Origin: Vulcanimicrobiota bacterium
GTDB lineage: Bacteria > Vulcanimicrobiota > Vulcanimicrobiia > Eremiobacterales > Eremiobacteraceae
Direction of reading: 5' to 3'
NCBI GenBank assembly: GCA_013290125.1
Contig: JABCYQ010000005.1
Span: 62,001 to 126,000 of the forward strand
DNA length: 64,000 nt
Both the position numbers and the translations under genes were made by a program. The notes beneath the pieces were generated by a model. It was not told the DNA's origin, did not search any database, and was given only the letters and a program-made list of their open reading frames with translations. This document shows positions 1 through 64,000 of the stretch, piece by piece. How positions within the stretch are numbered: the first letter of the stretch is position 1; each line of letters starts with the position of its first letter.

Positions 1-2
1 CC

Positions 3-248
3 GCAATTTGGCCCGCCATAGATGCGAAGGTACCCGCTTTGGAAATCAAGACAACGCTAGAAGTTGGCTATCGACTGCGAAATGCGATTGTTCACGGCGA
101 CGAGAAGTCGGCTCAAGCAGTGCTGGCTTCGAGTCCAATCGCTTTTGCCGACATCTCGGATCTCGTAAGTCGCGTGCTTGATATTTTAAGAAAGATAGTC
201 ATCCATCAATTGCATAGGGCTCAAGTGCCGTCAACGCCGTGGCGGTGA
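3..248 (+). CDS. C-terminal part of a HEPN-like protein (truncated by window edge)
   Basis: An open frame enters from the left edge and ends at a TGA at 246-248, giving 81 visible residues. The tail contains LRNAIVHG, which fits the R-x4-H signature of HEPN domains (often RNase toxins or RNA-binding modules in abortive infection and toxin-antitoxin systems). The last ~30 residues are hydrophobic and helical (LVSRVLDILRKIVIHQL), as expected of the last helix of an Apea/HEPN fold. The start and N-terminal domain lie outside the window, so the function cannot be fixed. It lies inside the inferred integrated element. The HEPN assignment rests on one short motif. Confidence 0.45.
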   Translation, partial: AIWPAIDAKVPALEIKTTLEVGYRLRNAIVHGDEKSAQAVLASSPIAFADISDLVSRVLDILRKIVIHQLHRAQVPSTPWR

Positions 249-249
249 G

Positions 250-453
250 GTCGCCGTAATCGCGCTCGGGCAGATTTTCGCGGCCTTATCGAGCCGCAGC
301 CAGCCTTACGAGAAGAACCAGGCAGCTGTTGAGCTGGAAGACGAGATGGTCTCGAGGGTGGAAAGGCACGAGCCAAAGCTCTTACCGAAGATCAGCGAAA
401 AAGCAAGTGCAAAACGTGCCGCGGAAGCCCGATGGGGGAGACCGAAAAACTAA
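250..453 (+). pseudogene. Short coding remnant, unidentified
   Basis: One frame stays open from about 250 to a TAA at 451-453 and reads like protein (charged helix, ending KRAAEARWGRPKN). No convincing start codon with a ribosome binding site lies near its left end; the first ATG is at 346. The frame before 250 is a different one. It is either a tiny 35-aa gene starting at 346 or the 3' end of a frameshifted gene. Basic, Ala/Arg-rich tails ending in WGRP occur in small element-borne proteins, but I do not recognise a family. Confidence 0.25.
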
Positions 454-455
454 CC

Positions 456-1679
456 CTATTTCGAATTCCTTCGTGGCTCCAAGTTGATAACATCGGCACT
501 TTTCCCGGACCGCTCAACTGACGGTCTGCTTTGTCTCTTTACGGAGCCTATGTCGAAAACGCTTTCTTGAACGTCCGCCGGAACAAGCGTGCCAGCTTCC
601 AATCCGCATAATGATTCAATCTCTTTCCCTGAGAATGGAAGCGCCGTCAAAATATCGTCCCTTGACGCCGCTTTCGCATCGAGAATCGATGAGAAGGCGC
701 TCTTCATCAGTTCTGGACGTTCAATTTCGAGCATATCGTCATAAGGCTCAGTACGTCTCCAACCCTTTGCAGAAAGCGTCTTCCATAGCCGCTGTGCCTG
801 CTGTTCCGTAATCAGCGACAGGCGAGATGCATGTTGCACAATCGCCTGCAACGAAACTTTCCACACACGCTTCGATAGTTTGACGGCGTCGATCGTCGGC
901 GCATAGAAGTGTTTTGCAAAGACAGCGGCCGGCATTAAGAATTCCGCGGCAAACCGATGAGCCTGAGTCTCCATTAACGCGTTTCTCGAAGAGTTAGCAA
1001 CATGTTTCGCATCCAATGCGCGATGCAAAACCATGTGCCCAAGTTCGTGAGCTAGGTCGAACCGAAACCTAACTGCGGTGCCGTGTTCTCCGTTCAAGAT
1101 AGCATAAGCGTGTCCATCAACACACACTTGGGAAAATGCATCCAATGTCGCGGCACCAAATGAATCGAACCCGATCAGTACGCCGTTGTTTTCCAACAAC
1201 CAAGTGAGGTTATCGATTGCGCCTCCACCGATGCCGAAGTGCTCTCGCGTCCGTGCTGCGACTTGCTCAATGGTTGAATCGCTAATCTCTTCTGGATTTT
1301 GAACGTTTATCGGCGGAGGGATGGATAGTTCTGGGATAGATACATATTTCGAAAGAAAGCCGACGATTCTACGGAACCAATCATACTTGCGGCGTGCACG
1401 CATCCGTGAAGTTTTCGTCGCCGCGGCCATCGAGCGCCAATATATCGGCGAATCGTCTTCAAATGACCCCGACTCCGTAAAATAGCGAAGCGGGAGATTG
1501 AGAATTTCCGAGATTCGAGACAACCGGTCCGGTCCAGGTGTTGCGCGCGTCTGTTCATAGGCCGAAATCGACTGGGCAGAAACACCGACTAGTTCCGCGA
1601 AGCTAGCGGCTGTCAAACCGCGCGCCTCGCGAGCTTCGCGAAGCCGCGAGCCACAAAAGCCCTTCGTTCCGGGCCTCAC
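456..1679 (-). CDS. XRE-family HTH regulator fused to ImmA/IrrE metallopeptidase
   Basis: 407 aa. Residues ~11-66 form an XRE/Cro-type helix-turn-helix (LREAREARGLTAASFAELVG, then SISAYEQ). Residues ~150-225 carry the ImmA/IrrE zinc site, with HELGH at 211-215 followed by H219. Length and domain order are those of the COG2856 HTH-ImmA proteins. In mobile elements such proteins relieve repression by cleaving a partner repressor (ImmA/ImmR of ICEBs1, IrrE/DdrO in Deinococcus). Its ATG overlaps the stop of the upstream gene by four bases (1676-1679), so the two are translationally coupled. The partner may be substrate or co-regulator (inference). The C-terminal ~100 residues after the peptidase are of unknown function. 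Confidence 0.85.
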   Translation of the reverse strand: MRPGTKGFCGSRLREAREARGLTAASFAELVGVSAQSISAYEQTRATPGPDRLSRISEILNLPLRYFTESGSFEDDSPIYWRSMAAATKTSRMRARRKYDWFRRIVGFLSKYVSIPELSIPPPINVQNPEEISDSTIEQVAARTREHFGIGGGAIDNLTWLLENNGVLIGFDSFGAATLDAFSQVCVDGHAYAILNGEHGTAVRFRFDLAHELGHMVLHRALDAKHVANSSRNALMETQAHRFAAEFLMPAAVFAKHFYAPTIDAVKLSKRVWKVSLQAIVQHASRLSLITEQQAQRLWKTLSAKGWRRTEPYDDMLEIERPELMKSAFSSILDAKAASRDDILTALPFSGKEIESLCGLEAGTLVPADVQESVFDIGSVKRQSRPSVERSGKSADVINLEPRRNSK

Positions 1680-2362
1680 TCTTCGCTTGACCTGTCATCC
1701 GAAATTAGACGGCGGCGTTCGATAAGCAAGGCGCTAGGTTTGCGAACTCGCTCCGTCGCGACCGCATCGGCAGCGGCGGCCGCACGATCTGCCGGGTCAA
1801 CGTCTGCGGCGGCATATCGATTCACCAGATCGAAGACGTCGAGGTAGCCCGTGCATTCTTTGTTGGGTATAGCTAGCTCAACGAATCCCAGACGGTATGG
1901 AAACTTGTGTTTCCCCTCACGGCGGTAGCCGTGCAACACGATGGCGTAGAAAAGCGTTCCCGCTTCGTCCGCACCCATCAACCGAAGCTGGGCACTTTCA
2001 GCGAGCTGCTGCCGAAAATCGGCTAGCTCGACTAGCTCACCGCTCTTTTGAACATATGATTCGGTTAGAACAACCGATCCGCTAACCGCCTCGCTATGAA
2101 AGTTGGAATTTGTCGCGTTCGCCTTCGCCTCCGCAGAAATCCCCCGGTGCCCGAATTCTTTTGCAACGTCGCGGAGGACAGTCTCGGCGCGAGCGCGCCG
2201 CTCGTAGGGATAAAGATCCGCAGCCTCTGCGGTATCAAAGCGCCCGTGGCAATGAGTATGAGCGCTAGGATAAACCTGTTCTAGTTCCTCAATCACCCGG
2301 ACGAAAAAGCCCGGCGGAAAACAGCCCTCTACAATCCTCATGAATTGGTCGTTTCGTGCCAT
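1676..2362 (-). CDS. Unknown protein paired with XRE-ImmA regulator
   Basis: 228 aa, not recognised. ATG is preceded by AAGGAG at 7-bp spacing. The protein has mixed charge without membrane segments or signal peptide. It contains an Ala-rich stretch (~190-205) and a basic tail (VRKPSALLIERRRL). It is first in a two-gene operon and overlaps the XRE-ImmA gene by ATGA. The tight coupling suggests one stress-sensing or element-control module, but no motif shows what it does. Codon use is less GC-biased than in the core genome to the right, consistent with acquired DNA. Confidence 0.7.
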   Translation of the reverse strand: MARNDQFMRIVEGCFPPGFFVRVIEELEQVYPSAHTHCHGRFDTAEAADLYPYERRARAETVLRDVAKEFGHRGISAEAKANATNSNFHSEAVSGSVVLTESYVQKSGELVELADFRQQLAESAQLRLMGADEAGTLFYAIVLHGYRREGKHKFPYRLGFVELAIPNKECTGYLDVFDLVNRYAAADVDPADRAAAAADAVATERVRKPSALLIERRRLISDDRSSEE

Positions 2363-2394
2363 GCCGCTCTCCTTGTGGGAGGCATGCTTCTCTA

Positions 2395-2424
2395 TTTATA
2401 AGCCTTTACCTGTCTGTAAATCAA
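2395..2424 (-). promoter_or_regulatory. Probable sigma-70 promoter of the XRE-ImmA operon
   Basis: On the minus strand TTGATT (2424-2419) and TATAAA (2400-2395) are separated by 18 bp, and the -10 box lies about 32 bp before the ATG at 2362. The segment is clearly AT-richer than its surroundings. Confidence 0.5.
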
Positions 2425-2741
2425 CTTAATACCTGGTGCGTTCACGCCCGATCGTGAAGCGTTAATGGCCTGCGAACCGTGTGCGTTTGCACGTGGAAGA
2501 CCCCTTGCCCGTCAGACGCAACCTCATAGCGGCAGGACTCCGATCGCGAACCGTCGCCGCGCTACGAGATCCGCTCGAAAGATACTACGTCCTGGGTGTC
2601 GGTGACGAGGATTCTCTCGAACTGCCCGGGGTCCACGTCGCATCCCCTCACCTTAGCATCACGGCAGTAAGTCCATCGATTGCCGTGAGGCCCAGCCACA
2701 ACGGGCTAGGGTTTTGTTATTAAATAAGTGTATTTGTGCTG
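2425..2741. other. Intergenic region, no supported gene
   Basis: No ORF with a credible start is visible. A minus-strand frame (GTG AGG GGA TGC near 2650, continuing past an in-frame TAG to about 2460) has somewhat protein-like composition, but I cannot match it to a family. It may be decayed coding sequence of the mobile element. Confidence 0.3.
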
Positions 2742-2770
2742 TTGACTTGTACATATATAACTGTTATAGT
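2742..2770 (+). promoter_or_regulatory. Strong promoter with overlapping palindromic operator for mobile mystery A/B
   Basis: TTGACT (2742-2747) and TATAGT (2765-2770) are separated by exactly 17 bp, close to the sigma-70 consensus. A perfect inverted repeat, TATAAC-T-GTTATA (2756-2768), covers the spacer and the -10 box. That is where a repressor would block RNA polymerase. The HTH protein encoded immediately downstream is the obvious candidate for autoregulation (inference). Confidence 0.7.
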
Positions 2771-2793
2771 TTACAACCAAAGGACACTTATAT

Positions 2794-3273
2794 ATGAACA
2801 AATACCGCCCTTCTGTAGCCCGGAAGCAATTAGAACGACGCCTTGCGCCGCTCCGGGAACTGACTCTGGCGGCTCCTCCGAGAGGCTGGATCAAAGCCAT
2901 TCGTGAGTCCCTGGGCATGACCGCCCGCCAACTCGCCGCGCGTATGGGAGTTGCGCCCTCGCGAATCCCGACCATCGAGAAAGCCGAAGCCACCGGTGCG
3001 ACCACATTGAGGACGCTACGCCACGCTGCCGCGGCGATGAACTGTGGCTTCGTTTATGCCTTCGTGCCAATCGAGCCGCTCGACGACATGCTGCGCGCGC
3101 GCGCGATCCAAAAGGTACGGAAGGACGTAGCGCGCCTCGATCACACCATGCGCCTCGAAAATCAGGCGCTCCTTAAGACCGATCTCGACGCCGAACAGCA
3201 GCGCATGATCGACCTTATCCTTTCCGGCTCGCTACGAGGCCTTTGGGACGAGGAACGGGATCACCATGCCTGA
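2794..3273 (+). CDS. Mobile mystery protein A (HTH DNA-binding protein)
   Basis: 159 aa. It matches the mobile mystery protein A family (TIGR02612) in size, in the N-terminal block on arginine-rich helices, and in the HTH at ~41-70 (GMTARQLAARMGVAPSRIPT). As the family name implies, these genes occur mostly on plasmids and integrated elements and are followed by mobile mystery protein B, as here with an 8-bp overlap. AAAGGA precedes the ATG. The arrangement of small HTH protein plus Fic protein resembles an antitoxin-toxin or regulator-effector pair. The family function is not established to my knowledge. DNA binding to the upstream operator is inferred. Confidence 0.85.
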   Translation: MNKYRPSVARKQLERRLAPLRELTLAAPPRGWIKAIRESLGMTARQLAARMGVAPSRIPTIEKAEATGATTLRTLRHAAAAMNCGFVYAFVPIEPLDDMLRARAIQKVRKDVARLDHTMRLENQALLKTDLDAEQQRMIDLILSGSLRGLWDEERDHHA

Positions 3274-3856
3274 TCCTCTGTTCGATCGCGACGACGACGC
3301 AAACACGCCCCTCACCGCCGAGGAGCGAGAACAGCTCATCCCTTCGTACATCACGCTGCGATACGAGCTGAATGAAGCCGAACAGATCAACATCGGCGCG
3401 GCTCTACGCTGGGTCGACGCTCGCAAGCGCGATGTCCTCGATCGCGATTTTCTGCGCGAACTGCACCGGCGGATGTTTTGCGACGTGTGGCGTTGGGCTG
3501 GCCAACATCGTACGACTGCCCGCAATATCGGTGTGGACCCTTACCGAATCGCGACGGACGTGCAGCAGGCTATCGACGACGCGCGATACTGGGCCGAACA
3601 CGCTACCTATCCGCCCGACGAAATCGCCGTACGGTTCAGCCACCGCCTTGTAGCAATTCATCCTTTTCCGAACGGGAACGGACGCTTATCGCGCCTCGTT
3701 GGCGATTCTCTCGCACTCCAGCTCGGACGGCCGCTCTTTTCGTGGGGACGGGCGAACCTGGTAAGTGCCGGGGAGACCAGGACTCGATACATAGAGGCTC
3801 TTCGGGCGGCCGACGTTCACGATATCGGTCCGTTACTGCTATTTGCCCGCGCTTAG
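3266..3856 (+). CDS. Mobile mystery protein B (Fic-domain AMPylase-like)
   Basis: 196 aa. The Fic core motif HPFPNGNGR sits at 132-140 (consensus HxFx[D/E]GNGRxxR), here with Asn in place of the acidic residue at position 5, as I recall is usual for TIGR02613 proteins. Upstream helices (WRWAGQHRTTARNIG, ~75-89) also fit the Fic fold. Fic enzymes transfer AMP or other phosphorylated groups to protein hydroxyls. The acidic residue normally coordinates Mg, so Asn suggests altered chemistry or reliance on a different metal ligand. It starts 8 bp inside gene A and shares its promoter. The target is unknown. Confidence 0.88.
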   Translation: MPDPLFDRDDDANTPLTAEEREQLIPSYITLRYELNEAEQINIGAALRWVDARKRDVLDRDFLRELHRRMFCDVWRWAGQHRTTARNIGVDPYRIATDVQQAIDDARYWAEHATYPPDEIAVRFSHRLVAIHPFPNGNGRLSRLVGDSLALQLGRPLFSWGRANLVSAGETRTRYIEALRAADVHDIGPLLLFARA

Positions 3857-4004
3857 GTCCGACCGGTGCCGGAGGCACTGACGCGGTCCCCCAGAGTTAT
3901 GCCATCGGAACTGGGCAAGCTAGAGGCGTTAGTCTTGCCGCGGATCCAAGTCCAGACTCGCACCGAGCTCGTCGCTAGCAGAACCCGCTCGACTGTGGTC
4001 TATC
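3857..4004. other. Spacer after the Fic gene, no supported gene
   Basis: Short intergenic DNA between the Fic gene and the tandem array. The open frames across it are interrupted or have array-driven composition. I see no terminator hairpin followed by a T-run. Confidence 0.3.
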
Positions 4005-4187
4005 GTCGCTGCTCGTTGGCTACGTCGCGCTTTGCATACGATGTCGCGCATTGCAAACGACGTCGCGCATTGCAAACGAGGTCGCGCCTTGTAAACGACG
4101 TCGCGCATTGCAAACGAGGTCGCGCTTTGTAAACGACGTCGCGCATTGCAAACGACGTCGCGAATTGCAAACGACGTCGCGAATTGA
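4005..4187. repeat. 19-bp tandem repeat array (about 10 units)
   Basis: Units begin every 19 bases at 4005 (degenerate), 4024, 4043, 4062, 4081, 4100, 4119, 4138, 4157 and 4176 (partial). The commonest unit is GTCGCGCATTGCAAACGAC. Variants change only a few positions (CATTGC, CTTTGT, CCTTGT, AATTGC; final C or G). The unit contains CGACGTCG across each junction, so the array is a string of short palindromes. A period of 19 is not a multiple of three and there is no spacer diversity, so it is neither coding nor CRISPR. It lies between the Fic gene and the small exported protein in the mobile element. Confidence 0.93.
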
Positions 4188-4311
4188 TGACAGCTAAAAT
4201 TATTTTCGACGTCAGCAACAATGATCGACAAGCCAGCAGGTATCATACGCATACTTTGGCGGAATAGTCGTCGATTTGGCATTTGCTGAATCAACCCGTC
4301 AGGAGCTAGAC

Positions 4312-4605
4312 ATGGAAAACTCAACTGGCCGTAAGGCTTTCCTAACCGGCGCAATCGCGAGCACTGGTGCAGTCGCGCTCGCGGCATCGTCGGGAGCAGC
4401 GGCAAACGCGGATCCACCGACCGGCTTCGACTTCGAAGTGGTCGACAGCGTTCACTTAGATCACGTCGGAGAACTAAGTGCTCAGGGCTACGAAATCAAG
4501 GCGGCGGCCGCGGCGATCGTTCCCGGAGGGCCGGCGTACTCTGCCGGCAATGGGTCCGCGCCGTTGAACGGCTACTACGTACTCATGCAACGCAAGAAGC
4601 CGTAG
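4312..4605 (+). CDS. Small exported protein with twin-arginine-like leader
   Basis: 97 aa from the ATG at 4312. I chose this start because AGGAG (4301-4305) lies 6 bp upstream; the longer frame from 4276 has no such site. The leader is polar, then GRKAFLTGAIASTGAVALAA, then an Ala-rich cleavage region near residue 34. It resembles a Sec/Tat signal with only one Arg. The mature part (~60 aa) is compact and ends with a pattern (GYYVLMQRKKP) like the last strand of DUF4177-type small proteins. Function unknown. It is just before the element boundary. Confidence 0.65.
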   Translation: MENSTGRKAFLTGAIASTGAVALAASSGAAANADPPTGFDFEVVDSVHLDHVGELSAQGYEIKAAAAAIVPGGPAYSAGNGSAPLNGYYVLMQRKKP

Positions 4606-4685
4606 TCGCCGAATGGCGAGCCGTTAAACGACGAGGACGACTGCTGGGCGTTGCGCGAACTCTCGGTTCCGGGTCTAAGTCCGCC

Positions 4686-4712
4686 GGGCGACGATCTTTC
4701 CGATCGTCGCCC
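4686..4712 (+). terminator. Perfect 11-bp hairpin downstream of the exported protein gene
   Basis: GGGCGACGATC and its exact complement flank a 5-nt loop. No T-run follows, so it may be a weak or Rho-assisted terminator. Confidence 0.45.
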
Positions 4713-4845
4713 CAACCGTTCTCCCGCGAGCGCTATCGAAGGGAAGTCCTAATGGCCGCTCCGCTATTACGAAGGTGCGGTGCGCGCGGTTCGTGCAACA
4801 ACATGTTAAGCTGGGTTTCTCCGAGAAAGGGAATTTGCAGCCACT

Positions 4846-5331
4846 CTACGGTTCGACGTTTAACCACTTGTTGGCTGCGTCAAGAATGGCGGACTCTTCA
4901 AATTCTGGCGTAACGTTATCATCGGCGTTCCATGTCAAGTGCGTCACGCTGATATCCCCAATAGATACAGCTGGCAATGACGGTGCCGCCAAGGCTCTTT
5001 GAAACGATACCACCGCTGCACGTCGGTATCTATACGCCGCAGCAAACGCGGTGGCTTGGTACAAGTCACCACGAGGCCAGAATTCTGGAACTGATTGTTC
5101 GCGTCCCAACACTCTCAGACGATCAAGGTTGTTATCGCAGAAGCGACGACTGAGGATGCCATCGCTCACGGTAACGGAAGCACGTCACGCGTCGATGGCA
5201 GCTTGATTGGTTGCGGGGTAAGGTCGTTGGACCGGTGCTCGAAGGCGGCGTGACCACGGACTGGGCGGCTCACGACGACGGCTCACAAACGCAATGAACT
5301 GCTCGTATGAGTAGCTGGGGTCGAAACACAT
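4846..5331 (-). pseudogene. Decayed gene with an in-frame TGA, unidentified
   Basis: A minus-strand frame starting with ATG at 5331 runs 48 codons to a TGA at 5187-5185. It continues in the same frame to a stop at 4846, giving about 160 codons in total. Both halves look like real protein (FDPSYSYEQFIAF; later VTHLTWNADDNVTPEFEESA). Upstream of 5331 a different frame (QDARFPDELDTQLQGHTEI) also looks coding, suggesting an additional frameshift. I do not recognise the family. Multiple lesions next to an attachment site fit a gene degrading after element insertion. Confidence 0.4.
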
Positions 5332-5587
5332 TTTGGTTATCGATTTTGATGATCTCGGTGTGGCCCTGCAGTTGCGTATCGAGTTCGTCCGGGAAACGTG
5401 CGTCCTGTAACAGCTATACTGTGACAGCGGCTAAGTGCTGAACACACAGACCTGTAGCAACAAATTGTAGCATCGGCTTGCCATTTCGTACGGAATCCAC
5501 GGCATCGTGCGGTTAAGCTGACTCAGCAAAAATCTAGGCAGCGTAAGCGTAGGCGCGAATTCATCGCGTTTCGGGCAAACCGCCAAA
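5332..5587. other. Non-coding or degraded DNA at the element edge
   Basis: No intact ORF. The minus strand retains a protein-like stretch near 5340-5420 in a different frame from the decayed gene to its left. No 5' half of a tRNA (acceptor GGGGATG or D-arm) can be found just upstream of the tRNA fragment at 5588. Confidence 0.4.
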
Positions 5588-5637
5588 CTTATTTCGCATG
5601 TAAGGGGTCAGGGGTTCGAGTCCCCTCATCTCCACCA
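5588..5637 (+). tRNA. 3' half of tRNA-Ala(CGC): attachment-site remnant of an integrated element
   Basis: The cloverleaf can be drawn from the anticodon arm onward. Stem CTTAT/GTAAG (5588-5592, 5600-5604) includes one T-G pair. Loop TTCGCAT carries anticodon CGC (5595-5597), followed by variable loop GGGTC. T-stem AGGGG/CCCCT encloses TTCGAGT. Acceptor strand CATCTCC, discriminator A and encoded CCA complete it. The acceptor U70 position fits the G3-U70 alanine identity pair. The acceptor 5' strand and D-arm are missing. Tyrosine integrases commonly recombine between the anticodon loop and the 3' end of tRNA genes, so this is the expected remnant. The intact tRNA should lie left of the window. 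Confidence 0.8.
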
Positions 5638-5639
5638 CT

Positions 5640-5675
5640 AAAAGCCCGTTCTCTTAGGGATTGCGGCTTTTTCTT
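5640..5675 (+). terminator. Intrinsic terminator of the tRNA-Ala gene
   Basis: AAAAGCC (5640-5646) pairs with GGCTTTT (5665-5671) and is followed by a T-rich tract. Its position right after the CCA supports the reading that this side is the original chromosomal flank of the tRNA. Confidence 0.6.
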
Positions 5676-5733
5676 TATCAGTGACTTGCGCTGATGCAGA
5701 ACGGCTTCATGCGGGGTAGCCCGGAGTGTTCCC

Positions 5734-8052
5734 TTACATATTGAAGATATCACTACCGGCGCTCTTCGAGTTCATCGAACCGGCGAACAGGCACACGGCT
5801 CGCGTCGGCACCAAGTTAGCGAAAAACGCATTGAAACTGCCGCCGGTCGGTGGCACGGAGCCGTAGGTGATCAACGACGTGAACCGACCGAGCGAGTCTA
5901 CCCCGACGACCTCGATGTTGAAAGGCGTGACTTCACTCGTGAGACCGGTCAGCGTCCCCTGGACGTGTCCGTGCCCCGTCGAACTGCAGGTGAGCGTCGT
6001 GCTGTGCAGCACCGCGATTTGAAATTGCACGCCGCCGAGAAAGTTGTCCTCTTCGTGCACGTCGTTTGGGTTGTCCGCATTTCGCAACGTCACGAGGCTC
6101 GAGGCGACCACGCGGAACGTATGGTGCGAACCGATCGGTTCCGGCATCGTCTGCTTGACCACGACGGGCACGTTACGCACCTCGTTCGGTTTGAGCTGGA
6201 CGACCGGGTTGCCGCGGTTGACAACGATGCTCCAACTGTCCGGAATGCTTTCGGGTAGCACGCTTAGGTAGAACCCTTTGCCGGTCGTCGTGCTGTCGTT
6301 GCGCAGGTGAATCACGGCGCCGTTCGGTGGCCCCGGCGCGCCAGGTGAATAATTCGACCCGCCTTGGAAATAACTGATGTTTTCTTGCTCGCCGTCGCCG
6401 TCCTGATTGGCGAAGAACGTTTCACCCGCGACGTGGTCGAGCCGGACCCGCACGCAGGTATGGAAGAAAAACCTTCCTTCCTTGATCAGCCCATTGCTAA
6501 CGACGAAGTTCGGCTTCCATTTATAGTAGACATCGACGTGTTGCCCGGGCCCGATCGAGGCGAGGCTGGGGAACGACGTCTTGTCGACAGAGCCAAGCGG
6601 AATAAACCCGTTTGACCCTTGGATACCGAGACCGGGCGGATTGGTGATGTCGAAATGCACCACGACGTTGGTCGCGGCCAGCGATCCATAGTTGCGCACG
6701 CGGGCCCAAAGGCGGTTGACCTGACCGAGTGCGGGATCATCACCGTTTCCCGAGGGCACCGTGCCGCCCAAGAGATCCGACCAGATGGGGTAACGGTATT
6801 TGTCGTAGCCGTTGACCGGACTGTCGAACCAAATGTCGGTTGTCTCGTAGGAGTTTCCAGGCGGCTGGAGCCAGTCTTGTAGCCCGACGTCGGGTTGATC
6901 GGACGCACTTGCGTATCGGACATCGATGTTGTAGTGGTCGGCGTCCGCGCTCGATACGACAAAGATGTAGATGCCGTCGGCAGCGCTGTGATAGGTTTGA
7001 CCCACATGCCAGAGCGTCGAGTTGTTGCCGTTTCCCTCGACGTTGACCCAGCGGTAACATTTGCCTTGTGTCGGACAATCGTTGATCGTTGGATCGCCGC
7101 CTTGCTCCACGCGTTCGATGAGCACGCCTTCGTCCGGGATGCCGCTCGGTCCATGGACCGTCGCAAGATTGTCGCCGAGGAGATGGTGGCGAACGCTGAT
7201 CAGGTAGTACACCTTGGGCCCTCCGACCCGAAGGAATGCCTTGATCGCCTGGTAGTCCGGTTGAAAGGCCGGCGACCGCTCTTCTGCAAGAAGGCCGACG
7301 GTACCGCCGATCGGGGGCGAGATGATCTTATACTTGCTGGGCGGCAACCAACCCGGATACTGCATGTTCGATTCTTTCTCGAACACGCCCGACTGCGCCG
7401 GATACTCGGTATCCATCTCTTCGAAGAAGCTGTTGTAGTTGCTCGGGTGCCACGGGTAGCCGTGGTTGGATTGCATCTGGTGGCCGATCTCGTGCGCCCA
7501 GCCGCCCCAAACTTTGGTAACTGCTGCAATCGCGGGATTTTCGCCTAGGACCGCAGCGTGCACGCTATAGCTGCCCCCTGCGGGCGGGTGTATGGTCGTC
7601 AGCCAGCTGGTGAGCGTCTTGTCGCGAATTCTCCCATTTGTCCGCGGGTCGGCGATGAGGACCACGACGCCGTAGACGTTTGACCAGTTTATGGTCTTGG
7701 GAGAATTTGCGACGGCTTCATCGACGAGCTTGACTATGCTGGTATTGGAGGCGAGCTGGCAGCTCTGAAGGTTGAGGTAGATGCAACTTTTCGATTGTGC
7801 CCGATACGGTCCGGCATATTGAAAGTGAAGCGAGATATTGCCGTACGACGTTTCGCTCCAGAGTTGCGCGATGCTGTTGAAGTAACCCTGAGTCTGCGCG
7901 GTTGTGAAACGCGTGCCGGCCGGGAAGTCCTTGAAGGTGACGCGCAGAACGACAAAATTGACAGGACCGTTTAGGCCGGCGTTGGCGCCCGCCGAACTCA
8001 CGAGCAACACTACCAATGCGAGTAAGACATGCCGGAAGAGAATCTTCAGCAT
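5734..8052 (-). CDS. Secreted M6-like zinc metalloprotease
   Basis: 772 aa. A signal peptide (LALVVLLVSSAGANA, cleavage ~25) is followed by an M6/immune-inhibitor-A-like catalytic domain. The zinc site is AHEIGHQMQSNHG, with HEIGH at 187-191, followed by FFEEMDTEYP where the family has a conserved acidic segment. After ~residue 390 come beta-sandwich-like regions suggestive of CARDB-type domains (VRNYGSLAATNVVVHF; ENFLGGVQFQI). A purine-rich Shine-Dalgarno precedes the ATG. It likely degrades extracellular protein. It is the first core gene to the right of the attachment site and is transcribed toward it. Confidence 0.82.
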   Translation of the reverse strand: MLKILFRHVLLALVVLLVSSAGANAGLNGPVNFVVLRVTFKDFPAGTRFTTAQTQGYFNSIAQLWSETSYGNISLHFQYAGPYRAQSKSCIYLNLQSCQLASNTSIVKLVDEAVANSPKTINWSNVYGVVVLIADPRTNGRIRDKTLTSWLTTIHPPAGGSYSVHAAVLGENPAIAAVTKVWGGWAHEIGHQMQSNHGYPWHPSNYNSFFEEMDTEYPAQSGVFEKESNMQYPGWLPPSKYKIISPPIGGTVGLLAEERSPAFQPDYQAIKAFLRVGGPKVYYLISVRHHLLGDNLATVHGPSGIPDEGVLIERVEQGGDPTINDCPTQGKCYRWVNVEGNGNNSTLWHVGQTYHSAADGIYIFVVSSADADHYNIDVRYASASDQPDVGLQDWLQPPGNSYETTDIWFDSPVNGYDKYRYPIWSDLLGGTVPSGNGDDPALGQVNRLWARVRNYGSLAATNVVVHFDITNPPGLGIQGSNGFIPLGSVDKTSFPSLASIGPGQHVDVYYKWKPNFVVSNGLIKEGRFFFHTCVRVRLDHVAGETFFANQDGDGEQENISYFQGGSNYSPGAPGPPNGAVIHLRNDSTTTGKGFYLSVLPESIPDSWSIVVNRGNPVVQLKPNEVRNVPVVVKQTMPEPIGSHHTFRVVASSLVTLRNADNPNDVHEEDNFLGGVQFQIAVLHSTTLTCSSTGHGHVQGTLTGLTSEVTPFNIEVVGVDSLGRFTSLITYGSVPPTGGSFNAFFANLVPTRAVCLFAGSMNSKSAGSDIFNM

Positions 8053-8445
8053 AGCTGCCCCCTCTGTGCGCTCGCGCTACCGACGGGAAAGGGAAGAACC
8101 ACGGTTCGATATGCTGGCTTGACCGTGACCGAGGCGAAAGTTCGTTGAGTCGTCGGTCGGCCGAATCCTGCTCAGGCGTCAGACGATAGACCGGGTGGAA
8201 AGACACTTAAAGCTCGAACGTCGCGTCGACAGGTTGAACGATCACGAGGCACAAGGTGGAATTCTTCTGCGGCCGCTGAACGGTCGCGGCGCCGCAAATA
8301 TCCCGCCGCCTCTTTTGAATTCCATCAGTTTTGTAAGAAGCGCTTTCCGACGACCGGCGTCGTAAAAGGGCGGAAATTCTCACGTTTGTGGCCATCGTGA
8401 CGAAGCTCGTGGATCGGCCACACCGATTGACCGCGCCCCCAATAG
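8053..8445. other. Intergenic region upstream of the protease
   Basis: Probably holds the protease promoter near 8060-8110. A 62-codon minus-strand ORF (8207-8395, starting MATNVRISALLRRRS) is open, but it lies beyond the terminator of the upstream gene and has no convincing ribosome binding site. I do not call it a gene. Confidence 0.3.
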
Positions 8446-8479
8446 AAAACAGGTGGACGCTTTCGCGCCCACCTGTCTT
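8446..8479 (-). terminator. Intrinsic terminator of the GloVer gene
   Basis: On the minus strand a strong GC hairpin with arms ACAGGTGG and CCACCTGT around a GC-rich loop runs into TTTTCT. It sits 20 bp after the stop at 8499. Confidence 0.8.
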
Positions 8480-8498
8480 GCATTGCCGACTGACTACT

Positions 8499-9749
8499 TC
8501 ACAAAGGTGTTGCGAAAACGGTTCCGTCTGGTGTAGTGCCGCCCGCATCGGTTGTGCCGTAGAGCGCGCCACCGACATCGATGAGACTCGCCATCGGTTG
8601 GCTGCCGCTGTCGTGGTTCGTTGAGGGCCAGATGCAGACCACCGATTCCGCGCCGGACGTCGTGATGGAGAAGACCGATCCGAGGCCATTTCCGATGAAT
8701 TCATCCGTCGTGCCGTAGAGCGTGCCGTTGACGTTGAGCAAGCCCGCGAACGGAATACTGCCGTCGCCGCTTCCTCCGAACTGGTGGAGCGCGGTTAGGT
8801 GACCGGAGGTCGCGATCTTGAAGACCGTTCCACCGCCTGAAGTACCCCGGCCGGACGTCGTGCCGTAGAACGCTCCTCCAACCTCGATGAGTCCCGCGCG
8901 CGGTAAGGCTCCGTCAGCCCCGCCGGTGAACCTGTGCAGCACTATTTCCTTGCCAGTCGACGTGAGCTTGAAGACGGTTCCGTAATTGTTGCCGCCGCCA
9001 TTGCCGCCGTCGACGGTCGTGCCGTAGAAATCACCCTGGTAATGAACGAGGCTCGCCACGGGGTTTGCGCCGTCCGAACCGTTTTTAAAGCTATAAACCA
9101 CTTTTTCGACGCCTGATGTCGTGACAGAGAAGACGGATCCGTTTCCGTTAGCGCCGCCGACGAACGTCGTGCCATAGAGCGTGCCGTTGACATTGATCAA
9201 TGTGGCGTTGGGCTCTGCACCGTCCGGCGTACTACTAAAACTGTAGACGATGCTGACCACCCCGGATGGCGTCATCTTGAAGACCGCTCCGTCGCCGAAC
9301 TTGCCCCCATGGACGGTCGTGCCATAAAGCGCACCCTTAACCGTGACCAATCCCGCGGCTGGGCTGCTGCCGTCCGGCGCTCCGGTAAAGCTGTGGAGGA
9401 CGGTCTCGGAGCCCCCAGGGGTGACTGAGTAGACCGTACCGAGGTCGCTAGTCCCGCCAGTCGACGTCGTGCCGTAGAGCAGGCCGTTGAAGTCAAAGAG
9501 TTCCGACGTCGGTAGTGTACCGTCGGGCTGGGCTTTGAAATTGTAAACGGTCGGGCACGACGGAATGCTCTTTCCTCCGAGCAGGATCGCCTGACGCAAT
9601 CCAGCACCCGCTGCCGAGCCGCCGCCGACAGGAATACCTGGCATGCTACCGGCGCTTCCGTGGGAGCAACCCGCGATGAACGCTGAACACAAGAGTGACA
9701 ATGCGATGGTGCCGTTGCGATTATATGAAATAGGTCGAAAGGCCGGCAT
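8499..9749 (-). CDS. GloVer-repeat lipoprotein (beta-propeller-like)
   Basis: 416 aa. The lipoprotein signal has lipobox IAGC (LLCSAFIAGCSHG, ~Cys28). The rest consists of about eight repeats of ~45 residues, each with LYGTT..GG...G.VF....G....L..F....DG..P.A.L, the pattern of choice-of-anchor tandem repeat GloVer-containing proteins. Such repeats likely fold as a propeller displayed on the cell surface. No catalytic residues are evident. Its terminator is strong and it is divergent from the LuxR regulator at 9935, which might control it (inference from arrangement). Confidence 0.85.
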   Translation of the reverse strand: MPAFRPISYNRNGTIALSLLCSAFIAGCSHGSAGSMPGIPVGGGSAAGAGLRQAILLGGKSIPSCPTVYNFKAQPDGTLPTSELFDFNGLLYGTTSTGGTSDLGTVYSVTPGGSETVLHSFTGAPDGSSPAAGLVTVKGALYGTTVHGGKFGDGAVFKMTPSGVVSIVYSFSSTPDGAEPNATLINVNGTLYGTTFVGGANGNGSVFSVTTSGVEKVVYSFKNGSDGANPVASLVHYQGDFYGTTVDGGNGGGNNYGTVFKLTSTGKEIVLHRFTGGADGALPRAGLIEVGGAFYGTTSGRGTSGGGTVFKIATSGHLTALHQFGGSGDGSIPFAGLLNVNGTLYGTTDEFIGNGLGSVFSITTSGAESVVCIWPSTNHDSGSQPMASLIDVGGALYGTTDAGGTTPDGTVFATPL

Positions 9750-9934
9750 GTTGGACTCCTCTCAAGATGGGACCGCGAACGAGTCGGCCCTCGGACCCAG
9801 CATGCGCCAAATCGCACGAGACGACCATACGGCGAAACACCACCTTATCGCGAGCCTAGCCCTTTGGGCACGGGGGTCCGGCGTGGTTCAGCGGGGAACA
9901 TCGAGGACCCAATCCTTATAGAACAAGGCTGCTT

Positions 9935-12706
9935 GTGCCGTTTGACGTCAAAGCCCTAACTGCGGACATTCCCGGTGCGTTCGTGGCCCGCGAGCACGAG
10001 ATGAGCCTTCTGACGGGCTATCGTCGCAAAGCGGCCGCCGGCCGCGGTTGCATCGTCATGATCGCAGGCGACGCCGGCGTGGGTAAGTCGAGTTTATTGC
10101 GCCGCTTCGAGGCGGACGCAGACGGCGGGCGCGCCATCTCGGCATTCGCACGCTGCGTCGAGTTCATTCAAACACCCCTTAGCACGCTACGCGAGCTCCT
10201 GCAGAACTTGGAGCGCAACCGGTCCCTGCCACGAGATACGGGAACGCGCGCACTGCTCGAGCGCCTTTCGTTCGAACGCGGCGCCGATGTCACCGCCGGC
10301 GTTCAACCGGCGAGCTGGTTGTTGGAATCGGTCGATGCGGCATTCGCGCGCCGCGCTCAGCGTGGCACCATCATTCTGCTCATCGAGGACGTGCACTGGG
10401 CGGATCGCTCGATGCTCGGGTTCCTCAACTATCTCGCGGATCGTATCGCCAATCGGCGCATGCTGGTCGTCGCGACCTATCGCAGCGAGGAGGTCGACGC
10501 CCGCCACGCGCGCGTCGGCGATTTTGCGACGTTGCTCGCAAAGGAGTCTGTAGAGCAGATATCACTTGGGCCGCTTGACGAGCGCGCGACTCAGGCCTTG
10601 ATCGAGATGAAGCTTCCGCATCCCGGCGCTCTTGAAGTCGCAACCATCGCGGACATGGTGCGGCGTAGCCAGGGCAATGCGTTCTTCGCCGAGGAGTTGC
10701 TCAAGAGCGTTCTCGAGCGCAGTCCGAGTGAATCACCCCGGCAGCTGCCGCTGTCGATTCGCGGTGCTGTTTTGGCACGTGCCGCGTTGCTCTCGGAAAG
10801 CGAGCGAAAGATCTTATCGTTGGCCGCCGTCCTTGGCCAGCGCTTCTCGATCGATCGCCTCGTAACGCTGTGCGAAGGCCGTCGTGACGACGTACTGCTC
10901 GCCCTCGAGCGTGCGCAACTGCTATACCTGGTCGTCGAGGCACGCGGCGCGCCTGGCGAGCTGGCTTTTCGACACGCGCTGACGCAGGAGGTGCTATACG
11001 GAGAGTTGCTAGCAGAACGGGTGCGGCCGCTCCATGAAGCGATCGGCCTCGAACTCGAACGGTGCGAGGACCGAAATGCCGTCAGCGTGGAGCTGGCTCA
11101 TCATTGGTGGCGGGCCGGCGACGCGAAGCGCGCCGCCGCCTATTCCGAGCTTGCGGGCGATCGCGCGTTCGCGATCGGTGCGATGGCCGATGCGATTTCG
11201 TATTTCGAGCGCGCACTCGCGCAGCGCAGCGGCGCCGGCACCGACGTGGCCGGCCTCGAACATAAGATCGGAATTTCCCTCGGTTCGCTTTTTCATTTGA
11301 GCGCCGGCATCGAGCGCCTGCGGCGCGCCGGCGATCTGTATTGGCAGGCAGGCGATCTCGAGGGATACGTAACAAACGTTTCGGCGCTCGAGGCTCAGAT
11401 CTACAACGCCGGCGACGCCAGAGGCGCCATCGACCTCTGTCGCCGCACAATCGATGCACTGCGGTCGAAACTGCCGGCCGCTACTCTCGACGTCTTGCGA
11501 GCGGGACTCGCCTTCGACTGCGTCGCGGGGCTCGACTTCGAATCCGCGCTCGATCTTGTCAACGAAATCGAAGAACCAATCGCCAATCCGATGACGGCGA
11601 CCCACGCCTATCAAGCGCAATTCAAAGTCGCAGCCATGCGAGGCGACGTGGACCGTTGGCGGGCATACGCACAACGCGCTCTCGACGCCGCCAGCAAGGT
11701 CGGCGATGTCGGCAACCGTCTTTGCCAGACGCACTGTCAGATCGCGCTCGACGCCGTAGGGCTGGGAGAAGTGCAACCGGCGCGCGAGCATTTTCATGCG
11801 GCGATCTCGTTTGCGCGCAAGGGCGACCTCGCAGTCGGCTTTCTGGCGTACGCCACCTCCGCATACGAGCATACGCTGCGCGGCGATTTCAAGACCGCGG
11901 CGAAGTTTCTGGCGATGCCCGGCATCGCAACCGAGCACAGTTACGCGATCTTGTTGCACGTCAAGAGCGCCCAATTTGTACTCGGGATCTGTGCCGGCGA
12001 TGACGACCGCCTACGCTCCGACGGTGCCGAGTCTTTGCTGCGGTACGTCGTCGAGCACGGTATGAAGCTCGCGATCGGCGTACTCGGCGGACCGTACGCC
12101 TGGGCGCTGGGCCTACGCGGCGAGGTTGACGATGCCGCCACTTGGATTCATCGCATCGCGAAGGTGGTGCCTGGTCCGCACCGATTTCTGTTCGCCTTTC
12201 TCGCGGCCGCGCAATTTGGAACGCGGAGCGACGCCGCAGCCATGCGGCGCATGCTCTTCGATGCGGCGTCGCATCCCCAAGACCGGGTCAACAAGGCCGC
12301 GCTGCATCTTTTCGATGCCTTCGCAGTCCAGCGCGGCTTCGCCGACGGAAACGCAGAGGCGAGTGCGCTCGCGGCGGCTTCATCGTTCGAAGCGATCGGT
12401 TGGCCGTGGCTGGCCGCTCAGAGCTACGAACTCGGCGGCGCACGTCAGCGCGCGCTCGAAACGTACCGTAGCATCGGTGCCCTCCGCGACCTGCGGCGCA
12501 TGGAAGTGAGCCAATCGGACGCAACGGTTGCCGTTCTCTCACCTCGGGAACGCGAGGTCGGACGGCTCGTGTCACTGGGCCATTCGAACGACGAGGTGGC
12601 ACAGATCTTGCACATCAGCCCACGCACGGTCGAAAAGCACGTCTCGGCGGCTCTCGACAAACTGAACTTACGCTCGAGACTGCAACTAGGACGCCTGTTG
12701 GGCTAA
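9935..12706 (+). CDS. Large ATPase (STAND-type) LuxR-family transcription regulator
   Basis: 923 aa with GTG start. A Walker A motif, GDAGVGKSS, lies at 45-53, and a Walker B-like IILLIEDVHWAD near 150. A long helical TPR-like region spans ~380-840. The C-terminal LuxR/GerE HTH (LSPREREVGRLVSLGHSNDE, ~863 onward, then SPRTVEKHV) is complete. The layout is that of MalT/LAL regulators, in which ATP and an inducer drive oligomerisation and promoter activation. The signal is unknown. It is divergent from the GloVer lipoprotein. Confidence 0.9.
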   Translation: MPFDVKALTADIPGAFVAREHEMSLLTGYRRKAAAGRGCIVMIAGDAGVGKSSLLRRFEADADGGRAISAFARCVEFIQTPLSTLRELLQNLERNRSLPRDTGTRALLERLSFERGADVTAGVQPASWLLESVDAAFARRAQRGTIILLIEDVHWADRSMLGFLNYLADRIANRRMLVVATYRSEEVDARHARVGDFATLLAKESVEQISLGPLDERATQALIEMKLPHPGALEVATIADMVRRSQGNAFFAEELLKSVLERSPSESPRQLPLSIRGAVLARAALLSESERKILSLAAVLGQRFSIDRLVTLCEGRRDDVLLALERAQLLYLVVEARGAPGELAFRHALTQEVLYGELLAERVRPLHEAIGLELERCEDRNAVSVELAHHWWRAGDAKRAAAYSELAGDRAFAIGAMADAISYFERALAQRSGAGTDVAGLEHKIGISLGSLFHLSAGIERLRRAGDLYWQAGDLEGYVTNVSALEAQIYNAGDARGAIDLCRRTIDALRSKLPAATLDVLRAGLAFDCVAGLDFESALDLVNEIEEPIANPMTATHAYQAQFKVAAMRGDVDRWRAYAQRALDAASKVGDVGNRLCQTHCQIALDAVGLGEVQPAREHFHAAISFARKGDLAVGFLAYATSAYEHTLRGDFKTAAKFLAMPGIATEHSYAILLHVKSAQFVLGICAGDDDRLRSDGAESLLRYVVEHGMKLAIGVLGGPYAWALGLRGEVDDAATWIHRIAKVVPGPHRFLFAFLAAAQFGTRSDAAAMRRMLFDAASHPQDRVNKAALHLFDAFAVQRGFADGNAEASALAAASSFEAIGWPWLAAQSYELGGARQRALETYRSIGALRDLRRMEVSQSDATVAVLSPREREVGRLVSLGHSNDEVAQILHISPRTVEKHVSAALDKLNLRSRLQLGRLLG

Positions 12707-12722
12707 GGCGGCGCGAGCGCGA

Positions 12723-13174
12723 TCAATCTCGCAGATAGTACGTATACGGACTGGTCCCGCCGGAAGTCAATAGACGCATGGCGTACGGCTTCCCCGATGC
12801 GCACGGCGTGGTCATCGCATTTCCCTGATACAAGAACTTGTTGTTCGGATCCAAGCAATAATTGTCGGTCCCGCCCCAGAAGTCCGAGCCGTCTTTCGCG
12901 ACGCCATATAGGTCGATCGTATACCCAGAAACATCAACGGTGGTAATGATGATCGTGCACTTCCCTGGTCGACCACAAACCAACCCTGACTCTGACCGTG
13001 CGGATTGCCTTGGCCGTCCTGCCAAGTCGCAGCGTACGCGACGCTAACGGCCCCGTGCGTCGAAGCGTTACACACTGCGAACTCGGCTGAGACTCGCGAA
13101 GAACAAGCGATGATGACGAGAGCGCCTACGACTAAAGCAAGTAATCTGCTGTGCTTCACGACTAGAAACCTCAC
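12723..13174 (-). pseudogene. DUF1036-like secreted protein, frameshifted
   Basis: The frame from ATG 13174 gives a signal peptide (LLALVVGALVIIACSSRVSA) and FAVCNASTHGAVSVAYAATW, then SQGWFVVDQG. Coding sense then switches to a second frame at about 12958-12966, continuing KCTIIITTVDVSGY to the stop at 12723. The joined product of ~150 aa fits the DUF1036 pattern (CN...V.VA....W...GWW.V..G.C). One extra base in the GGGAAG context would restore the frame, so this is either a genuine lesion or an assembly error. Each half alone would be non-functional. Confidence 0.7.
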
Positions 13175-13328
13175 CTAACGTCAAAGCGCCAGCTGCTATG
13201 ACAAGAATTGCTCCTGTGAACGCTGAATCGCCTGCCTTCGCCTTGCGTAAGCAAGCCCGGTTCGCGGAATTGCGCAGTACGTTGTAATTTTAGTCCCCAC
13301 TGGACACAGCCCAACGGAGACAAAAGCC

Positions 13329-13736
13329 ATGCAAAAAATGAGTGTGCCAGCATACTTTGGGCCGCTGTTTCTTTCGGTATGCGTCGCGGCCGCACTATTT
13401 GTCCCGATGGACTCCGCTGCGTCCGGTGAACCCTTCATCTCCTGCTCGACCTCGGGCGGTGCGGGGATCAACACCTACGTCACCGGCGTTTTCCAAACCA
13501 CGTATCCGGTGAAATATTTGCCGAGTGGCGGGAACCTAGTCGATCAATCGGTCCTCGATCGCTTTTACGCATACCTGACTCGGAAAGGTTACCACTTCAA
13601 GCCCGGCAGCAACTATGGTTGCGTCGTAGAACCGACCGAGGCGCAGGCAAAAGCGGCTCAGCGTAAGCGATACTTGAGCGGTGGCTGCTCGAACTGCGGC
13701 AAAGTAGTGGAGACCGGATGGAAAGACTCGCTTTGA
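13329..13736 (+). CDS. Small secreted protein, unknown
   Basis: 135 aa. GGAG lies 9 bp before the ATG. The N-terminal hydrophobic segment (LFLSVCVAAALFVPM) ends in an Ala-rich cleavage zone near 31. The mature part has an aromatic/Gly-rich block (YVTGVFQTTYPVKYLPSGG) and paired cysteines near the C-terminus (GGCSNCGK), which could form a disulfide or bind metal. No family recognised. It is convergent with the exonuclease operon on the other strand. Confidence 0.65.
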   Translation: MQKMSVPAYFGPLFLSVCVAAALFVPMDSAASGEPFISCSTSGGAGINTYVTGVFQTTYPVKYLPSGGNLVDQSVLDRFYAYLTRKGYHFKPGSNYGCVVEPTEAQAKAAQRKRYLSGGCSNCGKVVETGWKDSL

Positions 13737-13766
13737 AGAACGACGTTCTGATTTGGGATCGGTCCG

Positions 13767-14633
13767 TCAGCCCTCGGGTCGCCGTTTTCGCGGCTTCGCG
13801 CGCGTGACACCTGTAGTCAGCTTCGTCGCGCGAGTCAAGAGATTGGGTGTGGCGATACGCTCGCAAAAGGCGCCGAATTCCTTTGTGGGACCATTCCATT
13901 TCAGCGCATCGATCTGACGGAAAAGTTTGGCGTCCGTTCGAAGCGTAGCCAATTTCTTGAAGAGTAACGCGAGGTCGCTCCGCTCGCCGAGGACACTACG
14001 CGGAAAGCGCTCGAGCTTGCCGTATCGGTTGAGGAGGCCAACTGCACCCTTAGGTCCGATGCCGGCGATGCCAGGGTAGCCGTCCGCGCTGTCCCCAACA
14101 AGCGCAAGGTAATCGGGGATCAGCGTGGGGGGGACGCCAAATTTTGCCACCACGCCGTCAGCATTGCGGACAGCGCTGGTTTTTCGATCGTATGCTTGCA
14201 CGACGCGGTCGCCGCGCACGCATTGCGCGAGGTCCTTGTCAGGCGTCCAGATGAGGATCCGCTTCACGCGACGATCTTTGGCTGCGATGGTCGCTGCGGA
14301 CGCGAGTGCGTCGTCAGCCTCGAGCTCGACCATCGGCCACACCGCCACGCCCATCGCGGCGAGACCGTCTTCCAGCGGCTCGAATTGGGCGAACAAGGCG
14401 TGTTCGACGCCCTCGCCCGTCTTGTAGCCCTTCCAGAGCTTGTTTCGAAAAGATTCGATGACGTGATCAGTGGCGACGCCGATGTGCATGGCGTCGTCTT
14501 CGATCATCTGCAACACCGTATTGAGCACTCCGGCGACCGCGCCGAACGGGCGGTCCTTGCCTTTGGTGAATCGACGCAGGCCGTAGAAATGGCGAAAGAG
14601 CTCATACGTCCCGTCGACAAGGTGAACGATCAC
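13767..14633 (-). CDS. 5'-3' exonuclease (FEN/Pol I N-terminal-like)
   Basis: 288 aa. The N-terminus VHLVDGTYELFRHFYG matches the start of the 5'-nuclease fold. Acidic metal ligands appear in VELEADDALAS (~105) and WTPDKDLAQCV (~130). The H3TH DNA-binding motif follows (GVPPTLIPDYLALVGDSADG, then GIGPKGAVGLLN). The length suits stand-alone 5'-3' exonucleases without a polymerase domain, which process flaps or RNA primers. The start overlaps the sigma gene stop by four bases, so it is the last gene of a five-gene coupled operon. Confidence 0.9.
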   Translation of the reverse strand: MIVHLVDGTYELFRHFYGLRRFTKGKDRPFGAVAGVLNTVLQMIEDDAMHIGVATDHVIESFRNKLWKGYKTGEGVEHALFAQFEPLEDGLAAMGVAVWPMVELEADDALASAATIAAKDRRVKRILIWTPDKDLAQCVRGDRVVQAYDRKTSAVRNADGVVAKFGVPPTLIPDYLALVGDSADGYPGIAGIGPKGAVGLLNRYGKLERFPRSVLGERSDLALLFKKLATLRTDAKLFRQIDALKWNGPTKEFGAFCERIATPNLLTRATKLTTGVTRAKPRKRRPEG

Positions 14634-15556
14634 GATGCGCCACTGAATGCCGAGTAAAGCGCGTCAGTCGTGATGTATGGCACGTAGCGGAAATCGCGAA
14701 TGAGCGAGATACGACCCGCTCTGACTTCAAGCACGACGAAGTACGCGGGCTCTCGGCTCGATGGAGTACTGAAGATCGCAATCACCGGAACGCCGTCGAC
14801 AAAGCCCGCTTCCGCGCGGAGATCTTCGGTCTTGGTATACGCCGCGTAGCGATCGTAGTATCCCGCGTCCACCGCACGTGCATGTTGCACGCGCGAAACG
14901 ACCTCGAGGCGCGATTCCGCCGCAAGCAGCGCGCGCAGCTCATCCCAGTTGTGCGCGTTGAAGAGATCGGCATACCGCCGCAGCGTGGTCAGCGTTTCAC
15001 TTGCGACGGGTTGCGCCGGTTCCGCAAAACGCGCGCGCGGCGTCCGAGCGATGTTCGCGCGGGCCCTCGATAACGCGGCCTTCACCGCGCCGACAGTCGT
15101 CCCCATCGTCTGCGCGGTTTCCTCGAGCGATTGTCCGAGCACATCTTTGAAGATCGCGGCGCTACGCTGCGTCGGCGGTAACTCCGCGAAAACCGTCAGC
15201 GCCGCTTCCACGAGTGCGGGATCGACGACGGATTCTTCGGGCTCTGCGCGGTCTGGGACGTCGGCGACGGTCTCCACGTGTTCGCGTTCGTAGCGTTTGA
15301 TAAAATCCATGGCTGTATTATGGGCGATCCGGAAGAGCCAGGGTCTCAGGTTGGGCGGCAACACCATCTGGCCAAGAGCGTAATACGCTTTTGCTAAGGT
15401 CTCTTGAACGACATCTTCGCCATCGAAGATCGACCCGGTCATGCGCGCACAGTACCGATGGAGCTCGGGACGGATTTCGTCGACGAGCTCCATGAATTGG
15501 TCGCGAGCCTCCATCATCGCCGGCAACAGCGCGCGCGTCTGATCTTCCATCTTCAC
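14630..15556 (-). CDS. ECF sigma factor with C-terminal SnoaL/NTF2-like domain
   Basis: 308 aa. Region sigma2 covers ~25-95 (YCARMTGSIFDGEDVVQETL, PWLFRIAHNTAMDF) and sigma4 ~115-170 (LPPTQRSAAIFKDVLG, GAVKAALSRARANI). A ~120-residue C-terminal extension (LRRYADLFNAHNWDELRALL; IRDFRYVPYITTDAL) looks like a SnoaL/NTF2 domain, as in SigJ- and ECF41/56-type factors. In those the extension replaces an anti-sigma factor. It overlaps both neighbours by four bases. Confidence 0.88.
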   Translation of the reverse strand: MKMEDQTRALLPAMMEARDQFMELVDEIRPELHRYCARMTGSIFDGEDVVQETLAKAYYALGQMVLPPNLRPWLFRIAHNTAMDFIKRYEREHVETVADVPDRAEPEESVVDPALVEAALTVFAELPPTQRSAAIFKDVLGQSLEETAQTMGTTVGAVKAALSRARANIARTPRARFAEPAQPVASETLTTLRRYADLFNAHNWDELRALLAAESRLEVVSRVQHARAVDAGYYDRYAAYTKTEDLRAEAGFVDGVPVIAIFSTPSSREPAYFVVLEVRAGRISLIRDFRYVPYITTDALYSAFSGAS

Positions 15557-16308
15557 TCCAACGGTTCGACGCCTTCACCGGTCACCCCGATCGCGGCGAC
15601 GCCGTCTGCCAGATCTCCTCGCAAGCCGCCGACGATGGCCGCGCCGACTTTATCAGCGTCGAGCGGCACTTTCCAGCGACGTTTGAGAAAGTCCGCCGCC
15701 GATAAACCCTGCGCCGCGCCGTAGTTGGCGGCAGCGGTGTTTCCGATCGCCGTGCCTTCAACGAGCTGAAGCGGCAGCACGGCGAAAAAGCGGATGCCTA
15801 ACTTCTTCGCGTCCGACACTTCCTGCGCGTACTCGGTCATGAACCATTGCATGCGCTTCGCGCCGGCGTAGCCGCCGGAGAGCGGTGAGCCGGCGACCGC
15901 GGCTCCGCTCGAAACGATCGCGACCGTGGTGCCCGCCGCAAGTGGAACCGTCAGCGCAGCCTTCAGTAAATGGAATGCGGCCTGCGTATCTGTGTTCCAG
16001 GGAATGGAGAATGTCTCCCAACTGAACTCGTCGATCGTACCCATTTGCGGCCGGACGCCGGCTGCCAGCACGACGAATTGCGGTTTGTATTCTCGCAGCA
16101 ACCGCTCCGCGGTCGACGCATCCGTCGCATCGGCCTGGACCGTTCGCACGGCGCCGTCGAACTCTTTGGCAACTGCGTCGAGCCCGTCGCGGCCCCGCGC
16201 GACGGCGACGACCGAGGCCCCTTCGGAAAGCAATCGTCTTACCGTTGCCAAGCCGACACCGGAGCTCGCTCCGATCACGACGGCAGACTTATCTCTTAGC
16301 GACTGCAT
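15553..16308 (-). CDS. Short-chain dehydrogenase/reductase
   Basis: 251 aa. The Rossmann motif GASSGVG (13-19), the LAAG segment (~81) and the catalytic Ser near 133 with Y147-x3-K151 (YAGAK) define a classical SDR. Strand-end residues VVAVARGRD suggest NADP preference because of the Arg after beta2. The substrate is unknown. Its start overlaps the end of the 45-aa membrane peptide gene by 20 bp and its end overlaps the sigma gene. Confidence 0.9.
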   Translation of the reverse strand: MQSLRDKSAVVIGASSGVGLATVRRLLSEGASVVAVARGRDGLDAVAKEFDGAVRTVQADATDASTAERLLREYKPQFVVLAAGVRPQMGTIDEFSWETFSIPWNTDTQAAFHLLKAALTVPLAAGTTVAIVSSGAAVAGSPLSGGYAGAKRMQWFMTEYAQEVSDAKKLGIRFFAVLPLQLVEGTAIGNTAAANYGAAQGLSAADFLKRRWKVPLDADKVGAAIVGGLRGDLADGVAAIGVTGEGVEPLE

Positions 16309-16426
16309 CGCGGTACTTCCTTAGTAGAGAGGCGAACCATAGCACCGATCCGGCGCCGGCCCCGCTCGCGAGCGGGACCAGCACCTCTTCAACCGGCATC
16401 CCCATGATGTGCGCGAGGACGATCAT
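16289..16426 (-). CDS. 45-aa single-pass membrane peptide
   Basis: ATG at 16426 overlaps the DUF899 stop (ATGA, 16423-16426); the stop lies inside the SDR start. The sequence has a hydrophobic core (MPVEEVLVPLASGAGAGSVL, then WFASLL) and a basic tail (RKYRDAVAKR), typical of a small N-out membrane peptide. Coupled overlap on both sides is the main evidence that it is translated. I know of similar short proteins with a pattern H..G.PVEE.L.P in other bacteria, but not of a function. Confidence 0.7.
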   Translation of the reverse strand: MIVLAHIMGMPVEEVLVPLASGAGAGSVLWFASLLRKYRDAVAKR

Positions 16427-17157
16427 GTGAGTATCTTCTGCGCAGCATCGACGACGTCGCTCCATTTGCCGCCCTGCTCGACTCCATAGGAGTCGTGCCA
16501 GTTCCACCATTTGTAAGGCTCGGATTGCGGATAGCCTTCGGGTGAATCTTCCCAATTCTCTTGACGCCCGAGCGGCGTGACGTCGAGGTAGCTCCACGTG
16601 CTTCCCAGAGCCTCGTCACCGCGATTGTTGAGGAAGTACGTGCGGTAGACGTTGTCGCCGTCGCGGAAGAAGACGTTCGTGCCGTGCCATTCGTCAACGC
16701 CGAAGTCGGTATCGAAACCGTCAGCTGTCGAATACCATGGCATGGTCCAGCCCATACGCGCCTTTAAGCGCTCGATGTCGGGCTGCGGAGCGCGTGAGAC
16801 GTTCGCGAAGGTCGTGTCTCGTGCGTGGAGGTGTGAAAGGTGCGCGACCTGATCGGCCATCATCGAGCAGCCGCGACAGGCATGGTCGGGCCAGCCGTAC
16901 ACGCCGGGCTCGAAGAACGCGCGATAGATCACGAGCTGGCGGCGCCCTTCGAACAAGTCGAGGAGGCTGACCTTGCCCTGGGGTGAGTCGAACGTGTAGT
17001 TTTTTTCGACTTTCATCCACGGCATGCGACGCCGCTCCGCGGCGAGAGCGTCGTGGGCGCGGGTCGACGCTTTTTCTTTTACTAGCAGCTGTTGACGGGC
17101 GGTTTCCCACTCCCCCGGCGACACGACGGGAGGCGCGTTCAACGGGCGGTCAGTCAT
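16423..17157 (-). CDS. DUF899 family thioredoxin-like protein
   Basis: 244 aa. It is full length for DUF899, with the signature start (VSPGEWETARQQLLVKEKAS), LLDLFEGRRQLVIYRAFF, the cysteine motif HACRGCSMMAD (~93), and VFFRDGDNVYRTYF. The family adopts a thioredoxin fold, and the CxxC could be redox-active, but its activity is not established. It is the first gene of the five-gene operon with DUF899, membrane peptide, SDR, ECF sigma and exonuclease. Confidence 0.9.
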   Translation of the reverse strand: MTDRPLNAPPVVSPGEWETARQQLLVKEKASTRAHDALAAERRRMPWMKVEKNYTFDSPQGKVSLLDLFEGRRQLVIYRAFFEPGVYGWPDHACRGCSMMADQVAHLSHLHARDTTFANVSRAPQPDIERLKARMGWTMPWYSTADGFDTDFGVDEWHGTNVFFRDGDNVYRTYFLNNRGDEALGSTWSYLDVTPLGRQENWEDSPEGYPQSEPYKWWNWHDSYGVEQGGKWSDVVDAAQKILT

Positions 17158-17402
17158 TGGTTATCCCCTTCATACAACTCGGTGCTGCTATGAAGACGAT
17201 TGTGCCCGCTCAAAAGATACGGGTAGCTCTGAGTCATCCTGAACGGAGGGTCGACTCCTCTCGATTTTGCCATTTTTCCACAATCGTCGATTTTTCGTGC
17301 TATAAGGGCTCGCGGGATTATAGCGTTGCACTCCGAGCGGCGGAAGAGCGTTGTCAAGCTTCGGCGCACGTTTGCCGTACGGCAACTTGCTAGGCTTAGC
17401 GC

Positions 17403-17942
17403 ATGAAGAAACAGTTATCCGCTACCGCCGCCCTCGTGCTAACCTTAGGCGCGCTCGCCGCTTGCTCTCACGCTGCATCGAGTTCTGAAAGCGGCGATAC
17501 GTCCGGAAGCTCGGGCTCTAGCGCCGCTTCGACCGCTGGCGGCGGCTGGGCCGCCAACGGCGCCACCGCCTGCGAGAAATACCTGACGCCCGATGTGGTC
17601 GCGGCGATCTGGATACATCCAGGCGGCCATGTCAAGGCCGGAGATGACGACCATTCATGCGGCTACCAGAGCGACAATTCCGGCCGATCCATCGCGATAA
17701 TGCTCGCAAATGACGGCCCCGACTCTTTCAATGGCGGTTACAAGTATCTGGTCAATCCGGTGCCGCTGGCGAACGTCGGCGATAAGGCCTCATTGACAGC
17801 GAACGGGGTAGTCGCTGTCAACGGCGATGACCGGACGTGCCATGTCGACGTTTACGGCGAGGACGCAGCGCTCAAGGTGAGCCGCGAAACGCTCGGTCAG
17901 ATGTTGGGCGGGATATGCAACAAGCTATTCGCGCTGCCTTGA
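17403..17942 (+). CDS. Lipoprotein with Ser-rich linker
   Basis: 179 aa. The signal has lipobox LAAC (ALAACSHA, Cys21), then a Ser/Gly linker (~22-45) and a globular domain with three to four cysteines (ACEKYLTPDVVAAIW; DDHSCGYQ; GDDRTCHVDVY). The domain layout resembles DUF3558-type exported proteins. The gene at 18366 encodes a related layout (CDLLSNAQVQDVM ... ACEFSF), so the two may be distant paralogues. Binding or enzymatic role unknown. Confidence 0.75.
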   Translation: MKKQLSATAALVLTLGALAACSHAASSSESGDTSGSSGSSAASTAGGGWAANGATACEKYLTPDVVAAIWIHPGGHVKAGDDDHSCGYQSDNSGRSIAIMLANDGPDSFNGGYKYLVNPVPLANVGDKASLTANGVVAVNGDDRTCHVDVYGEDAALKVSRETLGQMLGGICNKLFALP

Positions 17943-17986
17943 CCTCGGCGCACGCACGGCGCACGGAACCGCGCTATGCTTGCGGC

Positions 17987-18346
17987 ATGAAAACGCAACA
18001 CCTTGCCGCCATTGCCGCCACGCTTGCGCTCGGCGCAATGGCAACCCAAGCCCTCGCAGCACAGTTTGACGGGAAACTCCCGCTCTATCCTCGTGGTCAC
18101 GCCGCCTCTGGTATGCAAAGCATCACAGCGGGCGCGCTAGCGCAGGGCGTTCCCTACCAACAGGTGACGACCGATTCCATCCACGTGGTCGATGCTTGGT
18201 ACAAAGCCAATGCGGCGAAGTCGTGTACGCGCGTCACAGCCGCGGGCAATCCCGCGGTGCAATACAGATGTCCGGGCGGTTCGATCGTGATTCAGTTGCA
18301 TGGCACAACGATCATCTCGTTCGTCACTTCGTTTCCAAACTTCTAG
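17987..18346 (+). CDS. Small periplasmic protein, unknown
   Basis: 119 aa from ATG 17987, chosen because a clean Sec signal (HLAAIAATLALGAMATQALA) follows directly; the longer open frame overlaps the preceding gene. The mature part is ~95 aa with two cysteines (SCTRVTAAGNPAVQYRC) that could form one disulfide. No family recognised. It is placed between two lipoprotein genes in the same orientation. Confidence 0.7.
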   Translation: MKTQHLAAIAATLALGAMATQALAAQFDGKLPLYPRGHAASGMQSITAGALAQGVPYQQVTTDSIHVVDAWYKANAAKSCTRVTAAGNPAVQYRCPGGSIVIQLHGTTIISFVTSFPNF

Positions 18347-18365
18347 ACAGTAAAGGAGTTCGCTC

Positions 18366-19052
18366 ATGCGCAATCACGTTTTTGTCATCGTTCTCGCGTT
18401 CGTGCTCACCGGCTGTTCGCACAGTCAAAGCGCAACGCAGAGCGCAACTGGCGGCACGCAGCCCGATTCAACGGTTGCGCAAAACGACACGGCAACGACG
18501 CAGCCCGCAGTGACTGCTTCAGCGTCGGCCGATCAAAGCTCGGCATCGACGAGTTCCGACTCAGCATCGACATCGACCGGCGCACAATGCGATCTTTTAT
18601 CGAACGCGCAGGTCCAAGACGTTATGCACGTCTCCGTCAAATCGGTTCAAGTCACATCCAATCCAAATGCGTGCGAGTTCTCGTTCACGAATCAGTTGAC
18701 GAAGGTGGACATCGAGTTTTCCACCAGCGGCGGAAAAGAGGAAGTGGATTCGACCCGCACAGGCGCGGGGGGAGCACAATCGATCGTGGGCGGCATCATC
18801 GACGCCGCCGTCGGAAAAAACGGCGACAGTTCCGACGCGCAAGCGGCAAAGAATCTCGCGGTCGGAACGCCGCCGCCCGATCTTCCGAAAGTCGGGGACG
18901 ACCAGTTTGCGTATTCAGTCGGTCCTCTCACGTCAATAGTCGTCGCGAAGGGCGATGAATACGTCAACGTCGGCATTGCCTTTCCGCCAGACGGAGTATC
19001 GCGCTGGCAGGTGTTGCCGGAACTCGCTAGCCGCGTCCTCGCTACGCACTAG
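18366..19052 (+). CDS. Lipoprotein with Ser/Thr-rich linker
   Basis: 228 aa. Lipobox LTGC (FVLTGCSHS, Cys17), a long Ser/Thr/Ala/Gln linker (~18-75), then a folded domain beginning QCDLLSNAQVQDVMHV with a second Cys in NACEFSF. AAAGGAG precedes the ATG. The general plan matches the lipoprotein at 17403. Together with the gene at 17987 it may form a transcription unit ended by the hairpin at 19307. Confidence 0.75.
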   Translation: MRNHVFVIVLAFVLTGCSHSQSATQSATGGTQPDSTVAQNDTATTQPAVTASASADQSSASTSSDSASTSTGAQCDLLSNAQVQDVMHVSVKSVQVTSNPNACEFSFTNQLTKVDIEFSTSGGKEEVDSTRTGAGGAQSIVGGIIDAAVGKNGDSSDAQAAKNLAVGTPPPDLPKVGDDQFAYSVGPLTSIVVAKGDEYVNVGIAFPPDGVSRWQVLPELASRVLATH

Positions 19053-19306
19053 AAAACTCTGGAAAGGGCCGCCGCCTCTCGTTCTTCAGGTTGCATTGTG
19101 CGGCGGTCGGCCAGAATTGCGGCGGCGATCCGCTCCAGACGGAAGTTTTCAACCCGAGCAGTGACCGGTCGTGCGACGTCGAGGCGCCGGCGATTTCAAC
19201 GGCGTGGATCCGAAGCTCGGGCGCTTGCTGGCTACGGACTAGCGCGACATGCCCCGGCCGGAGTCGCGGGGTTGTGACATCGGAGCGTACGAGCTTCAAT
19301 AGTAGA
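19053..19306. other. Intergenic spacer, no supported gene
   Basis: Frames across this segment have no ribosome binding sites and show no protein-like composition. Confidence 0.35.
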
Positions 19307-19340
19307 GCGAGCGAGGCCGCCGTTGGGCGGCCTCGCTCGC
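19307..19340. terminator. Perfect 15-bp hairpin between convergent genes
   Basis: GCGAGCGAGGCCGCC and its exact complement enclose a 4-nt loop. It lies between the converging genes ending at 19052 (+) and 19374 (-), the place for a bidirectional terminator, although neither side has a T-run. Confidence 0.6.
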
Positions 19341-19373
19341 GTCGTCTCGTATCGTAGTCTTGTATCGTACGAC

Positions 19374-20552
19374 CTAGTGATTCGGCCGGACTTTGAGAAC
19401 CGGAGTCGCGTGGGGCTTGGCCGCGATGAAAGGCGCGTGCGGCATTCTCATCGCTGCTTGCGACGGCGACATCTCCGACATGCGCTCGCCGGCTTGACCA
19501 AGACCCGCGGCGTAGATGTGGTAGTCGAACGCAAGCGTGCCGCGGCCGCCTTGCACTTCCCGCACCACAAACGACGTCGGGCTCTTCATCGCGACGTAGA
19601 GGCCACGCGTGTCTCCGTCGGGCGTGAGCATGACCTGATACGCACTGCGCAGATCGATCGAGTGCGCGAACGCCGGATCAAGCTGCACCGTGGTCTCGCC
19701 ACCGACGAGTTGTGCTGTGCCGTTATCTTCGATCGTGGGCGATGCCGACCGCGGGGTGTAGGTCGTCGCGACTTGGCCGCCTCTCGTCTTCGAGAAATTG
19801 TTCAGACTGCCATGGTAGAACAGATTACCGGCACTGTCCACGTAGAACAGATCCTGATTGTTGGTATCGATCGCCGCAAATGGAAAGCCCTGCCCCGCCG
19901 TGTTGCGAGCGATGACGCCGATGTATGATCCCGTGATGTCGGCGCCGTCGCCGTCAGCGCTATTGTCGCCCAAGTTGACACCGCGAAGAGCCACAACGCC
20001 GCCGCCGGTGGCTGCGGTCGAGGAAATGCCGTCGCTGAAAAAGCCCCTAGAGGTGATGCCGGTGGCGCCGAGGGCGTCGACGCCGACCCCGTTATCGCTT
20101 TCGCCATACACGCCATCGCAAGCGCAGCCCGAGGAGCCGATGACTCCGACTCCGCTGATACTGCGTCCATCGACGCCTGTTCCCGCGGCTTCTTCCGTAA
20201 AGCCATAGACGCCCCAATCGCCGCCCGTGGCGTAAACGCCGTAGTCACCGCCCGTGCCCTCCAGGCCGATGCCGCTCGTGCCGCCGGTGCCGAGAACGCC
20301 GATACCGAACACTCCGCCTAATCCTTCGAGTCCGGCGGCTCCTGTCTTAGTCACGTTGATGCCTTCGAGGCCCGCGCTGTTCGTGTTCTTGTAGGTCTGG
20401 CAGGGCGATGCGCTCGAGCATTTTACAACGGCGTCCGGGCTCGGGTAGGCGACGCCGGCGAAAGCAGGCCGAAGCGCAAGTCCGGCGGCAAGCATTCCGC
20501 CCGCCGCCACGATTGCGGCAGCCGCAAAGATCGGGCTTGATTTGGTTCTCAC
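19374..20552 (-). CDS. Gly-rich repeat exported protein (tail-fibre-like)
   Basis: About 392 aa from GTG 20552 (GAGGAG upstream); a longer frame opens at 20597. A signal or anchor segment (IFAAAAIVAAGGMLAAGLAL) precedes ~170 residues of short Gly-rich repeats (G[VI]xGxG, VYGFTEEA, GVYGESDNGVGVDA) like those in trimeric fibre or spike shafts. A C-terminal beta-rich domain follows (TIEDNGTAQLVGGETTVQLD ... YQVMLTPDGDTRGLYVA). I read it as a surface-exposed fibrous protein; this is inference from composition. Confidence 0.7.
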   Translation of the reverse strand: MRTKSSPIFAAAAIVAAGGMLAAGLALRPAFAGVAYPSPDAVVKCSSASPCQTYKNTNSAGLEGINVTKTGAAGLEGLGGVFGIGVLGTGGTSGIGLEGTGGDYGVYATGGDWGVYGFTEEAAGTGVDGRSISGVGVIGSSGCACDGVYGESDNGVGVDALGATGITSRGFFSDGISSTAATGGGVVALRGVNLGDNSADGDGADITGSYIGVIARNTAGQGFPFAAIDTNNQDLFYVDSAGNLFYHGSLNNFSKTRGGQVATTYTPRSASPTIEDNGTAQLVGGETTVQLDPAFAHSIDLRSAYQVMLTPDGDTRGLYVAMKSPTSFVVREVQGGRGTLAFDYHIYAAGLGQAGERMSEMSPSQAAMRMPHAPFIAAKPHATPVLKVRPNH

Positions 20553-20666
20553 GATTGAAATACTCCTCACAAAAAACGGCTTACCGCCGGTGCACATTAT
20601 GACGCCTCGGAACCTCGCTCGCGGCCGTCATATGGCACTCTACCAAATCGCCTGTTTCAAAATCGT

Positions 20667-20828
20667 TCAAGGGGTCTTTTTGGGCCGACGGCGCTTCGGG
20701 CGCGCCGGTCTTTGGCGCTTTGCCTTCAGTGGAACAGCGCGTGCATCGTCGCTCGAGCCGCCGCGCCGGCTTTCGTCGGGAAAGTAATGCTTCATGGGCG
20801 CGCGCTCGGATCGATCATGCTCGGGCAT
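20667..20828 (-). CDS. Small basic protein ORF (uncertain)
   Basis: A 53-codon frame from ATG 20828 encodes a hydrophilic protein ending in a Lys/Arg/Pro-rich tail (RPKRRRPKKTP), such as occurs in small nucleic-acid-binding proteins. No clear ribosome binding site is present. It follows the SARP-like regulator gene on the same strand, 38 bp after its stop. It could equally be chance. Confidence 0.3.
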   Translation of the reverse strand: MPEHDRSERAPMKHYFPDESRRGGSSDDARAVPLKAKRQRPARPKRRRPKKTP

Positions 20829-20866
20829 GATACGACTTCGGCCGTTCGGGAGCGTTCGAGGTCGGG

Positions 20867-23800
20867 CTAGCCTCGAATGCGGGTGAACTGCCGCGGCCAT
20901 TCATCGCGGTCGTGCGCTGCGATGATGGCTGCATTCCATGAAACCGACTGGTAACGCGAGAGATCTTCCCCGGTCAGCTGGGATTCAAGGCCGCTGACGA
21001 ATTTGCGAGCCTTTGCGAGTTCGTCTTTGGCGCGCTGACCGTCCCCTGTCGCGCGCAAGATCAGCGCGGCTTCCCAGTGAAAGCGTTGCGGCCACTCCGC
21101 CCAGATACCGTCGCCGTCTGCAAGCATCTCATCGACGAGAGCTCGCGCCTCATCGAGCTTTCCCAGTTGGGCTTGCCAAAGCGCGAGGTCGCCCATGAAG
21201 CGACTCGAACGTGAGGCCACGCCGATTTCGCGGTGTATTGCGAGGGCCTCGTGCCCCACGCGAACAGCTCCAGCCGTATCCCCGAGCGCAGCGGTGGCTG
21301 CCGCAAGGTTTTCGAGCGCTAATGCCTCGGGCAGACGCGTGCCGCCCGCTCGCGCAATCTCCAACGATTGACGGGCCGTGCGGGCGGCGGCGTCGCCGTC
21401 GCCAAGCGCAGTGTGAAGCGTCGAGAGATTCCCGATGGCCGTCATGATGCCGCGTGCGTCGTCGAGGGCCCTGAAGATCTCGAGCGCGCGTTCGGTGTGG
21501 GCCGCGGCGGCCACAAAATCTCCGACTTCGTTCTCCATGATGCCTTGATTCAGCAGGACTGCGGCGATGCCGCGCTGCCAGTGAAGGTCTTCGAAGGTCT
21601 CCAATGCCTGCATCAACTCTGACTCCGCGCGCCGAAAATCTCGCCTGCCTGCGACCAGCGCGATCCCGCATCGGAGCCGCGCAGCCGACTCGGCGTAGCG
21701 GTCCCCAAGGGCCGTGGCGCGCTCGAGCCAGCGCTGCGAGATCGCGACGGCTTGGTCGACTTCCCCCCTGACGTATGCCGACGTGAAAGCCACGCGGAGC
21801 GACTCGATCTCGATCGCACCGTCATTTACTTTGGCCGCCTCGAGACTCGCCTGATCGAGATGGTCCTGGCCGACCGCGAAATGTCCGCGTTGGTTCTCTA
21901 GTTCAGCAAGCCAGGTATGCGCGCGAGCCATGCACGATCCATCGCCGCACGCTTGCGCCGCCGCGAGCGCCGTCCTTGCCGCGACTTCGAGGGCGGCAAG
22001 GTCACCGCGGCCGAACGCCGCCTGCGCCTCTTCGAGAAAATAGACAGCTCGCCACTTCACGCCGGCATCGCTGACCAGTTCTTTGAGCGCGTCGAGGGCG
22101 CGCCGGATAGCGCCGGCATCCTGCATCACAACTTCGAAGCGGAGCGTCAGGTGCGCCGCGGTTCGCCGGGACTCGTCGTCGTTCGTCGATTCTGCGAGCA
22201 GGCTCAGCGCCTCCGCCGCTTCGCGAAGGGCATTGTGATCACCGGAAAGTTGCGCCGCTCGAGCGCGCTGGACGAGAAGCTCTTTGCGCAAGCTCAAGTC
22301 CGTCGCGATCGCGAGGCCTTTGTCGACGTACGTCCGTCCATCGCCCACAGCCGCAAGTTCGAGAGCGCGGCGCGCCGCGGTGAGGTATCGGGCTGCGGCC
22401 GCGTCACGGTCGCCTGCGACCTCGTAGTGGTGACCCAGCGAGCCCGCGAATTCGACGATGAGTTCGGGATGCAGCGATTCGAAGGTCCGCGCGATCCTGC
22501 GGTGGCGATCTCCGGCACGTTCGAGCGGTGAGTGTTTTTCGGCGACATCTCGGATCAGTTGGTGGGTAAACGCGTAGTCGAGTGCGCCGCGCCCGATCGT
22601 TTCTGAAACGATCCGCCGGTCAAGCAGTTCGTCGAGCGCTTCACCGAATTGGAATCCGGTCCATCCGCCTGCCTCGCGCACCACCTCGCTCGAAAATCGC
22701 GGACCGGCAAGCGCAGCGAATTCTGCAAGTCTCCGCGACTGAGGGGTCAACTGCTCGAGCCGCTCGCGAATGACATTGACGACAGACGAAGGTCCGTCAG
22801 CCGCAAGATCGCCCTGACCCTCGAGCAGCTCGCCGAGCAGCAGCGGGCTGCCCTCAGATGCGCGGTACAAATCGGCGGCAGCACCTCGAAAGCCCGCCGC
22901 ACCTTGAGCCAGCGCTTCCACGTCTTCAAGCGATAGGTGACGCAGCACAAGGCTTCGAGCGGCGTCTTCGGCCACGGCATCTACTCGGGCACGCCGCAGC
23001 GGATGGCGTCCGACCGTCTCGTTGTCGCGATAGGTGACGACGAGCAGCACGGGCGCAAGAAGAACGCGCCGCGCTAAGTAGGAGAGAGCGCCTACTGTTG
23101 CTTCCCCTGCCCAATGAAGGTCTTCGAGGACGACGAGCAGCGGTCGGGCTTTGGACAGCGCCATGATCACTTGTGCGACGGAATCCAACAATCGGGCGCG
23201 TTCGCTCTGCGTATCGATGCGCGAAAGCGCCGGCAGCTCCGCGAAGTTTGCGGATAACTCCGGAAGAAGCGCAGCAAGGCTTGCCAACCGGACGCTGTCG
23301 AGACGGAGATCGTCGAAGAATGGAAGCGCCGACCGCATGGCTTCGATGAACGACTGATAGGGCATCAATTCGGGCGACCCGGTCGCACCGAAGACCACGC
23401 GTCCGCCGCGTCCTTCGACCTCCCTCATCAATTCTGTGACGAGTCGCGATTTGCCGATTCCCGGCTCTCCGCCGACGAAAAACGTCCCTCCGCGTCCGCG
23501 GGCGGCCCGGCTCCATGCGTCGAGCATCTGCTCGATTTCAGGCGCGCGTCCGACAAACGGCAACCTGGTCCGTGGGGGAAGCCTTCGCGCCGGTTCAACA
23601 GCCGGAGCTTCAGCCGCAGGGATCGCGTCGTTGCGCGCTATGGAGTCTCGCAGCGCCTTCGTTTCAGGCATCGGATCGATGTCCAACTCGTCGCGCGCGC
23701 GCTCTCGGAATCGCTCGAACTCCTCGATCGCTCCGGCTCGATCGCCCGCTTCGTAGCGTACGGCGATGAGAGTTCGGACTATGTCCTCGCGCAGCGAGTC

Positions 23801-24409
23801 CGCTTCGAGCAAACGTTTCGCGTAATCGATCGCCTTTGAATATTCAAGCCGGCCACGACAGTACGAGACGAGCCGTTCGAGCGTCGCCAAGTACGCGCTG
23901 CGCAGGCGCTCCCGTGGAGCGGTGAGCCACTCATCGTAGACCGCTTCGAGAAGATCTCCCGTGTAGAGCTTGATCGCCCGCTCGTGAGATTCGACATTCT
24001 CAAGCGCCGCCTCGAAATCGCCGACGTCGGTGGTCACTCGCGCCGTCTCGTTCCAGCGGACAGTCGATGCATCGACGATGAGCCATGACTCTTCAGGAGC
24101 CGGTGGCAGCACGCGCGCTAGGTCGAATAACGTGGAGCGCAGCCGTGAACGCGCGCCTTCGTCGGTCTCGTCGGGCCAGACGAGATAGGCCAAGTGGCTA
24201 CGAGCGATCCGCGCCCCGCGATTGAGCAAGAGATACGCGAGCACTTGAAGCGTCTTGCGCGGCGTCGCCATCGGATAGGGCACGCCATCGACCTCGACGC
24301 GCGCATGCCCGAACAGAGAAAATCGCAGTTCGGGCACGACGATTGCAGCCCGCGCGTTTAAATCAGCGCCCTCGTTCTCACCGCCGACATCATCGCTGAT
24401 CTTCGACAT
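20867..24409 (-). CDS. SARP-like regulator: wHTH + BTAD + AAA ATPase + TPR
   Basis: 1180 aa. Residues ~28-120 form an OmpR-type winged helix (LFGHARVEVDGVPYPMATPR ... VWPDETDEGARSRLRSTL). A BTAD domain spans ~130-260 (ERAIKLYTGDLLEAVYDEW ... GAIEEFERFR). FVGR and Walker A GGEPGIGKSR (313-322) begin the NTPase, with Walker B LLVVLEDLHWAG following. From ~640 the protein is a long TPR array. This is the AfsR/DnrI-like large activator plan. In the window it stands alone, so its targets are not evident. Confidence 0.92.
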   Translation of the reverse strand: MSKISDDVGGENEGADLNARAAIVVPELRFSLFGHARVEVDGVPYPMATPRKTLQVLAYLLLNRGARIARSHLAYLVWPDETDEGARSRLRSTLFDLARVLPPAPEESWLIVDASTVRWNETARVTTDVGDFEAALENVESHERAIKLYTGDLLEAVYDEWLTAPRERLRSAYLATLERLVSYCRGRLEYSKAIDYAKRLLEADSLREDIVRTLIAVRYEAGDRAGAIEEFERFRERARDELDIDPMPETKALRDSIARNDAIPAAEAPAVEPARRLPPRTRLPFVGRAPEIEQMLDAWSRAARGRGGTFFVGGEPGIGKSRLVTELMREVEGRGGRVVFGATGSPELMPYQSFIEAMRSALPFFDDLRLDSVRLASLAALLPELSANFAELPALSRIDTQSERARLLDSVAQVIMALSKARPLLVVLEDLHWAGEATVGALSYLARRVLLAPVLLVVTYRDNETVGRHPLRRARVDAVAEDAARSLVLRHLSLEDVEALAQGAAGFRGAAADLYRASEGSPLLLGELLEGQGDLAADGPSSVVNVIRERLEQLTPQSRRLAEFAALAGPRFSSEVVREAGGWTGFQFGEALDELLDRRIVSETIGRGALDYAFTHQLIRDVAEKHSPLERAGDRHRRIARTFESLHPELIVEFAGSLGHHYEVAGDRDAAAARYLTAARRALELAAVGDGRTYVDKGLAIATDLSLRKELLVQRARAAQLSGDHNALREAAEALSLLAESTNDDESRRTAAHLTLRFEVVMQDAGAIRRALDALKELVSDAGVKWRAVYFLEEAQAAFGRGDLAALEVAARTALAAAQACGDGSCMARAHTWLAELENQRGHFAVGQDHLDQASLEAAKVNDGAIEIESLRVAFTSAYVRGEVDQAVAISQRWLERATALGDRYAESAARLRCGIALVAGRRDFRRAESELMQALETFEDLHWQRGIAAVLLNQGIMENEVGDFVAAAAHTERALEIFRALDDARGIMTAIGNLSTLHTALGDGDAAARTARQSLEIARAGGTRLPEALALENLAAATAALGDTAGAVRVGHEALAIHREIGVASRSSRFMGDLALWQAQLGKLDEARALVDEMLADGDGIWAEWPQRFHWEAALILRATGDGQRAKDELAKARKFVSGLESQLTGEDLSRYQSVSWNAAIIAAHDRDEWPRQFTRIRG

Positions 24410-24442
24410 CTCAGACGATGCGATTCGCGTCTTACGCGATCG

Positions 24443-24619
24443 TCACTTCGTGCCAAGTGCGACAAAACCGCACTCGCCGTTGCTGCAGACATAGACGATC
24501 ACCGCAAGCGGCGGAACCGGGTTTTCGGGCGACTCGACATAACGCGAGAGTTTGAAGCGACCCAGTTGTTGTAGCGCGCCTAGCGTACAAAATGGACACT
24601 GCTGGTTGTTGATCGGCAT
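24443..24619 (-). CDS. 58-aa zinc-ribbon-like protein
   Basis: ATG at 24619 is preceded by GGGAGG with ~6-bp spacing. The product has an N-terminal CPFC pair (Cys8, Cys11) and a C-terminal CSNGEC pair (Cys45, Cys50) flanking a beta-like core (IVYVCSNGEC), the spacing expected of a small zinc ribbon. It is too short for usual gene-calling cutoffs. Neighbouring genes give no clue to the role; it could bind nucleic acid or be a structural zinc protein. Confidence 0.72.
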   Translation of the reverse strand: MPINNQQCPFCTLGALQQLGRFKLSRYVESPENPVPPLAVIVYVCSNGECGFVALGTK

Positions 24620-24728
24620 CGAAACCTCCCACGGCGCGGTTCCACAATCGTGCGCAGCAACTCAGAGGTGAAGGTGTAGGAGGTCCAGCGATCGGAATGT
24701 CGCGCCTGACCTCCTACGATTTGGCCTG

Positions 24729-25253
24729 TTACTTGAGTATGGTTATGGTCGGATCGCCTGTTGGCTTGCCGCCCGTCGTCATCGGATCCCAAAGAATCCA
24801 GACCTTCCCGTAGGTTTCCAGCAGCGACGCCACGACTTGTTGCGACTGCGCCTTTGTCAAACCGGGCATCACGGCAACCTTCAGTTTGGGAATCTCGACG
24901 CGGTGGTAGTGCCACTTGGCTTGTTCCGACGCCGGATACGTTTTCCAAACGGACGTCGGCACGATAGTCTCGACGCCGACCATGTGGCCGTTGGGACCAT
25001 CGCCGTCGTAGAGCAGACACTCTATGAACGACGGCGAGTAGGTCTTGCACCAGTGGTGGATGATCTCGTCGGGATGCCCGGCATAGTGCTGACTTGCGTC
25101 GATGTGGAGCGTGTAGCCAGAAACGGGTGAGGTCATCGGGCCCGACATCATCGGACTCGCGCTTGCCGTTTGCGCGGGATGGTGCAGCGCGGCGAGTGAT
25201 GCTCCGACTAGCACGAGCCCCGCTACGAGAGCCAGGGACATAAAACGCATCAT
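24729..25253 (-). CDS. DUF1264 family exported protein
   Basis: 174 aa from ATG 25253, chosen because GAGGAGG is just upstream and a signal peptide (MSLALVAGLVLVGASLAAL) begins there. The body has the DUF1264 (oil-body-associated-protein-like) pattern: HYAGHPDEIIHHWCK, ECLLYDGDGPNGHMVGVE, WHYHRVEI, and the WILWDP tail. Proteins of this family are widespread and without assigned activity. Confidence 0.85.
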   Translation of the reverse strand: MMRFMSLALVAGLVLVGASLAALHHPAQTASASPMMSGPMTSPVSGYTLHIDASQHYAGHPDEIIHHWCKTYSPSFIECLLYDGDGPNGHMVGVETIVPTSVWKTYPASEQAKWHYHRVEIPKLKVAVMPGLTKAQSQQVVASLLETYGKVWILWDPMTTGGKPTGDPTITILK

Positions 25254-25452
25254 TGGGCCTCCTCTGACAAAAGGGTGCGCCTCCAGTGCGAAAATAGGTA
25301 ACGCCAATGCGTTACGCACGGACGCGTCGTTCGCAACGCCGAATTCGACGGCCTGCGTTCGCAGGGACGCTTGAAACGTTGAAACAAATGCCGAACCGTC
25401 GCGTACTCCTCTAAGCACTTGCGCTTTTCTGCCGGCAACGGGGCAAGGCGAA

Positions 25453-26025
25453 ATGACGATCACTAATGACGAAATGTCCCCGCTCTTAAAAGCGAGGATG
25501 GCTGGTGTCTTCTATTTACTGAGCATAGTGACCGGTATATATGCTGCGACCGTCGCAACGGGCAGACTTAGCGTTGCGGCCAACCTGATCGGGACCGTTT
25601 TCTATGTGATCGTCACGTTGATTCTTTACGACTTGTTGAAGCCCGTGAGCAAGCCGGTCTCATTGCTCGCGGCGCTGTTCAGCCTCGCCGGCTGCACGGT
25701 GAGCTTTCTCAGGTTTCTGCACCTCCCGTCGCCCGACATCAGCAGTCTGGTGTTTTTTGGATTCTATTGCCTTCTGCTCGCCTACCTCATCTTCAAGTCG
25801 ATGTTCCTCCCTCGATGGCTGGGCGTGCTTCTGGCCATCACCGGGTTGGGTTGGCTGACTTTTCTTTCGCCGGCGTTAGGAGATCGTCTGTTTCCGATCC
25901 TTATGATCACGGGTCTCGCCGGCGAAGGATCGCTGACCTTGTGGCTCCTCGTATTCGGCGTCGACGCTCAACGATGGAACGATCAAGCCGCTACGGCTTC
26001 GTCCGAGCGTAGCGATCCCCGATGA
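25453..26025 (+). CDS. DUF4386 family integral membrane protein
   Basis: 190 aa with about six hydrophobic helices, starting MSPLLKARMAGVFYLLSIVT and including SKPVSLLAALFSLAGC and FFGFYCLLLAYLIFKSMFLP, the characteristic DUF4386 segments. The length is somewhat shorter than the usual ~220-240 aa. The 3' end overlaps the converging membrane protein gene (25991-26389) by 35 bp. Function unknown. Confidence 0.85.
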   Translation: MTITNDEMSPLLKARMAGVFYLLSIVTGIYAATVATGRLSVAANLIGTVFYVIVTLILYDLLKPVSKPVSLLAALFSLAGCTVSFLRFLHLPSPDISSLVFFGFYCLLLAYLIFKSMFLPRWLGVLLAITGLGWLTFLSPALGDRLFPILMITGLAGEGSLTLWLLVFGVDAQRWNDQAATASSERSDPR

Positions 26026-26389
26026 TCTCCGGTATGAACGACAAGAGTACCAGAACGAACGTGATGCCAACAATGTTATTGAGCGCGTGCGGGCCGAAAA
26101 TGGTCAAGCCTGCCGCGAGCAGTCCGACAGCTATTGCGCCCAGCAGAAAAAGCGGGCCAGAAACGTAGCAATGGAGGCGATGACTTCGGCGAGCATTGAG
26201 AACGCAGCCAGTCGCCATCCAGACGAACGATACGGCCCAGACCAAGGCGGCTACACGCGTCGATAGGCCAAGAGGGCTCGTGGACAGGCCAATCGCGATC
26301 GGCGCACACCACCAAAAAAGGCCGGAGAGCGGTTGACTCGCCCAATCTTTTTGAGCTCCGCTCGCCAACTCGCTATCAATCTTGCTCAT
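25991..26389 (-). CDS. Four-helix membrane protein at the end of the mer-like operon
   Basis: 132 aa, with four predicted membrane segments (FWWCAPIAIGLST; VAALVWAVSFVWMATGCVLN; LFLLGAIAVGLLAAGLTIF; IVGITFVLVLLSFIPEII). It starts 6 bp after the thioredoxin-like gene on the same strand, so it is the last gene of the mer-like operon. No family recognised; a role in membrane redox or metal transport is inference from context only. Confidence 0.7.
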   Translation of the reverse strand: MSKIDSELASGAQKDWASQPLSGLFWWCAPIAIGLSTSPLGLSTRVAALVWAVSFVWMATGCVLNARRSHRLHCYVSGPLFLLGAIAVGLLAAGLTIFGPHALNNIVGITFVLVLLSFIPEIIGDRYARTKP

Positions 26390-26395
26390 GGAACT

Positions 26396-26961
26396 TCACC
26401 GAGTTTCGTCTAGCAACTTCTGTGTTTGGCCTGCGAAGACGCCTCCGTCGTGTCGCGGCGCCGCTGTCACACCGCCCAACTGATGCATCCAATAATCCGG
26501 CTTCGGCACTCCCGACTTCGACCAAGTCGCGTTGGGTCCGAAAAGCATATACACGTCCCAAGCCGCTGCGGGTGTCGGCAACAAGCGACCGTAGGCGATG
26601 CCTAACACCTCGTTTGGATCCCAATAGTGCGACGCGCGTAAATCGGGAAACAGCCCGTCGCGTCAGCCACGTTGTTCTGTCGCGAACCCAACTCGGGAAC
26701 CCAGACGACAAACGCTTCAAACTTCGAATCCCGATTCTTGAGAAGCAACTGCCTCTCGACTTCACTTGCTCCGTGAAGACAGATCGCTCAGGTAGGGCTG
26801 ACGAGCATCAGGACTCGCACTTTGCCGTTTGCGGCGTTGAATTTTGTTCGCAGCGGCTCCGCTGATGCGTCCAGCACCTCGAAGCTGCGAGTTGCTCCGG
26901 AATGTGAGCAGCCGGCGACGATTGCGGCCAGACCGCTGAGCACGAAACCCGTTCTCTTCAT
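26396..26961 (-). CDS. Thioredoxin-like lipoprotein, candidate selenoprotein (in-frame TGA in UxxC; frameshifted)
   Basis: Starts at ATG 26961 (GGAGAG upstream) with lipobox VAGC (Cys18). The frame reads VRVLMLVSPT, then TGA (26790-26788), then AICLHGASEVERQLLL. The stop replaces the first residue of a redox CxxC, giving U-A-I-C. Reading continues for ~45 codons (FEAFVVWVPELG). One base is then missing near 26652-26660 and the sequence resumes in the next frame (LFPDLRASHYWDPNEVLGIA, PDYWMHQLGG) to 26396. The total of 566 nt is one short of 189 codons. The conserved blocks fit a thioredoxin-like family often near mer genes. A Sec reading is plausible, but the frameshift leaves pseudogene or sequence error open. 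Confidence 0.65.
26760..26778 (-). promoter_or_regulatory. SECIS-like hairpin downstream of the in-frame TGA
   Basis: Nine bases after the TGA, CTTCAC and GTGAAG form a perfect 6-bp stem around the 7-nt loop GGAGCAA. Bacterial SECIS elements lie in the coding region shortly after the UGA, with a small apical loop having G among its first two bases, as here. The codons also encode conserved LHGASE, so the hairpin could be coincidental. Confidence 0.45.
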
Positions 26962-26974
26962 CGCGTTCTCTCCA

Positions 26975-27388
26975 TCATGATGCAGTGATCGAGTAGACTG
27001 TAAAAACCAAGGACGCAATCCATAGCGCGGCGGCGAACCAGAGCACCGCCTGCGAAACTCTAAAGGCAACTCCAGGCGAAGACGATGTCGCGCCGACGAG
27101 GCACGACGATTTCGCCCGATAGACGCTGCGAAATCCCATCGCGAGCATCAATAGCGAAAATACGAACAAGTAGGGCGTGTATGGTTTAAGACCCGCTGCA
27201 GCGGCGGCGCCGGTCGCTCCCAGCAGTCCGACGACGATCGGCGCGACGACGGGACCCGTGCAGCAAACGCTTGCGAGCGTCGCGGTGACGGCGGCACCCA
27301 CGCCGGCCGTCGCCGTTCCTACTGCTGCGCCGACCGTCGCACCTTGACCCATCCGTGAAGCCGCAACGTCATTTGGATCAGGAGACAT
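26975..27388 (-). CDS. MerT-like mercuric/metal transporter
   Basis: 137 aa from ATG 27388 (MSPDPNDV). Three hydrophobic helices are visible. The first contains the vicinal Cys pair SVCCTGP (42-43), the Hg-binding signature of MerT, followed by a Gly/Ala-rich stretch and LKPYTPYLFVFSLLMLAMGF, close to the MerT second helix. The sequence upstream of the CC motif is Gly/Ala-rich and longer than in classical MerT (~116 aa). It overlaps the preceding gene by 11 bp, and the thioredoxin-like gene starts 13 bp after it. Confidence 0.8.
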   Translation of the reverse strand: MSPDPNDVAASRMGQGATVGAAVGTATAGVGAAVTATLASVCCTGPVVAPIVVGLLGATGAAAAAGLKPYTPYLFVFSLLMLAMGFRSVYRAKSSCLVGATSSSPGVAFRVSQAVLWFAAALWIASLVFTVYSITAS

Positions 27389-27719
27389 CGTCGAGATTCC
27401 CCGACTTGGCGATCGCATTCTTCACGGCGACCTCAATCATCATGCGTGAAGGTATCCCGCTCACGACGCCCCCATGCCGATAAACGCGACACATCAAGCC
27501 GTAGTTGTTGAGCGCCACCGACGATGGGTCGACGTCGACGCCGTCGACGCGTATGCTGGGTGAACCAAGGAACTTCAATTTCTGCGCGTCGGCTGCGTCG
27601 TTTACATCGACGTCGCGGATCGTAGGCGGGATTCCGCACTCGGCAAGGACATCTTCGACGAGGTCACGCGCTTGCGCGTGGTGAGGACATCCTTCGAAAT
27701 ACAACACGTCGACGATCAT
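27378..27719 (-). CDS. Thioredoxin-fold protein of mer-type operons
   Basis: 113 aa from ATG 27719, which overlaps the merR stop (ATGA, 27716-27719). It begins VDVLYFEGCPHHAQARDLV, a beta-strand plus Cys-Pro motif like glutaredoxin/thioredoxin-fold proteins in mercury operons. It then has KFLGSPSIRVDGVDVDP and a C-terminal MCRVYRHGGVVSGIPS block with a second Cys. It could hand metal or electrons between MerT and cytosolic partners (inference). The cognate mercuric reductase is not in the window. Confidence 0.75.
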   Translation of the reverse strand: MIVDVLYFEGCPHHAQARDLVEDVLAECGIPPTIRDVDVNDAADAQKLKFLGSPSIRVDGVDVDPSSVALNNYGLMCRVYRHGGVVSGIPSRMMIEVAVKNAIAKSGNLDDVS

Positions 27720-28162
27720 GGTTTCCGTCGGCCGATCTGCCGGCCGCCGTTCGAGGACCTCGTCGGAGCAAAGACTGGGCACGGCACATCCCCTCGGCCC
27801 GAAATCGCGCGGTCGCAGGCGGCCATATACGATCGCAGTTCATGCCGAAACTCTCGCAGCTCGGCGATGCGCGTATCCGCGTCCGCGATCTTTTCAGAGA
27901 GCAGGGAGCGAACGCGTCGACATTCAGTCCGCCCGAGCCGCCCTTGAGGATATAACGCCGCGATTTCCACGAGTGTCATTCCAAGCGATTGCGCCCGGCG
28001 AATCGCACGCACACGGTCAACGTCGGCACTTTCAAAAATGCGGTAGCCCGAAGATGTGCGCGGCGCCGGAGCAAGCAGCCGAAGCCTCTCGTAGTACCGC
28101 ACAGCATCCGGGGTCACGCCTGCAGCAGAGGCGACGCCGCCGACGGTCAAGCTGTCCTTCAC
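27716..28162 (-). CDS. MerR-family metal-responsive regulator
   Basis: 148 aa from GTG 28162, preceded by GGAGG; the longer frame begins inside the promoter. The N-terminal winged HTH (LTVGGVASAAGVTPDAVRYY) is typical. Cysteines fall at 81, 116 and 128, close to the Hg-binding C82/C117/C126 of MerR, with CPVF after the last one. It lies first in its own operon, under a promoter with the classic overlong spacer. The ligand is probably Hg(II) or another soft metal. Confidence 0.87.
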   Translation of the reverse strand: MKDSLTVGGVASAAGVTPDAVRYYERLRLLAPAPRTSSGYRIFESADVDRVRAIRRAQSLGMTLVEIAALYPQGRLGRTECRRVRSLLSEKIADADTRIAELREFRHELRSYMAACDRAISGRGDVPCPVFAPTRSSNGGRQIGRRKP

Positions 28163-28178
28163 TTTTTCCTCCAACCCT

Positions 28179-28210
28179 ATTGTAAACCTTAGAGTTGGCT
28201 CTAAGGTCAA
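28179..28210 (-). promoter_or_regulatory. MerR-type promoter/operator of the mer-like operon
   Basis: On the minus strand TTGACC (28210-28205) and TACAAT (28184-28179) are 20 bp apart. Within the spacer a perfect dyad, ACCTTAGAG-4 nt-CTCTAAGGT (28207-28186), forms the operator. A 19-20 bp spacer with a central dyad is the hallmark of promoters that MerR proteins activate by DNA distortion. Confidence 0.88.
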
Positions 28211-28257
28211 TACTCGCCTAGACGGCTAGGTTAAAGGATGGGGTCTGGGAGCCGTGC

Positions 28258-29289
28258 CTAGCGCAAAGCCATTCCCGCCGGCGATCCGAGCAGCGTGTTG
28301 GAGCCGACGATCGTGCGGATCGGCGCGGCGTTGCCACTCGCGTGAGCAGCATAGACCGTGACACTGTTCGCACTCTGGTTCGTCACGTAGATCTTGCCGC
28401 TGCTGTCGAACGCTATCTCATCGGGAACGCTCAACCCCGTTTTGGTACCAACGATGGTCAAGATCGGGGCAACATCACCTGCCGCGCCGCGTGCATAGAC
28501 CGTCACGCTGTTGGCGCCGTAGTTCGTGACCCATATCCGCCCCATGGCGTCGATGGCAAGCCCGCCTGCGCCGTTGAGACCCGTCTTTGAACCGATGATC
28601 GTACGGATGGGCTTCGCATTTCCGTTGGCGGTTGCGCCGAACTCCGTCACGCTACCGTTTCCGTAGTTCGTGACGTAGATATTCTTGCTTGCATCAAGGG
28701 CGACCGAAAGCGGCTCGAACAGCCCGGTCTTCGCACCGACGATCATCTTCGCAGGCTTGACGTTTCCCGAAGCGCTGGCACCGAAGATCGAGATCGAATT
28801 CCCATACCAATTCGCGACGTAGGATTTGCCTGTGCTATCGAGAGCGACGAACACGGGCCCGTTCAAAAGTGTGTTCGCACCGGAGATCATCTTCGTCGGC
28901 GCTGGGTTGCCGTTCGCACCCGGCGCGTAGACGGTCAATAGATTCGAACCGAAATTCGCGACGTGCAACGCTCGCGTCGCATCGAGCGAGATGCCGACTG
29001 GCTGATTGAGAAGCGTCGACGTGCCGTGGATGACTCGCACGGGCGCGACGTTGCCTTTCGCGGTCAGCGCATAGACCGTGATCGCGTAGAGGTAGCGATC
29101 AGTGACGTAGATGCACGTGTTGGTCGAGCACGCATCTGCAGCCGGCGCAAGCGATTGCTGTGCAAAGTTGCGTTGCGCAGCAGATCGCGAAGCCGGCGAG
29201 AAAGACGGAGCTGCTGAGCACGCGGAAAGCGCGAGCACCGCAGCAACCATCGCGGAGCTGGCGACCGTGGGGCCAAATCGAAAATACAT
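28258..29289 (-). CDS. NHL/SMP-30-like beta-propeller lipoprotein
   Basis: 343 aa. Lipobox LSAC (VLALSACSAA, ~Cys24). It has six or so repeats of ~47 residues, each with G...P...I.G..T.L..P.G...D..G.IYVTN...NSVTVY, the NHL/YVTN-like propeller pattern. Likely surface-anchored. No catalytic site is apparent. Similar in plan to the protein at 55664-56620, suggesting a family expansion. Confidence 0.85.
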   Translation of the reverse strand: MYFRFGPTVASSAMVAAVLALSACSAAPSFSPASRSAAQRNFAQQSLAPAADACSTNTCIYVTDRYLYAITVYALTAKGNVAPVRVIHGTSTLLNQPVGISLDATRALHVANFGSNLLTVYAPGANGNPAPTKMISGANTLLNGPVFVALDSTGKSYVANWYGNSISIFGASASGNVKPAKMIVGAKTGLFEPLSVALDASKNIYVTNYGNGSVTEFGATANGNAKPIRTIIGSKTGLNGAGGLAIDAMGRIWVTNYGANSVTVYARGAAGDVAPILTIVGTKTGLSVPDEIAFDSSGKIYVTNQSANSVTVYAAHASGNAAPIRTIVGSNTLLGSPAGMALR

Positions 29290-29406
29290 AAGACGACCTC
29301 TCCCTTGCGCTGAATCCGACCGCAGGTTGATCGCTCAAGTATAAGGGCGGGCGTCCGGCTGCGTCAAGCCGCGTCGGAAGGTCTGAATATTAAGGTCCGT
29401 CACATC

Positions 29407-31011
29407 TTAGGACTCCTGACCCGCAGAAGGTATAGATTCGCCCACTACGACGGGTATCAAGAGATGCGAGTCGTACGTCGCGCCGGTGTAGATCGAATGC
29501 CAACCGTGATTCACAGTTGGATTGTGCCGGAACGCCGGATATCTGTCAGCATCGTGGCCGAGAACATCGATGCGCAACGTCGATCCGGCTTCGAAGAGCG
29601 TGCTTGACGCGAGAACCTCGATCTCGACCGGAACTATTTCATTCGGCCCCATAGGATCGGCTTCTATGTGCGAATGCCAAGGCATCCCAGGACGGCTGCG
29701 CAGCGGATCTAGCGCGCGGTGCGAGACGCGCAGCCAACCCTTCGCGACGCCGTCTCTATCGAAGCCGTTGTAGCCGAAGAAGAAAACCTCTTGCCCGGCT
29801 CCATCGAATTTGCGGACCTTCACAAAGAGGTCCAAATCCGTCCCTTCGCTCGTTGAGACCCACAGCTTTAGCGACATCGACCCCGTGAGTTCTGTTTCCC
29901 TCGAAAAGCGATACGCAAAAATCGCGCGATCCGGGGACTCTCGCTCAGTCGTTGCGTAACGCACGTCATGCACTTCCGATAACGGTCGCGTTTCGAGCGT
30001 ACCTGATGCGGCGTTGAGGTACAACGGCGTATATCTAACGCCCGAGAGCGGCCATCCGGTCTCACCGCGCACCGTCCATTGTGAAATCGACCGGCGCACC
30101 TCGAGCCGCACGCGTGGCGTCATATCCCAGCCGTTGGCTTCGCCTTTGAGGAAATGATCGAAAAAGCGCCGCTGCGTTCTGCCCGCTTCCTCTCCATAGA
30201 ATGTTTCCCACTTGCGCCCGCCGTGCGTGAACAGCCACTTCTGATTGGACCCGATGCGTTCGAAGCCGAGCAGTGAACCCCGCGTATGAAGGCCATGATC
30301 CGACCAGCTCGCGCACACGAGCGCGGGAATGTCGATCATCTCAAGCGCGGGGCGTTTGCTTGCCCACTACTCGTCGTCCAGCGGCCGGGCGTCGCGCTCT
30401 CGAATAAAATCTTCCGCCAGCGCAAAACGCCTGTTGTGCCCGCGTTGCATGCGGTTATTCCACCAGAGCGACACGAAGCCGGACTCACGTACACCATCTT
30501 GGTACCCTAACTCGCGCAGCAAGTCGGTGGCGCCTTCCCACGGAATGATCGCTTTGAGGGCCGGCGGACGAAGTGCCGCGGCATTCCACTGCGACATGGC
30601 CAAATACGAAACCCCGCATAGGCCAACTGCCCCCGACGACCACGGCTGGCGCGCGCACCATTCGATGAGCTCGGCGTAATCCTGCGCGTCCGCCGGCGTC
30701 CACGCCCCCGCGCGCCCTTCGGACTTGTGCATGCCGCGCACGTCGGCTTGGACGACATTGTATCCGGCATCGACCCAAAAGAGCGGGTCCGGAGATTCAA
30801 AGCCAGTCCATCGGGAGCACTTCAGTTTTCCGAAGTTCACCCCGGCAAGCCCCATAAAGAACATGCCGATCCGATCCGGCGTGTTGTCTTTGCCGTACGG
30901 CGTCACCGACAAAACGACCGGATGCGCTGCTCCGTCGTCCGGTCGAAAAACATTTGCGAAAAGGCGCACGCCATCTCGCATACGGATGACCGCATCGCGT
31001 TCGAATCTCAC
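29407..31011 (-). pseudogene. CocE/NonD family hydrolase interrupted by one in-frame amber codon
   Basis: GTG at 31011. Codons 1-214 carry the alpha/beta-hydrolase core with nucleophile motif CGVSYLAM (Ser135). A TAG at 30369-30367 follows RPLDDE. The same frame continues WASKRPALEMIDIPALVCAS, SWSDHGLHTRG, then a beta-jelly-roll C-terminal domain (LTGSMSLKLWVSTSEGTDLD) to 29407. The total of 534 codons before the stop is normal for X-Pro-dipeptidyl-peptidase/CocE-type acyl hydrolases. Only a single base separates it from an intact gene (Tyr TAC/TAT or Trp TGG expected). It may be a recent nonsense mutation, suppressed amber or sequence error. Confidence 0.82.
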
Positions 31012-31133
31012 GTTACTATTATCATTCTCCGATTCGTCCCAGTCACAACTGAATTATTTCATAAGCCGCATTCTGAAACCGGCGACGTAGGTCGGGTAGG
31101 CTCTATTTGGCGCTGTTGGGTCTCGCGTGACGC

Positions 31134-33800
31134 TTACTTCAAAGCGCTTTGATTCTTCACTTCATGCCAACGCGATCTCAACTCGCCACGTGAGGTCACG
31201 CCGATCTTTCGGTAAATGCGCGCCAGATGCACGCCTACCGTCCCCTCCGCTATTCCCAACGCCTCGGCCACACGCCGATCGCTCCAACCGAGAGAAACGA
31301 ACTCCACAATGCGGCTCTGATGCTCGTTCAAGAGAGGTTTGGTAGTGCGTGGTCGATTCTGCTCCAAACGAACAAGTTCGAATGCCTCGCCCCGGTCACT
31401 GCGGTCGATCGACCGGTTGCTACACGCGTCACAGAGAGCTATGAGGTACTTGTTGCCGAGTAGATCGAAGAGGCAGCGCGCCTCATCGACCCCAGGCGAC
31501 GTGCGTCTGGATGCGCGGTGTTGTCTTTTGCCATACAGTGCCTCGGTCAAAGAGCGAACGGCGCGGTAAAACGGAGCATCGGCAAGCGGCCCCGTCGACG
31601 CGACTAGCCGAACACGTCGAAAATCCGGCGGGCGTGCGATCTGAGCCGCAGTCGTCAGAAGCAGCCATGCATCGGTGCAATCGGTCAACGACTCAAGCCC
31701 GCGATGCACGATATCTCGCGCCGCTTCACGCTCCCCGGCGCGATAAAAGCTAAGGGCAAGCGCGCTTGCGGCAAACGAGATTGATGTTTTCTGTTCCGAC
31801 TCAATGGCCGTGTTCAACAGGGCTAGTGAAGCAGACGACGGCTCGAAGTCGGCCGGATTCCGCCCAGCGGCAAGGACGCGAGAAAACGTATCGCTGACGC
31901 GCAGCATGACCCAAGTGAGGTCGTCGGCAAGATATGATGTCTGACTGAACTTTGTGCAGAGTTCCCGAGCTTCCGAAACGTTACCATTGAGTGCTAGGTA
32001 CTGCGACAGGTTTGCCGCGGCGCCTCGCCGCAAATGATCCACCTGGTGGGCGCTTGAAACCGACAAGGCGTCCACCGGCGAGTCAGCGACGATCGCGAAT
32101 GCCTTTTTAGAGTAAGAAACCGCGCGATACATGTCTCCTAACGTCGCGGCCACTTCACCGGCCAGTTCGTATGCCTTGATCCGTGCGAGGACGTCGTTTG
32201 AGCCGCGGCCGACAACGAGGCCGGCATCAGCCTCGCGCGTCGCGTTCGCGACGTCGCCGCAATGAAGGAACGCGAACGCCCTGCTCGCACAAACGCGAAG
32301 TAAATCGACATCGGTGACCTGCTTGACGTCACTGCTCTCGAATTGCGACAGCCACGGCCCGGGCTTCGACGCAGTCACTGCGCTGAAATACGCTGCGAGC
32401 GCCAGCAGCCGCGGCGGCGCGACAGCGCTGCCCTCCCCCTCTGAAAGCGCGTCTGCCAACGAGCCGAGTGCTTCGACGGGGCGACCTCTGTAAAACTGCG
32501 TAACCGCAAGCTGTTCCGCGAACTGGACGACCATCCCGGGCATTCTATTCCGCTGCGCGTCGTGTAGTCCGCTCGAATACTCGAGCACTGCAGATTCGCT
32601 TGCTCCGAGCATCTCCAGTGACACTGCGAGCCGCTCCCTAGCGACGAGGCACGAGTCGATGTCACGCGAGAAGCGCAGAACAAATCTGCTCCAACGCGCT
32701 GCTTCGACGTAGTTCCGATCTCGGAGTGCAACGGCTGTTGCAGCTAAAGCCTCTCTGACCGAGCGCTTCGTTTTGCCGGCGTACCCAAGATGCTCCGCCA
32801 TCGCGGCTGGACGCTTCTCCTCGCGCCTTGAAAGATATCGATAGGCGGCGTCGTGCAACAACGAGCGGATGTCGTTGGTCACGTCGTCGTAGACGACCAA
32901 ACGCCAGAGCGGGTGCGAGAAACGGTAGGCCGACTTACCTTCTCCGGCGTCGCGACACAACAAGACGCCTCGGTCGCAGAGAAGCTGCAACGATTCCGCT
33001 GTTTGGGATTGCGTGGCCCCGAGCATCGCGGACAGCTGCCGCATCGTGAAGTCCCCGGCTACGGCGGCGGCGCGAAGCGCTCGCTCCTCAAATCGGCTCA
33101 AGTTGCGAGATCGTGAAGCAACTTCTTCCGCCGCGGTTGGAAACAATGGATTTGGGCTACCCAGAGCGGCGACGATGTCAAGAAGGTACCCGGGATTTCC
33201 CCCGGCGAGCTCGACACATGCGGCAGCGATATCCTGAGGAATCGACGCGGAATCTTTTCCACATGCGTGTCTGAAGATAGCCGACATCTCATCGTAACCC
33301 AGCGGCTCGAGCGCCAACCGCAGGTCGACGCGCTGGACGAGCGCGGCAAGGCGCCTCTGCCGCATCCGCGATTCTAGTCCGGTCTCGATGAGGACGATGA
33401 GCAACAGTTGACTTGCTCGACTGCAACCGATGATTTCGTGCAACACCTCGGCATTGCGAGGCGAGACGAGTTCTCCGTGTTTCAGCACAACGATGCGAGG
33501 TCGTTGCGCGGCGGGGCCGATTCGTAGGTTCCGAACCTCGTCGTCGAGCGCAAAGATCGACGTCGCCTGCCAATCGAACTCTGCGTTGCCTGATCGGAGC
33601 TCTTCGAGCAGCCGATGCTTCCCGCTGCCGCGTGCACCCGCTAGCGTAATCGTCCCGCCGATTCCCGACTTGAGCGAGTCGGTTGCAAGGCGTAACGCCG
33701 CGATCTCGTTATCGCGTCCGACGAAAGGCGCCATCGAAAGCTCGACGGCGGTGGGCAAAGCCACTCCGTTATGAAGAAGTGTTTCCGAAAACGACCACAA
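31134..33800 (-). CDS. Large ATPase LuxR-family transcription regulator
   Basis: 888 aa. APFVGRDNEIAALR precedes the Walker A motif GARGSGKH (55-62). A NTPase module extends to ~330, a helical repeat region follows to ~800, and a C-terminal LuxR HTH (LLNEHQSRIVEFVSLGWSDR, then GTVGVHLARIYRKIGV) ends the protein. The start might instead be a codon nearer MAPFVGR at residue 23. It resembles the regulator at 9935 in plan but is divergent in sequence. The CocE-type gene lies 122 bp downstream on the same strand and may be co-transcribed. Confidence 0.88.
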   Translation of the reverse strand: MWSFSETLLHNGVALPTAVELSMAPFVGRDNEIAALRLATDSLKSGIGGTITLAGARGSGKHRLLEELRSGNAEFDWQATSIFALDDEVRNLRIGPAAQRPRIVVLKHGELVSPRNAEVLHEIIGCSRASQLLLIVLIETGLESRMRQRRLAALVQRVDLRLALEPLGYDEMSAIFRHACGKDSASIPQDIAAACVELAGGNPGYLLDIVAALGSPNPLFPTAAEEVASRSRNLSRFEERALRAAAVAGDFTMRQLSAMLGATQSQTAESLQLLCDRGVLLCRDAGEGKSAYRFSHPLWRLVVYDDVTNDIRSLLHDAAYRYLSRREEKRPAAMAEHLGYAGKTKRSVREALAATAVALRDRNYVEAARWSRFVLRFSRDIDSCLVARERLAVSLEMLGASESAVLEYSSGLHDAQRNRMPGMVVQFAEQLAVTQFYRGRPVEALGSLADALSEGEGSAVAPPRLLALAAYFSAVTASKPGPWLSQFESSDVKQVTDVDLLRVCASRAFAFLHCGDVANATREADAGLVVGRGSNDVLARIKAYELAGEVAATLGDMYRAVSYSKKAFAIVADSPVDALSVSSAHQVDHLRRGAAANLSQYLALNGNVSEARELCTKFSQTSYLADDLTWVMLRVSDTFSRVLAAGRNPADFEPSSASLALLNTAIESEQKTSISFAASALALSFYRAGEREAARDIVHRGLESLTDCTDAWLLLTTAAQIARPPDFRRVRLVASTGPLADAPFYRAVRSLTEALYGKRQHRASRRTSPGVDEARCLFDLLGNKYLIALCDACSNRSIDRSDRGEAFELVRLEQNRPRTTKPLLNEHQSRIVEFVSLGWSDRRVAEALGIAEGTVGVHLARIYRKIGVTSRGELRSRWHEVKNQSALK

Positions 33801-34189
33801 GCGTCGAATGTTCCCTATTCGCAGGAGCCAACTAGCCCCGACGAGCTACCCTCGTTCGGATTGACCTCTAGAAATCGTTACAGTTAGTGTGCCGCAGCCG
33901 CCTGAATTTACTGAGAAGATTTGGAGGCGAGTGCGGTCTACTTTGGATCTCCCAGTGTATGACGAACGTGATATATTGCCGCCCGCCAGACTTGTCGCTA
34001 TACTCAAAATTCGGATGGCCTTGCTGCATTTTGGCGCGTTTCATACACGCGACCCAGGGGCAAAAGCCTCCATTTAGTGCGTTGACCGGGTGCAAGCGTG
34101 CCGATGAATCGAAATTACGCGGTAAGAGGTGTAGAGTCGATCGGTCCCATTCGTCCAGCAACGTCCATTATTTCACATGAGGTAAAGGA
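33801..34189. other. Intergenic region between divergent genes; weak 62-codon ORF
   Basis: Likely contains promoters for the LuxR regulator (-) and the Kelch protein (+). A GTG-started frame 33889-34077 (+) encodes a plausible small protein (PEFTEKIWRRVRSTLDL, RDILPPARLVAILKIRMALL) but lacks a ribosome binding site, so I leave it as unproven. Confidence 0.35.
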
Positions 34190-35236
34190 ATGATAGCGCG
34201 ACCTTTCTCGACTTGGCCTTCGGCACCATTGATTCTGGCGGTCGCCGCATGTATCTTAGTCTCCGCCTGCTCCGGGCTCAACTCGGCCATACCTCGGGGC
34301 ACGACCCCGGGTTTGTCTGGAGCGCGCGCGTCGGGCAGCCAAAATCATATCAGAACCGCCACGAGCAACACTTGGACACTCGGCGCACCGGCACCGACGC
34401 GCCAATTCACCGGCGCCGCGGCGGCTGTGGGTGACAACATCTATCTTCTCGGCGGCGAAGGCCGCGTAACCGTTCTTCGAGAGAACGACGTGTACGACAC
34501 GACGACCAACACGTGGACGAGCGCCAAGCGAATGCCGACAGCGCGCGCGGCATTGGCGGCCGCTTCAGTGAACGGCATTGTCTTCGCGATCGGCGGCGAA
34601 CTGTTCAATGGAACTCCGCTGACGACGGTCGAAGCGTACGATCCCACCAACAACACGTGGTCGACAAAGGCGCCGCTTCCCGTCGCTGTCGACAGCATGA
34701 CCGCCACGGTCGACAACGGGATCATCTACGTCGTCGGCGGTCTCAACGACAGCAACGGCGTGCCGTTCAGCGGCGTTCAGGCCTACGATCCAAGCACCGA
34801 CTCGTGGTCGGCCGTCGCGCCCCTCAACGTGGCGAAGGCATTTGCTTACACCGGAACGGTCGGTACCAAGATCGTCGCGGCCGGAGGCTTCATCGGCAAC
34901 GGTCCCACCACCGATAACGAAACGTACAACCCGGCCTCGAACGTGTGGCGGGTGAAGAGGCAAGATCCACGGGCCCGGTATGGGGGTTGCGCGGGAGCGA
35001 TCGGGGGATCGTTATACACGGCCGGTGGGTTGATCTTCTTCCCATTTCGTAGCGCGTCCGACAAACTCGCGGCATACGACGTCGCCGGAGATACCTGGAC
35101 GGCGCTTGCGCCGATGCCGTTCGCGATGATCGGCCCGGCGTCTGCAGTGGTCAATGGCCAACTGTACTGCATCGGCGGCTCGCCGTTTTTTGGCCAGTCT
35201 ACCCATTCGCCAAGAGTTCAGATATACACCCCGTAA
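34190..35236 (+). CDS. Kelch-repeat lipoprotein
   Basis: 348 aa. Lipobox VSAC (ACILVSACSGL, ~Cys27). From ~75 it has six Kelch repeats with paired Gly (YLLGGEGR, FAIGGEL, YVVGGLND, VAAGGF, YTAGGLI, YCIGGSP) and following Y/W spaced by NTW or DSW, forming a six-bladed propeller. GAGG precedes the ATG. The gene is closed by a strong terminator at 35260. Likely a surface protein with binding function. Confidence 0.9.
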   Translation: MIARPFSTWPSAPLILAVAACILVSACSGLNSAIPRGTTPGLSGARASGSQNHIRTATSNTWTLGAPAPTRQFTGAAAAVGDNIYLLGGEGRVTVLRENDVYDTTTNTWTSAKRMPTARAALAAASVNGIVFAIGGELFNGTPLTTVEAYDPTNNTWSTKAPLPVAVDSMTATVDNGIIYVVGGLNDSNGVPFSGVQAYDPSTDSWSAVAPLNVAKAFAYTGTVGTKIVAAGGFIGNGPTTDNETYNPASNVWRVKRQDPRARYGGCAGAIGGSLYTAGGLIFFPFRSASDKLAAYDVAGDTWTALAPMPFAMIGPASAVVNGQLYCIGGSPFFGQSTHSPRVQIYTP

Positions 35237-35259
35237 GGGTCAACCGTGACTGGTCTCGA

Positions 35260-35292
35260 CCCCGCATGCCGAAGGGCATGCGGGGTTTTTAT
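35260..35292 (+). terminator. Strong intrinsic terminator after the Kelch gene
   Basis: CCCCGCATGCC (35260-35270) pairs perfectly with GGCATGCGGGG (35275-35285) around a 4-nt loop and runs into TTTTT. Its right edge touches the stop codon of the converging OsmC gene. Confidence 0.93.
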
Positions 35293-35822
35293 TCGCCCGA
35301 GAGAGCGTCAGATTGGACGTGGAACTCAACCACCGGTTTGATTCCGCTTGCAAGTGTCTGATAAACGACGCAATATCGTTCCGTCAGCTTTTGCAATACC
35401 GCAGTTTCGTCGAGCGTAGCATCCGTGTCGAGGTCGAAACGAAGCCGGATATTCTTGAATCCGACCGGCGCGTCTCGGTCAACGCCCAGTGTGCCGCGGA
35501 AATCCAAGTCTCCCTCCGCCTGAACGCTTCCGCCGCGTAGACGAATATTTTTTGCGGTCGCGACCGATCGCAAAGTGACACCGGCGCACGCGACGAGCGC
35601 CTGCAACAGCATGTCGCCAGAACAAGCGAACGATCCGTCGCCGCCGGTCGCCGGATGCAGACCGGCTTTCACGAGCGCGCGTCCGGTCTCAACGCTGCAG
35701 CTGAGCCCCTCTGGATCATCGACTCGCCCATGTGCCGTCAGCGTGATGAGCGCGGCTTCCGGTTCCGCGCGGTACCGATCTTTGATCGGCGCCTGTAGTG
35801 AGCGCAAGTTGTCAGAATTCAC
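35289..35822 (-). CDS. OsmC family peroxidase-like protein
   Basis: 177 aa. The reactive cysteines of the family are seen as VACAGVTLR (Cys79) and ERYCVVYQTL (Cys151), with the expected DPEGLSCSVETGRA and GDMLLQALV segments. OsmC/Ohr proteins reduce organic hydroperoxides with the Cys pair. The first ~40 residues form an N-terminal extension typical of longer OsmC members. It is divergent from the amine oxidase at 35993; the short intergenic region holds both promoters. Confidence 0.9.
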   Translation of the reverse strand: MNSDNLRSLQAPIKDRYRAEPEAALITLTAHGRVDDPEGLSCSVETGRALVKAGLHPATGGDGSFACSGDMLLQALVACAGVTLRSVATAKNIRLRGGSVQAEGDLDFRGTLGVDRDAPVGFKNIRLRFDLDTDATLDETAVLQKLTERYCVVYQTLASGIKPVVEFHVQSDALSGE

Positions 35823-35992
35823 GTGAGTCCTTCCGTGTCACCGCCCGGTTAATCCCGTGGCATCCGTTGTCATAAACATTTGCCGTGCTTCCGCGTTCAC
35901 CATGCTTTCGGAAACGCTGTCTGTACTGAGCGCACGTGCGATGCGTTCGAACGTAAGGTAATATCGCTCGTAAAGCATAACGGCTCTGCGGC

Positions 35993-37327
35993 ATGGCTCG
36001 AACAGATTCGGATGCGGACGCAATCGTGATCGGCGCGGGCGCAGCGGGCCTGGCCGCTGCGCGGAGTCTCGCCGCCCACTCGCTTCGGGTGATCGTGGTC
36101 GAGGCGCGCGATCGTGTTGGAGGCCGCGTCGTATCGCGCTCATCGCAACATTCGGGCGTCAGCGCCGAGCTCGGCGCGGAATTCATCCACGGCCAGGCGC
36201 CGGAGACGAGGGCTCTGCTCCGCGAAGCCGGCATCTCGAGCGTGGACACCGGCGACGAATCCTGGTCTTGCAGCGGTGACGGAGATCTGCTCCGCGACGA
36301 GCGCGACTTGGCGATGACCGCGAGTATCTTCGAAGAGGCTCGCAAACTTCGCCAGGACGAAACAGTGGATCACTTCCTTCGGCGCTTCGCGCACGACGGC
36401 TCGATGCGCGAGGCGGCGGAGATGGCACGAGTCTTCGTCGAAGGATTTGACGCCGCCGATCCGTCCATCGCAAGCGTGCGTTCGGTGGCGGACGAAGTGT
36501 ACTCCGGCGTGGATTTCGCAAGCGCGCGGCCGGACGGCGGCTACGGGCCGATGTTCAATCGCTTACACGAGGACTGCGTCAGGGCGGGCGCGCAGATGTC
36601 TCTATCGACAGAGGTGCGACGGATCTCGTGGCGCCGCGGGTTGGTATCGGTCGAAACCAGACAAGCTAGCGGGGAGACAAACACATTTCGTGCGCGAGCC
36701 GCAATCGTGACGCTGCCGACCGGCGTTTTGCGGAATTCCGGGGACGATGGCTCGGTCGCTTTCGATCCAGATCTTCCTTCGGGCAAAAGCGAGGCGATAC
36801 GACGCATCGAGATGGGCCACGTAGTCAAGGTAGTGCTCTGGTTCAGGACTGCTTTCTGGGAAGTGCTCCGTGGAGGGCGCTACAGAGACAGTGCGTTCTT
36901 CCGCTGCATGGGGCAAGAGTTTCCCACGTATTGGACGCAGTTTCCGCAGCGCAACGGGTTGATCGTGGCGTGGGTCGGCGGCCCGAAGGCGATCGCTCTA
37001 CGCGAGACGACGCAAACGGAACTCATCGAACGCGCGCTCGACGGCTTCGGGTCGATGTTCGGAGAAGTCGAACTGGCCCGCCGGGAGTTTGAAGCTGGAT
37101 CCATGCACGACTGGAGCCACGATCCGTTCGCTCGCGGGGCGTACAGCTACGTCACGGTCGGAGCCGATGACCCACGCGCAACGCTTGCCGCGCCGGTAGA
37201 CGATACGTTGTTCTTCGCCGGCGAAGCGACGTCGAATGACGGCCAAGGCGGCACGGTGAATGGAGCGTTGCAAACCGGTGAACGCGCCGCTCGTGAGGCG
37301 GCGACGTCGCTTGGAGTTCTGAGATAA
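35993..37327 (+). CDS. Flavin-containing amine oxidase
   Basis: 444 aa. The FAD dinucleotide-binding motif GAGAAGL (14-20) with VVEARDRVGGRV, the LGAEFIHG substrate-domain segment, and the C-terminal FAD block DTLFFAGEATSNDGQGGTVN are all present. These define a monoamine-oxidase/polyamine-oxidase-like enzyme that oxidises an amine to imine plus H2O2. The specific amine is unknown. It is followed after 3 bp by the amber-interrupted membrane protein gene. Confidence 0.9.
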   Translation: MARTDSDADAIVIGAGAAGLAAARSLAAHSLRVIVVEARDRVGGRVVSRSSQHSGVSAELGAEFIHGQAPETRALLREAGISSVDTGDESWSCSGDGDLLRDERDLAMTASIFEEARKLRQDETVDHFLRRFAHDGSMREAAEMARVFVEGFDAADPSIASVRSVADEVYSGVDFASARPDGGYGPMFNRLHEDCVRAGAQMSLSTEVRRISWRRGLVSVETRQASGETNTFRARAAIVTLPTGVLRNSGDDGSVAFDPDLPSGKSEAIRRIEMGHVVKVVLWFRTAFWEVLRGGRYRDSAFFRCMGQEFPTYWTQFPQRNGLIVAWVGGPKAIALRETTQTELIERALDGFGSMFGEVELARREFEAGSMHDWSHDPFARGAYSYVTVGADDPRATLAAPVDDTLFFAGEATSNDGQGGTVNGALQTGERAAREAATSLGVLR

Positions 37328-37330
37328 TAG

Positions 37331-37873
37331 ATGGCTGAAACTGCTTCGTCTATCCTCGGGCCGTAGTCGAATTTCTACGCGATGACCGGGTCGTCGGCCG
37401 GCGCCCTTACGGGACTGATGTTCGTCGTGATCACCCTCGTAACCGGAGTCGAGCGGCTCCGTCGCAACCGAGACGGCATCTCCGCGTTCAGCACGCCGAT
37501 CGTTTTGCATTTCGGTGCGGCGTTGCTCGTGTCCGCGATCCTCAGCGTACCGTGGCCTTCGCTTGCCTACCCGGCCTGGCTGCTCGCGATCGCCGGTCTC
37601 TTCGCCGTAGTCTACATACTGCGCGTATGGTTACTCGCCAGACGATTCACCGACTACACGCCGGATCTCGAAGATTGGATATGTTATACGATCCTTCCGC
37701 TCGTAGCCTATAGCACTATACTCATTGGTTCGATCGCATTGAACGCGGCACCGCACGTCGCGCCGTTTGCGCTCGCCGGCGCCGTTTTGCTGCTGATCTT
37801 CATCGGCATTCGCAACGCATGGGATGTTGTGACGTATATCGCGATCGAACACGTCAGTGACCGTCCCTCTTGA
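37331..37873 (+). pseudogene. Multi-pass membrane protein gene with an in-frame amber at codon 12
   Basis: ATG 37331 lies 3 bp after the amine oxidase stop. It encodes MAETASSILGP, then TAG (37364-37366), then in the same frame SNFYAMTGSSAGALTGLMFV and four to five membrane helices to 37873. Related proteins, as I recall them, begin with a W-x-NFY-x-[MI]-x-GS-S/A-AGALTG pattern directly after a short N-terminus, so the TAG replaces the expected Trp (TGG to TAG). The alternative start at ATG 37382 would lose the NFY segment and has no ribosome binding site. Either a nonsense mutation, suppressed codon or sequence error. Confidence 0.6.
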
Positions 37874-38007
37874 CGTGCGGCGCAGATACCGCGCACGTGA
37901 ATCCGACCGTCGGAAGTTCTGCGATATTTAGGAGAGGATGCTCGAGCCACCGCGTTTGAATGGACGAACTTCGCCAAACAATCTCGAGCTCTGACGAAGG
38001 ATAAGCG

Positions 38008-38520
38008 ATGGACTTTCAGTTGCGGCGGTGCGGCCCAGGTGACGAATCGGCCGTCTCGTTGATCGGACAGGCCACCATCCTAGAAACGTACGCCGGAATA
38101 GCCGAAGGTTCGGACCTGTATTCGTATGTGACCACGGGCTTGAGTGTGGAAAGCTTTCGAAGATTGCTCGCAAGCGATCGTGCATGTGCGTGGATCGTCG
38201 AAACAGCTGTAGGGAAGTGTGCGGTCGGGTACGCGCTCCTGCTCGGTGGTGACGGAACCGAGCCGTTTTCCGTGGCAGAACTCGAGCGCCTGTACCTGCT
38301 CTATCGCTTCCATGGACTCGGGCTCGGCAAACGTCTGATGGATGAAGCGCTTTCGTTTGCCCGCTCGAAGAACACCAAGTCGATGTCCTTGCGCGTCAAC
38401 TCGCTGAACGAGCATGCTATCGCGTTCTACGAACGCTACGGATTCAAGACCGTTTCGGAAGAGCCGTTTCGGGCCGGCGAACGTGACTACCAGGTGTTCG
38501 TGATGCAGCTGGCGCTCTGA
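38008..38520 (+). CDS. GNAT family N-acetyltransferase
   Basis: 170 aa with AAGGA six bases before the ATG. The acetyl-CoA binding motif appears as LYRFHGLGLGKRLMDEAL (Q/RxxGxG/A, ~107-118), and the C-terminal strand-helix NEHAIAFYERYGFKTV is characteristic. The substrate may be a small molecule or protein N-terminus. It is monocistronic, with a hairpin and a palindromic repeat downstream. Confidence 0.9.
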   Translation: MDFQLRRCGPGDESAVSLIGQATILETYAGIAEGSDLYSYVTTGLSVESFRRLLASDRACAWIVETAVGKCAVGYALLLGGDGTEPFSVAELERLYLLYRFHGLGLGKRLMDEALSFARSKNTKSMSLRVNSLNEHAIAFYERYGFKTVSEEPFRAGERDYQVFVMQLAL

Positions 38521-38532
38521 AATCTCCGCAAG

Positions 38533-38560
38533 AACGCCGCGAGATCGCTCCCGCGGCGTT
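38533..38560. terminator. 9-bp hairpin after the GNAT gene
   Basis: AACGCCGCG and its complement CGCGGCGTT enclose a 10-nt loop between converging genes. No T-run is present. Confidence 0.5.
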
Positions 38561-38566
38561 ACCGTG

Positions 38567-38592
38567 TAGTAGGGCAAGCATCGCTTGCCCTT
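38567..38592. repeat. Dispersed palindromic element, copy 1
   Basis: GTAGT precedes a perfect 9-bp inverted repeat (AGGGCAAGC / GCTTGCCCT) with 3-nt loop ATC. The same ~26-bp sequence recurs at 41514-41539. Both copies lie just downstream of a stop codon. Confidence 0.8.
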
Positions 38593-38598
38593 TCATCG

Positions 38599-40140
38599 TC
38601 AGATCTTCAATCCGCCGACTTCGTCTTGGGAGATGCCCGATCGAGTGTCCATCCAAGAGGTGAGCAACGTATCGCCGTCCCAGATGTTTCCGGTATAGTC
38701 ACCCATAAACGAACCGCCGAATCCATCGTTGTTCGGATTGGAAGAGGCGGTGGATAGGCGAGTGTTCGCCGCGAAACTCAAGCCGCCGTTGGTCGAGGTC
38801 GTGGAGAACGAATCGTAGCTGAGGTTGGACGGGTCAAGCCGTCGGTCCAACCACGTGACTCCCACAGTGCCGTTCGATCTGAGCGAGAGCCAGGGGAAGA
38901 ACTCGTCGTTCGCGGCGGTTGCATCCACGCGGACGATATGGCTCCACGTCGCACCGCCGGTAGCGGAATGGGCGACGTCGACTTGCATCTTCTTGCCTGT
39001 CCAGCTGTAGAACGTCATGTAGAGACGGTTGTTGAACGGACCGCCCGATCGATCGACGTCCATGGCCGGCACGTCGCTCACGCGCTCGCCCGTGTTCGGC
39101 AGGCATCCGTAAAATGCACCGCAGGGGTCCGGTGCGAGATTGGGCATCGCGACCGTGACCGGCGCCGACCAGGTCTTGCCGCCGTCCGTCGACTTCGAGA
39201 ACAAGATCATGGCTCTCGTGGCGCCGCAGTTGCCATTCGGTCCGGTGGCCGAGCAGCGCATCCACGACAGGTAAACGGTTCCATCCGAACCGATCGCCAA
39301 ATCGCTGAACTGATCGATGATCGGAAAAACCTGGGCGTCGACCATGACGTTGTGCCACGTCGCACCATTGTTGGTGGAATGCCCCACGGCGATGCTCGAG
39401 TTGTTTGTCGTCTGGTCGAAATCAGTGCTCGAGATGTAGATCGTATTTTTTCGCGGACTTGTCGGCGTCACGTCGATCTGCATCCACGGCTTGTCTACGA
39501 ATGTATACGGCGAGATGCCGGTGACTGCGACGGTGGGCGCCGACCATGTCATCCCGTTGTTCGCCGATGTCTCCAATGCTATCTCGGTGACGTTTCCGCC
39601 CGGTGTATCGATACCGGCGATGAACGCGGTGCCGTGGAGATTGTAGCCGACGTTTGGATCACCGTCGCCGCCGTTGCCGGCGAGAACGCCCATGCACGTG
39701 TGATTCCAGGTCGTACCGCCGTTGCTCGACGCATAAAAGCCCTGCAGCGACGAACCGCAATTGTAATCGTTGCCGCCCGTGAGCAAGTCTTTTGGCCGCG
39801 TGGGGTTCTCCGTGATGGGATCTTCGTTGACCGGGCTGCCGCCTTCGGATGCTTGAACGTTTGGAACTATGCACGGAATGGGCGAGCACGTCAATACTTG
39901 GGGATACGGTTGTCTTCCGTATACGAACGGAATCCGCACTCGGCCCGCGCGAATAGCTTGGTCGACCAGCACGCTACCGGACAGCGGACTGCGCATGTCT
40001 ATTCTCGGACCGTAATTGAAATTTCCGCCGTTGATCGCGGTGCCCGGGATGCCGAACATGTTCAGAGCCGCTTGGAGATCATTGATCGGCGTTGGTTGGA
40101 ACGACGTAAGTCCAACCATCGCCAAGACAGCTAAGATCAT
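38599..40140 (-). CDS. BNR/sialidase-like propeller protein
   Basis: 513 aa. Multiple Asp-box motifs (SSNGGTTW, SANNGMTW, STDGGKTW, SATGGATW) mark a six-bladed BNR/sialidase propeller. The N-terminal start at MILAVLAMVGL gives only a short hydrophobic leader, which may be part of a signal peptide. Most BNR proteins of this type lack the sialidase arginine triad, and I cannot establish glycosidase activity. Convergent with the GNAT gene. Confidence 0.82.
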   Translation of the reverse strand: MILAVLAMVGLTSFQPTPINDLQAALNMFGIPGTAINGGNFNYGPRIDMRSPLSGSVLVDQAIRAGRVRIPFVYGRQPYPQVLTCSPIPCIVPNVQASEGGSPVNEDPITENPTRPKDLLTGGNDYNCGSSLQGFYASSNGGTTWNHTCMGVLAGNGGDGDPNVGYNLHGTAFIAGIDTPGGNVTEIALETSANNGMTWSAPTVAVTGISPYTFVDKPWMQIDVTPTSPRKNTIYISSTDFDQTTNNSSIAVGHSTNNGATWHNVMVDAQVFPIIDQFSDLAIGSDGTVYLSWMRCSATGPNGNCGATRAMILFSKSTDGGKTWSAPVTVAMPNLAPDPCGAFYGCLPNTGERVSDVPAMDVDRSGGPFNNRLYMTFYSWTGKKMQVDVAHSATGGATWSHIVRVDATAANDEFFPWLSLRSNGTVGVTWLDRRLDPSNLSYDSFSTTSTNGGLSFAANTRLSTASSNPNNDGFGGSFMGDYTGNIWDGDTLLTSWMDTRSGISQDEVGGLKI

Positions 40141-40411
40141 CTAAGTTTCCTTCTGAGATCAAAGTGAGGGGAGAAATTGGTTGGGTCGGCATTCTGGCGA
40201 GCGTACGACAAACTCTCTATAGGTTGATATTCTCTTCATCTAGACAACATTGGGTGGGACCGATGGCCTGGCGACCAAAGGTCCCGTTTGAAAATCTTCT
40301 GCGATATCAATCCGAGTGTGACGCGTCGTTTGGAGGTCGCGACACCGTACATCCGAATCGGTCTCGACTTACGCAACGATGCTTCGACGTCCGTTTGAGG
40401 TTGGAGAGATA

Positions 40412-41494
40412 ATGCAGGGCAAGTTCAATTTGACGGCGCTCATCTTGGCGGTGATCGCGAGCACCGTTCTCGGCAATGCAGCATCGGCTGCGACGACCTA
40501 CACGATTGTCGATCTCGGCCCTGGACCGAACGGCAAAGATGCGTACGGCTTCGGTGAGAGCCGCGGTGCGCAGGCCGGCGCGTACTTCGATCACACGATC
40601 TCGTGCGGCAAGGCATGCTCGTCCAAGATCTATTACCCACTTGCGTGGTCGGGATCCGGCTCGAGCCCGGTCGTCCTCTTGCCCCAATTCTATGCCGAAG
40701 GTTGGGCGTATGGCGCGGGCGGTTCCCTGATCGTCGGAACCCTCATCACGAATGACGGCGGCTACTTCGGATTTCCCCACGCGGCGTTGTGGCAGGGTTC
40801 GAAGCATGTCTTCACCGACCTCAACCCGACCGGCAGCTGCGGTAGCTGTTCGCCGGGCTCGAGTGCGTACGACACCGACGGCACGGATATCGCTGGATCC
40901 GGCGGATCGCCGCTGCACGCGCTCCTTTGGAAGCTCGGACAGTTGAATACGCCGGTCGATTTGAATCCGGCCGGCGCTGCGGACTCCGAAGCCTATGTGG
41001 TGCGCGGTACCGCGCAGGCGGGCTACGCCTTCTCGAGCACGACGAATACCAACCATGCCGTTCTTTGGCACGGCACCGCTTCGAGCGCGGTCGACCTCAC
41101 GCCGTCCACCGTGTCGACCGCCTACGCCACCGGGTTGAGCTCCCAGAGCGAGGTCGGCTGCGGCACGCGAGTCGGCATGACCGTTACCCACGCGCTTCTG
41201 TGGCACGGCACTGCCGCGAGCATGATCGATCTCCAACCATCGGGGTTTATTGATTCGTGCGCTCGAGCGGCCCACGGGTATGTGCAAGTGGGATACGGAC
41301 ACATCAACGGCACGGCTGCGCTTCATGCGTTGCTCTGGAAAGGGGGCGCGAAGACCGCGGTCGACCTCCAACAATTTTTGCCGAATACGTTCACGAGTTC
41401 CGAGGCGTATGCGATCGACGCGGCCGGTTACGTGCTTGGCTCCGCGTACTCGACGACCACCGCGTCGTGGCACGCTGTGGTGTGGATACCGTAA
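40412..41494 (+). CDS. Secreted HAF-repeat-like protein
   Basis: 360 aa from ATG 40412, with GGAGAG upstream and a Sec signal (LTALILAVIASTVLGNAASA). The mature start TTYTIVDLG is typical of HAF-repeat extracellular proteins. Six repeats follow with HA[LV]LW and VDL.P blocks (HALLWKLGQL, HAVLWHGTASSAVDLTP, HALLWHGTAASMIDLQP). This is a propeller-like architecture, with unknown ligand. The adjacent intergenic region holds a copy of the dispersed palindrome. Confidence 0.8.
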   Translation: MQGKFNLTALILAVIASTVLGNAASAATTYTIVDLGPGPNGKDAYGFGESRGAQAGAYFDHTISCGKACSSKIYYPLAWSGSGSSPVVLLPQFYAEGWAYGAGGSLIVGTLITNDGGYFGFPHAALWQGSKHVFTDLNPTGSCGSCSPGSSAYDTDGTDIAGSGGSPLHALLWKLGQLNTPVDLNPAGAADSEAYVVRGTAQAGYAFSSTTNTNHAVLWHGTASSAVDLTPSTVSTAYATGLSSQSEVGCGTRVGMTVTHALLWHGTAASMIDLQPSGFIDSCARAAHGYVQVGYGHINGTAALHALLWKGGAKTAVDLQQFLPNTFTSSEAYAIDAAGYVLGSAYSTTTASWHAVVWIP

Positions 41495-41513
41495 CCCGGT
41501 TCGCGTGTTCTCC

Positions 41514-41539
41514 GTAGTAGGGCAAGCATCGCTTGCCCT
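41514..41539. repeat. Dispersed palindromic element, copy 2
   Basis: Identical core to 38567-38592 (GTAGT followed by AGGGCAAGC, ATC, GCTTGCCCT). It begins 19 bp after the HAF-like gene stop. Confidence 0.8.
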
Positions 41540-41552
41540 AGTCACGAGGAGT

Positions 41553-41606
41553 GGGCCGATATAAAATCGGCACCTTCATTAGAACGGCCCCTTCATCAAA
41601 TCGGCC
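41553..41606. repeat. GGGCCGAT-family palindromic element
   Basis: Contains GGGCCGAT ATAAA ATCGG with further GGCCCCTTCAT and ATCGGCC fragments. It is similar to the hairpins in the 59.8-kb minisatellite (GGGCCGAT....ATCGGCCC then TTCAG). It lies immediately after the palindrome at 41514 and before the stop of the phosphoesterase gene. Confidence 0.6.
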
Positions 41607-41607
41607 T

Positions 41608-43845
41608 TCAGTTGGTTCCGTGGTTGTGCGCGAGGATGTTGAAAAGGATTCCCGGCGGCGTGGCGTCTGGCTGTGAAAAATCCAACGTTTCGCTGACGCG
41701 CGCGGCGAAGGCGGTCGCCGTGTTCTTCGCTGTGATATCCACCAGGGGCCTGAGCGCCTGAAACGGCTGGGCGTTCGCTGTCGCGGAGAAGGCGTGGTTC
41801 AGAGGCACTGCCATCGCGTCGTACGTGGAGAGCGGCTGCATCCCGAGGATGATCTCGATCGTCCTGAGCACGCTCACCGTTGAATAGTGATCGTGGATGA
41901 CGCCGCCGCGCGCGAACGGCGATGCTAGGTAGAACGTCGTGCGTTGGTCGCTCACGTGGTCGGCACCGTCTTGCGAGTCGTCCTCGATGATGAAGATCGC
42001 CGACGAGCTCCACGCCGGTGAGTGCGAGATCTTCTGCACGATCAGTCCGACCGCGTAGTCGTTCTGGGCCACGTAGGATACGGGCGTCAGTTTGCCCGGC
42101 CGGCTTCCAGAAGTGTGATCGTTGGGTAGCCAGATGTACTCGAGTTGCGGCAGCATGCCGTTCTTCTCGAACGCGTCGAACTCGCGGCTCCACTCCTTGA
42201 CGCGATCCACGTCGCTGTAATCGAGATCCCACCCGCGATAGTTCGGATCGTAGCGCCCGTGCAGCGTCGGAGCGATCGGTTCACTTGCGACAAGACTTTT
42301 GATGGTCGCCAACTCGCCGTAGTCGCGAAACGACACGTGGGCGGCAGCGGCCGCATCCCACATGTAGCCGTGCTTTGTCGCGCTCGCGCCACCGCCGGTG
42401 AAGGTGTCGTCCTCGTCGCGCCGGCCGCCGTACGTCGGCGGCCAGAACCGCTCGACGAAGTCATTCGCGAACGCCGCGTCGGACCAGTTGTGCCCCGCGT
42501 CGCTGACCTCGCCGCTCGTGTACGTGTTGTCGAAGAGCCCGAACTGCTGCGTCAGGCGATGTTGATTGGGCGTGACCTTCGCGCCGAACCACACGAGCTT
42601 TGGATCGCCGTTGCCACCGGCGATATCGCCGAGCACCTGATCGTATGACCGGTTCTCCTTCAGTATGAAGAAGACGTGCTTGATCGGACCGTGCGGCCGG
42701 ACGACAGCATCCTGACCGGCGTCTTGCCATCCCTGTGCGCCTTGCGGATTGCCGAGGCTCGCTCCAAGTCCATCGAGATCGAACGTTCTGATCGAGCCGA
42801 GCTGGATCGCGCCGATATAGTCGACGTTGCTCGTGCTCTTCGGATTGAAGCGCGGGTTCGGCCGTGTCCGCTCGCCCTTTCCGTCGATGATATACAGCCG
42901 CTTGCCGATCGGCACTACGTACGTCGGATACCAGCCGGCCGCGATGCGCGTCACGAGTTGGCGGTCGCGCAAGACCGCAATCGAATTGGCGGCCCCGAGA
43001 CTCACGAACACGAGACCATTTTGTGCGGCGAGCGCGTTTGGTGACGATCCGAGATACCGGTCGCCGCCGTTTTGGTCGCCGACAAAGATTTCGGCGAGTA
43101 GCCGGCTCGTGCGCGCATCGATGACATCTACCGCGTCCGAGTCGCTCGCCGCGACGTACAGTTCCGAACCGGCGATCAAGACGTCTGAAGGATGCAGCCC
43201 GGTCGGAATGCTCTTTGTATGAAGCGTTGAGCGATCGATCGCGACAACGCTGCTGCCTGATCGAACTGTCGCGAAGACCGTGCGGCCGTCGGATGAAAAA
43301 GCAAGCGGTCCTGGATGCAGCCCGATCTTGATCGCCCTAGCATGAGCAAGTTGGTCACGCGCGCCGATCCGCACCGAGCCGTCGCCGTCGCTTGCGACTG
43401 CGAAGATGCCGTCGCCGCTCTTCGCTACCTCGATGGGATGCGACTTGGGCGCCATCGGTATCGCGCGAACGGACTTCGAAGCGACGTCGACATCGAAGAG
43501 CGCGTCGGCGTTATCGCCGGCGACCAGGACATGATCCGCATCCAGCCAGAGAGGACGGCCAAAGGCCCCAGCGAGAGGCACATCCGCTCTTTGCGCGAGC
43601 GTCGCGGTGTCGTATACGAGCAACTCTGCGGGATTCACGCCGGAGGTGACCACGGCGAGCAACGTGCCGTCGGGCGAAGCGGAGGCGCCTTGCGGCATCG
43701 TGCCGGTCTCGCGCATTGGTCCGCTCGGCGGCCGGACTAGCCAGCCGTTGGGCAACACCGAGTCGCCGCTCGTCGAGCTCGACGCCGCGCTGCCCGTCAA
43801 GGCCAACGCGGCCGCAACCGCAATCGCAAGAAATCGTGTATTCAT
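41608..43845 (-). CDS. YncE-like propeller fused to phosphoesterase (alkaline phosphatase superfamily)
   Basis: 745 aa. Signal peptide (AIAVAAALALTGSAASSS). Residues ~50-350 form a seven-bladed YncE-type propeller (repeats AVASDGDGSVRI, VFATVRSGSSVVAIDR, YVAASDSDAVDVIDA). From ~385 comes a phosphoesterase domain with FFILKENRSYDQVLGD, FGLFDNTYTSGEVSDAGHNW and FIIEDDSQDGADHVSDQR, which carry the acidic/His metal ligands of the phospholipase-C/acid-phosphatase-like family. This bifunctional layout is common in such soil lineages. Probably periplasmic or extracellular phosphate scavenging. Confidence 0.9.
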   Translation of the reverse strand: MNTRFLAIAVAAALALTGSAASSSTSGDSVLPNGWLVRPPSGPMRETGTMPQGASASPDGTLLAVVTSGVNPAELLVYDTATLAQRADVPLAGAFGRPLWLDADHVLVAGDNADALFDVDVASKSVRAIPMAPKSHPIEVAKSGDGIFAVASDGDGSVRIGARDQLAHARAIKIGLHPGPLAFSSDGRTVFATVRSGSSVVAIDRSTLHTKSIPTGLHPSDVLIAGSELYVAASDSDAVDVIDARTSRLLAEIFVGDQNGGDRYLGSSPNALAAQNGLVFVSLGAANSIAVLRDRQLVTRIAAGWYPTYVVPIGKRLYIIDGKGERTRPNPRFNPKSTSNVDYIGAIQLGSIRTFDLDGLGASLGNPQGAQGWQDAGQDAVVRPHGPIKHVFFILKENRSYDQVLGDIAGGNGDPKLVWFGAKVTPNQHRLTQQFGLFDNTYTSGEVSDAGHNWSDAAFANDFVERFWPPTYGGRRDEDDTFTGGGASATKHGYMWDAAAAAHVSFRDYGELATIKSLVASEPIAPTLHGRYDPNYRGWDLDYSDVDRVKEWSREFDAFEKNGMLPQLEYIWLPNDHTSGSRPGKLTPVSYVAQNDYAVGLIVQKISHSPAWSSSAIFIIEDDSQDGADHVSDQRTTFYLASPFARGGVIHDHYSTVSVLRTIEIILGMQPLSTYDAMAVPLNHAFSATANAQPFQALRPLVDITAKNTATAFAARVSETLDFSQPDATPPGILFNILAHNHGTN

Positions 43846-43864
43846 GCCTTCTTCTTCTTCGTGG

Positions 43865-44563
43865 TCATCTTAATCTCCCGACGCTGCGGCCGTAATCCAA
43901 TAGCGGTTTCGCCTTTTTCGCAAGACCGACGACACGCTCGATGAGCTTTTTGCTCGTGACATCTTTGTCCGACAGCTCTTCGCCGACTGTAAAGGATCCG
44001 AGCCGGAAATAGCGCGCGATCGGGCTGTCGGCGCTGGACTCGAATCCGCGCGGCATTCGTTTCAGCGCCTCATGTTCAACGGAGAGTTTCAAACCGTTGC
44101 GCTCGAGCGCTTGCAGCATCGATTGAAAGCGCTTCGGGTTTTTCGCCATCTCGGTCCGCCAGCGCTGCAGCTCAGGCTTATCGAGCTCATAGAACGCGAT
44201 CGCGGCGAACGATTCCTTCGGCTGGATATGGATGTAAAGACCACCTGGTTTGTCGCGCGTGCCCTCGGACGGCAAGTAAGCGCCCAAGTTCGTCTTGTAG
44301 GGCCGTTTGTCGGGCGAGAAGCGGATGTCGCGGTAGATGCGAAATGTCGAACGCGTCGGGTCGGCACCGATCGGGATCTTCGCTTTGCGCAACGCATCTG
44401 TCACGGCGGCGACCAAAGACTGAAGCGGCGCGAGCAGTTCGGTCTCATAGATCTGCTTGCGAGGCAGGAACCAAACGCGGTCGTTGTTCTTCGCCAAGTC
44501 CCGCAAGAATTTCAGAGCGTCGGGCGAGAAGCCGGCAAAGCTGCCGGCGGCATTCGTTTTCAT
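43865..44563 (-). CDS. DUF2461 family protein
   Basis: 232 aa from ATG 44563, since the family begins near FAGFSPDALKFLRDLAKNND and a purine-rich site lies upstream; the 254-aa version would extend into the carbonic anhydrase coding end. Conserved blocks FRIYRDIRFSPDKRPYKTN, GGLYIHIQPKE and FRLGSFTVGEEL match DUF2461/TIGR02453. Function unknown. It starts 10 bp after the carbonic anhydrase stop, same strand. Confidence 0.9.
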   Translation of the reverse strand: MKTNAAGSFAGFSPDALKFLRDLAKNNDRVWFLPRKQIYETELLAPLQSLVAAVTDALRKAKIPIGADPTRSTFRIYRDIRFSPDKRPYKTNLGAYLPSEGTRDKPGGLYIHIQPKESFAAIAFYELDKPELQRWRTEMAKNPKRFQSMLQALERNGLKLSVEHEALKRMPRGFESSADSPIARYFRLGSFTVGEELSDKDVTSKKLIERVVGLAKKAKPLLDYGRSVGRLR

Positions 44564-44573
44564 CTCATTTCTC

Positions 44574-45272
44574 TCACAAGAGCGCGACGTCGCCCGTCTT
44601 GAGGTCGTAGACGCCGCCGAGAATTTCAAGTTTGCCCGCCTTGACTGCGGGTCCGATGACCGGACCGATCGCCTTGAGTCGGGCTACGTTCTCGCGGACG
44701 TTTTCCGCGACGGCGTTCGCGTAGATGTCACCGGGATCGTGCAGCACCGCTTGCACGGCTGGCCGTATCGCCGTGACGACGTCTTGGATGTTTCCCGGCA
44801 CCGGCGGGCTCCCGTCCTTCAAGTTGTCGACCGTGGCATGCACCGCGCCGCAGCTCGAGTGGCCCATGACCAGGAGAATCGGAGAATGGAAGTGAGCGAT
44901 CGCGTATTCCATCGAACCGATTCCACCCGACTCAGCGTAATTGCCGGCGATACGGATGACGAACAGGTCGCCGAGTCCCTGATCGAAGATGATCTCCGGC
45001 GGCACGCGCGAGTCGGAGCAACTCAAAATCACCGCCCACGGCGCTTGCCCCGACGAAAGTGCGTCGATTCGAGTCAAGTGGCTCAATTGGGTCGAAGCAC
45101 CGGACGCAAAACGCATATTGCCGGCAACGAGCCGTGCAAGCGCCTGAGACGGCGAGAGCGTGGTTGCGGGCGGCCCGGCCGCAGCGATCGCGGCAGCGCG
45201 AAAAGCCGGCAGCAGACTAGCCGCGCTCAACGCGGCGCCGGAAAGCAGAAAATCGCGTCTTTTCAGACTCAT
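44574..45272 (-). CDS. Beta-class carbonic anhydrase with Tat signal
   Basis: 232 aa. Twin-arginine leader KRRDFLLSGAALSAASLLP predicts export through Tat. The zinc ligands and catalytic dyad of beta carbonic anhydrases are visible: C85, D87 and R89 in LSCSDSRVP, and H138, C141 in GHSSCGAV. The enzyme interconverts CO2 and bicarbonate, here probably outside the cytoplasm. AGGAG precedes the ATG. It is followed closely by the DUF2461 gene. Confidence 0.93.
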   Translation of the reverse strand: MSLKRRDFLLSGAALSAASLLPAFRAAAIAAAGPPATTLSPSQALARLVAGNMRFASGASTQLSHLTRIDALSSGQAPWAVILSCSDSRVPPEIIFDQGLGDLFVIRIAGNYAESGGIGSMEYAIAHFHSPILLVMGHSSCGAVHATVDNLKDGSPPVPGNIQDVVTAIRPAVQAVLHDPGDIYANAVAENVRENVARLKAIGPVIGPAVKAGKLEILGGVYDLKTGDVALL

Positions 45273-45428
45273 GTCATCTCTCCTAAAAGGAAGGCGACTG
45301 AGACGGGCAGCATCGCAAAACTCGTGGTCTTACTGCATGCTTCGTTCAGCCACTGGTCAGGCGGCGCCGACGCTTTCTCCTCTGTGAGCCGATGATCGCC
45401 CGGGTTGCAGCGCCGTGAAGGCACGCAT

Positions 45429-46088
45429 CTAGCGCATCTTCGAAAGGTCGAAGGCGACCGAATATGCTCGGCCATAGGGATCGGTGATTTCGAACGTCCC
45501 TCGCAGCCGCGAGACATCGACACCTTGTGCGACAAGCGGACGCAGATCGAAGCGAAACGTATCGAACCCCACCAAGCGCGGCTGCCTCCCCCGCCCGGTC
45601 ACGTTGTAAAAATCGATCGTCGGGCCGAATGTTGAGTCGGACATGGGCGTAACGTGAAGCGATCGCGCGCTCGCAATCGAGGCGGCTCGAAAACCAGAGA
45701 GAAATCCCCGATCCATATTCGCCGAGCTGTGCGCGAAGATCAGAAAGTCGACCTCATCCGATTTCGAAGCGCGAGCGATCTCGGCCGCGTCCGGCGACGA
45801 CTGTTGGAAATACGCGAGATAGCTCGCGTAGCGCGCGCGTTCAAAGGGCGTGGCGACGACAACCGCATCGATCGACCCGCCGCCCGGTGCGATGGCCAGC
45901 GCGTCCGGCACCTCGAACACCGTGTAGTTCGAGACCGGATACCCCTTGTGCGCGAACGCGATAGCCTTTCCGTCGCGGATGGCGCTCTGAAGTTCTGCCG
46001 CGGTGAGAGCGGGCTCTAAGGCCGCGACGGGCGCAGACGTGATGACGAGCAACGACGCGATGGTCGCCGCGATCGTCGACCTGATCAT
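45429..46088 (-). CDS. Secreted protein coupled to a quinoprotein gene
   Basis: 219 aa. Signal peptide (AATIASLLVITSAPVAAL), then a domain with KAIAFAHKGYPVSNYTVFEV and VDFLIFAHSSANMDRGF. Not a family I can name with certainty. ATG overlaps the stop of the quinoprotein gene by four bases (46085-46088), implying coupled translation and perhaps a shared periplasmic role. Confidence 0.72.
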   Translation of the reverse strand: MIRSTIAATIASLLVITSAPVAALEPALTAAELQSAIRDGKAIAFAHKGYPVSNYTVFEVPDALAIAPGGGSIDAVVVATPFERARYASYLAYFQQSSPDAAEIARASKSDEVDFLIFAHSSANMDRGFLSGFRAASIASARSLHVTPMSDSTFGPTIDFYNVTGRGRQPRLVGFDTFRFDLRPLVAQGVDVSRLRGTFEITDPYGRAYSVAFDLSKMR

Positions 46089-47671
46089 CGGCTGAAGATA
46101 TAGATGGTCGGTTGTCCGCTCGAACCCGCCCAGATCGATCGTGAGACGTTTCCGGAATCGGCTATCACGTACTCCTTCCCGTTCTCATCGTATGCCACCA
46201 CGCCGCCGGCCATCGCTCCGCTCGTCTGGTACTTGTAGAGCTCTCGTCCAGACGCCGCATCGAACGCGTAGAACATCCCGCTCAGATCACCCGTGAAGAC
46301 GATGCCGCCGGCCGTTGGAGTCATGCCCGCAAGCGCTGGCCCGATCGTCTTGTCCTTCCAAACGACGGCTCCGGTGTCGGCGTCGAACGCCGTGACCCAG
46401 CCGTGCGCCCCTTGGTATGGATCTGGAATGAACGTGCCGCCGGTGAAGAACTTTCCGGCGACAAAACGGACTTCTGCAAGCGTGTACGACCCGCACCAAT
46501 CGTTTGCACCCACGAATATTTCGTTCGATGCCGGATCGAACGCTGGTCCGTTCCACTCGACGCCGCCGACCCAGCCCGGGCAGACGTGCGCTCCTTTGAT
46601 CGTCGGCGCGCGATCCTCGTTCTTGATGGTCGTGACCGGCACTTTATAGACGAGCCCGTGCGATGCGCGGTCGAGCGCATACAGATAACCGTCCTTGCCG
46701 CCGAAGACCACGAGGTTCTTTCCGCCCTTGGTCGTGATCAGCGCCGGCGCCGCACCGATGTCGTAGTCGTGCGTATCATGCGGCACCGCCTGGTAATACC
46801 ATTTGAGCGCGCCGGTGTTCGCGTCGAGCACGACGAGCGAATCCGTGAAAAGGTTCGCGCCGGGCCGATAGTCTCCCGAGAAATCCGGCGCAGGATTTCC
46901 CACCGGAACGAATAGTTCGCCGGTCTGCGGGTCAAGCGAATACGAGGTCCACGTCGACCCTCCGCCCGTCACGGTTGATGAAGCTCTGCCCCACGACTGC
47001 GAACCATACTCGGTGCCCGTTGGGATCAGATCGAAACTCCAATCGCGGGCTCCGCTGCTCTCGTCGAACGCCATCATGCGTCCGCGAGCTCCCCAGTCGG
47101 CGCCGGCGGTGCCAGCGTACACTTTCCCATTCCAGACGATCGGCGCCGCGCTCAGGAAATAGCCCTTGCTGGAGTCCGCGGCCTGAACATTCCACACCGT
47201 GCTGCCGCTTTTGGCATCGAGCGCGATGAGATGCGCGTCTTCAGTGTCGCGGAACAATCTGCCGCCATCGAACGCGACGCCGCGATTCGTGTTGAACACC
47301 TCAAGGCCAGACGGTTTGTATATGGCGCGCCACAACAACCGGCAGTTCGTCGCGTTGATCGCGTACGTGTCGTGCATCGTGGTCACGTACGCAACGCCGG
47401 CTACGATGACTGGTCCGGCCTGAAACGCACCGCCCTCGTTGAGTTTCAACGTGCAGGCCCGCTTTAGCGCGCCGACGTTCGCATTATTGATGTCATTCAA
47501 CGAAGAGTATCTGGTCGCGGCGTACGTACCATTGTACATCGGCCACTGCGCCTCAGACATTGCGGACGTGGGTGCGGCGGTGGGAGCGCCCTCCTGCGGC
47601 GCCGTCGACGTGCAGGCGCCGAGCGCGGACGCGGCGGCTGCGATGACGATGATCGCTACGAAGCGCTGCAT
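46085..47671 (-). CDS. PQQ-dependent dehydrogenase-like quinoprotein (lipoprotein)
   Basis: 528 aa. Lipobox LGAC (ASALGACTST, ~Cys20). Eight-bladed quinoprotein propeller with tryptophan-docking motifs (LDAKSGSTVW, LDANTGALKW, FDADTGAVVW, FDAASGREL) and the PHDTHDYDIGAAP block where type I alcohol/glucose-type dehydrogenases hold a catalytic Asp. The vicinal Cys-Cys ring of methanol dehydrogenases is not seen. It probably oxidises an alcohol or sugar at the outer membrane using PQQ made by the pqq operon 9 kb away. Confidence 0.88.
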   Translation of the reverse strand: MQRFVAIIVIAAAASALGACTSTAPQEGAPTAAPTSAMSEAQWPMYNGTYAATRYSSLNDINNANVGALKRACTLKLNEGGAFQAGPVIVAGVAYVTTMHDTYAINATNCRLLWRAIYKPSGLEVFNTNRGVAFDGGRLFRDTEDAHLIALDAKSGSTVWNVQAADSSKGYFLSAAPIVWNGKVYAGTAGADWGARGRMMAFDESSGARDWSFDLIPTGTEYGSQSWGRASSTVTGGGSTWTSYSLDPQTGELFVPVGNPAPDFSGDYRPGANLFTDSLVVLDANTGALKWYYQAVPHDTHDYDIGAAPALITTKGGKNLVVFGGKDGYLYALDRASHGLVYKVPVTTIKNEDRAPTIKGAHVCPGWVGGVEWNGPAFDPASNEIFVGANDWCGSYTLAEVRFVAGKFFTGGTFIPDPYQGAHGWVTAFDADTGAVVWKDKTIGPALAGMTPTAGGIVFTGDLSGMFYAFDAASGRELYKYQTSGAMAGGVVAYDENGKEYVIADSGNVSRSIWAGSSGQPTIYIFSR

Positions 47672-47851
47672 TTGTCACCTCACGATTGAGCGGCCGGACT
47701 CAAGGCAAGCAAACTCGCAAACGCCGCTTTTTCCCCCGTCGCAGCGGGCCCCTCTCACGACCGCACGCCGGACACCAGGAAATATTCCGCGCGAAGCTGT
47801 GATTTTTAGACTCGTCGTGCGAATCATAGATCGAAGGGAGAGCACAACGCC
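47672..47851. other. Divergent intergenic region
   Basis: Between the quinoprotein (-) and the 38-codon ORF/sigma operon (+). It should hold both promoters; I see no clear -35/-10 pair of sigma-70 type. Confidence 0.3.
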
Positions 47852-47968
47852 ATGAATTCTACCGTACGGACATTCCCGACCGGTGACGCGGACGAACCGC
47901 GCCACTCGTTCATCCAACTGCCCAATGCCACTATTCCGCTGTTTGCGGGCTGGGGACCAAAGCTGTAG
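47852..47968 (+). CDS. 38-aa small ORF preceding the ECF sigma gene
   Basis: ATG 47852 preceded by AAGGGAG (11-bp spacing) and TAG at 47966-47968, only 5 bp before the sigma start, which itself lacks a good ribosome binding site. The peptide ends FIQLPNATIPLFAGWGPKL, with a polar N-terminal half, a layout compatible with a secreted or modified peptide or simply a translational-coupling leader. The spacing and ribosome binding site are the evidence; no homologue is recalled. Confidence 0.55.
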   Translation: MNSTVRTFPTGDADEPRHSFIQLPNATIPLFAGWGPKL

Positions 47969-47973
47969 CCGCG

Positions 47974-48486
47974 ATGTCCACCAATGACGCCGAGTTTGTC
48001 CGCCTGCTCGAGGATCACAAGAAGATCCTTTACCGCGTGGTCAATGGCTACTGCAACAATCCGTCGGACCGTCAGGACCTGGCTCAAGACATCGTCGTGC
48101 AGCTCTGGAAAGCCTTCGATCGATTCGACGACAGGAAACGCTTCTCGACGTGGATGTACCGGGTGGCGCTGAACGTGGCGATCTCGTTTTATCGCAGCGA
48201 GTCGCGACGCGTGAAGAGCACGGTGCCCGTCGAGGACTACGTGCTCGAGATCGCAGCCGAAGAACCAAGCGGCGGGCGAGCGGAAGAAAATCTACGACAG
48301 CTCGAGCGCTACATCGAACAGCTTGACGGATTGAACAGGGCGCTCATGATCCTGTATCTCGACGGAAACCAATACGAGACGATCGCGGAGATCCTTGGCA
48401 TAACGGTGACCAACGTCGCCACGAAACTCAGCCGCATCAAGCAGCGATTCCGCCGCGAATTCGAAGAATCTCAGACCAAAGACTAA
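47974..48486 (+). CDS. ECF-type RNA polymerase sigma factor
   Basis: 170 aa, standard size. Sigma2 ~10-80 (YCNNPSDRQDLAQDIVVQLW, FSTWMYRVALNVAISFYR) and sigma4 ~110-165 (LDGLNRALMILYLDGNQYET, GITVTNVATKLSRIKQRFRR). It is followed after 14 bp by a membrane protein gene that may serve as its anti-sigma factor. Its own start lacks a clear Shine-Dalgarno and is probably coupled to the upstream 38-codon ORF. Confidence 0.92.
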   Translation: MSTNDAEFVRLLEDHKKILYRVVNGYCNNPSDRQDLAQDIVVQLWKAFDRFDDRKRFSTWMYRVALNVAISFYRSESRRVKSTVPVEDYVLEIAAEEPSGGRAEENLRQLERYIEQLDGLNRALMILYLDGNQYETIAEILGITVTNVATKLSRIKQRFRREFEESQTKD

Positions 48487-48500
48487 GGAGCAATGAAAAA

Positions 48501-49178
48501 ATGGAACTCGAGGAACTGAAAGCGATCTGGGAAGGCCAGAACGACAAGCTCGATGCGATTATCCGGCTGAATTCACAGGCCCTCCAGAAGGCGAAACTCG
48601 TAAAAGCCGATACTGCGCTCGGGCGATTGTATCGCTCGATATTGTTGGAAGTCATCCTCAATATCGGCGGTATCGTGTTGCTTGGCTGGTTCATCTCGTC
48701 AAATCTCGCGCAGGTTCGATTCGTGATACCGGCGATCGTTCTGGACGCGTGTCTGATCGCCGTGAACGCCGCCCTGATCGGTCAGATGACGGCGATCAAA
48801 GATATCGACTACGGTGCGCCGATCGTGACGATCCAACACAAGGTAGAGCTGCTGCGCATCCAGCGGATCGAGACTATGAAGTGGACGCTCGTGTTCTGCC
48901 CGCTCGTGTGGGTTCCACTTCTCATCGTATCGTTTCAGGGGCTGTTCGGCGTGGACGTCTACGCAGTGTTCGGCGTACCGTATCTGCTCGCCAACTTTGC
49001 GTTCGGGCTCGCGGTCATTCCCATAGCCGTCTGGATCTCTAAGCGCTTCGCCGGTCGCGTGAGCCGGTCGCCGTTTCTCGAGCGCGCCATGCGGGTCATC
49101 GCCGGATCGGAACTAGGTGCGGCCATGGATTCTCTCGCTGAATTGACGCGCTTCGAGGCGCCTGCGTCGGAGAACTGA
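48501..49178 (+). CDS. Membrane protein downstream of ECF sigma (possible anti-sigma)
   Basis: 225 aa. A ~50-residue cytosolic N-terminus (MELEELKAIWEGQNDKLDAI) is followed by four membrane segments (ILLEVILNIGGIVLLGWF; VIPAIVLDACLIAVNAALI; WTLVFCPLVWVPLLIVSF; FGLAVIPIAVWI). The N-terminal pattern LEELKAIWxxQ is shared by many membrane proteins encoded beside ECF sigma factors, which supports a regulatory pairing, but no ZAS zinc motif is present. Its 3' end overlaps the antisense truncated regulator at 49096. Confidence 0.8.
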   Translation: MELEELKAIWEGQNDKLDAIIRLNSQALQKAKLVKADTALGRLYRSILLEVILNIGGIVLLGWFISSNLAQVRFVIPAIVLDACLIAVNAALIGQMTAIKDIDYGAPIVTIQHKVELLRIQRIETMKWTLVFCPLVWVPLLIVSFQGLFGVDVYAVFGVPYLLANFAFGLAVIPIAVWISKRFAGRVSRSPFLERAMRVIAGSELGAAMDSLAELTRFEAPASEN

Positions 49179-49572
49179 TCGGCTGACTGCAATGCGCGCA
49201 AAACAGCGCCGGTTCGGGTTGTTGGATATCAGGCGCGTGCGCACCAAGTTGTTCGATAGCGGCGGCGAGTGATTCCAACGCATCGGCTCGACAACGGAAG
49301 AACTGGCGCAGCGAGAGATGCATGCCGCCTGCTGCCGCGGTCGCCTTCTGGCCTTGAAGATCGCAGCGCACGAGGATATCGCGCATGCGCTCGCCAGCGG
49401 GGTCGCCGGCAAAGGTACGATCGACCAGCTGCTCAATCGCTTCACGGCAGGTTCCCGATTTCAGGGTTTCCCGAAGGCGCAGCGCAAGCGGGTCCCTGGC
49501 GAGCAGATGCGGCCTACGCAACTGCCGCAGCAGTTTGCGAACGGTGTTGACCGGCCGGTCTAGTTGAATCAT
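49096..49572 (-). CDS. Truncated N-terminal HTH part of a large regulator (probable relic)
   Basis: 158 codons. The first ~115 residues (LDRPVNTVRKLLRQLRRPHL ... RMRDILVRCDLQGQKATAAA ... HLSLRQFFRCRADALESL) read like the N-terminal HTH region of large TPR regulators. The remainder after ~125 loses that character and runs over the 3' end of the gene on the opposite strand. It therefore looks like a regulator cut short by deletion. It is divergent from the winged-helix/TPR regulator at 49581. Confidence 0.5.
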   Translation of the reverse strand: MIQLDRPVNTVRKLLRQLRRPHLLARDPLALRLRETLKSGTCREAIEQLVDRTFAGDPAGERMRDILVRCDLQGQKATAAAGGMHLSLRQFFRCRADALESLAAAIEQLGAHAPDIQQPEPALFCAHCSQPISSPTQAPRSASIQRENPWPHLVPIRR

Positions 49573-49580
49573 CTCGCCTA

Positions 49581-51149
49581 ATGGTTATCACATCTGCGGC
49601 GCCAGCGGCGTCAAAAGGGTGTCAGACTTGCATCAAACGGCTATCAAATATGACGACCGCACGACGAGGAGTACAGCCTGAAGGTCCGCAGGGCGGGAAC
49701 CGCTCGCGTCAAACAATATCGGACCTCCAGTATCCCGGGGTGGCAGCCTTGAGTCAGGTATACGAGTTCGGCCCGTTCCGTCTCGATTCGAGAAGCGAAT
49801 CGCTCTCGTGCGATGGTCGCGAGATCCACCTGACGGCAAAAAGTTACGCGACCCTTCTTCTCCTAGTCGAACGCGCAGGCTCGCTCGTTTCGAAGGACGA
49901 GATTCTATCGTCCGTCTGGCCAAGCGGCTTTGTGGAGCCGGCGAATCTCACGCAGACCGTCTACGTCCTGCGCAAGGCGCTCAGCGATGCGGACGGGCGA
50001 CTCATCGAGACCGTTCCCAGCCGAGGCTATCGATTCACGCCGCCCGTGCACATCGGTCACCCGTCGAACGGCGCGACGCACGCGCCAGTCATCGCGAACA
50101 ATACACGCGCGCGAATCCTTGGACTTTCCTTGCCGCTCGTCGCGGCCGCGGTACTCCTTGCCGTGTTCGGAAGCCGGCTCTTCCCGCCGTCGCATGCGAT
50201 CGCCGCACCGAATCCGCAGGCGCTGCGTGACTACATCCTCGGCCGCCACTACTGGAGCGAGCGCACGATCCCGAACATCAAACTCGGCCTGCACTATTTC
50301 CAGGAAGCGCTGGCGATCACTCCCACGTATGCGCCGGCAGAATCCGGCGTCGCGGACAGCTATTCGGCGTTGGCCTATTACGGGCCGTACGGCGCGCAAC
50401 ACTTTCAAAACTTGGAGATGTCGCGATCGGCGGCACTGCGCGCGATAAGATTTGATCCTAACTCGGCTGAGGCGCATGCGTCGCTCGCGTTTGCCGACGA
50501 ATTCCTCGGCAAGACGTACCGCGCAGAAGTCGCGGCGGAATTCCAGCGATCGATCGACTTGGACGGCAGGTACGCGACGGCTCGCGAGTGGTATTCGTGG
50601 TACCTTTTCAACCACGGCAAGATGCAAGACGCGATCGCGCAGATGGTGGAGGCTCGGAACCTCGATCCGCTCTCGCCCGTGATCAACGAAGCGCTGGGCA
50701 GCCAGCTCTATTATAGCCGCCGCTATGCCGAAGCAGCCGACCAGTGGCACCTCTCGATCACCATAGATCCGAACTCCGAGAACGTCTACTACGGCGCGGG
50801 GCTGGCCGATGAACAGCTGGGTCAGAACCAACGCGCCGAACGCGAAATTGAGCACGCTCTCACCATCACGCCGGGAGACCCCGACGCTATGAGCGCGCTC
50901 GCGCACGTCTACGCAAACGCGCGCGACACCGGATCAGCGCTTCGCTGGCTCGCGCGCTTCGCGAACATGAAGCCGGCGCCGGCATACGATATCGCCGTCG
51001 TAAAGGAAGGGCTCGGCCAGCAAGAGCAGGCGCTGAAGTGGCTGACTGTCGCGACGTCACAGCACGACGCGAATCTCTCGGAGCTCGATGTCGATCCGCG
51101 GATGGAAAATGTGCGGATCTGGATCAGGCAGCACGGCGGAAACGCTTAG
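49581..51149 (+). CDS. CadC-like winged-helix regulator with membrane segment and TPR
   Basis: Up to 522 aa; the domain proper begins at [16 protein letters not shown], so the true start may be TTG 49749 or ATG 49650. The OmpR/PhoB winged helix covers ~60-150 ([46 protein letters not shown]). One membrane helix follows (~180-205, [20 protein letters not shown]), then TPR repeats in the outer part (~225-520). This is the CadC/ToxR plan: a one-component sensor binding DNA on the inside. The signal is unknown. Confidence 0.85.
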
Positions 51150-51442
51150 CCGCCGGCCATCGCCCCCACGACGAGAAACGGTTCTTTGCCCTTCACGACG
51201 TCATCGGGAAGCGGCGTATCAGGCGGTTCGTGCGACAGGTCTTGTTCGCAGGCATAGAATCTGACGAACGCGCGACGCTTTAACGTGACGTGATCGCGGA
51301 TCGTGCCCTGCAGCATCGGGTACGCTGCTTCGAGCGCGTCGAGCACCGCCGCTTGAGTGACTGTCCCCGAAACGTCCAACCTCACTTCGCCGGATACGTT
51401 TGCGAGCGTCTTCAGATGGGTTGGAAGCACGAGCCGGATCAT
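51146..51442 (-). CDS. MoaD/ThiS-like ubiquitin-fold protein
   Basis: 98 aa from ATG 51442. Beta-grasp pattern ([20 protein letters not shown] ... [18 protein letters not shown]) and a C-terminus ending AMAGG. The terminal Gly-Gly is the hallmark of MoaD/ThiS sulfur carriers, activated by adenylation and thiocarboxylation. Translationally coupled (ATGA) to the BNR gene upstream, a pairing I recall from actinobacteria and related phyla. No ThiF/MoeB activator is present in the window. Confidence 0.85.
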
Positions 51443-52554
51443 GACAATGTCTGGACTTCCACCGACAGCACCGCGGGGAGATCGCGGACGATCGGCTCCC
51501 AGGTGTCGCCGGCGTCGGGGGACGCATACACCTGCCCGCCTGTCGTGCCGAAATATACGCCGCACGAATCGAGCGAGTCCACCGACATGGCGTCGCGCAA
51601 GACGTTGACGTAGCAGTTCTCCTGCGGCAAACCATTCGTGAGCGCTTCCCACTCGTTTCCGCCGGTGCGGCTGCGATAGACGCGCAGCTTGCCTTCGAGC
51701 GGGTAGTGCTCTGAGTCGCTCTTGATCGGTACGACGAAGATCGTGTTCGGCTCGTGCGCGTGCACGTCGATCGGGAATCCGAAGTCGGTCGGCAAGTTGC
51801 CGCTGACCTCTTGCCACGAGTCGCCACCGTTGTCGCTGCGCATGACATCCCAATGCTTCTGCATGAACAGCACGTCGGGGTTCGAGCGGTGCATCGCGAT
51901 GCGGTGGACGCAGTGTCCGACTTCGGCGTCCTGATCCGGGATCTGTGCGGATCGCAGGCCACGGTTCACCGGCAGCCATGTCGCGCCGGCGTCTTCGGTT
52001 CGAAACGCGCCCGCCGCGGAGATCGCGACGAACATGCGCTTTGGATTTCGCGGGTCGATGATGATCGTGTGCAAGCACATGCCGCCTGCGCCGGGTTGCC
52101 AATGTTTACCGGTGTCGTGTTCGCGCAATCCGGCGAGCTCTTTCCACGTCTGACCGGCGTCCGTCGATTTGAACAGCGCGGCGTCTTCAACGCCGGCATA
52201 GACGGTGTCGGGGTCGTCAAGAGAGGGTTCGAGGTGCCAGACGCGTTTGAATTCCCACGGATGCGGTGTGCCGTCGTACCATTGGTGCGTTCCCGGCACG
52301 CCCTCGTATTCGAATTTGCTGCCGACTTGCTCCCAGGTCTTGCCGCCGTCATTCGAACGCTGAATCACTTGTCCGAACCAGCCGCTCGTCTGCGACGCAT
52401 ACAAGCGATTCGGGTCGGCCGGTGATCCTTTGACATGGTAGATCTCCCACCCGGCGAAGTGCGGGCCTGCTATATCCCAGCGCTTGCGCTTGGCATCTGA
52501 CGTCATGACAAAAGCGCCCTTGCGCGTCCCGACCAACACCCTTACGCCGCTCAT
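51439..52554 (-). CDS. BNR/VPS10-like propeller protein paired with MoaD-like protein
   Basis: 371 aa without signal peptide, so probably cytoplasmic. Asp-box repeats [32 protein letters not shown] and SPDAGDTW make a sialidase/WD40-like propeller. It starts [20 protein letters not shown], a signature of this subfamily, and contains [20 protein letters not shown]. It overlaps the MoaD-like gene by four bases, suggesting a complex or a sulfur-transfer-related role that has not been defined. Confidence 0.88.
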
Positions 52555-52659
52555 CGTCGTCGTTCTCCTACACGGTTATGCCAAGCGGTGTTTGCAGTCT
52601 CTTATCCGGCTCCTTCCGCATAGCGGGCTCGACCGTCGCCGTGAAGAACCCGCCGCGCG

Positions 52660-52929
52660 ATGACGAAGCTGAATGTACTCGTACATCCTGGTTCCCGCAG
52701 GCCGGGCATTTCGGTCACGGACGCGGCAACTGTGGAAGTCCGCGTTTCGGCTCCCGCGCAGGGTGGTCGAGCGAACGAGGCCGTTCGCAAGGCGCTTGCG
52801 GCCGCGCTCGCGCGGCCGCCGTCGTCGGTCACGCTCGTGCGCGGGCAGACCGCGCGCCGCAAGACGTTCGCGATCGTCGGACTCAGTCGCGAAGATGTGC
52901 TCGCGCGCCTCGCGACTCAAGCGAAATAA
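52660..52929 (+). CDS. DUF167/YggU family protein
   Basis: 89 aa. The conserved VHPGSRRPGISVTD, APAQGGRANEAVRKALA and VRGQTARRKTFAIVG blocks match the DUF167 family (E. coli YggU), a small alpha/beta protein of unknown function. The length is typical. It lies between the BNR gene (divergent) and the OPT transporter (convergent). Confidence 0.92.
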   Translation: MTKLNVLVHPGSRRPGISVTDAATVEVRVSAPAQGGRANEAVRKALAAALARPPSSVTLVRGQTARRKTFAIVGLSREDVLARLATQAK

Positions 52930-52950
52930 TCTCTGCGGCCGGAATATTTT

Positions 52951-54939
52951 CTACGGCGACGACGGCATCCGGCGCGCCATACCGGCACTCCAGCGGTAAA
53001 GCACTACGACTGCGGCGGCGAACGCGATCGCGCCGATGATCGTGGCGACGTTTTGGAATGAATCGCCGAAGATCGCGAACGGCGTGGCGTTGCCAGTCGC
53101 GACGATGATGCCGGCGAGAAGCACGCCGAACAGACTTTCGCCGACGATGAGTCCTGATGCGATCAGCACGCCCATGCGCCGGGCGATATCCGCGTTCGGG
53201 CCCTTTGCGACCCAGCGATTGTAGGCCCAACCCACGACCGCGCCGAGAACGGCGGCCGAGGTCGTCGTGGCGGGCAGGTATATCCCAAGCCCGACGGCGA
53301 GCGGCGGGAGTTGGCGCCCCTTCGTCCGTTTCAGCAAGAGGTCGGCGATGATCACCGCGATGCCGATCAGCACGCCGATGCCTATCAGATCCCAGCGGAT
53401 CTGCCCCTCGATCACGCCCTTTGCCAAGGTCGAGATGAGCGTCGCTTGCGGAGCCGGCAACGCGTGCGGTCCGGTGCCGAAGCCGTATGCTTTGCCGAGA
53501 AGGTGAAGGATCGGCGGGATGACGCTTGCGCCGAAGAACACGCCCGCGATGAGCGAGACCTGTTGGCGCCACGGCGTCGCATCCACCAACTGTCCGGTCT
53601 TGAGATCCTGCAGATTGTCGTTTGAGATCGTCGCGACGTTGAGCAGCACCGCGGTGACGAAGAGCGCGAACGCGACAAGTGCCGGCGCGCCTGCGGGGCC
53701 GGCGCTCTTGGCGACGACAAGCAACAGCAATGCGGCGCCGATGATGCTCAATATCCCCAGACCCGAAACAGGACTGTTCGACGAGCCGATGAGGCCCGCC
53801 ATGTAACCGCATGCCGCCGCCACGAAGAATCCGGCGACGATCACGTAGAGCATCCCGGCGATGACGAGCGGCACGGTCAACGAAGCGACAGCGCTCCCTT
53901 GCAGGAAGATCACGAGCAAGATCGCGAGCGGAATGAAGCACGCGACGCTGATCAGCGTGACGGTTCCGATCGGCAAGTCGCGCTCCGTTCGCGGCAGCGC
54001 ATCGGCTTCGGTGCCGCCGGCGGCCCGTTTCCGCGACGAGACGATCGACGACACGATGCCCGTGTAGACCGGTTTGGCGAGTTGGATGATCGCCCAGATC
54101 GCTGAAATTCCTATCGTGCCCACGCCGATGAAACGGACTTGATGCCGCCAGACGTCGAGCGCGACGTCCGCGGCCGCGCCTGCAACCGGATGGAGCGCCG
54201 TAAGAACCGGAGTGAGCACGCCCCACGCGAGCACGAGGCCGGTGAGAATCGCAAGGCCGACCGACAAGCCGATGAGATGGCCGGCGCCTAAGAGCGCGAG
54301 GGACATCGACATGCCGAATCCGGTCGCGCCGCCGCCAATGCGGAAATAGCCGGCGATCGTGTCTGCGAATGCGCGCATCGCGACGACTGCCGCGTACGCA
54401 GCCGACACGACGGAGCTCATCGCGAGCGCCACGAGGCCCTTCTTATTCTCATCCGTGGCTTCGGCCGTGGCACCGCGCGATCCGACGCCGACCTTCAATA
54501 CCTCGGCGGCGGCGACGCCTTCCGGATACGGCAGATCCGAATTTGTGACGAGTGCGCGGCGCAGCGGCACGCTATACATCACGCCGAGAACGCCGCCGAT
54601 CGCGCACACGGCAAACGATTCCCAGTATGGGAAGTCGGTCCACCAACCCACCATGACAAGGCCTGGCAGCACGAAGATGATTGAGGAAAGCGTGCCTGCC
54701 GCCGAGGCGACTGTCTGTACGATGTTGTTCTCGAAGATCGTCGCGTTCTTGAACGCGCGAAGCACGGCCATCGAGATGACGGCCGCGGGTATCGACGATG
54801 CGAACGTCAGTCCGACTTTTAGTCCAAGATAGACGTTCGCCGCCGTGAACACAAGCGTGATCGCGGCGCCGAGGATGATGCCCCGCCACGTGAGTTCGAG
54901 GCGAAAGTCCGAGAGGCCGGCCGTGCGCGATGAAGCCAA
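52951..54939 (-). CDS. OPT family oligopeptide transporter
   Basis: 662 aa with about 16 hydrophobic segments. The N-terminal ELTWRGIILGAAITLVFTAA, NVYLGLKVGLTFASSIPAAV and the NNIVQTVASAAGTLSS block are diagnostic of prokaryotic OPT transporters, which import peptides or metal chelates with protons. PYPEGVAAAEVLKVG is also conserved in the family. Monocistronic. Confidence 0.95.
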   Translation of the reverse strand: MASSRTAGLSDFRLELTWRGIILGAAITLVFTAANVYLGLKVGLTFASSIPAAVISMAVLRAFKNATIFENNIVQTVASAAGTLSSIIFVLPGLVMVGWWTDFPYWESFAVCAIGGVLGVMYSVPLRRALVTNSDLPYPEGVAAAEVLKVGVGSRGATAEATDENKKGLVALAMSSVVSAAYAAVVAMRAFADTIAGYFRIGGGATGFGMSMSLALLGAGHLIGLSVGLAILTGLVLAWGVLTPVLTALHPVAGAAADVALDVWRHQVRFIGVGTIGISAIWAIIQLAKPVYTGIVSSIVSSRKRAAGGTEADALPRTERDLPIGTVTLISVACFIPLAILLVIFLQGSAVASLTVPLVIAGMLYVIVAGFFVAAACGYMAGLIGSSNSPVSGLGILSIIGAALLLLVVAKSAGPAGAPALVAFALFVTAVLLNVATISNDNLQDLKTGQLVDATPWRQQVSLIAGVFFGASVIPPILHLLGKAYGFGTGPHALPAPQATLISTLAKGVIEGQIRWDLIGIGVLIGIAVIIADLLLKRTKGRQLPPLAVGLGIYLPATTTSAAVLGAVVGWAYNRWVAKGPNADIARRMGVLIASGLIVGESLFGVLLAGIIVATGNATPFAIFGDSFQNVATIIGAIAFAAAVVVLYRWSAGMARRMPSSP

Positions 54940-55143
54940 ATGCGAATTCCTCCGGCTGTCAACGCAAAGCCGATTCGGCTGCGCCGCGGATTCGCCTTTG
55001 CTGTGCGGCTAGGGCACGGCTCGCGCCAAGCGGGCGGAATGAGGCGACTACTTGAAGAAGCGGCGGTCATCGGCGTTTGAAATGGCGCGCTATGTGCACG
55101 CCCTTCGCGCGTTTGAATTTGCGTTCCAAGAGGAGCTTATGCT

Positions 55144-55614
55144 ATGCGATCTCTCCAACTTTCAGGCCTCGCGGTCGCGTGCGCGCTGATCGCTGCCGCT
55201 GCGACCGCGTATGCCGCGACGACAATGGCCCCGATGCCGCAACCTCCGCGGCCGGCCTTCATCCCCGCCGGCAACATCCAGATGTCGCCGTGCATCCCCA
55301 CGATGGGCTCGCATTGGGCGAACCCCGCGACGATCGGAAACGGTGGGCCGATATACGGTATTTTCGACGGCAAGCCGGTGTTCACCGAGATCATGCTGAC
55401 CCCGAAGGATTTCGCGGCGGGCAAGAGCTGGGATGAAGTGTTAAAGCCGTTGCCTGGATATGCGATCAACCATGTCGACATCGATTTCTTGCCGCACGGC
55501 CACCCTGGAATGGCTTTCCCGCACTACGACATCCACGCGTTCTACGTCTCGCATGCCACGCACATGGCGTACTGCGGCGGACTACCGGCGCTCAAGAAAA
55601 TGCTGAACATGTAA
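55144..55614 (+). CDS. DUF5602/TTHB210-like exported protein
   Basis: 156 aa. AGGAG lies 8 bp before the ATG. Signal peptide (VACALIAAAATAYA), then a His-rich domain (HVDIDFLPHGHPGMAFPHYD, IHAFYVSHATHMAYC) and CIPTMGSHW. These features match the TTHB210-like (DUF5602) family, where His and Cys residues may bind metal. A similar HPxxx..HYDxHF pattern is partly shared with the DUF1264-type protein at 24729, although the two are otherwise different. Confidence 0.82.
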   Translation: MRSLQLSGLAVACALIAAAATAYAATTMAPMPQPPRPAFIPAGNIQMSPCIPTMGSHWANPATIGNGGPIYGIFDGKPVFTEIMLTPKDFAAGKSWDEVLKPLPGYAINHVDIDFLPHGHPGMAFPHYDIHAFYVSHATHMAYCGGLPALKKMLNM

Positions 55615-55631
55615 TGTTGGGCGGCCTGCTG

Positions 55632-55660
55632 TGTAGGGCGACCTTATGGTCCGCCCTACA
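55632..55660. repeat. Dispersed palindrome, TGTAGGGCG type
   Basis: TGTAGGGCG and CGCCCTACA flank a core ACC..GGT with a single bulged base. It lies just after the DUF5602 gene and before the converging NHL gene, a position like those of the other palindromes in the window. Confidence 0.65.
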
Positions 55661-55663
55661 TCA

Positions 55664-56620
55664 TCAACTGGCCCAGTGAAAAGCCGTCAGATAGACGTAG
55701 AGCTTCCCATCCGCGCCCGCAGTCATGCGGGCGCAACAATTTGAGAGAAAGTAGTCGACCTCCAGTGTGCCTGCCGGCTCCGCAGCGCCGGACGCCTTCG
55801 GCGCAAAGGTGTAGATGCGACCTGGACTTATCACGTACAGGAAGCCGGTGCGATCCACGCTGATCCAATCCGCGCCGTACACGCCGCGGCCAGTGATCGG
55901 CGCATGCGCCTGCGGTTTGCTTCCGTGCAGAAACGACGCGATCTCTTCCGCACCGTGAGGACCGTCCGAAGCGAAGACGTATAAAATATCGTCAGGGCCG
56001 ATCGCGATCTCACGCGCCATGAAGCCGCTTATCGAAAGTCGTCGCACCGGCGCTTGATCACCCGAGGCACCGGGCGCGAACACGAGAACGTCACGCGCGG
56101 CGGCGTCGATCACGTAGATCGCGCCGTGCGCATCGACAGAGATGCCGACGGGATCGGTCAGCGCCGTTAAGCCGCCGGCGATCGTGCGCGCAGGTGAGAC
56201 ATTGCCGCGCGCACCGGAAGCATAGATCGTGATGCTAGCGCCCGCGCCTTGGCTTCCCTCGTTTGCGACGAAGAGGTCGCCGCGCGCGTCTGTGGCGATC
56301 GCGGACGGAGACACGATAGACGTTGAAGCGCCGCTGATCGAACTCACGGGTTTCGCCGATCCGGATGCGTCCGGCGCGAACTCGAGCACGCGATCCGTGG
56401 CGGGATCGGTGACGAATATCTCGCCGCGGTCGTTCACGGCGACGTCGCGAACGGCCACGGAGAAATCCAAGCTTCGGAGTGGTGCATGCGAACCGCTCGC
56501 CCCAGCAGGGAAGATCTCGAGGTGATCCGCCGGCTGATTCGTCGCGGCACCCGCTCCGACGAGGGCGATGGCGGCGCAGAGCGCTGCGGCCGCGGAGCGA
56601 CGTCGTATGAAATGCTTCAT
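55664..56620 (-). CDS. NHL/SMP-30-like beta-propeller protein, secreted
   Basis: 318 aa. Signal peptide (SAAAALCAAIALVGAGAATN). Repeats of ~45 residues with VNDRGEIFVTDPATDRVLEF, TDARGDLFVANEGSQG, VDAHGAIYVIDAAARDVLVF and IGPDDILYVFASDG define the propeller. Divergent from pqqA, with a short intergenic region holding both promoters. Ligand unknown. Confidence 0.83.
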   Translation of the reverse strand: MKHFIRRRSAAAALCAAIALVGAGAATNQPADHLEIFPAGASGSHAPLRSLDFSVAVRDVAVNDRGEIFVTDPATDRVLEFAPDASGSAKPVSSISGASTSIVSPSAIATDARGDLFVANEGSQGAGASITIYASGARGNVSPARTIAGGLTALTDPVGISVDAHGAIYVIDAAARDVLVFAPGASGDQAPVRRLSISGFMAREIAIGPDDILYVFASDGPHGAEEIASFLHGSKPQAHAPITGRGVYGADWISVDRTGFLYVISPGRIYTFAPKASGAAEPAGTLEVDYFLSNCCARMTAGADGKLYVYLTAFHWAS

Positions 56621-56729
56621 CTACTATGGTATCGGCGAACGCGTGTTTGAATGGAGCCGGAGACGCGGGAACAAGCGGCCCTGCTATCGTAAGTGACCGT
56701 CGCACGGCTCGACAAAGGAGTGTCCCCGC

Positions 56730-56819
56730 ATGAAGCGCCCGTGGGAAAAACCCGAATTCGAATACTTGCCGCTCGGCGCGGAAGTAACGGCCTACCTCGG
56801 ATCATCCACCGCGCTCTAG
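56730..56819 (+). CDS. pqqA: PQQ precursor peptide PqqA
   Basis: 29 codons; AAAGGAG (56714-56720) lies 9 bp before the ATG. The peptide contains E18-V-T-A-Y22, the E-x3-Y pair that is cross-linked and excised to form PQQ, within LGAEVTAYLG; the N-terminal part (KRPWEKPEFEYLPL) resembles known PqqA leaders. The stop at 56817-56819 is 3 bp before pqqB. Length, motif and position immediately before pqqB make the call secure although it is below usual gene-calling size. Confidence 0.95.
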   Translation: MKRPWEKPEFEYLPLGAEVTAYLGSSTAL

Positions 56820-56822
56820 CCG

Positions 56823-57737
56823 GTGATCGTTCGCGTCCTCGGCACGGCCGCGGGCGGAGGTCTCCCGCAGTGGAATTGCCGCTGCAATAACTGCCGATCA
56901 GCGCGCGCGGGCGAGATAGCCGCGCGCATGCAAGCATCGATCGCCGTCTCTTCAGACGGCGATCGTTGGCTTTTGGTGAACGCGACAACGGACGTGCGCC
57001 GCCAGCTGGAGCTCCTACCGCAAAAACCAGTGACGCTCAATCGCGAATCGCCGGTGACCGCGGTTCTGCTCACGGACGCTAATATCGACCACGCCGGCGG
57101 TTTGCTGGAATTCCGCCAAAGCCCGGTGCTGAGGGTCTTCTCGAGTGGACCGGTGCGCGACGCGCTCGCCGGCGCAAATCCCATGTTCGCTCCGTTTGCA
57201 CGAGGCTCTCGCCAGTGGTCCGTCTTCAATGCTTCGGAAGACGACGCGCACGTGCCTGATGTCGATCCGGACTTGCGCATCACGGCAATCGATGCCCCGG
57301 GCTTGATGCCGTCATTCGCCGGCGGCGCGGAGTCGAGTGGCGCTGCAACAGCGTTCGTCATCGAAGAACCCATATCCGGAGTCCGCGTGCTGTACGCACC
57401 GGTGATCCTTCGGCTCACGGACGCGCTAGTCGCGACGGCGCAGCAGTGCGATGCGGCGTTCCTAGACGGATCGTTCTGGAGCGATGACGAGCTTCCGGCA
57501 CTTCGCCTCGGCGAGCGGACCGCTCAGGCGATGGGGCACGCGCCGATCGGTGGCGAGCACGGTTGGTTGAAAGCATTTGCGTCGGCGAACGGGGCCGCCC
57601 GCCCGCACCGTTACTGCACGCACATCAACAACTCCAACCCGGTGCTCGATCCGCGTTCGGCGGAAGCGCGCGTCTTGCGCGACGCCGGCTTTGCGCTGCC
57701 GGACGACGGCATGGAGATCACTCTTGGCGGCAGATAA
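56823..57737 (+). CDS. pqqB: PQQ biosynthesis protein PqqB
   Basis: 304 aa, GTG start. VRVLGTAAGGGLPQWNCRCN and the following Cys give the C19-x-C21-x2-C24 cluster characteristic of PqqB, which has a metallo-beta-lactamase fold but a modified metal site. TDANIDHAGGLLEFRQ and GHAPIGGEHGWL are family blocks. PqqB is thought to hydroxylate or otherwise process the Glu-Tyr intermediate. It overlaps the probable pqqC start by 14 bp. Confidence 0.95.
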   Translation: MIVRVLGTAAGGGLPQWNCRCNNCRSARAGEIAARMQASIAVSSDGDRWLLVNATTDVRRQLELLPQKPVTLNRESPVTAVLLTDANIDHAGGLLEFRQSPVLRVFSSGPVRDALAGANPMFAPFARGSRQWSVFNASEDDAHVPDVDPDLRITAIDAPGLMPSFAGGAESSGAATAFVIEEPISGVRVLYAPVILRLTDALVATAQQCDAAFLDGSFWSDDELPALRLGERTAQAMGHAPIGGEHGWLKAFASANGAARPHRYCTHINNSNPVLDPRSAEARVLRDAGFALPDDGMEITLGGR

Positions 57738-58437
57738 GGCGGCGTTCGCCGACTCCCTGCGCGCGGTCGGTGCCGAACGATATCACGATCGCCATCCGTT
57801 TCAGGTCGCCATGAACGAAGGCCGGCTGACGAAGACGCAGATCCATCATTGGATCTACAATCGCTACTATTACCAGAAGAGCATCCCCATCAAAGACGCC
57901 GCTATCCTTGCGAATCTGCCTGACCGCGACAAGCGCAGAGTGTGGGTCCGCCGCATCGTGGACCACGACGGCACTGTTGAGGAAGGCGGCGGAGGCATCG
58001 AGATGTGGCTCGCGCTCGCCCGCGCAGCCGGACTCGATGCAGCCGAGGTGCAGTCGGAACGATTCGTGAATCCCGGCGCGCGCTTTGCCGTGGATGCGTA
58101 CGTCAATTTCGCGCGCTCGAGCCCGTGGTTGCCGGGGGTGGCGTCCTCGCTGACCGAACTTTTTGCTCCGGATCTCATGGCACGGCGGATCACGGCGCTC
58201 TGCGAACGGTATCCTTGGATCGATCCCCGCGGTCTCGAGTACTTCCGCCAGCGTTTGAACATAGCCCCGCGCGACGCCGCCTACACGCTCGACTGGGTTT
58301 TGCAGGCGGCCGACACTGCGCAGTTACAAGACGCGTGCGTGGACGCGCTGCGCTTCAAGTGCGATGTCTTGTGGGCACTGCTCGATGCGACGGAGCGAGG
58401 CGCAGCGGACGCCGCCGCGTCCGTAAGCGAGGGCTGA
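57724..58437 (+). CDS. pqqC: Pyrroloquinoline-quinone synthase PqqC
   Basis: 237 aa from TTG 57724, with GGAG 7 bp upstream; the open frame extends further left only as the antisense-like shadow of pqqB, and the family begins near this point. YHDRHPFQVAMNEGRLTKTQ, WIYNRYYYQKSIPIKDAAIL and the RRIVDHDG block match PqqC, an oxidase of the heme-oxygenase fold that performs the final ring closure and eight-electron oxidation. Confidence 0.95.
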   Translation: MAADKAAFADSLRAVGAERYHDRHPFQVAMNEGRLTKTQIHHWIYNRYYYQKSIPIKDAAILANLPDRDKRRVWVRRIVDHDGTVEEGGGGIEMWLALARAAGLDAAEVQSERFVNPGARFAVDAYVNFARSSPWLPGVASSLTELFAPDLMARRITALCERYPWIDPRGLEYFRQRLNIAPRDAAYTLDWVLQAADTAQLQDACVDALRFKCDVLWALLDATERGAADAAASVSEG

Positions 58438-58438
58438 C

Positions 58439-58708
58439 GTGCAACCGGAATGCGTGCCGCGTTTGCGGCCCGGCGTCAGGTTGCGCGCCGTGGGCGCCGA
58501 CAACGTGCTCTTGGTTCCCGAAGGCGTGGTGAAGCTGTCGGCCACCGCGGTCGCGATCATTTCAGCGATCGACGGCTCGCGCAGCGTAGCAGGCATAACA
58601 GCGCTCATGGCGGATCACTTTGATACTCATGGCGCCGACACGGCCGAGGACGTCTCTGAACTTCTCGACCGTTTCTCTGACCATGGGTGGATCGTGGTCG
58701 AACAGTGA
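58439..58708 (+). CDS. pqqD: PQQ peptide chaperone PqqD
   Basis: 89 aa, GTG start 1 bp after the pqqC stop. PRLRPGVRLRAVGADNVLLV, PEGVVKLSATAVAIISAIDG and the C-terminal VSELLDRFSDHGWIVV are typical of PqqD, a RiPP recognition element that presents PqqA to PqqE. It overlaps the pqqE start. Confidence 0.93.
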   Translation: MQPECVPRLRPGVRLRAVGADNVLLVPEGVVKLSATAVAIISAIDGSRSVAGITALMADHFDTHGADTAEDVSELLDRFSDHGWIVVEQ

Positions 58709-59802
58709 CCGCCCAAGCCGTGCGACCGGTCCCGCGACCGCTCTCGCTCTTAGCCGAACTGACGTATCGCTGCAATCTGCAGTGCGCATACTGCTACAAT
58801 CCGCTCGACCTCGGCGCGTATCGCGACGAGTTGGCGCTAGACGAATGGCTTCGCGTCATCGGCGAAGCGGCGCAGCTCGGCGTCTTGCAGATCCATTTCT
58901 CCGGGGGCGAACCGACGCTTCGCCCCGACGATCTAGTCGCTATGATCGCGACTGCCCGCGACAACGATCTCTATACGAACCTCATCACACAGGGCACGTT
59001 CTTGAGCGACCCTCTTCTTGATCGCCTCGCCGGCGCTGGTCTCGATCACGTCCAGATCAGTTTGCAGGCGGCAGATTCGGCCATGGGCGATGCGATCGCC
59101 GGCGCAGTCGTCCATGCGCGGAAGTACGATGCGCTTCGTCGGATCGTCTCCCGCGGAAAGTTCGCGCTCACGATCAACTGCGTGCTGCATCGCGCGAACA
59201 TCGACGCGGTCGAGGACATGATCGCGCTCGCCGAATCGGTTGGCGCGCCGCGACTCGAACTCGCCAATGCGCAGATGTATGGCTGGGCGCATCTCAATCG
59301 CGCTACCGTCATCCCCACCCGCGCGCAGATCGAGCGTGCGGACGCTGCAGTCGCCGCCGCGCAAGTGCGGCTGCGCGGCACGGTGGACATCACCTATGTG
59401 CGTGCGGACTACTACGACCAATATCCGAAGCCGTGCATGAACGGTTGGGGCACGCAGTTCCTGACGATCGTGCCGAACGGTCGCGTGCTGCCGTGCCCTG
59501 CCGCAGCCGCTATCCGTTCGTTGCATTTCGAAAACGTGAAGGATCGGTCGCTGGAATCGATCTGGTTCGATTCCGCCTCGTTTCAAGCGTATCGCGGCAC
59601 AGAATGGATGTCGGACCCGTGCCGCTCCTGTCCCCGGCGAGAAATCGATTTCGGCGGCTGCCGATGTCAGGCAATGCTCTTCACCGGCGACGCGGCGTTG
59701 ACCGATCCGGTCTGCTCGCTGTCGCCGCATCGCGCGCTCGTCGACGCGATCCTCGACCGCGACCCGGCGCCCGGCGTGACGTCCGCCCCACGCCGTATAT
59801 GA
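58705..59802 (+). CDS. pqqE: Radical SAM protein PqqE
   Basis: 365 aa from GTG 58705 (GTGA overlap with the pqqD stop); another GTG lies 18 bp upstream. The [4Fe-4S]-SAM motif C23-x3-C27-x2-C30 (YRCNLQCAYCYNP) and FSGGEPTLRPDD are followed by a SPASM domain (PCMNGWGTQFLTIVPNGRVL; CRSCPRREIDFGGCRC). It forms the Glu-Tyr carbon-carbon bond in PqqA. Ends the operon just before the palindromic repeat cluster. Confidence 0.96.
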   Translation: MTAQAVRPVPRPLSLLAELTYRCNLQCAYCYNPLDLGAYRDELALDEWLRVIGEAAQLGVLQIHFSGGEPTLRPDDLVAMIATARDNDLYTNLITQGTFLSDPLLDRLAGAGLDHVQISLQAADSAMGDAIAGAVVHARKYDALRRIVSRGKFALTINCVLHRANIDAVEDMIALAESVGAPRLELANAQMYGWAHLNRATVIPTRAQIERADAAVAAAQVRLRGTVDITYVRADYYDQYPKPCMNGWGTQFLTIVPNGRVLPCPAAAAIRSLHFENVKDRSLESIWFDSASFQAYRGTEWMSDPCRSCPRREIDFGGCRCQAMLFTGDAALTDPVCSLSPHRALVDAILDRDPAPGVTSAPRRI

Positions 59803-60009
59803 AGGGGCCGACCGTTGAAGGGGCCGACCGTTGAAGGGGCCGACCGTTGAAGGGGCCGACTTTATGTCGGCCCGGCTAACGTAATGCGGGCCGATATGAA
59901 ATCGGCCCCTTCAGTCGGCCCGGCTAACGTAACGCGGGCCGATATGAAATCGGCCCCTTCAGTCGGCCCAGCTAACGTAACGTGGGCCGATATAAATCGG
60001 CCCTTTCAG
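59803..60009. repeat. Palindromic minisatellite: 16-bp units then 48-bp units
   Basis: Starting at the pqqE stop, GAAGGGGCCGACCGTT is repeated three times (59801-59848) and a fourth, altered copy follows. Then 48-bp units begin at 59873, 59921 and 59969 (last partial), each holding a hairpin with arms GGGCCGAT/ATCGGCCC and 3-5 nt loop, followed by CTTCAG. An additional hairpin (GGGGCCGAC/GTCGGCCC) joins the two blocks. No ORF. It may act as an mRNA 3'-end stabiliser or terminator. Confidence 0.92.
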
Positions 60010-60068
60010 GCTGGTGACGGCCGTCACTTCGGTGCGACAGCCAACGGCGGCGTGCCGATATCGAAGAC

Positions 60069-60428
60069 ATGAAGGGTTTCAGTTTCATCGGTATACTCGC
60101 GGTGGTCGCGATCATCGCATACTCCGCCAAGTCCTATTTCCAGCCACCCGTCTCGCACGATCCGAACGATAGGACGACGGTGGAGTACTGGGTCGCACAC
60201 ACGGGCGATCGCACTGCGATGATCTCGTTCTGCGGCGAGCACCCGGACAAGCAAGGCGCCGGCGACTGCGCGCTTGCGATCCAAGCTCAGACGGAGATCG
60301 ACGCGCAAAGCAGCAGCGCCAATTCGACGCATGGCAACACGACGGGCGTCGATCAAGGGAGCAGCGGGGCCAACGATCAGCTGCAGGCGCAACAGGACTC
60401 AAACACGCTCGATCAGGGCTCACCCTAG
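60069..60428 (+). CDS. Small membrane-anchored or secreted protein, unknown
   Basis: 119 aa. N-terminal anchor (FIGILAVVAIIAYSAKSYF), then a polar body with two Cys (FCGEHPDKQGAGDC) that could form a disulfide, and a Ser/Gln/Asn-rich tail. The middle segment (YWVAHTGDRTAMISFCGEHP) looks structured. No family recognised. Convergent with the hydroquinone reductase gene. Confidence 0.7.
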   Translation: MKGFSFIGILAVVAIIAYSAKSYFQPPVSHDPNDRTTVEYWVAHTGDRTAMISFCGEHPDKQGAGDCALAIQAQTEIDAQSSSANSTHGNTTGVDQGSSGANDQLQAQQDSNTLDQGSP

Positions 60429-60431
60429 ACC

Positions 60432-61373
60432 TCAAAGCCGCTCACGGCCATGTGGCGCGTCGAGATCGAGCAGCGGGCCTATCGGCACGATGCCGGTCGG
60501 GTTGATGTCGTCGTGCGTGATATAGTAGTGCCGCTTTATGTGATCGAAGTTCACGGTTTTCGCAACGCCTTCGATCTGGTAGAGGTCGCGTAAATAGCCC
60601 GACAGGTTCGGGTAGTCCACGATGCGGCGCAAGTTGCACTTGAAATGTCCGACGTAAACGGCATCGAAGCGGATCAGCGTGACGAAGAGGCGCCAATCGG
60701 TCTCGAGCGGCGACTTGCCGAAGAGATAGCGTTGGCCGGCAAGTCGTTCGTCGAGCGCATCGAGATTCACGAAAAGCGTCCGAGCGGCGCGCTCGTACGC
60801 GGCCTGCCTCGTCGCGAAGCCGGCGCGATAGACGCCGTCGTTCACCGTCTCGAAGATCAGATGGTTGAGTTCGTCGATCGCCCCACGCAGATCCAACGGG
60901 CAGAGGTCGAGCTTGCGGCGCGCGAGACCGATGAATTCCGTCTCGAACATGCGCATGATGTCGTCATCGGAGTTGTTCACGATGCGCTTGGTCACGGTAT
61001 CCCACAAGACCGGTACGGTGACGCGCGCCGCATATGCCGGATCCGTGGCGAAATACGCTTCGCTCAGAAACGAAAATCCATTGATCGGGTCTCGGCCGTG
61101 ACCCGGGCCATCTCGAAAGGCCCAACCGCGATCGTCGCGGATCGGGTCGACGACGGACATGCCGATCGCATCCTCGAGGCCTAAGAGGGTCCGCACGATG
61201 ATCGTCCGGTGCGCCCATGGACATGCATACGAGACGTACAGGTGATAGCGGCCTGCTACTGCTGGATAATCGGTGCGCCCATCGCTTGAGATCCAGTCGC
61301 GGAAGACATCTTGCTGGCGCACGAACGATCCGTCGTGCGACGCCTCTGCTGGAAATTGCGCCTGCGGATTCAT
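60432..61373 (-). CDS. Glutathionyl-hydroquinone reductase (Xi-class GST)
   Basis: 313 aa from ATG 61373 (MNPQAQFPAE); a longer frame opens at 61454. YACPWAHR with Cys51 is the active site of YqjG/EcfG-like enzymes. The C-terminal blocks (RFDAVYVGHFKCNLRRI, and SGYLRDLYQ) match the family. They remove glutathione from quinone adducts, which is notable near a quinone-cofactor (PQQ) cluster, though a link is inference. Confidence 0.93.
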   Translation of the reverse strand: MNPQAQFPAEASHDGSFVRQQDVFRDWISSDGRTDYPAVAGRYHLYVSYACPWAHRTIIVRTLLGLEDAIGMSVVDPIRDDRGWAFRDGPGHGRDPINGFSFLSEAYFATDPAYAARVTVPVLWDTVTKRIVNNSDDDIMRMFETEFIGLARRKLDLCPLDLRGAIDELNHLIFETVNDGVYRAGFATRQAAYERAARTLFVNLDALDERLAGQRYLFGKSPLETDWRLFVTLIRFDAVYVGHFKCNLRRIVDYPNLSGYLRDLYQIEGVAKTVNFDHIKRHYYITHDDINPTGIVPIGPLLDLDAPHGRERL

Positions 61374-61474
61374 GCGGCATGATTCGTGTTTTGTCTTGTG
61401 GGCACATTTCCAATCCACGTTGCGAAGCGGCGGCACGCCAGGGGTGTCGCGCATTCGCGGCGCATTCTCGTTCG

Positions 61475-62041
61475 ATGCGTTTGCAAATCGCGGTGTGGGC
61501 TGTTGCTTGTGCCGCAGCTCTTATCTGCGTATCATGTGCCGTGCTGTCCGCCGATGCAAGCGGCCTTCCCCAATGTACCGTCATCGCAGTCCAGACGATC
61601 GACGCCGTCAGTTCCAAGACGGCGCATCCAGGTGATTTCTTCCGATTCCAAACGATCAATTCGGTGGATCTTAACGGCCACGTCGTGCTCGCCGAACACA
61701 CGACGGGCTGGGGAATCGTCACCGTGGCCTCGCCGGCCGCGAAGGGCGGACGCGCGGGTTCGCTCGTCCTCGAACCGCTGTATTTCAAGACGCCGAGCGG
61801 CGAGAAGATGGGCGTCGTGCTCGATCACAGCTCGTCGGCTCTTCAGGCGTCTGGCTCGTCCGATAGTCTGCCCGCGTATCTGGGCGCGATTCCAGTCGTC
61901 GGCGTGGGTGCCGCCGTCGGCGCATTCGACTATTTTCATCACGGCAAAGACATCTCGGTGCAGAAAGGGACGATATTCGCCGTGTTTCCGAGCGACGATC
62001 CATCGGTGGTAGGATGCCGCAAGTCGAAGAAGACTCCGTGA
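61475..62041 (+). CDS. Exported protein, unknown
   Basis: 188 aa from ATG 61475, where a signal (VWAVACAAALICVSCAVLSA) begins; the possible lipobox VSC would make it a lipoprotein. The mature part is Gly/Ala-rich with HPGDFFRFQTINSVDLNGHV and AAVGAFDYFHHGKDISVQKG, suggesting beta structure. Not recognised. It starts 101 bp after the divergent hydroquinone reductase start and is followed 1 bp later by the creatininase gene, so the two are coupled. Confidence 0.72.
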   Translation: MRLQIAVWAVACAAALICVSCAVLSADASGLPQCTVIAVQTIDAVSSKTAHPGDFFRFQTINSVDLNGHVVLAEHTTGWGIVTVASPAAKGGRAGSLVLEPLYFKTPSGEKMGVVLDHSSSALQASGSSDSLPAYLGAIPVVGVGAAVGAFDYFHHGKDISVQKGTIFAVFPSDDPSVVGCRKSKKTP

Positions 62042-62042
62042 G

Positions 62043-62846
62043 ATGACGACATACCGATACGGTGAGTTGACCTGGCCGCAAGTCAAGGAAGCGGCCGAAG
62101 CCGGCAAGGTCGCGGTGGTGCCGGTCGCGACGATCGAAGATCACGGGCTGCATCTGCCGATCGACACGGATGTCTTGCTCTGTACCGAGGTGTGCGAACG
62201 AGCGGTCAAGTCGGCGGCAGATCGCGCGGTCCTGGTCCCGCCGATCAACCACGGCTATAGCCCGCACCACATGGACTTTCCCGGCGCGCTCACCATCGGC
62301 GCGGACACCTTCATCAAATACTGCGTGGACGTCTGTCGCAGTCTTGCGCACCACGGCTTTCGCCGCATACTGATAGTCAACGGCCACGGCAGCAATACCC
62401 CGTTCGTCGACATCGTGGCGCGTCTCACGGTCGTCGAGACGGGCGCTCTGGTCGCCGCCGTCAACTACTGGAATGCACCGGGCGTCCACCAGGTCGCGGA
62501 AGCGCTGCGCGAATCCGACATCGTCGGCGGGATGAACCACGCGTGCGAGTTCGAGACGTCGATCTACTTGGCGCTGCGGCCGGACCTGGTCGACATGTCG
62601 AAGGCGGTGCGCGAACTATCGCACGAGCCGACGAAGAATTATTGGACCGACCTCGTCGGCGGCGATGGACCACTCGTGATGATGGAACACTGGAGCGCGC
62701 TATCGCAGACCGGAGTGATGGGCGATCCGACCAAGGCGAGCGCGGAAAAAGGCGTGAAGCTTCTCACCGCGGCGGCCGCCGGCATCGTCGAATTGATCGA
62801 CGAGATGCGCGCTCGCCGGCCGGCGCAGCGCAAGGATCATCATTAA
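62043..62846 (+). CDS. Creatininase-family amidohydrolase
   Basis: 267 aa. VPVATIEDHGLHLPIDTDVL carries the Glu/His/Asp zinc ligands, INHGYSPHHMDFPGALTIG and LIVNGHGSNTPFVD are the other signature blocks, and CEFETS supplies the last acidic ligand. Members hydrolyse cyclic or linear amides (creatinine, guanidino and lactam substrates), and MftE in mycofactocin synthesis belongs here. Location near the pqq operon could be relevant but is not proof of involvement. Starts one base after the preceding stop. Confidence 0.92.
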   Translation: MTTYRYGELTWPQVKEAAEAGKVAVVPVATIEDHGLHLPIDTDVLLCTEVCERAVKSAADRAVLVPPINHGYSPHHMDFPGALTIGADTFIKYCVDVCRSLAHHGFRRILIVNGHGSNTPFVDIVARLTVVETGALVAAVNYWNAPGVHQVAEALRESDIVGGMNHACEFETSIYLALRPDLVDMSKAVRELSHEPTKNYWTDLVGGDGPLVMMEHWSALSQTGVMGDPTKASAEKGVKLLTAAAAGIVELIDEMRARRPAQRKDHH

Positions 62847-62856
62847 TTGTCTGGAG

Positions 62857-62876
62857 GGGCCGACGTTAGTCGGCCC
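62857..62876. repeat. GGGCCGAC-type palindrome
   Basis: Perfect 8-bp inverted repeat GGGCCGAC/GTCGGCCC with 4-nt loop, 10 bp after the creatininase stop. Same family as the hairpins at 41553 and 59803-60009. Confidence 0.75.
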
Positions 62877-62900
62877 ACGTTCGGGGTGGGTCGATAAGAG

Positions 62901-63482
62901 TTAAATACCCTTGGCGAGCGGTCGAAAGCGCGTGATCGCAAGTCGCGCATTATAGTAGCGCGGGTCGATCAAGAGCGCCTGCTTCCAATACTGGATCGCA
63001 TCTTTCGGGTCGCCGGTCTGAATCGCCGACCATGCCGCGTAATCCCATGCGAACTTGTTGTTCGGATTGCGACCGACGCTCTCGAGGCAGGCCGCGAGCG
63101 CATCCTTGAAGTCGTGACCTTGCTCGTAGTACGTGCGGCAGAGGAGGAACGGCAGAAAGCCGTCCTTTGGATTTGCCGCGGCGCCTTGTGTGAACGTCGA
63201 GATAGCCAAAGCGTGATCGGTCCGGTCGACGCGGCCATCCATCATGTACAGCGTGCCAAGGCCTATCCAACCCTCAGGGATGTTCGGATCGATGTCGATG
63301 GAACGCTGATAGTAGTGCATCGCCGGCGGAATACTGAGCATACGCTCGAAACTCAATCCGCGGTAGTAAGCCGTGAACGCGAATATCGGTCGGAACAGAA
63401 GATAGCCGACCACCAGTACGATCACGAGGATGATCCAGCGGTCATACGTGCGGATGATATATGGACGTACGTCTTCGCTCAT
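62901..63482 (-). CDS. Membrane-anchored TPR protein
   Basis: 193 aa from ATG 63482, overlapping the upstream gene by four bases; a longer frame is open but implausible. One N-terminal membrane helix (RWIILVIVLVVGYLLFRPIF), then TPR repeats (MHYYQRSIDIDPNIPEGWIG, FTQGAAANPKDGFLPFLLCR, DAIQYWKQALLIDPRYYNAR). Co-translation with a CcdA-like gene suggests a role in cytochrome c or thiol-redox assembly, as with other TPR partners such as CcmG/CycH systems (inference). Confidence 0.82.
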   Translation of the reverse strand: MSEDVRPYIIRTYDRWIILVIVLVVGYLLFRPIFAFTAYYRGLSFERMLSIPPAMHYYQRSIDIDPNIPEGWIGLGTLYMMDGRVDRTDHALAISTFTQGAAANPKDGFLPFLLCRTYYEQGHDFKDALAACLESVGRNPNNKFAWDYAAWSAIQTGDPKDAIQYWKQALLIDPRYYNARLAITRFRPLAKGI

Positions 63483-64000
63483 GCGATCACCGCGAAGAAC
63501 ATCGCGAGAAATACGAGGATGTACCCAGCCGCCATCTCGGATGCGAGCTGCCAGCGCTTGACTTTCGGATTGTTCGTGTACCACGGCGCAAGCATGCCGG
63601 CGAACATCACCGGGATGCCGTGCCCGATTCCGAATGCGAACATCAACGTCGCGCCGAGAAGCACCTTACCCTTGAACGTCGTCACCGCGAGCGCGGCGAT
63701 CATGAAGGGCGTGGCGTCCGGTGCGATCAGAAAAGCGAAACCGAAACCGAGCAGAAATGCGCCGACAAATCCATGGCCGATGATCGGCAACTCGGGCATT
63801 TTCCAGCGGAACTCAATGAGTCTGATCATGGAAAGGCCCATGAGGAGACACAATGCGGCCGTGAAATAGTAGAGGAATCCGGTCATGTTCAGCAGTTGGC
63901 CGAACGAACCAGCAAGTGCACCGACGCCGCAATACACGACGCAGATGCCGCCGATGAAAGCGAGCGAGAGCAGCGCTGCTCTGCCCAGCGTTTTCGCTTC
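63479..64000 (-). CDS. CcdA/DsbD-like membrane protein (N-terminus outside the window)
   Basis: C-terminal 173 codons; the frame is open to the right edge. Membrane helices ALLSLAFIGGICVVYCGVGA, YYFTAALCLLMGLSMIRLIE, HGFVGAFLLGFGFAFLIAPD and FGIGHGIPVMFAGML match the CcdA/TauE-like transmembrane electron carriers of cytochrome c biogenesis, though the Cys of the first part is not visible here. Translationally coupled to the TPR gene. Confidence 0.8.
   Translation of the reverse strand, partial: EAKTLGRAALLSLAFIGGICVVYCGVGALAGSFGQLLNMTGFLYYFTAALCLLMGLSMIRLIEFRWKMPELPIIGHGFVGAFLLGFGFAFLIAPDATPFMIAALAVTTFKGKVLLGATLMFAFGIGHGIPVMFAGMLAPWYTNNPKVKRWQLASEMAAGYILVFLAMFFAVIA

Follow-up and report, generated by a model that had tools for sequence, protein, structure and literature searches.

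The window, i.e., the whole 64,000-nucleotide stretch of DNA analyzed here, raises the question of whether a single TGA within a thioredoxin-like reading frame of a mer-like operon is read as selenocysteine (Sec) or represents a lesion in a decaying gene. The answer best explaining the evidence as a whole, with a probability of about 90%, is that the gene belongs to a family absent from the libraries and catalogues searched, in which UGA is decoded as Sec and whose product is most likely an anchored UxxC oxidoreductase tied to a MerT/DF operon.

The TGA-Containing Gene and Its Relatives

The gene, a member of what is called here the PTUxxC family, occupies positions 26396..26961 of the minus strand and is predicted to encode a Sec-containing thioredoxin-like lipoprotein. 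It is frameshifted in the assembly and displays full-length homology to intact TGA-bearing genes of relatives (66% and 55–56% identity). Its frame begins with the ATG at 26961, passes the in-frame TGA at 26790-26788 and extends to the next same-frame stop, the TAG at 26604; hence, the frame is open around a single TGA, as the preliminary description of this DNA had stated. Translated with the TGA as U, it reads MKRTGFVLSGLAAIVAGC...VRVLMLVSPTUAICLHGASEVE..., in which a thioredoxin-like redox motif comes after a signal of the lipoprotein type. The predicted signal peptide (26908..26961, minus strand) features the lipobox VAG-C, accompanied by a weak match to LPAM_1 and by a lipobox-like LxxC in the relatives. 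The TGA itself (26788..26790, minus strand), the predicted Sec codon 58, coincides with the first residue of the redox motif (SPT-TGA-AIC, i.e., SPT-U-AIC), just where it had been placed initially.

Relatives of the gene were found in 11 of the 149 genomes of the window’s phylum, Eremiobacterota (its own genome included), as well as in 7/291 and 11/133 genomes of two more phyla, those of an Armatimonadetes MAG and of a Zixiibacteriota MAG, respectively. A Gammaproteobacteria MAG carries a Cys form; in a sample of 369 gammaproteobacterial genomes, the sole match was this already known genome. The search for carriage of the family by plasmids or phages gave no match. All 25 TGA-bearing relatives, distributed over Eremiobacterota and the Armatimonadetes and Zixiibacteriota phyla, possess the TGA at the same codon within the motif (S/A)P(T/S)UxxC, and five relatives (L023, L025, L026, L032 and L035) harbor Cys at this position. 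Thus, Sec predominates in the family (26 loci, counting the window copy, vs. 5 with Cys), and one genome (G133) possesses a copy of each kind. The alignment of homologues proposed earlier as a check revealed Sec or Cys at the TGA position in 31 of the 33 sequences, the two others featuring Thr at the first redox position (L047, PTTPRC) or Ser at both motif positions (L059, PTSASS); judging by these motifs, the proteins of L047 and L059 are probably inactive. One more gene, L030, is decayed in appearance. Among the positions invariant in 27 relatives are P-T-[U/C]-x-x-C, one Trp and one Trp-Asp pair. Three changes between Sec and Cys are needed to explain the tree, most branches of which carry Sec.

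The Selenocysteine Machinery

The genome from which the window originates (2.9 Mb, 95% complete) harbors the complete set of selA, selB, selC and selD looked for as a check of the Sec reading. It comprises a tRNA-Sec (72 bits; called tRNA-SeC with the anticodon UCA by ARAGORN), selA (536 bits at a cut-off of 268) with selB immediately after it (277 bits at a cut-off of 242), and selD (384 bits at a cut-off of 125). The selD gene (L038 1501-2430) itself contains one in-frame TGA located at the GUAAK catalytic site, indicating that SelD is a selenoprotein as well; this site matches UxxK, the known Sec form of SelD (PMC13188914).

Across the phylum, SelB exceeds the cut-off in 113 of the 149 genomes. 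It also does so in the Sec-form genomes G015, G016, G027, G106, G133, G150 and G151. Among the four genomes with the Cys form that were compared, SelB is absent from three (G110, G115 and G149) and present in one (G051). A single genome, G052, harbors the TGA form of the gene, yet no SelB was found in this MAG of 91% completeness; this may reflect either a missing contig or a dying gene, i.e., a loss in progress.

A genome-wide reassignment of TGA to another amino acid, for which no supporting evidence was found, was rejected as next to impossible given the Sec-specific tRNA with the UCA anticodon, the presence of SelA, SelB and SelD, the CCA anticodon of the tRNA-Trp found, and the aligned residue of the non-TGA relatives, which is nearly always Cys.

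The SECIS-like Hairpin

Nine bases 3′ of the TGA, there is a SECIS-like hairpin, CTTCAC-GGAGCAA-GTGAAG (26760..26778, minus strand), with a perfect 6-bp stem and a 7-nt loop, exactly as claimed in the preliminary description. As for the further claim that it fits a bacterial SECIS, the hairpin agrees with the bSECIS model in loop length, stem length and the presence of G within the first two nucleotides of the loop, but it narrowly misses two published limits (PMC13188914): its UGA-to-loop distance is 15 nt (limit 16–37 nt), and its MFE is −6.7 kcal/mol (limit ≤ −7.5 kcal/mol). A second hairpin at +30, GAGAGGC-AGTT-GCTTCTC, complies with all the limits (spacing 37, −8.9 kcal/mol), which are also reached by 2.4% of synonymous codon shuffles. 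The Rfam scan of window positions 24000-30000 yielded no match.

The first hairpin is preserved in one register in 13 sequences of two phyla, where compensatory changes were recorded at 4 of its 8 pairs; its covarying homologues in L022 and L050 are within the bSECIS limits. Paired cells amounted to 89.4% vs. 72.1% in shuffled sequences, with 0 of 500 shuffles as high, a test inflated by the relatedness of the sequences; because of this inflation, it is the slid controls (48–61%) and the between-phyla changes (T-A vs. G-C, T-A vs. A-T) that carry weight. Synonymous codon shuffles reached the native hairpin in 0.1–18% of cases for most TGA forms and in 10–55% for the Cys forms, and four of the five Cys forms lack a comparable hairpin. 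The six Armatimonadetes-phylum sequences compared make use of a hairpin located further downstream.

The Frameshift and the Possibility of a Pseudogene

The reading frame of the window copy changes at about 26656..26664 (minus strand); from there on, the conserved C-terminal half is encoded in a different frame, which terminates at the TGA at 26398-26396. One could hence suggest that the gene is a pseudogene with the TGA as a nonsense mutation and the frameshift as a second lesion. Two lesions within one reading frame would agree with this suggestion, as would the in-frame TAG in a neighboring hydrolase gene. Still, the TGA resides at the identical codon in 25 relatives, so a chance nonsense mutation at the redox residue is unlikely, as originally argued, and the genome retains the Sec machinery. 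Moreover, both halves of the gene are under near-equal purifying selection: dN/dS against the G027 gene is about 0.17 before the frameshift and 0.15 after it. A pseudogene arisen by nonsense mutation was therefore rejected as a very improbable explanation; it could hold for the window copy alone if the frameshift is genuine.

The frameshift itself is more readily understood as an error of assembly or as a mutation of very recent date; this is favored by the near-equal dN/dS on its two sides and by the position of the next gene, which still begins immediately behind the Sec-gene stop. Since the gene is intact in relatives that share the TGA, the frameshift is no argument against Sec decoding, contrary to the initial concern that it would weaken the case. 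Given the frameshift, a full-length product of the window copy is only a possibility. A programmed frameshift was considered as well and found to be unsupported, the relatives being read in a single frame.

Taken together, these data suggest that the TGA codon of the window gene almost certainly encodes Sec. The decoding of this codon as Sec is considered highly probable for the lineage of the window gene and, with even greater confidence, for the PTUxxC family as a whole.

The Mer-like Gene Neighborhood

On the minus strand, the Sec gene is preceded by genes for a MerR-type regulator, a DF protein (Cys form) and MerT and is followed by a gene for a small membrane protein, so the mer-like operon described previously was recovered, with a MerR-type regulator and MerT among its genes. 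The MerR-family regulator (27716..28210, minus strand) matches Pfam MerR_1 (53 bits) and MerR-DNA-bind (52 bits), its best NCBIfam matches being ZntR/MerR, below the cut-off. The DF family (seleno)protein gene (27378..27782, minus strand) scores 112.3 bits with NF049942 (cut-off 70). The MerT-type transporter gene, a conserved neighbor (26975..27418, minus strand; Pfam MerT 43 bits at a cut-off of 32.9), has a true start that may lie downstream of the ORF start. The small multi-pass membrane protein (25991..26389, minus strand), starting a few bases past the Sec-gene stop, shows a weak similarity to DUF998, and its homologues are found beside relatives of the Sec gene. This small protein family displays an RxxRxHCYxxGPxFL-type motif, is encountered repeatedly in these mer-like clusters and is not covered by any NCBIfam model.

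A CocE/NonD hydrolase gene (window 29407-31011, minus strand), 4 kb from the Sec gene, is split by one in-frame TAG (DE*WASKRP), and its two halves both match TIGR00976 (profile positions 2-160 and 231-548). This TAG could stem from a very recent mutation or from a fault in the assembly.

A conserved cluster of MerR/ArsR, MerT, DF-protein and 4TM genes exists in Eremiobacterota, and different combinations of its parts, together with MerR or ArsR, are found again in G027, G015, G052, G106, G051, G115 and G110 as well as in the Gammaproteobacteria MAG.

Fold and Putative Function

The AlphaFold2 model of the intact G027 protein, built on 27 sequences, displayed a thioredoxin fold with a mean pLDDT of 91.8 (the model built without an alignment, with a pLDDT of 34.6, was unusable), in line with the thioredoxin-family character earlier ascribed to the residues downstream of the TGA. 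Its best PDB matches were DipZ, ResA, DsbE, Etrx1 and DsbF, i.e., disulfide oxidoreductases that are secreted or anchored in the membrane (E about 1e-5 to 3e-4, target-normalised TM up to 0.65), followed by SCO1 and GPX.

The mechanism suggested by these features is as follows. Comparative evidence indicates that SelB and tRNA-Sec decode the UGA at codon 58 as Sec, aided by the downstream hairpin. The product is confidently predicted to be a thioredoxin-fold protein with a UxxC center and, judging by the lipobox, would be lipid-anchored and extracytoplasmic. Most likely, it acts as a selenol-thiol oxidoreductase of the TlpA/ResA/Etrx type, which may reduce or load the cysteines of the MerT/DF partners or a metal(loid) such as Hg(II) and, as the gene neighborhood suggests, may be controlled by a MerR or ArsR metal sensor.

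Even if the TGA encodes Sec, the protein could be a general extracytoplasmic disulfide reductase or a peroxidase-like enzyme whose mer-like neighbors are incidental. This alternative is a serious one, its chances falling somewhat short of even. The ResA, DsbE, Etrx and GPX proteins among the PDB matches point in this direction, and so do the relatives from the Armatimonadetes and Zixiibacteriota phyla, mostly devoid of MerT nearby; no MerT showed up in the vicinity of the gene in the Zixiibacteriota-phylum loci, and a role in mercury handling can therefore not apply to the family as a whole. In addition, no gene of the window’s genome exceeds the MerA cut-off (best 384 bits vs. 454). On the other hand, MerT and/or DF/4TM partners accompany most of the Eremiobacterota members, the gene of the Gammaproteobacteria MAG and two Armatimonadetes-phylum loci, in one of which an ArsR-like gene (recognized by eye) and a MerT-HMA fusion adjoin.

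Hence, a selenol oxidoreductase role tied to the MerT/DF transport module is regarded here as likely; its exact form, be it that of a redox partner or that of Hg/metal handling, we infer from the genomic context. Selenolate possesses a very high affinity for mercury, and mercury is a hypothetical substrate of the protein. A more specific and tentative proposal, somewhat less likely than not, is that this mostly-Sec family of three phyla provides a membrane-anchored selenol reductant or metal-binding partner for a MerA-less MerT/DF module. If true, this would imply a selenium-dependent handling of mercury or a related metal(loid).

Comparison with Known Systems

None of the models in Pfam, NCBIfam (which includes many catalogued selenoprotein models) and PHROGs recognizes the family. 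The catalogue published in 2026, with 119 selenoprotein families (PMC13188914 Table 1), contained no matching entry among those represented by Pfam or NCBIfam models; certain other entries are defined by CDD models, so it is conceivable that the family has been recorded without being published or named. The deep-Sep paper (PMC12013277) reports DF and, in the passages covered, names no family of the PTUxxC description. Being absent from the libraries and catalogues searched, the family is a candidate uncatalogued selenoprotein family spanning several little-cultured phyla and a candidate addition to the 119 prokaryotic ones. It ties selenium use to a metal-transport-like operon; selenoproteins are frequently misannotated as truncated genes.

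Like the TlpA/ResA/DsbE/Etrx proteins, the family combines a thioredoxin fold with a lipid or membrane anchor, and its [C/U]xxC opens the first long helix after a strand. The differences are an identity of 11–18% in the PDB matches, with moderate TM-scores, and the lack of any Pfam or NCBIfam model matching the PTUxxC family. An invariant Trp-Asp directly precedes the strand where thioredoxins have the cis-proline, a correspondence by position only. In the catalogued UxxC selenoproteins (thioredoxin, thiol:disulfide interchange protein, TlpA UGC type, SaoT and redoxin family; PMC13188914 Table 1), Sec is likewise the first residue of a thioredoxin-type UxxC center, but none of those families with Pfam/NCBIfam models matches the alignment of the window family.

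The DF family (seleno)protein NF049942, Thioredoxin_3-like and belonging to a catalogued selenoprotein family, is encoded in the same operon; it differs in that the window copy is a Cys form encoded by a gene separate from the Sec gene. Finally, the neighboring MerT belongs to PF02411, one of the families of the MerT and MerT/CopZ heavy-metal transport selenoproteins (PF02411, NF045683); there is a precedent for Sec use in metal transport (PMC13188914 Table 1). In contrast to those selenoproteins, the predicted Sec of the window operon resides in a thioredoxin-like lipoprotein and not in MerT.
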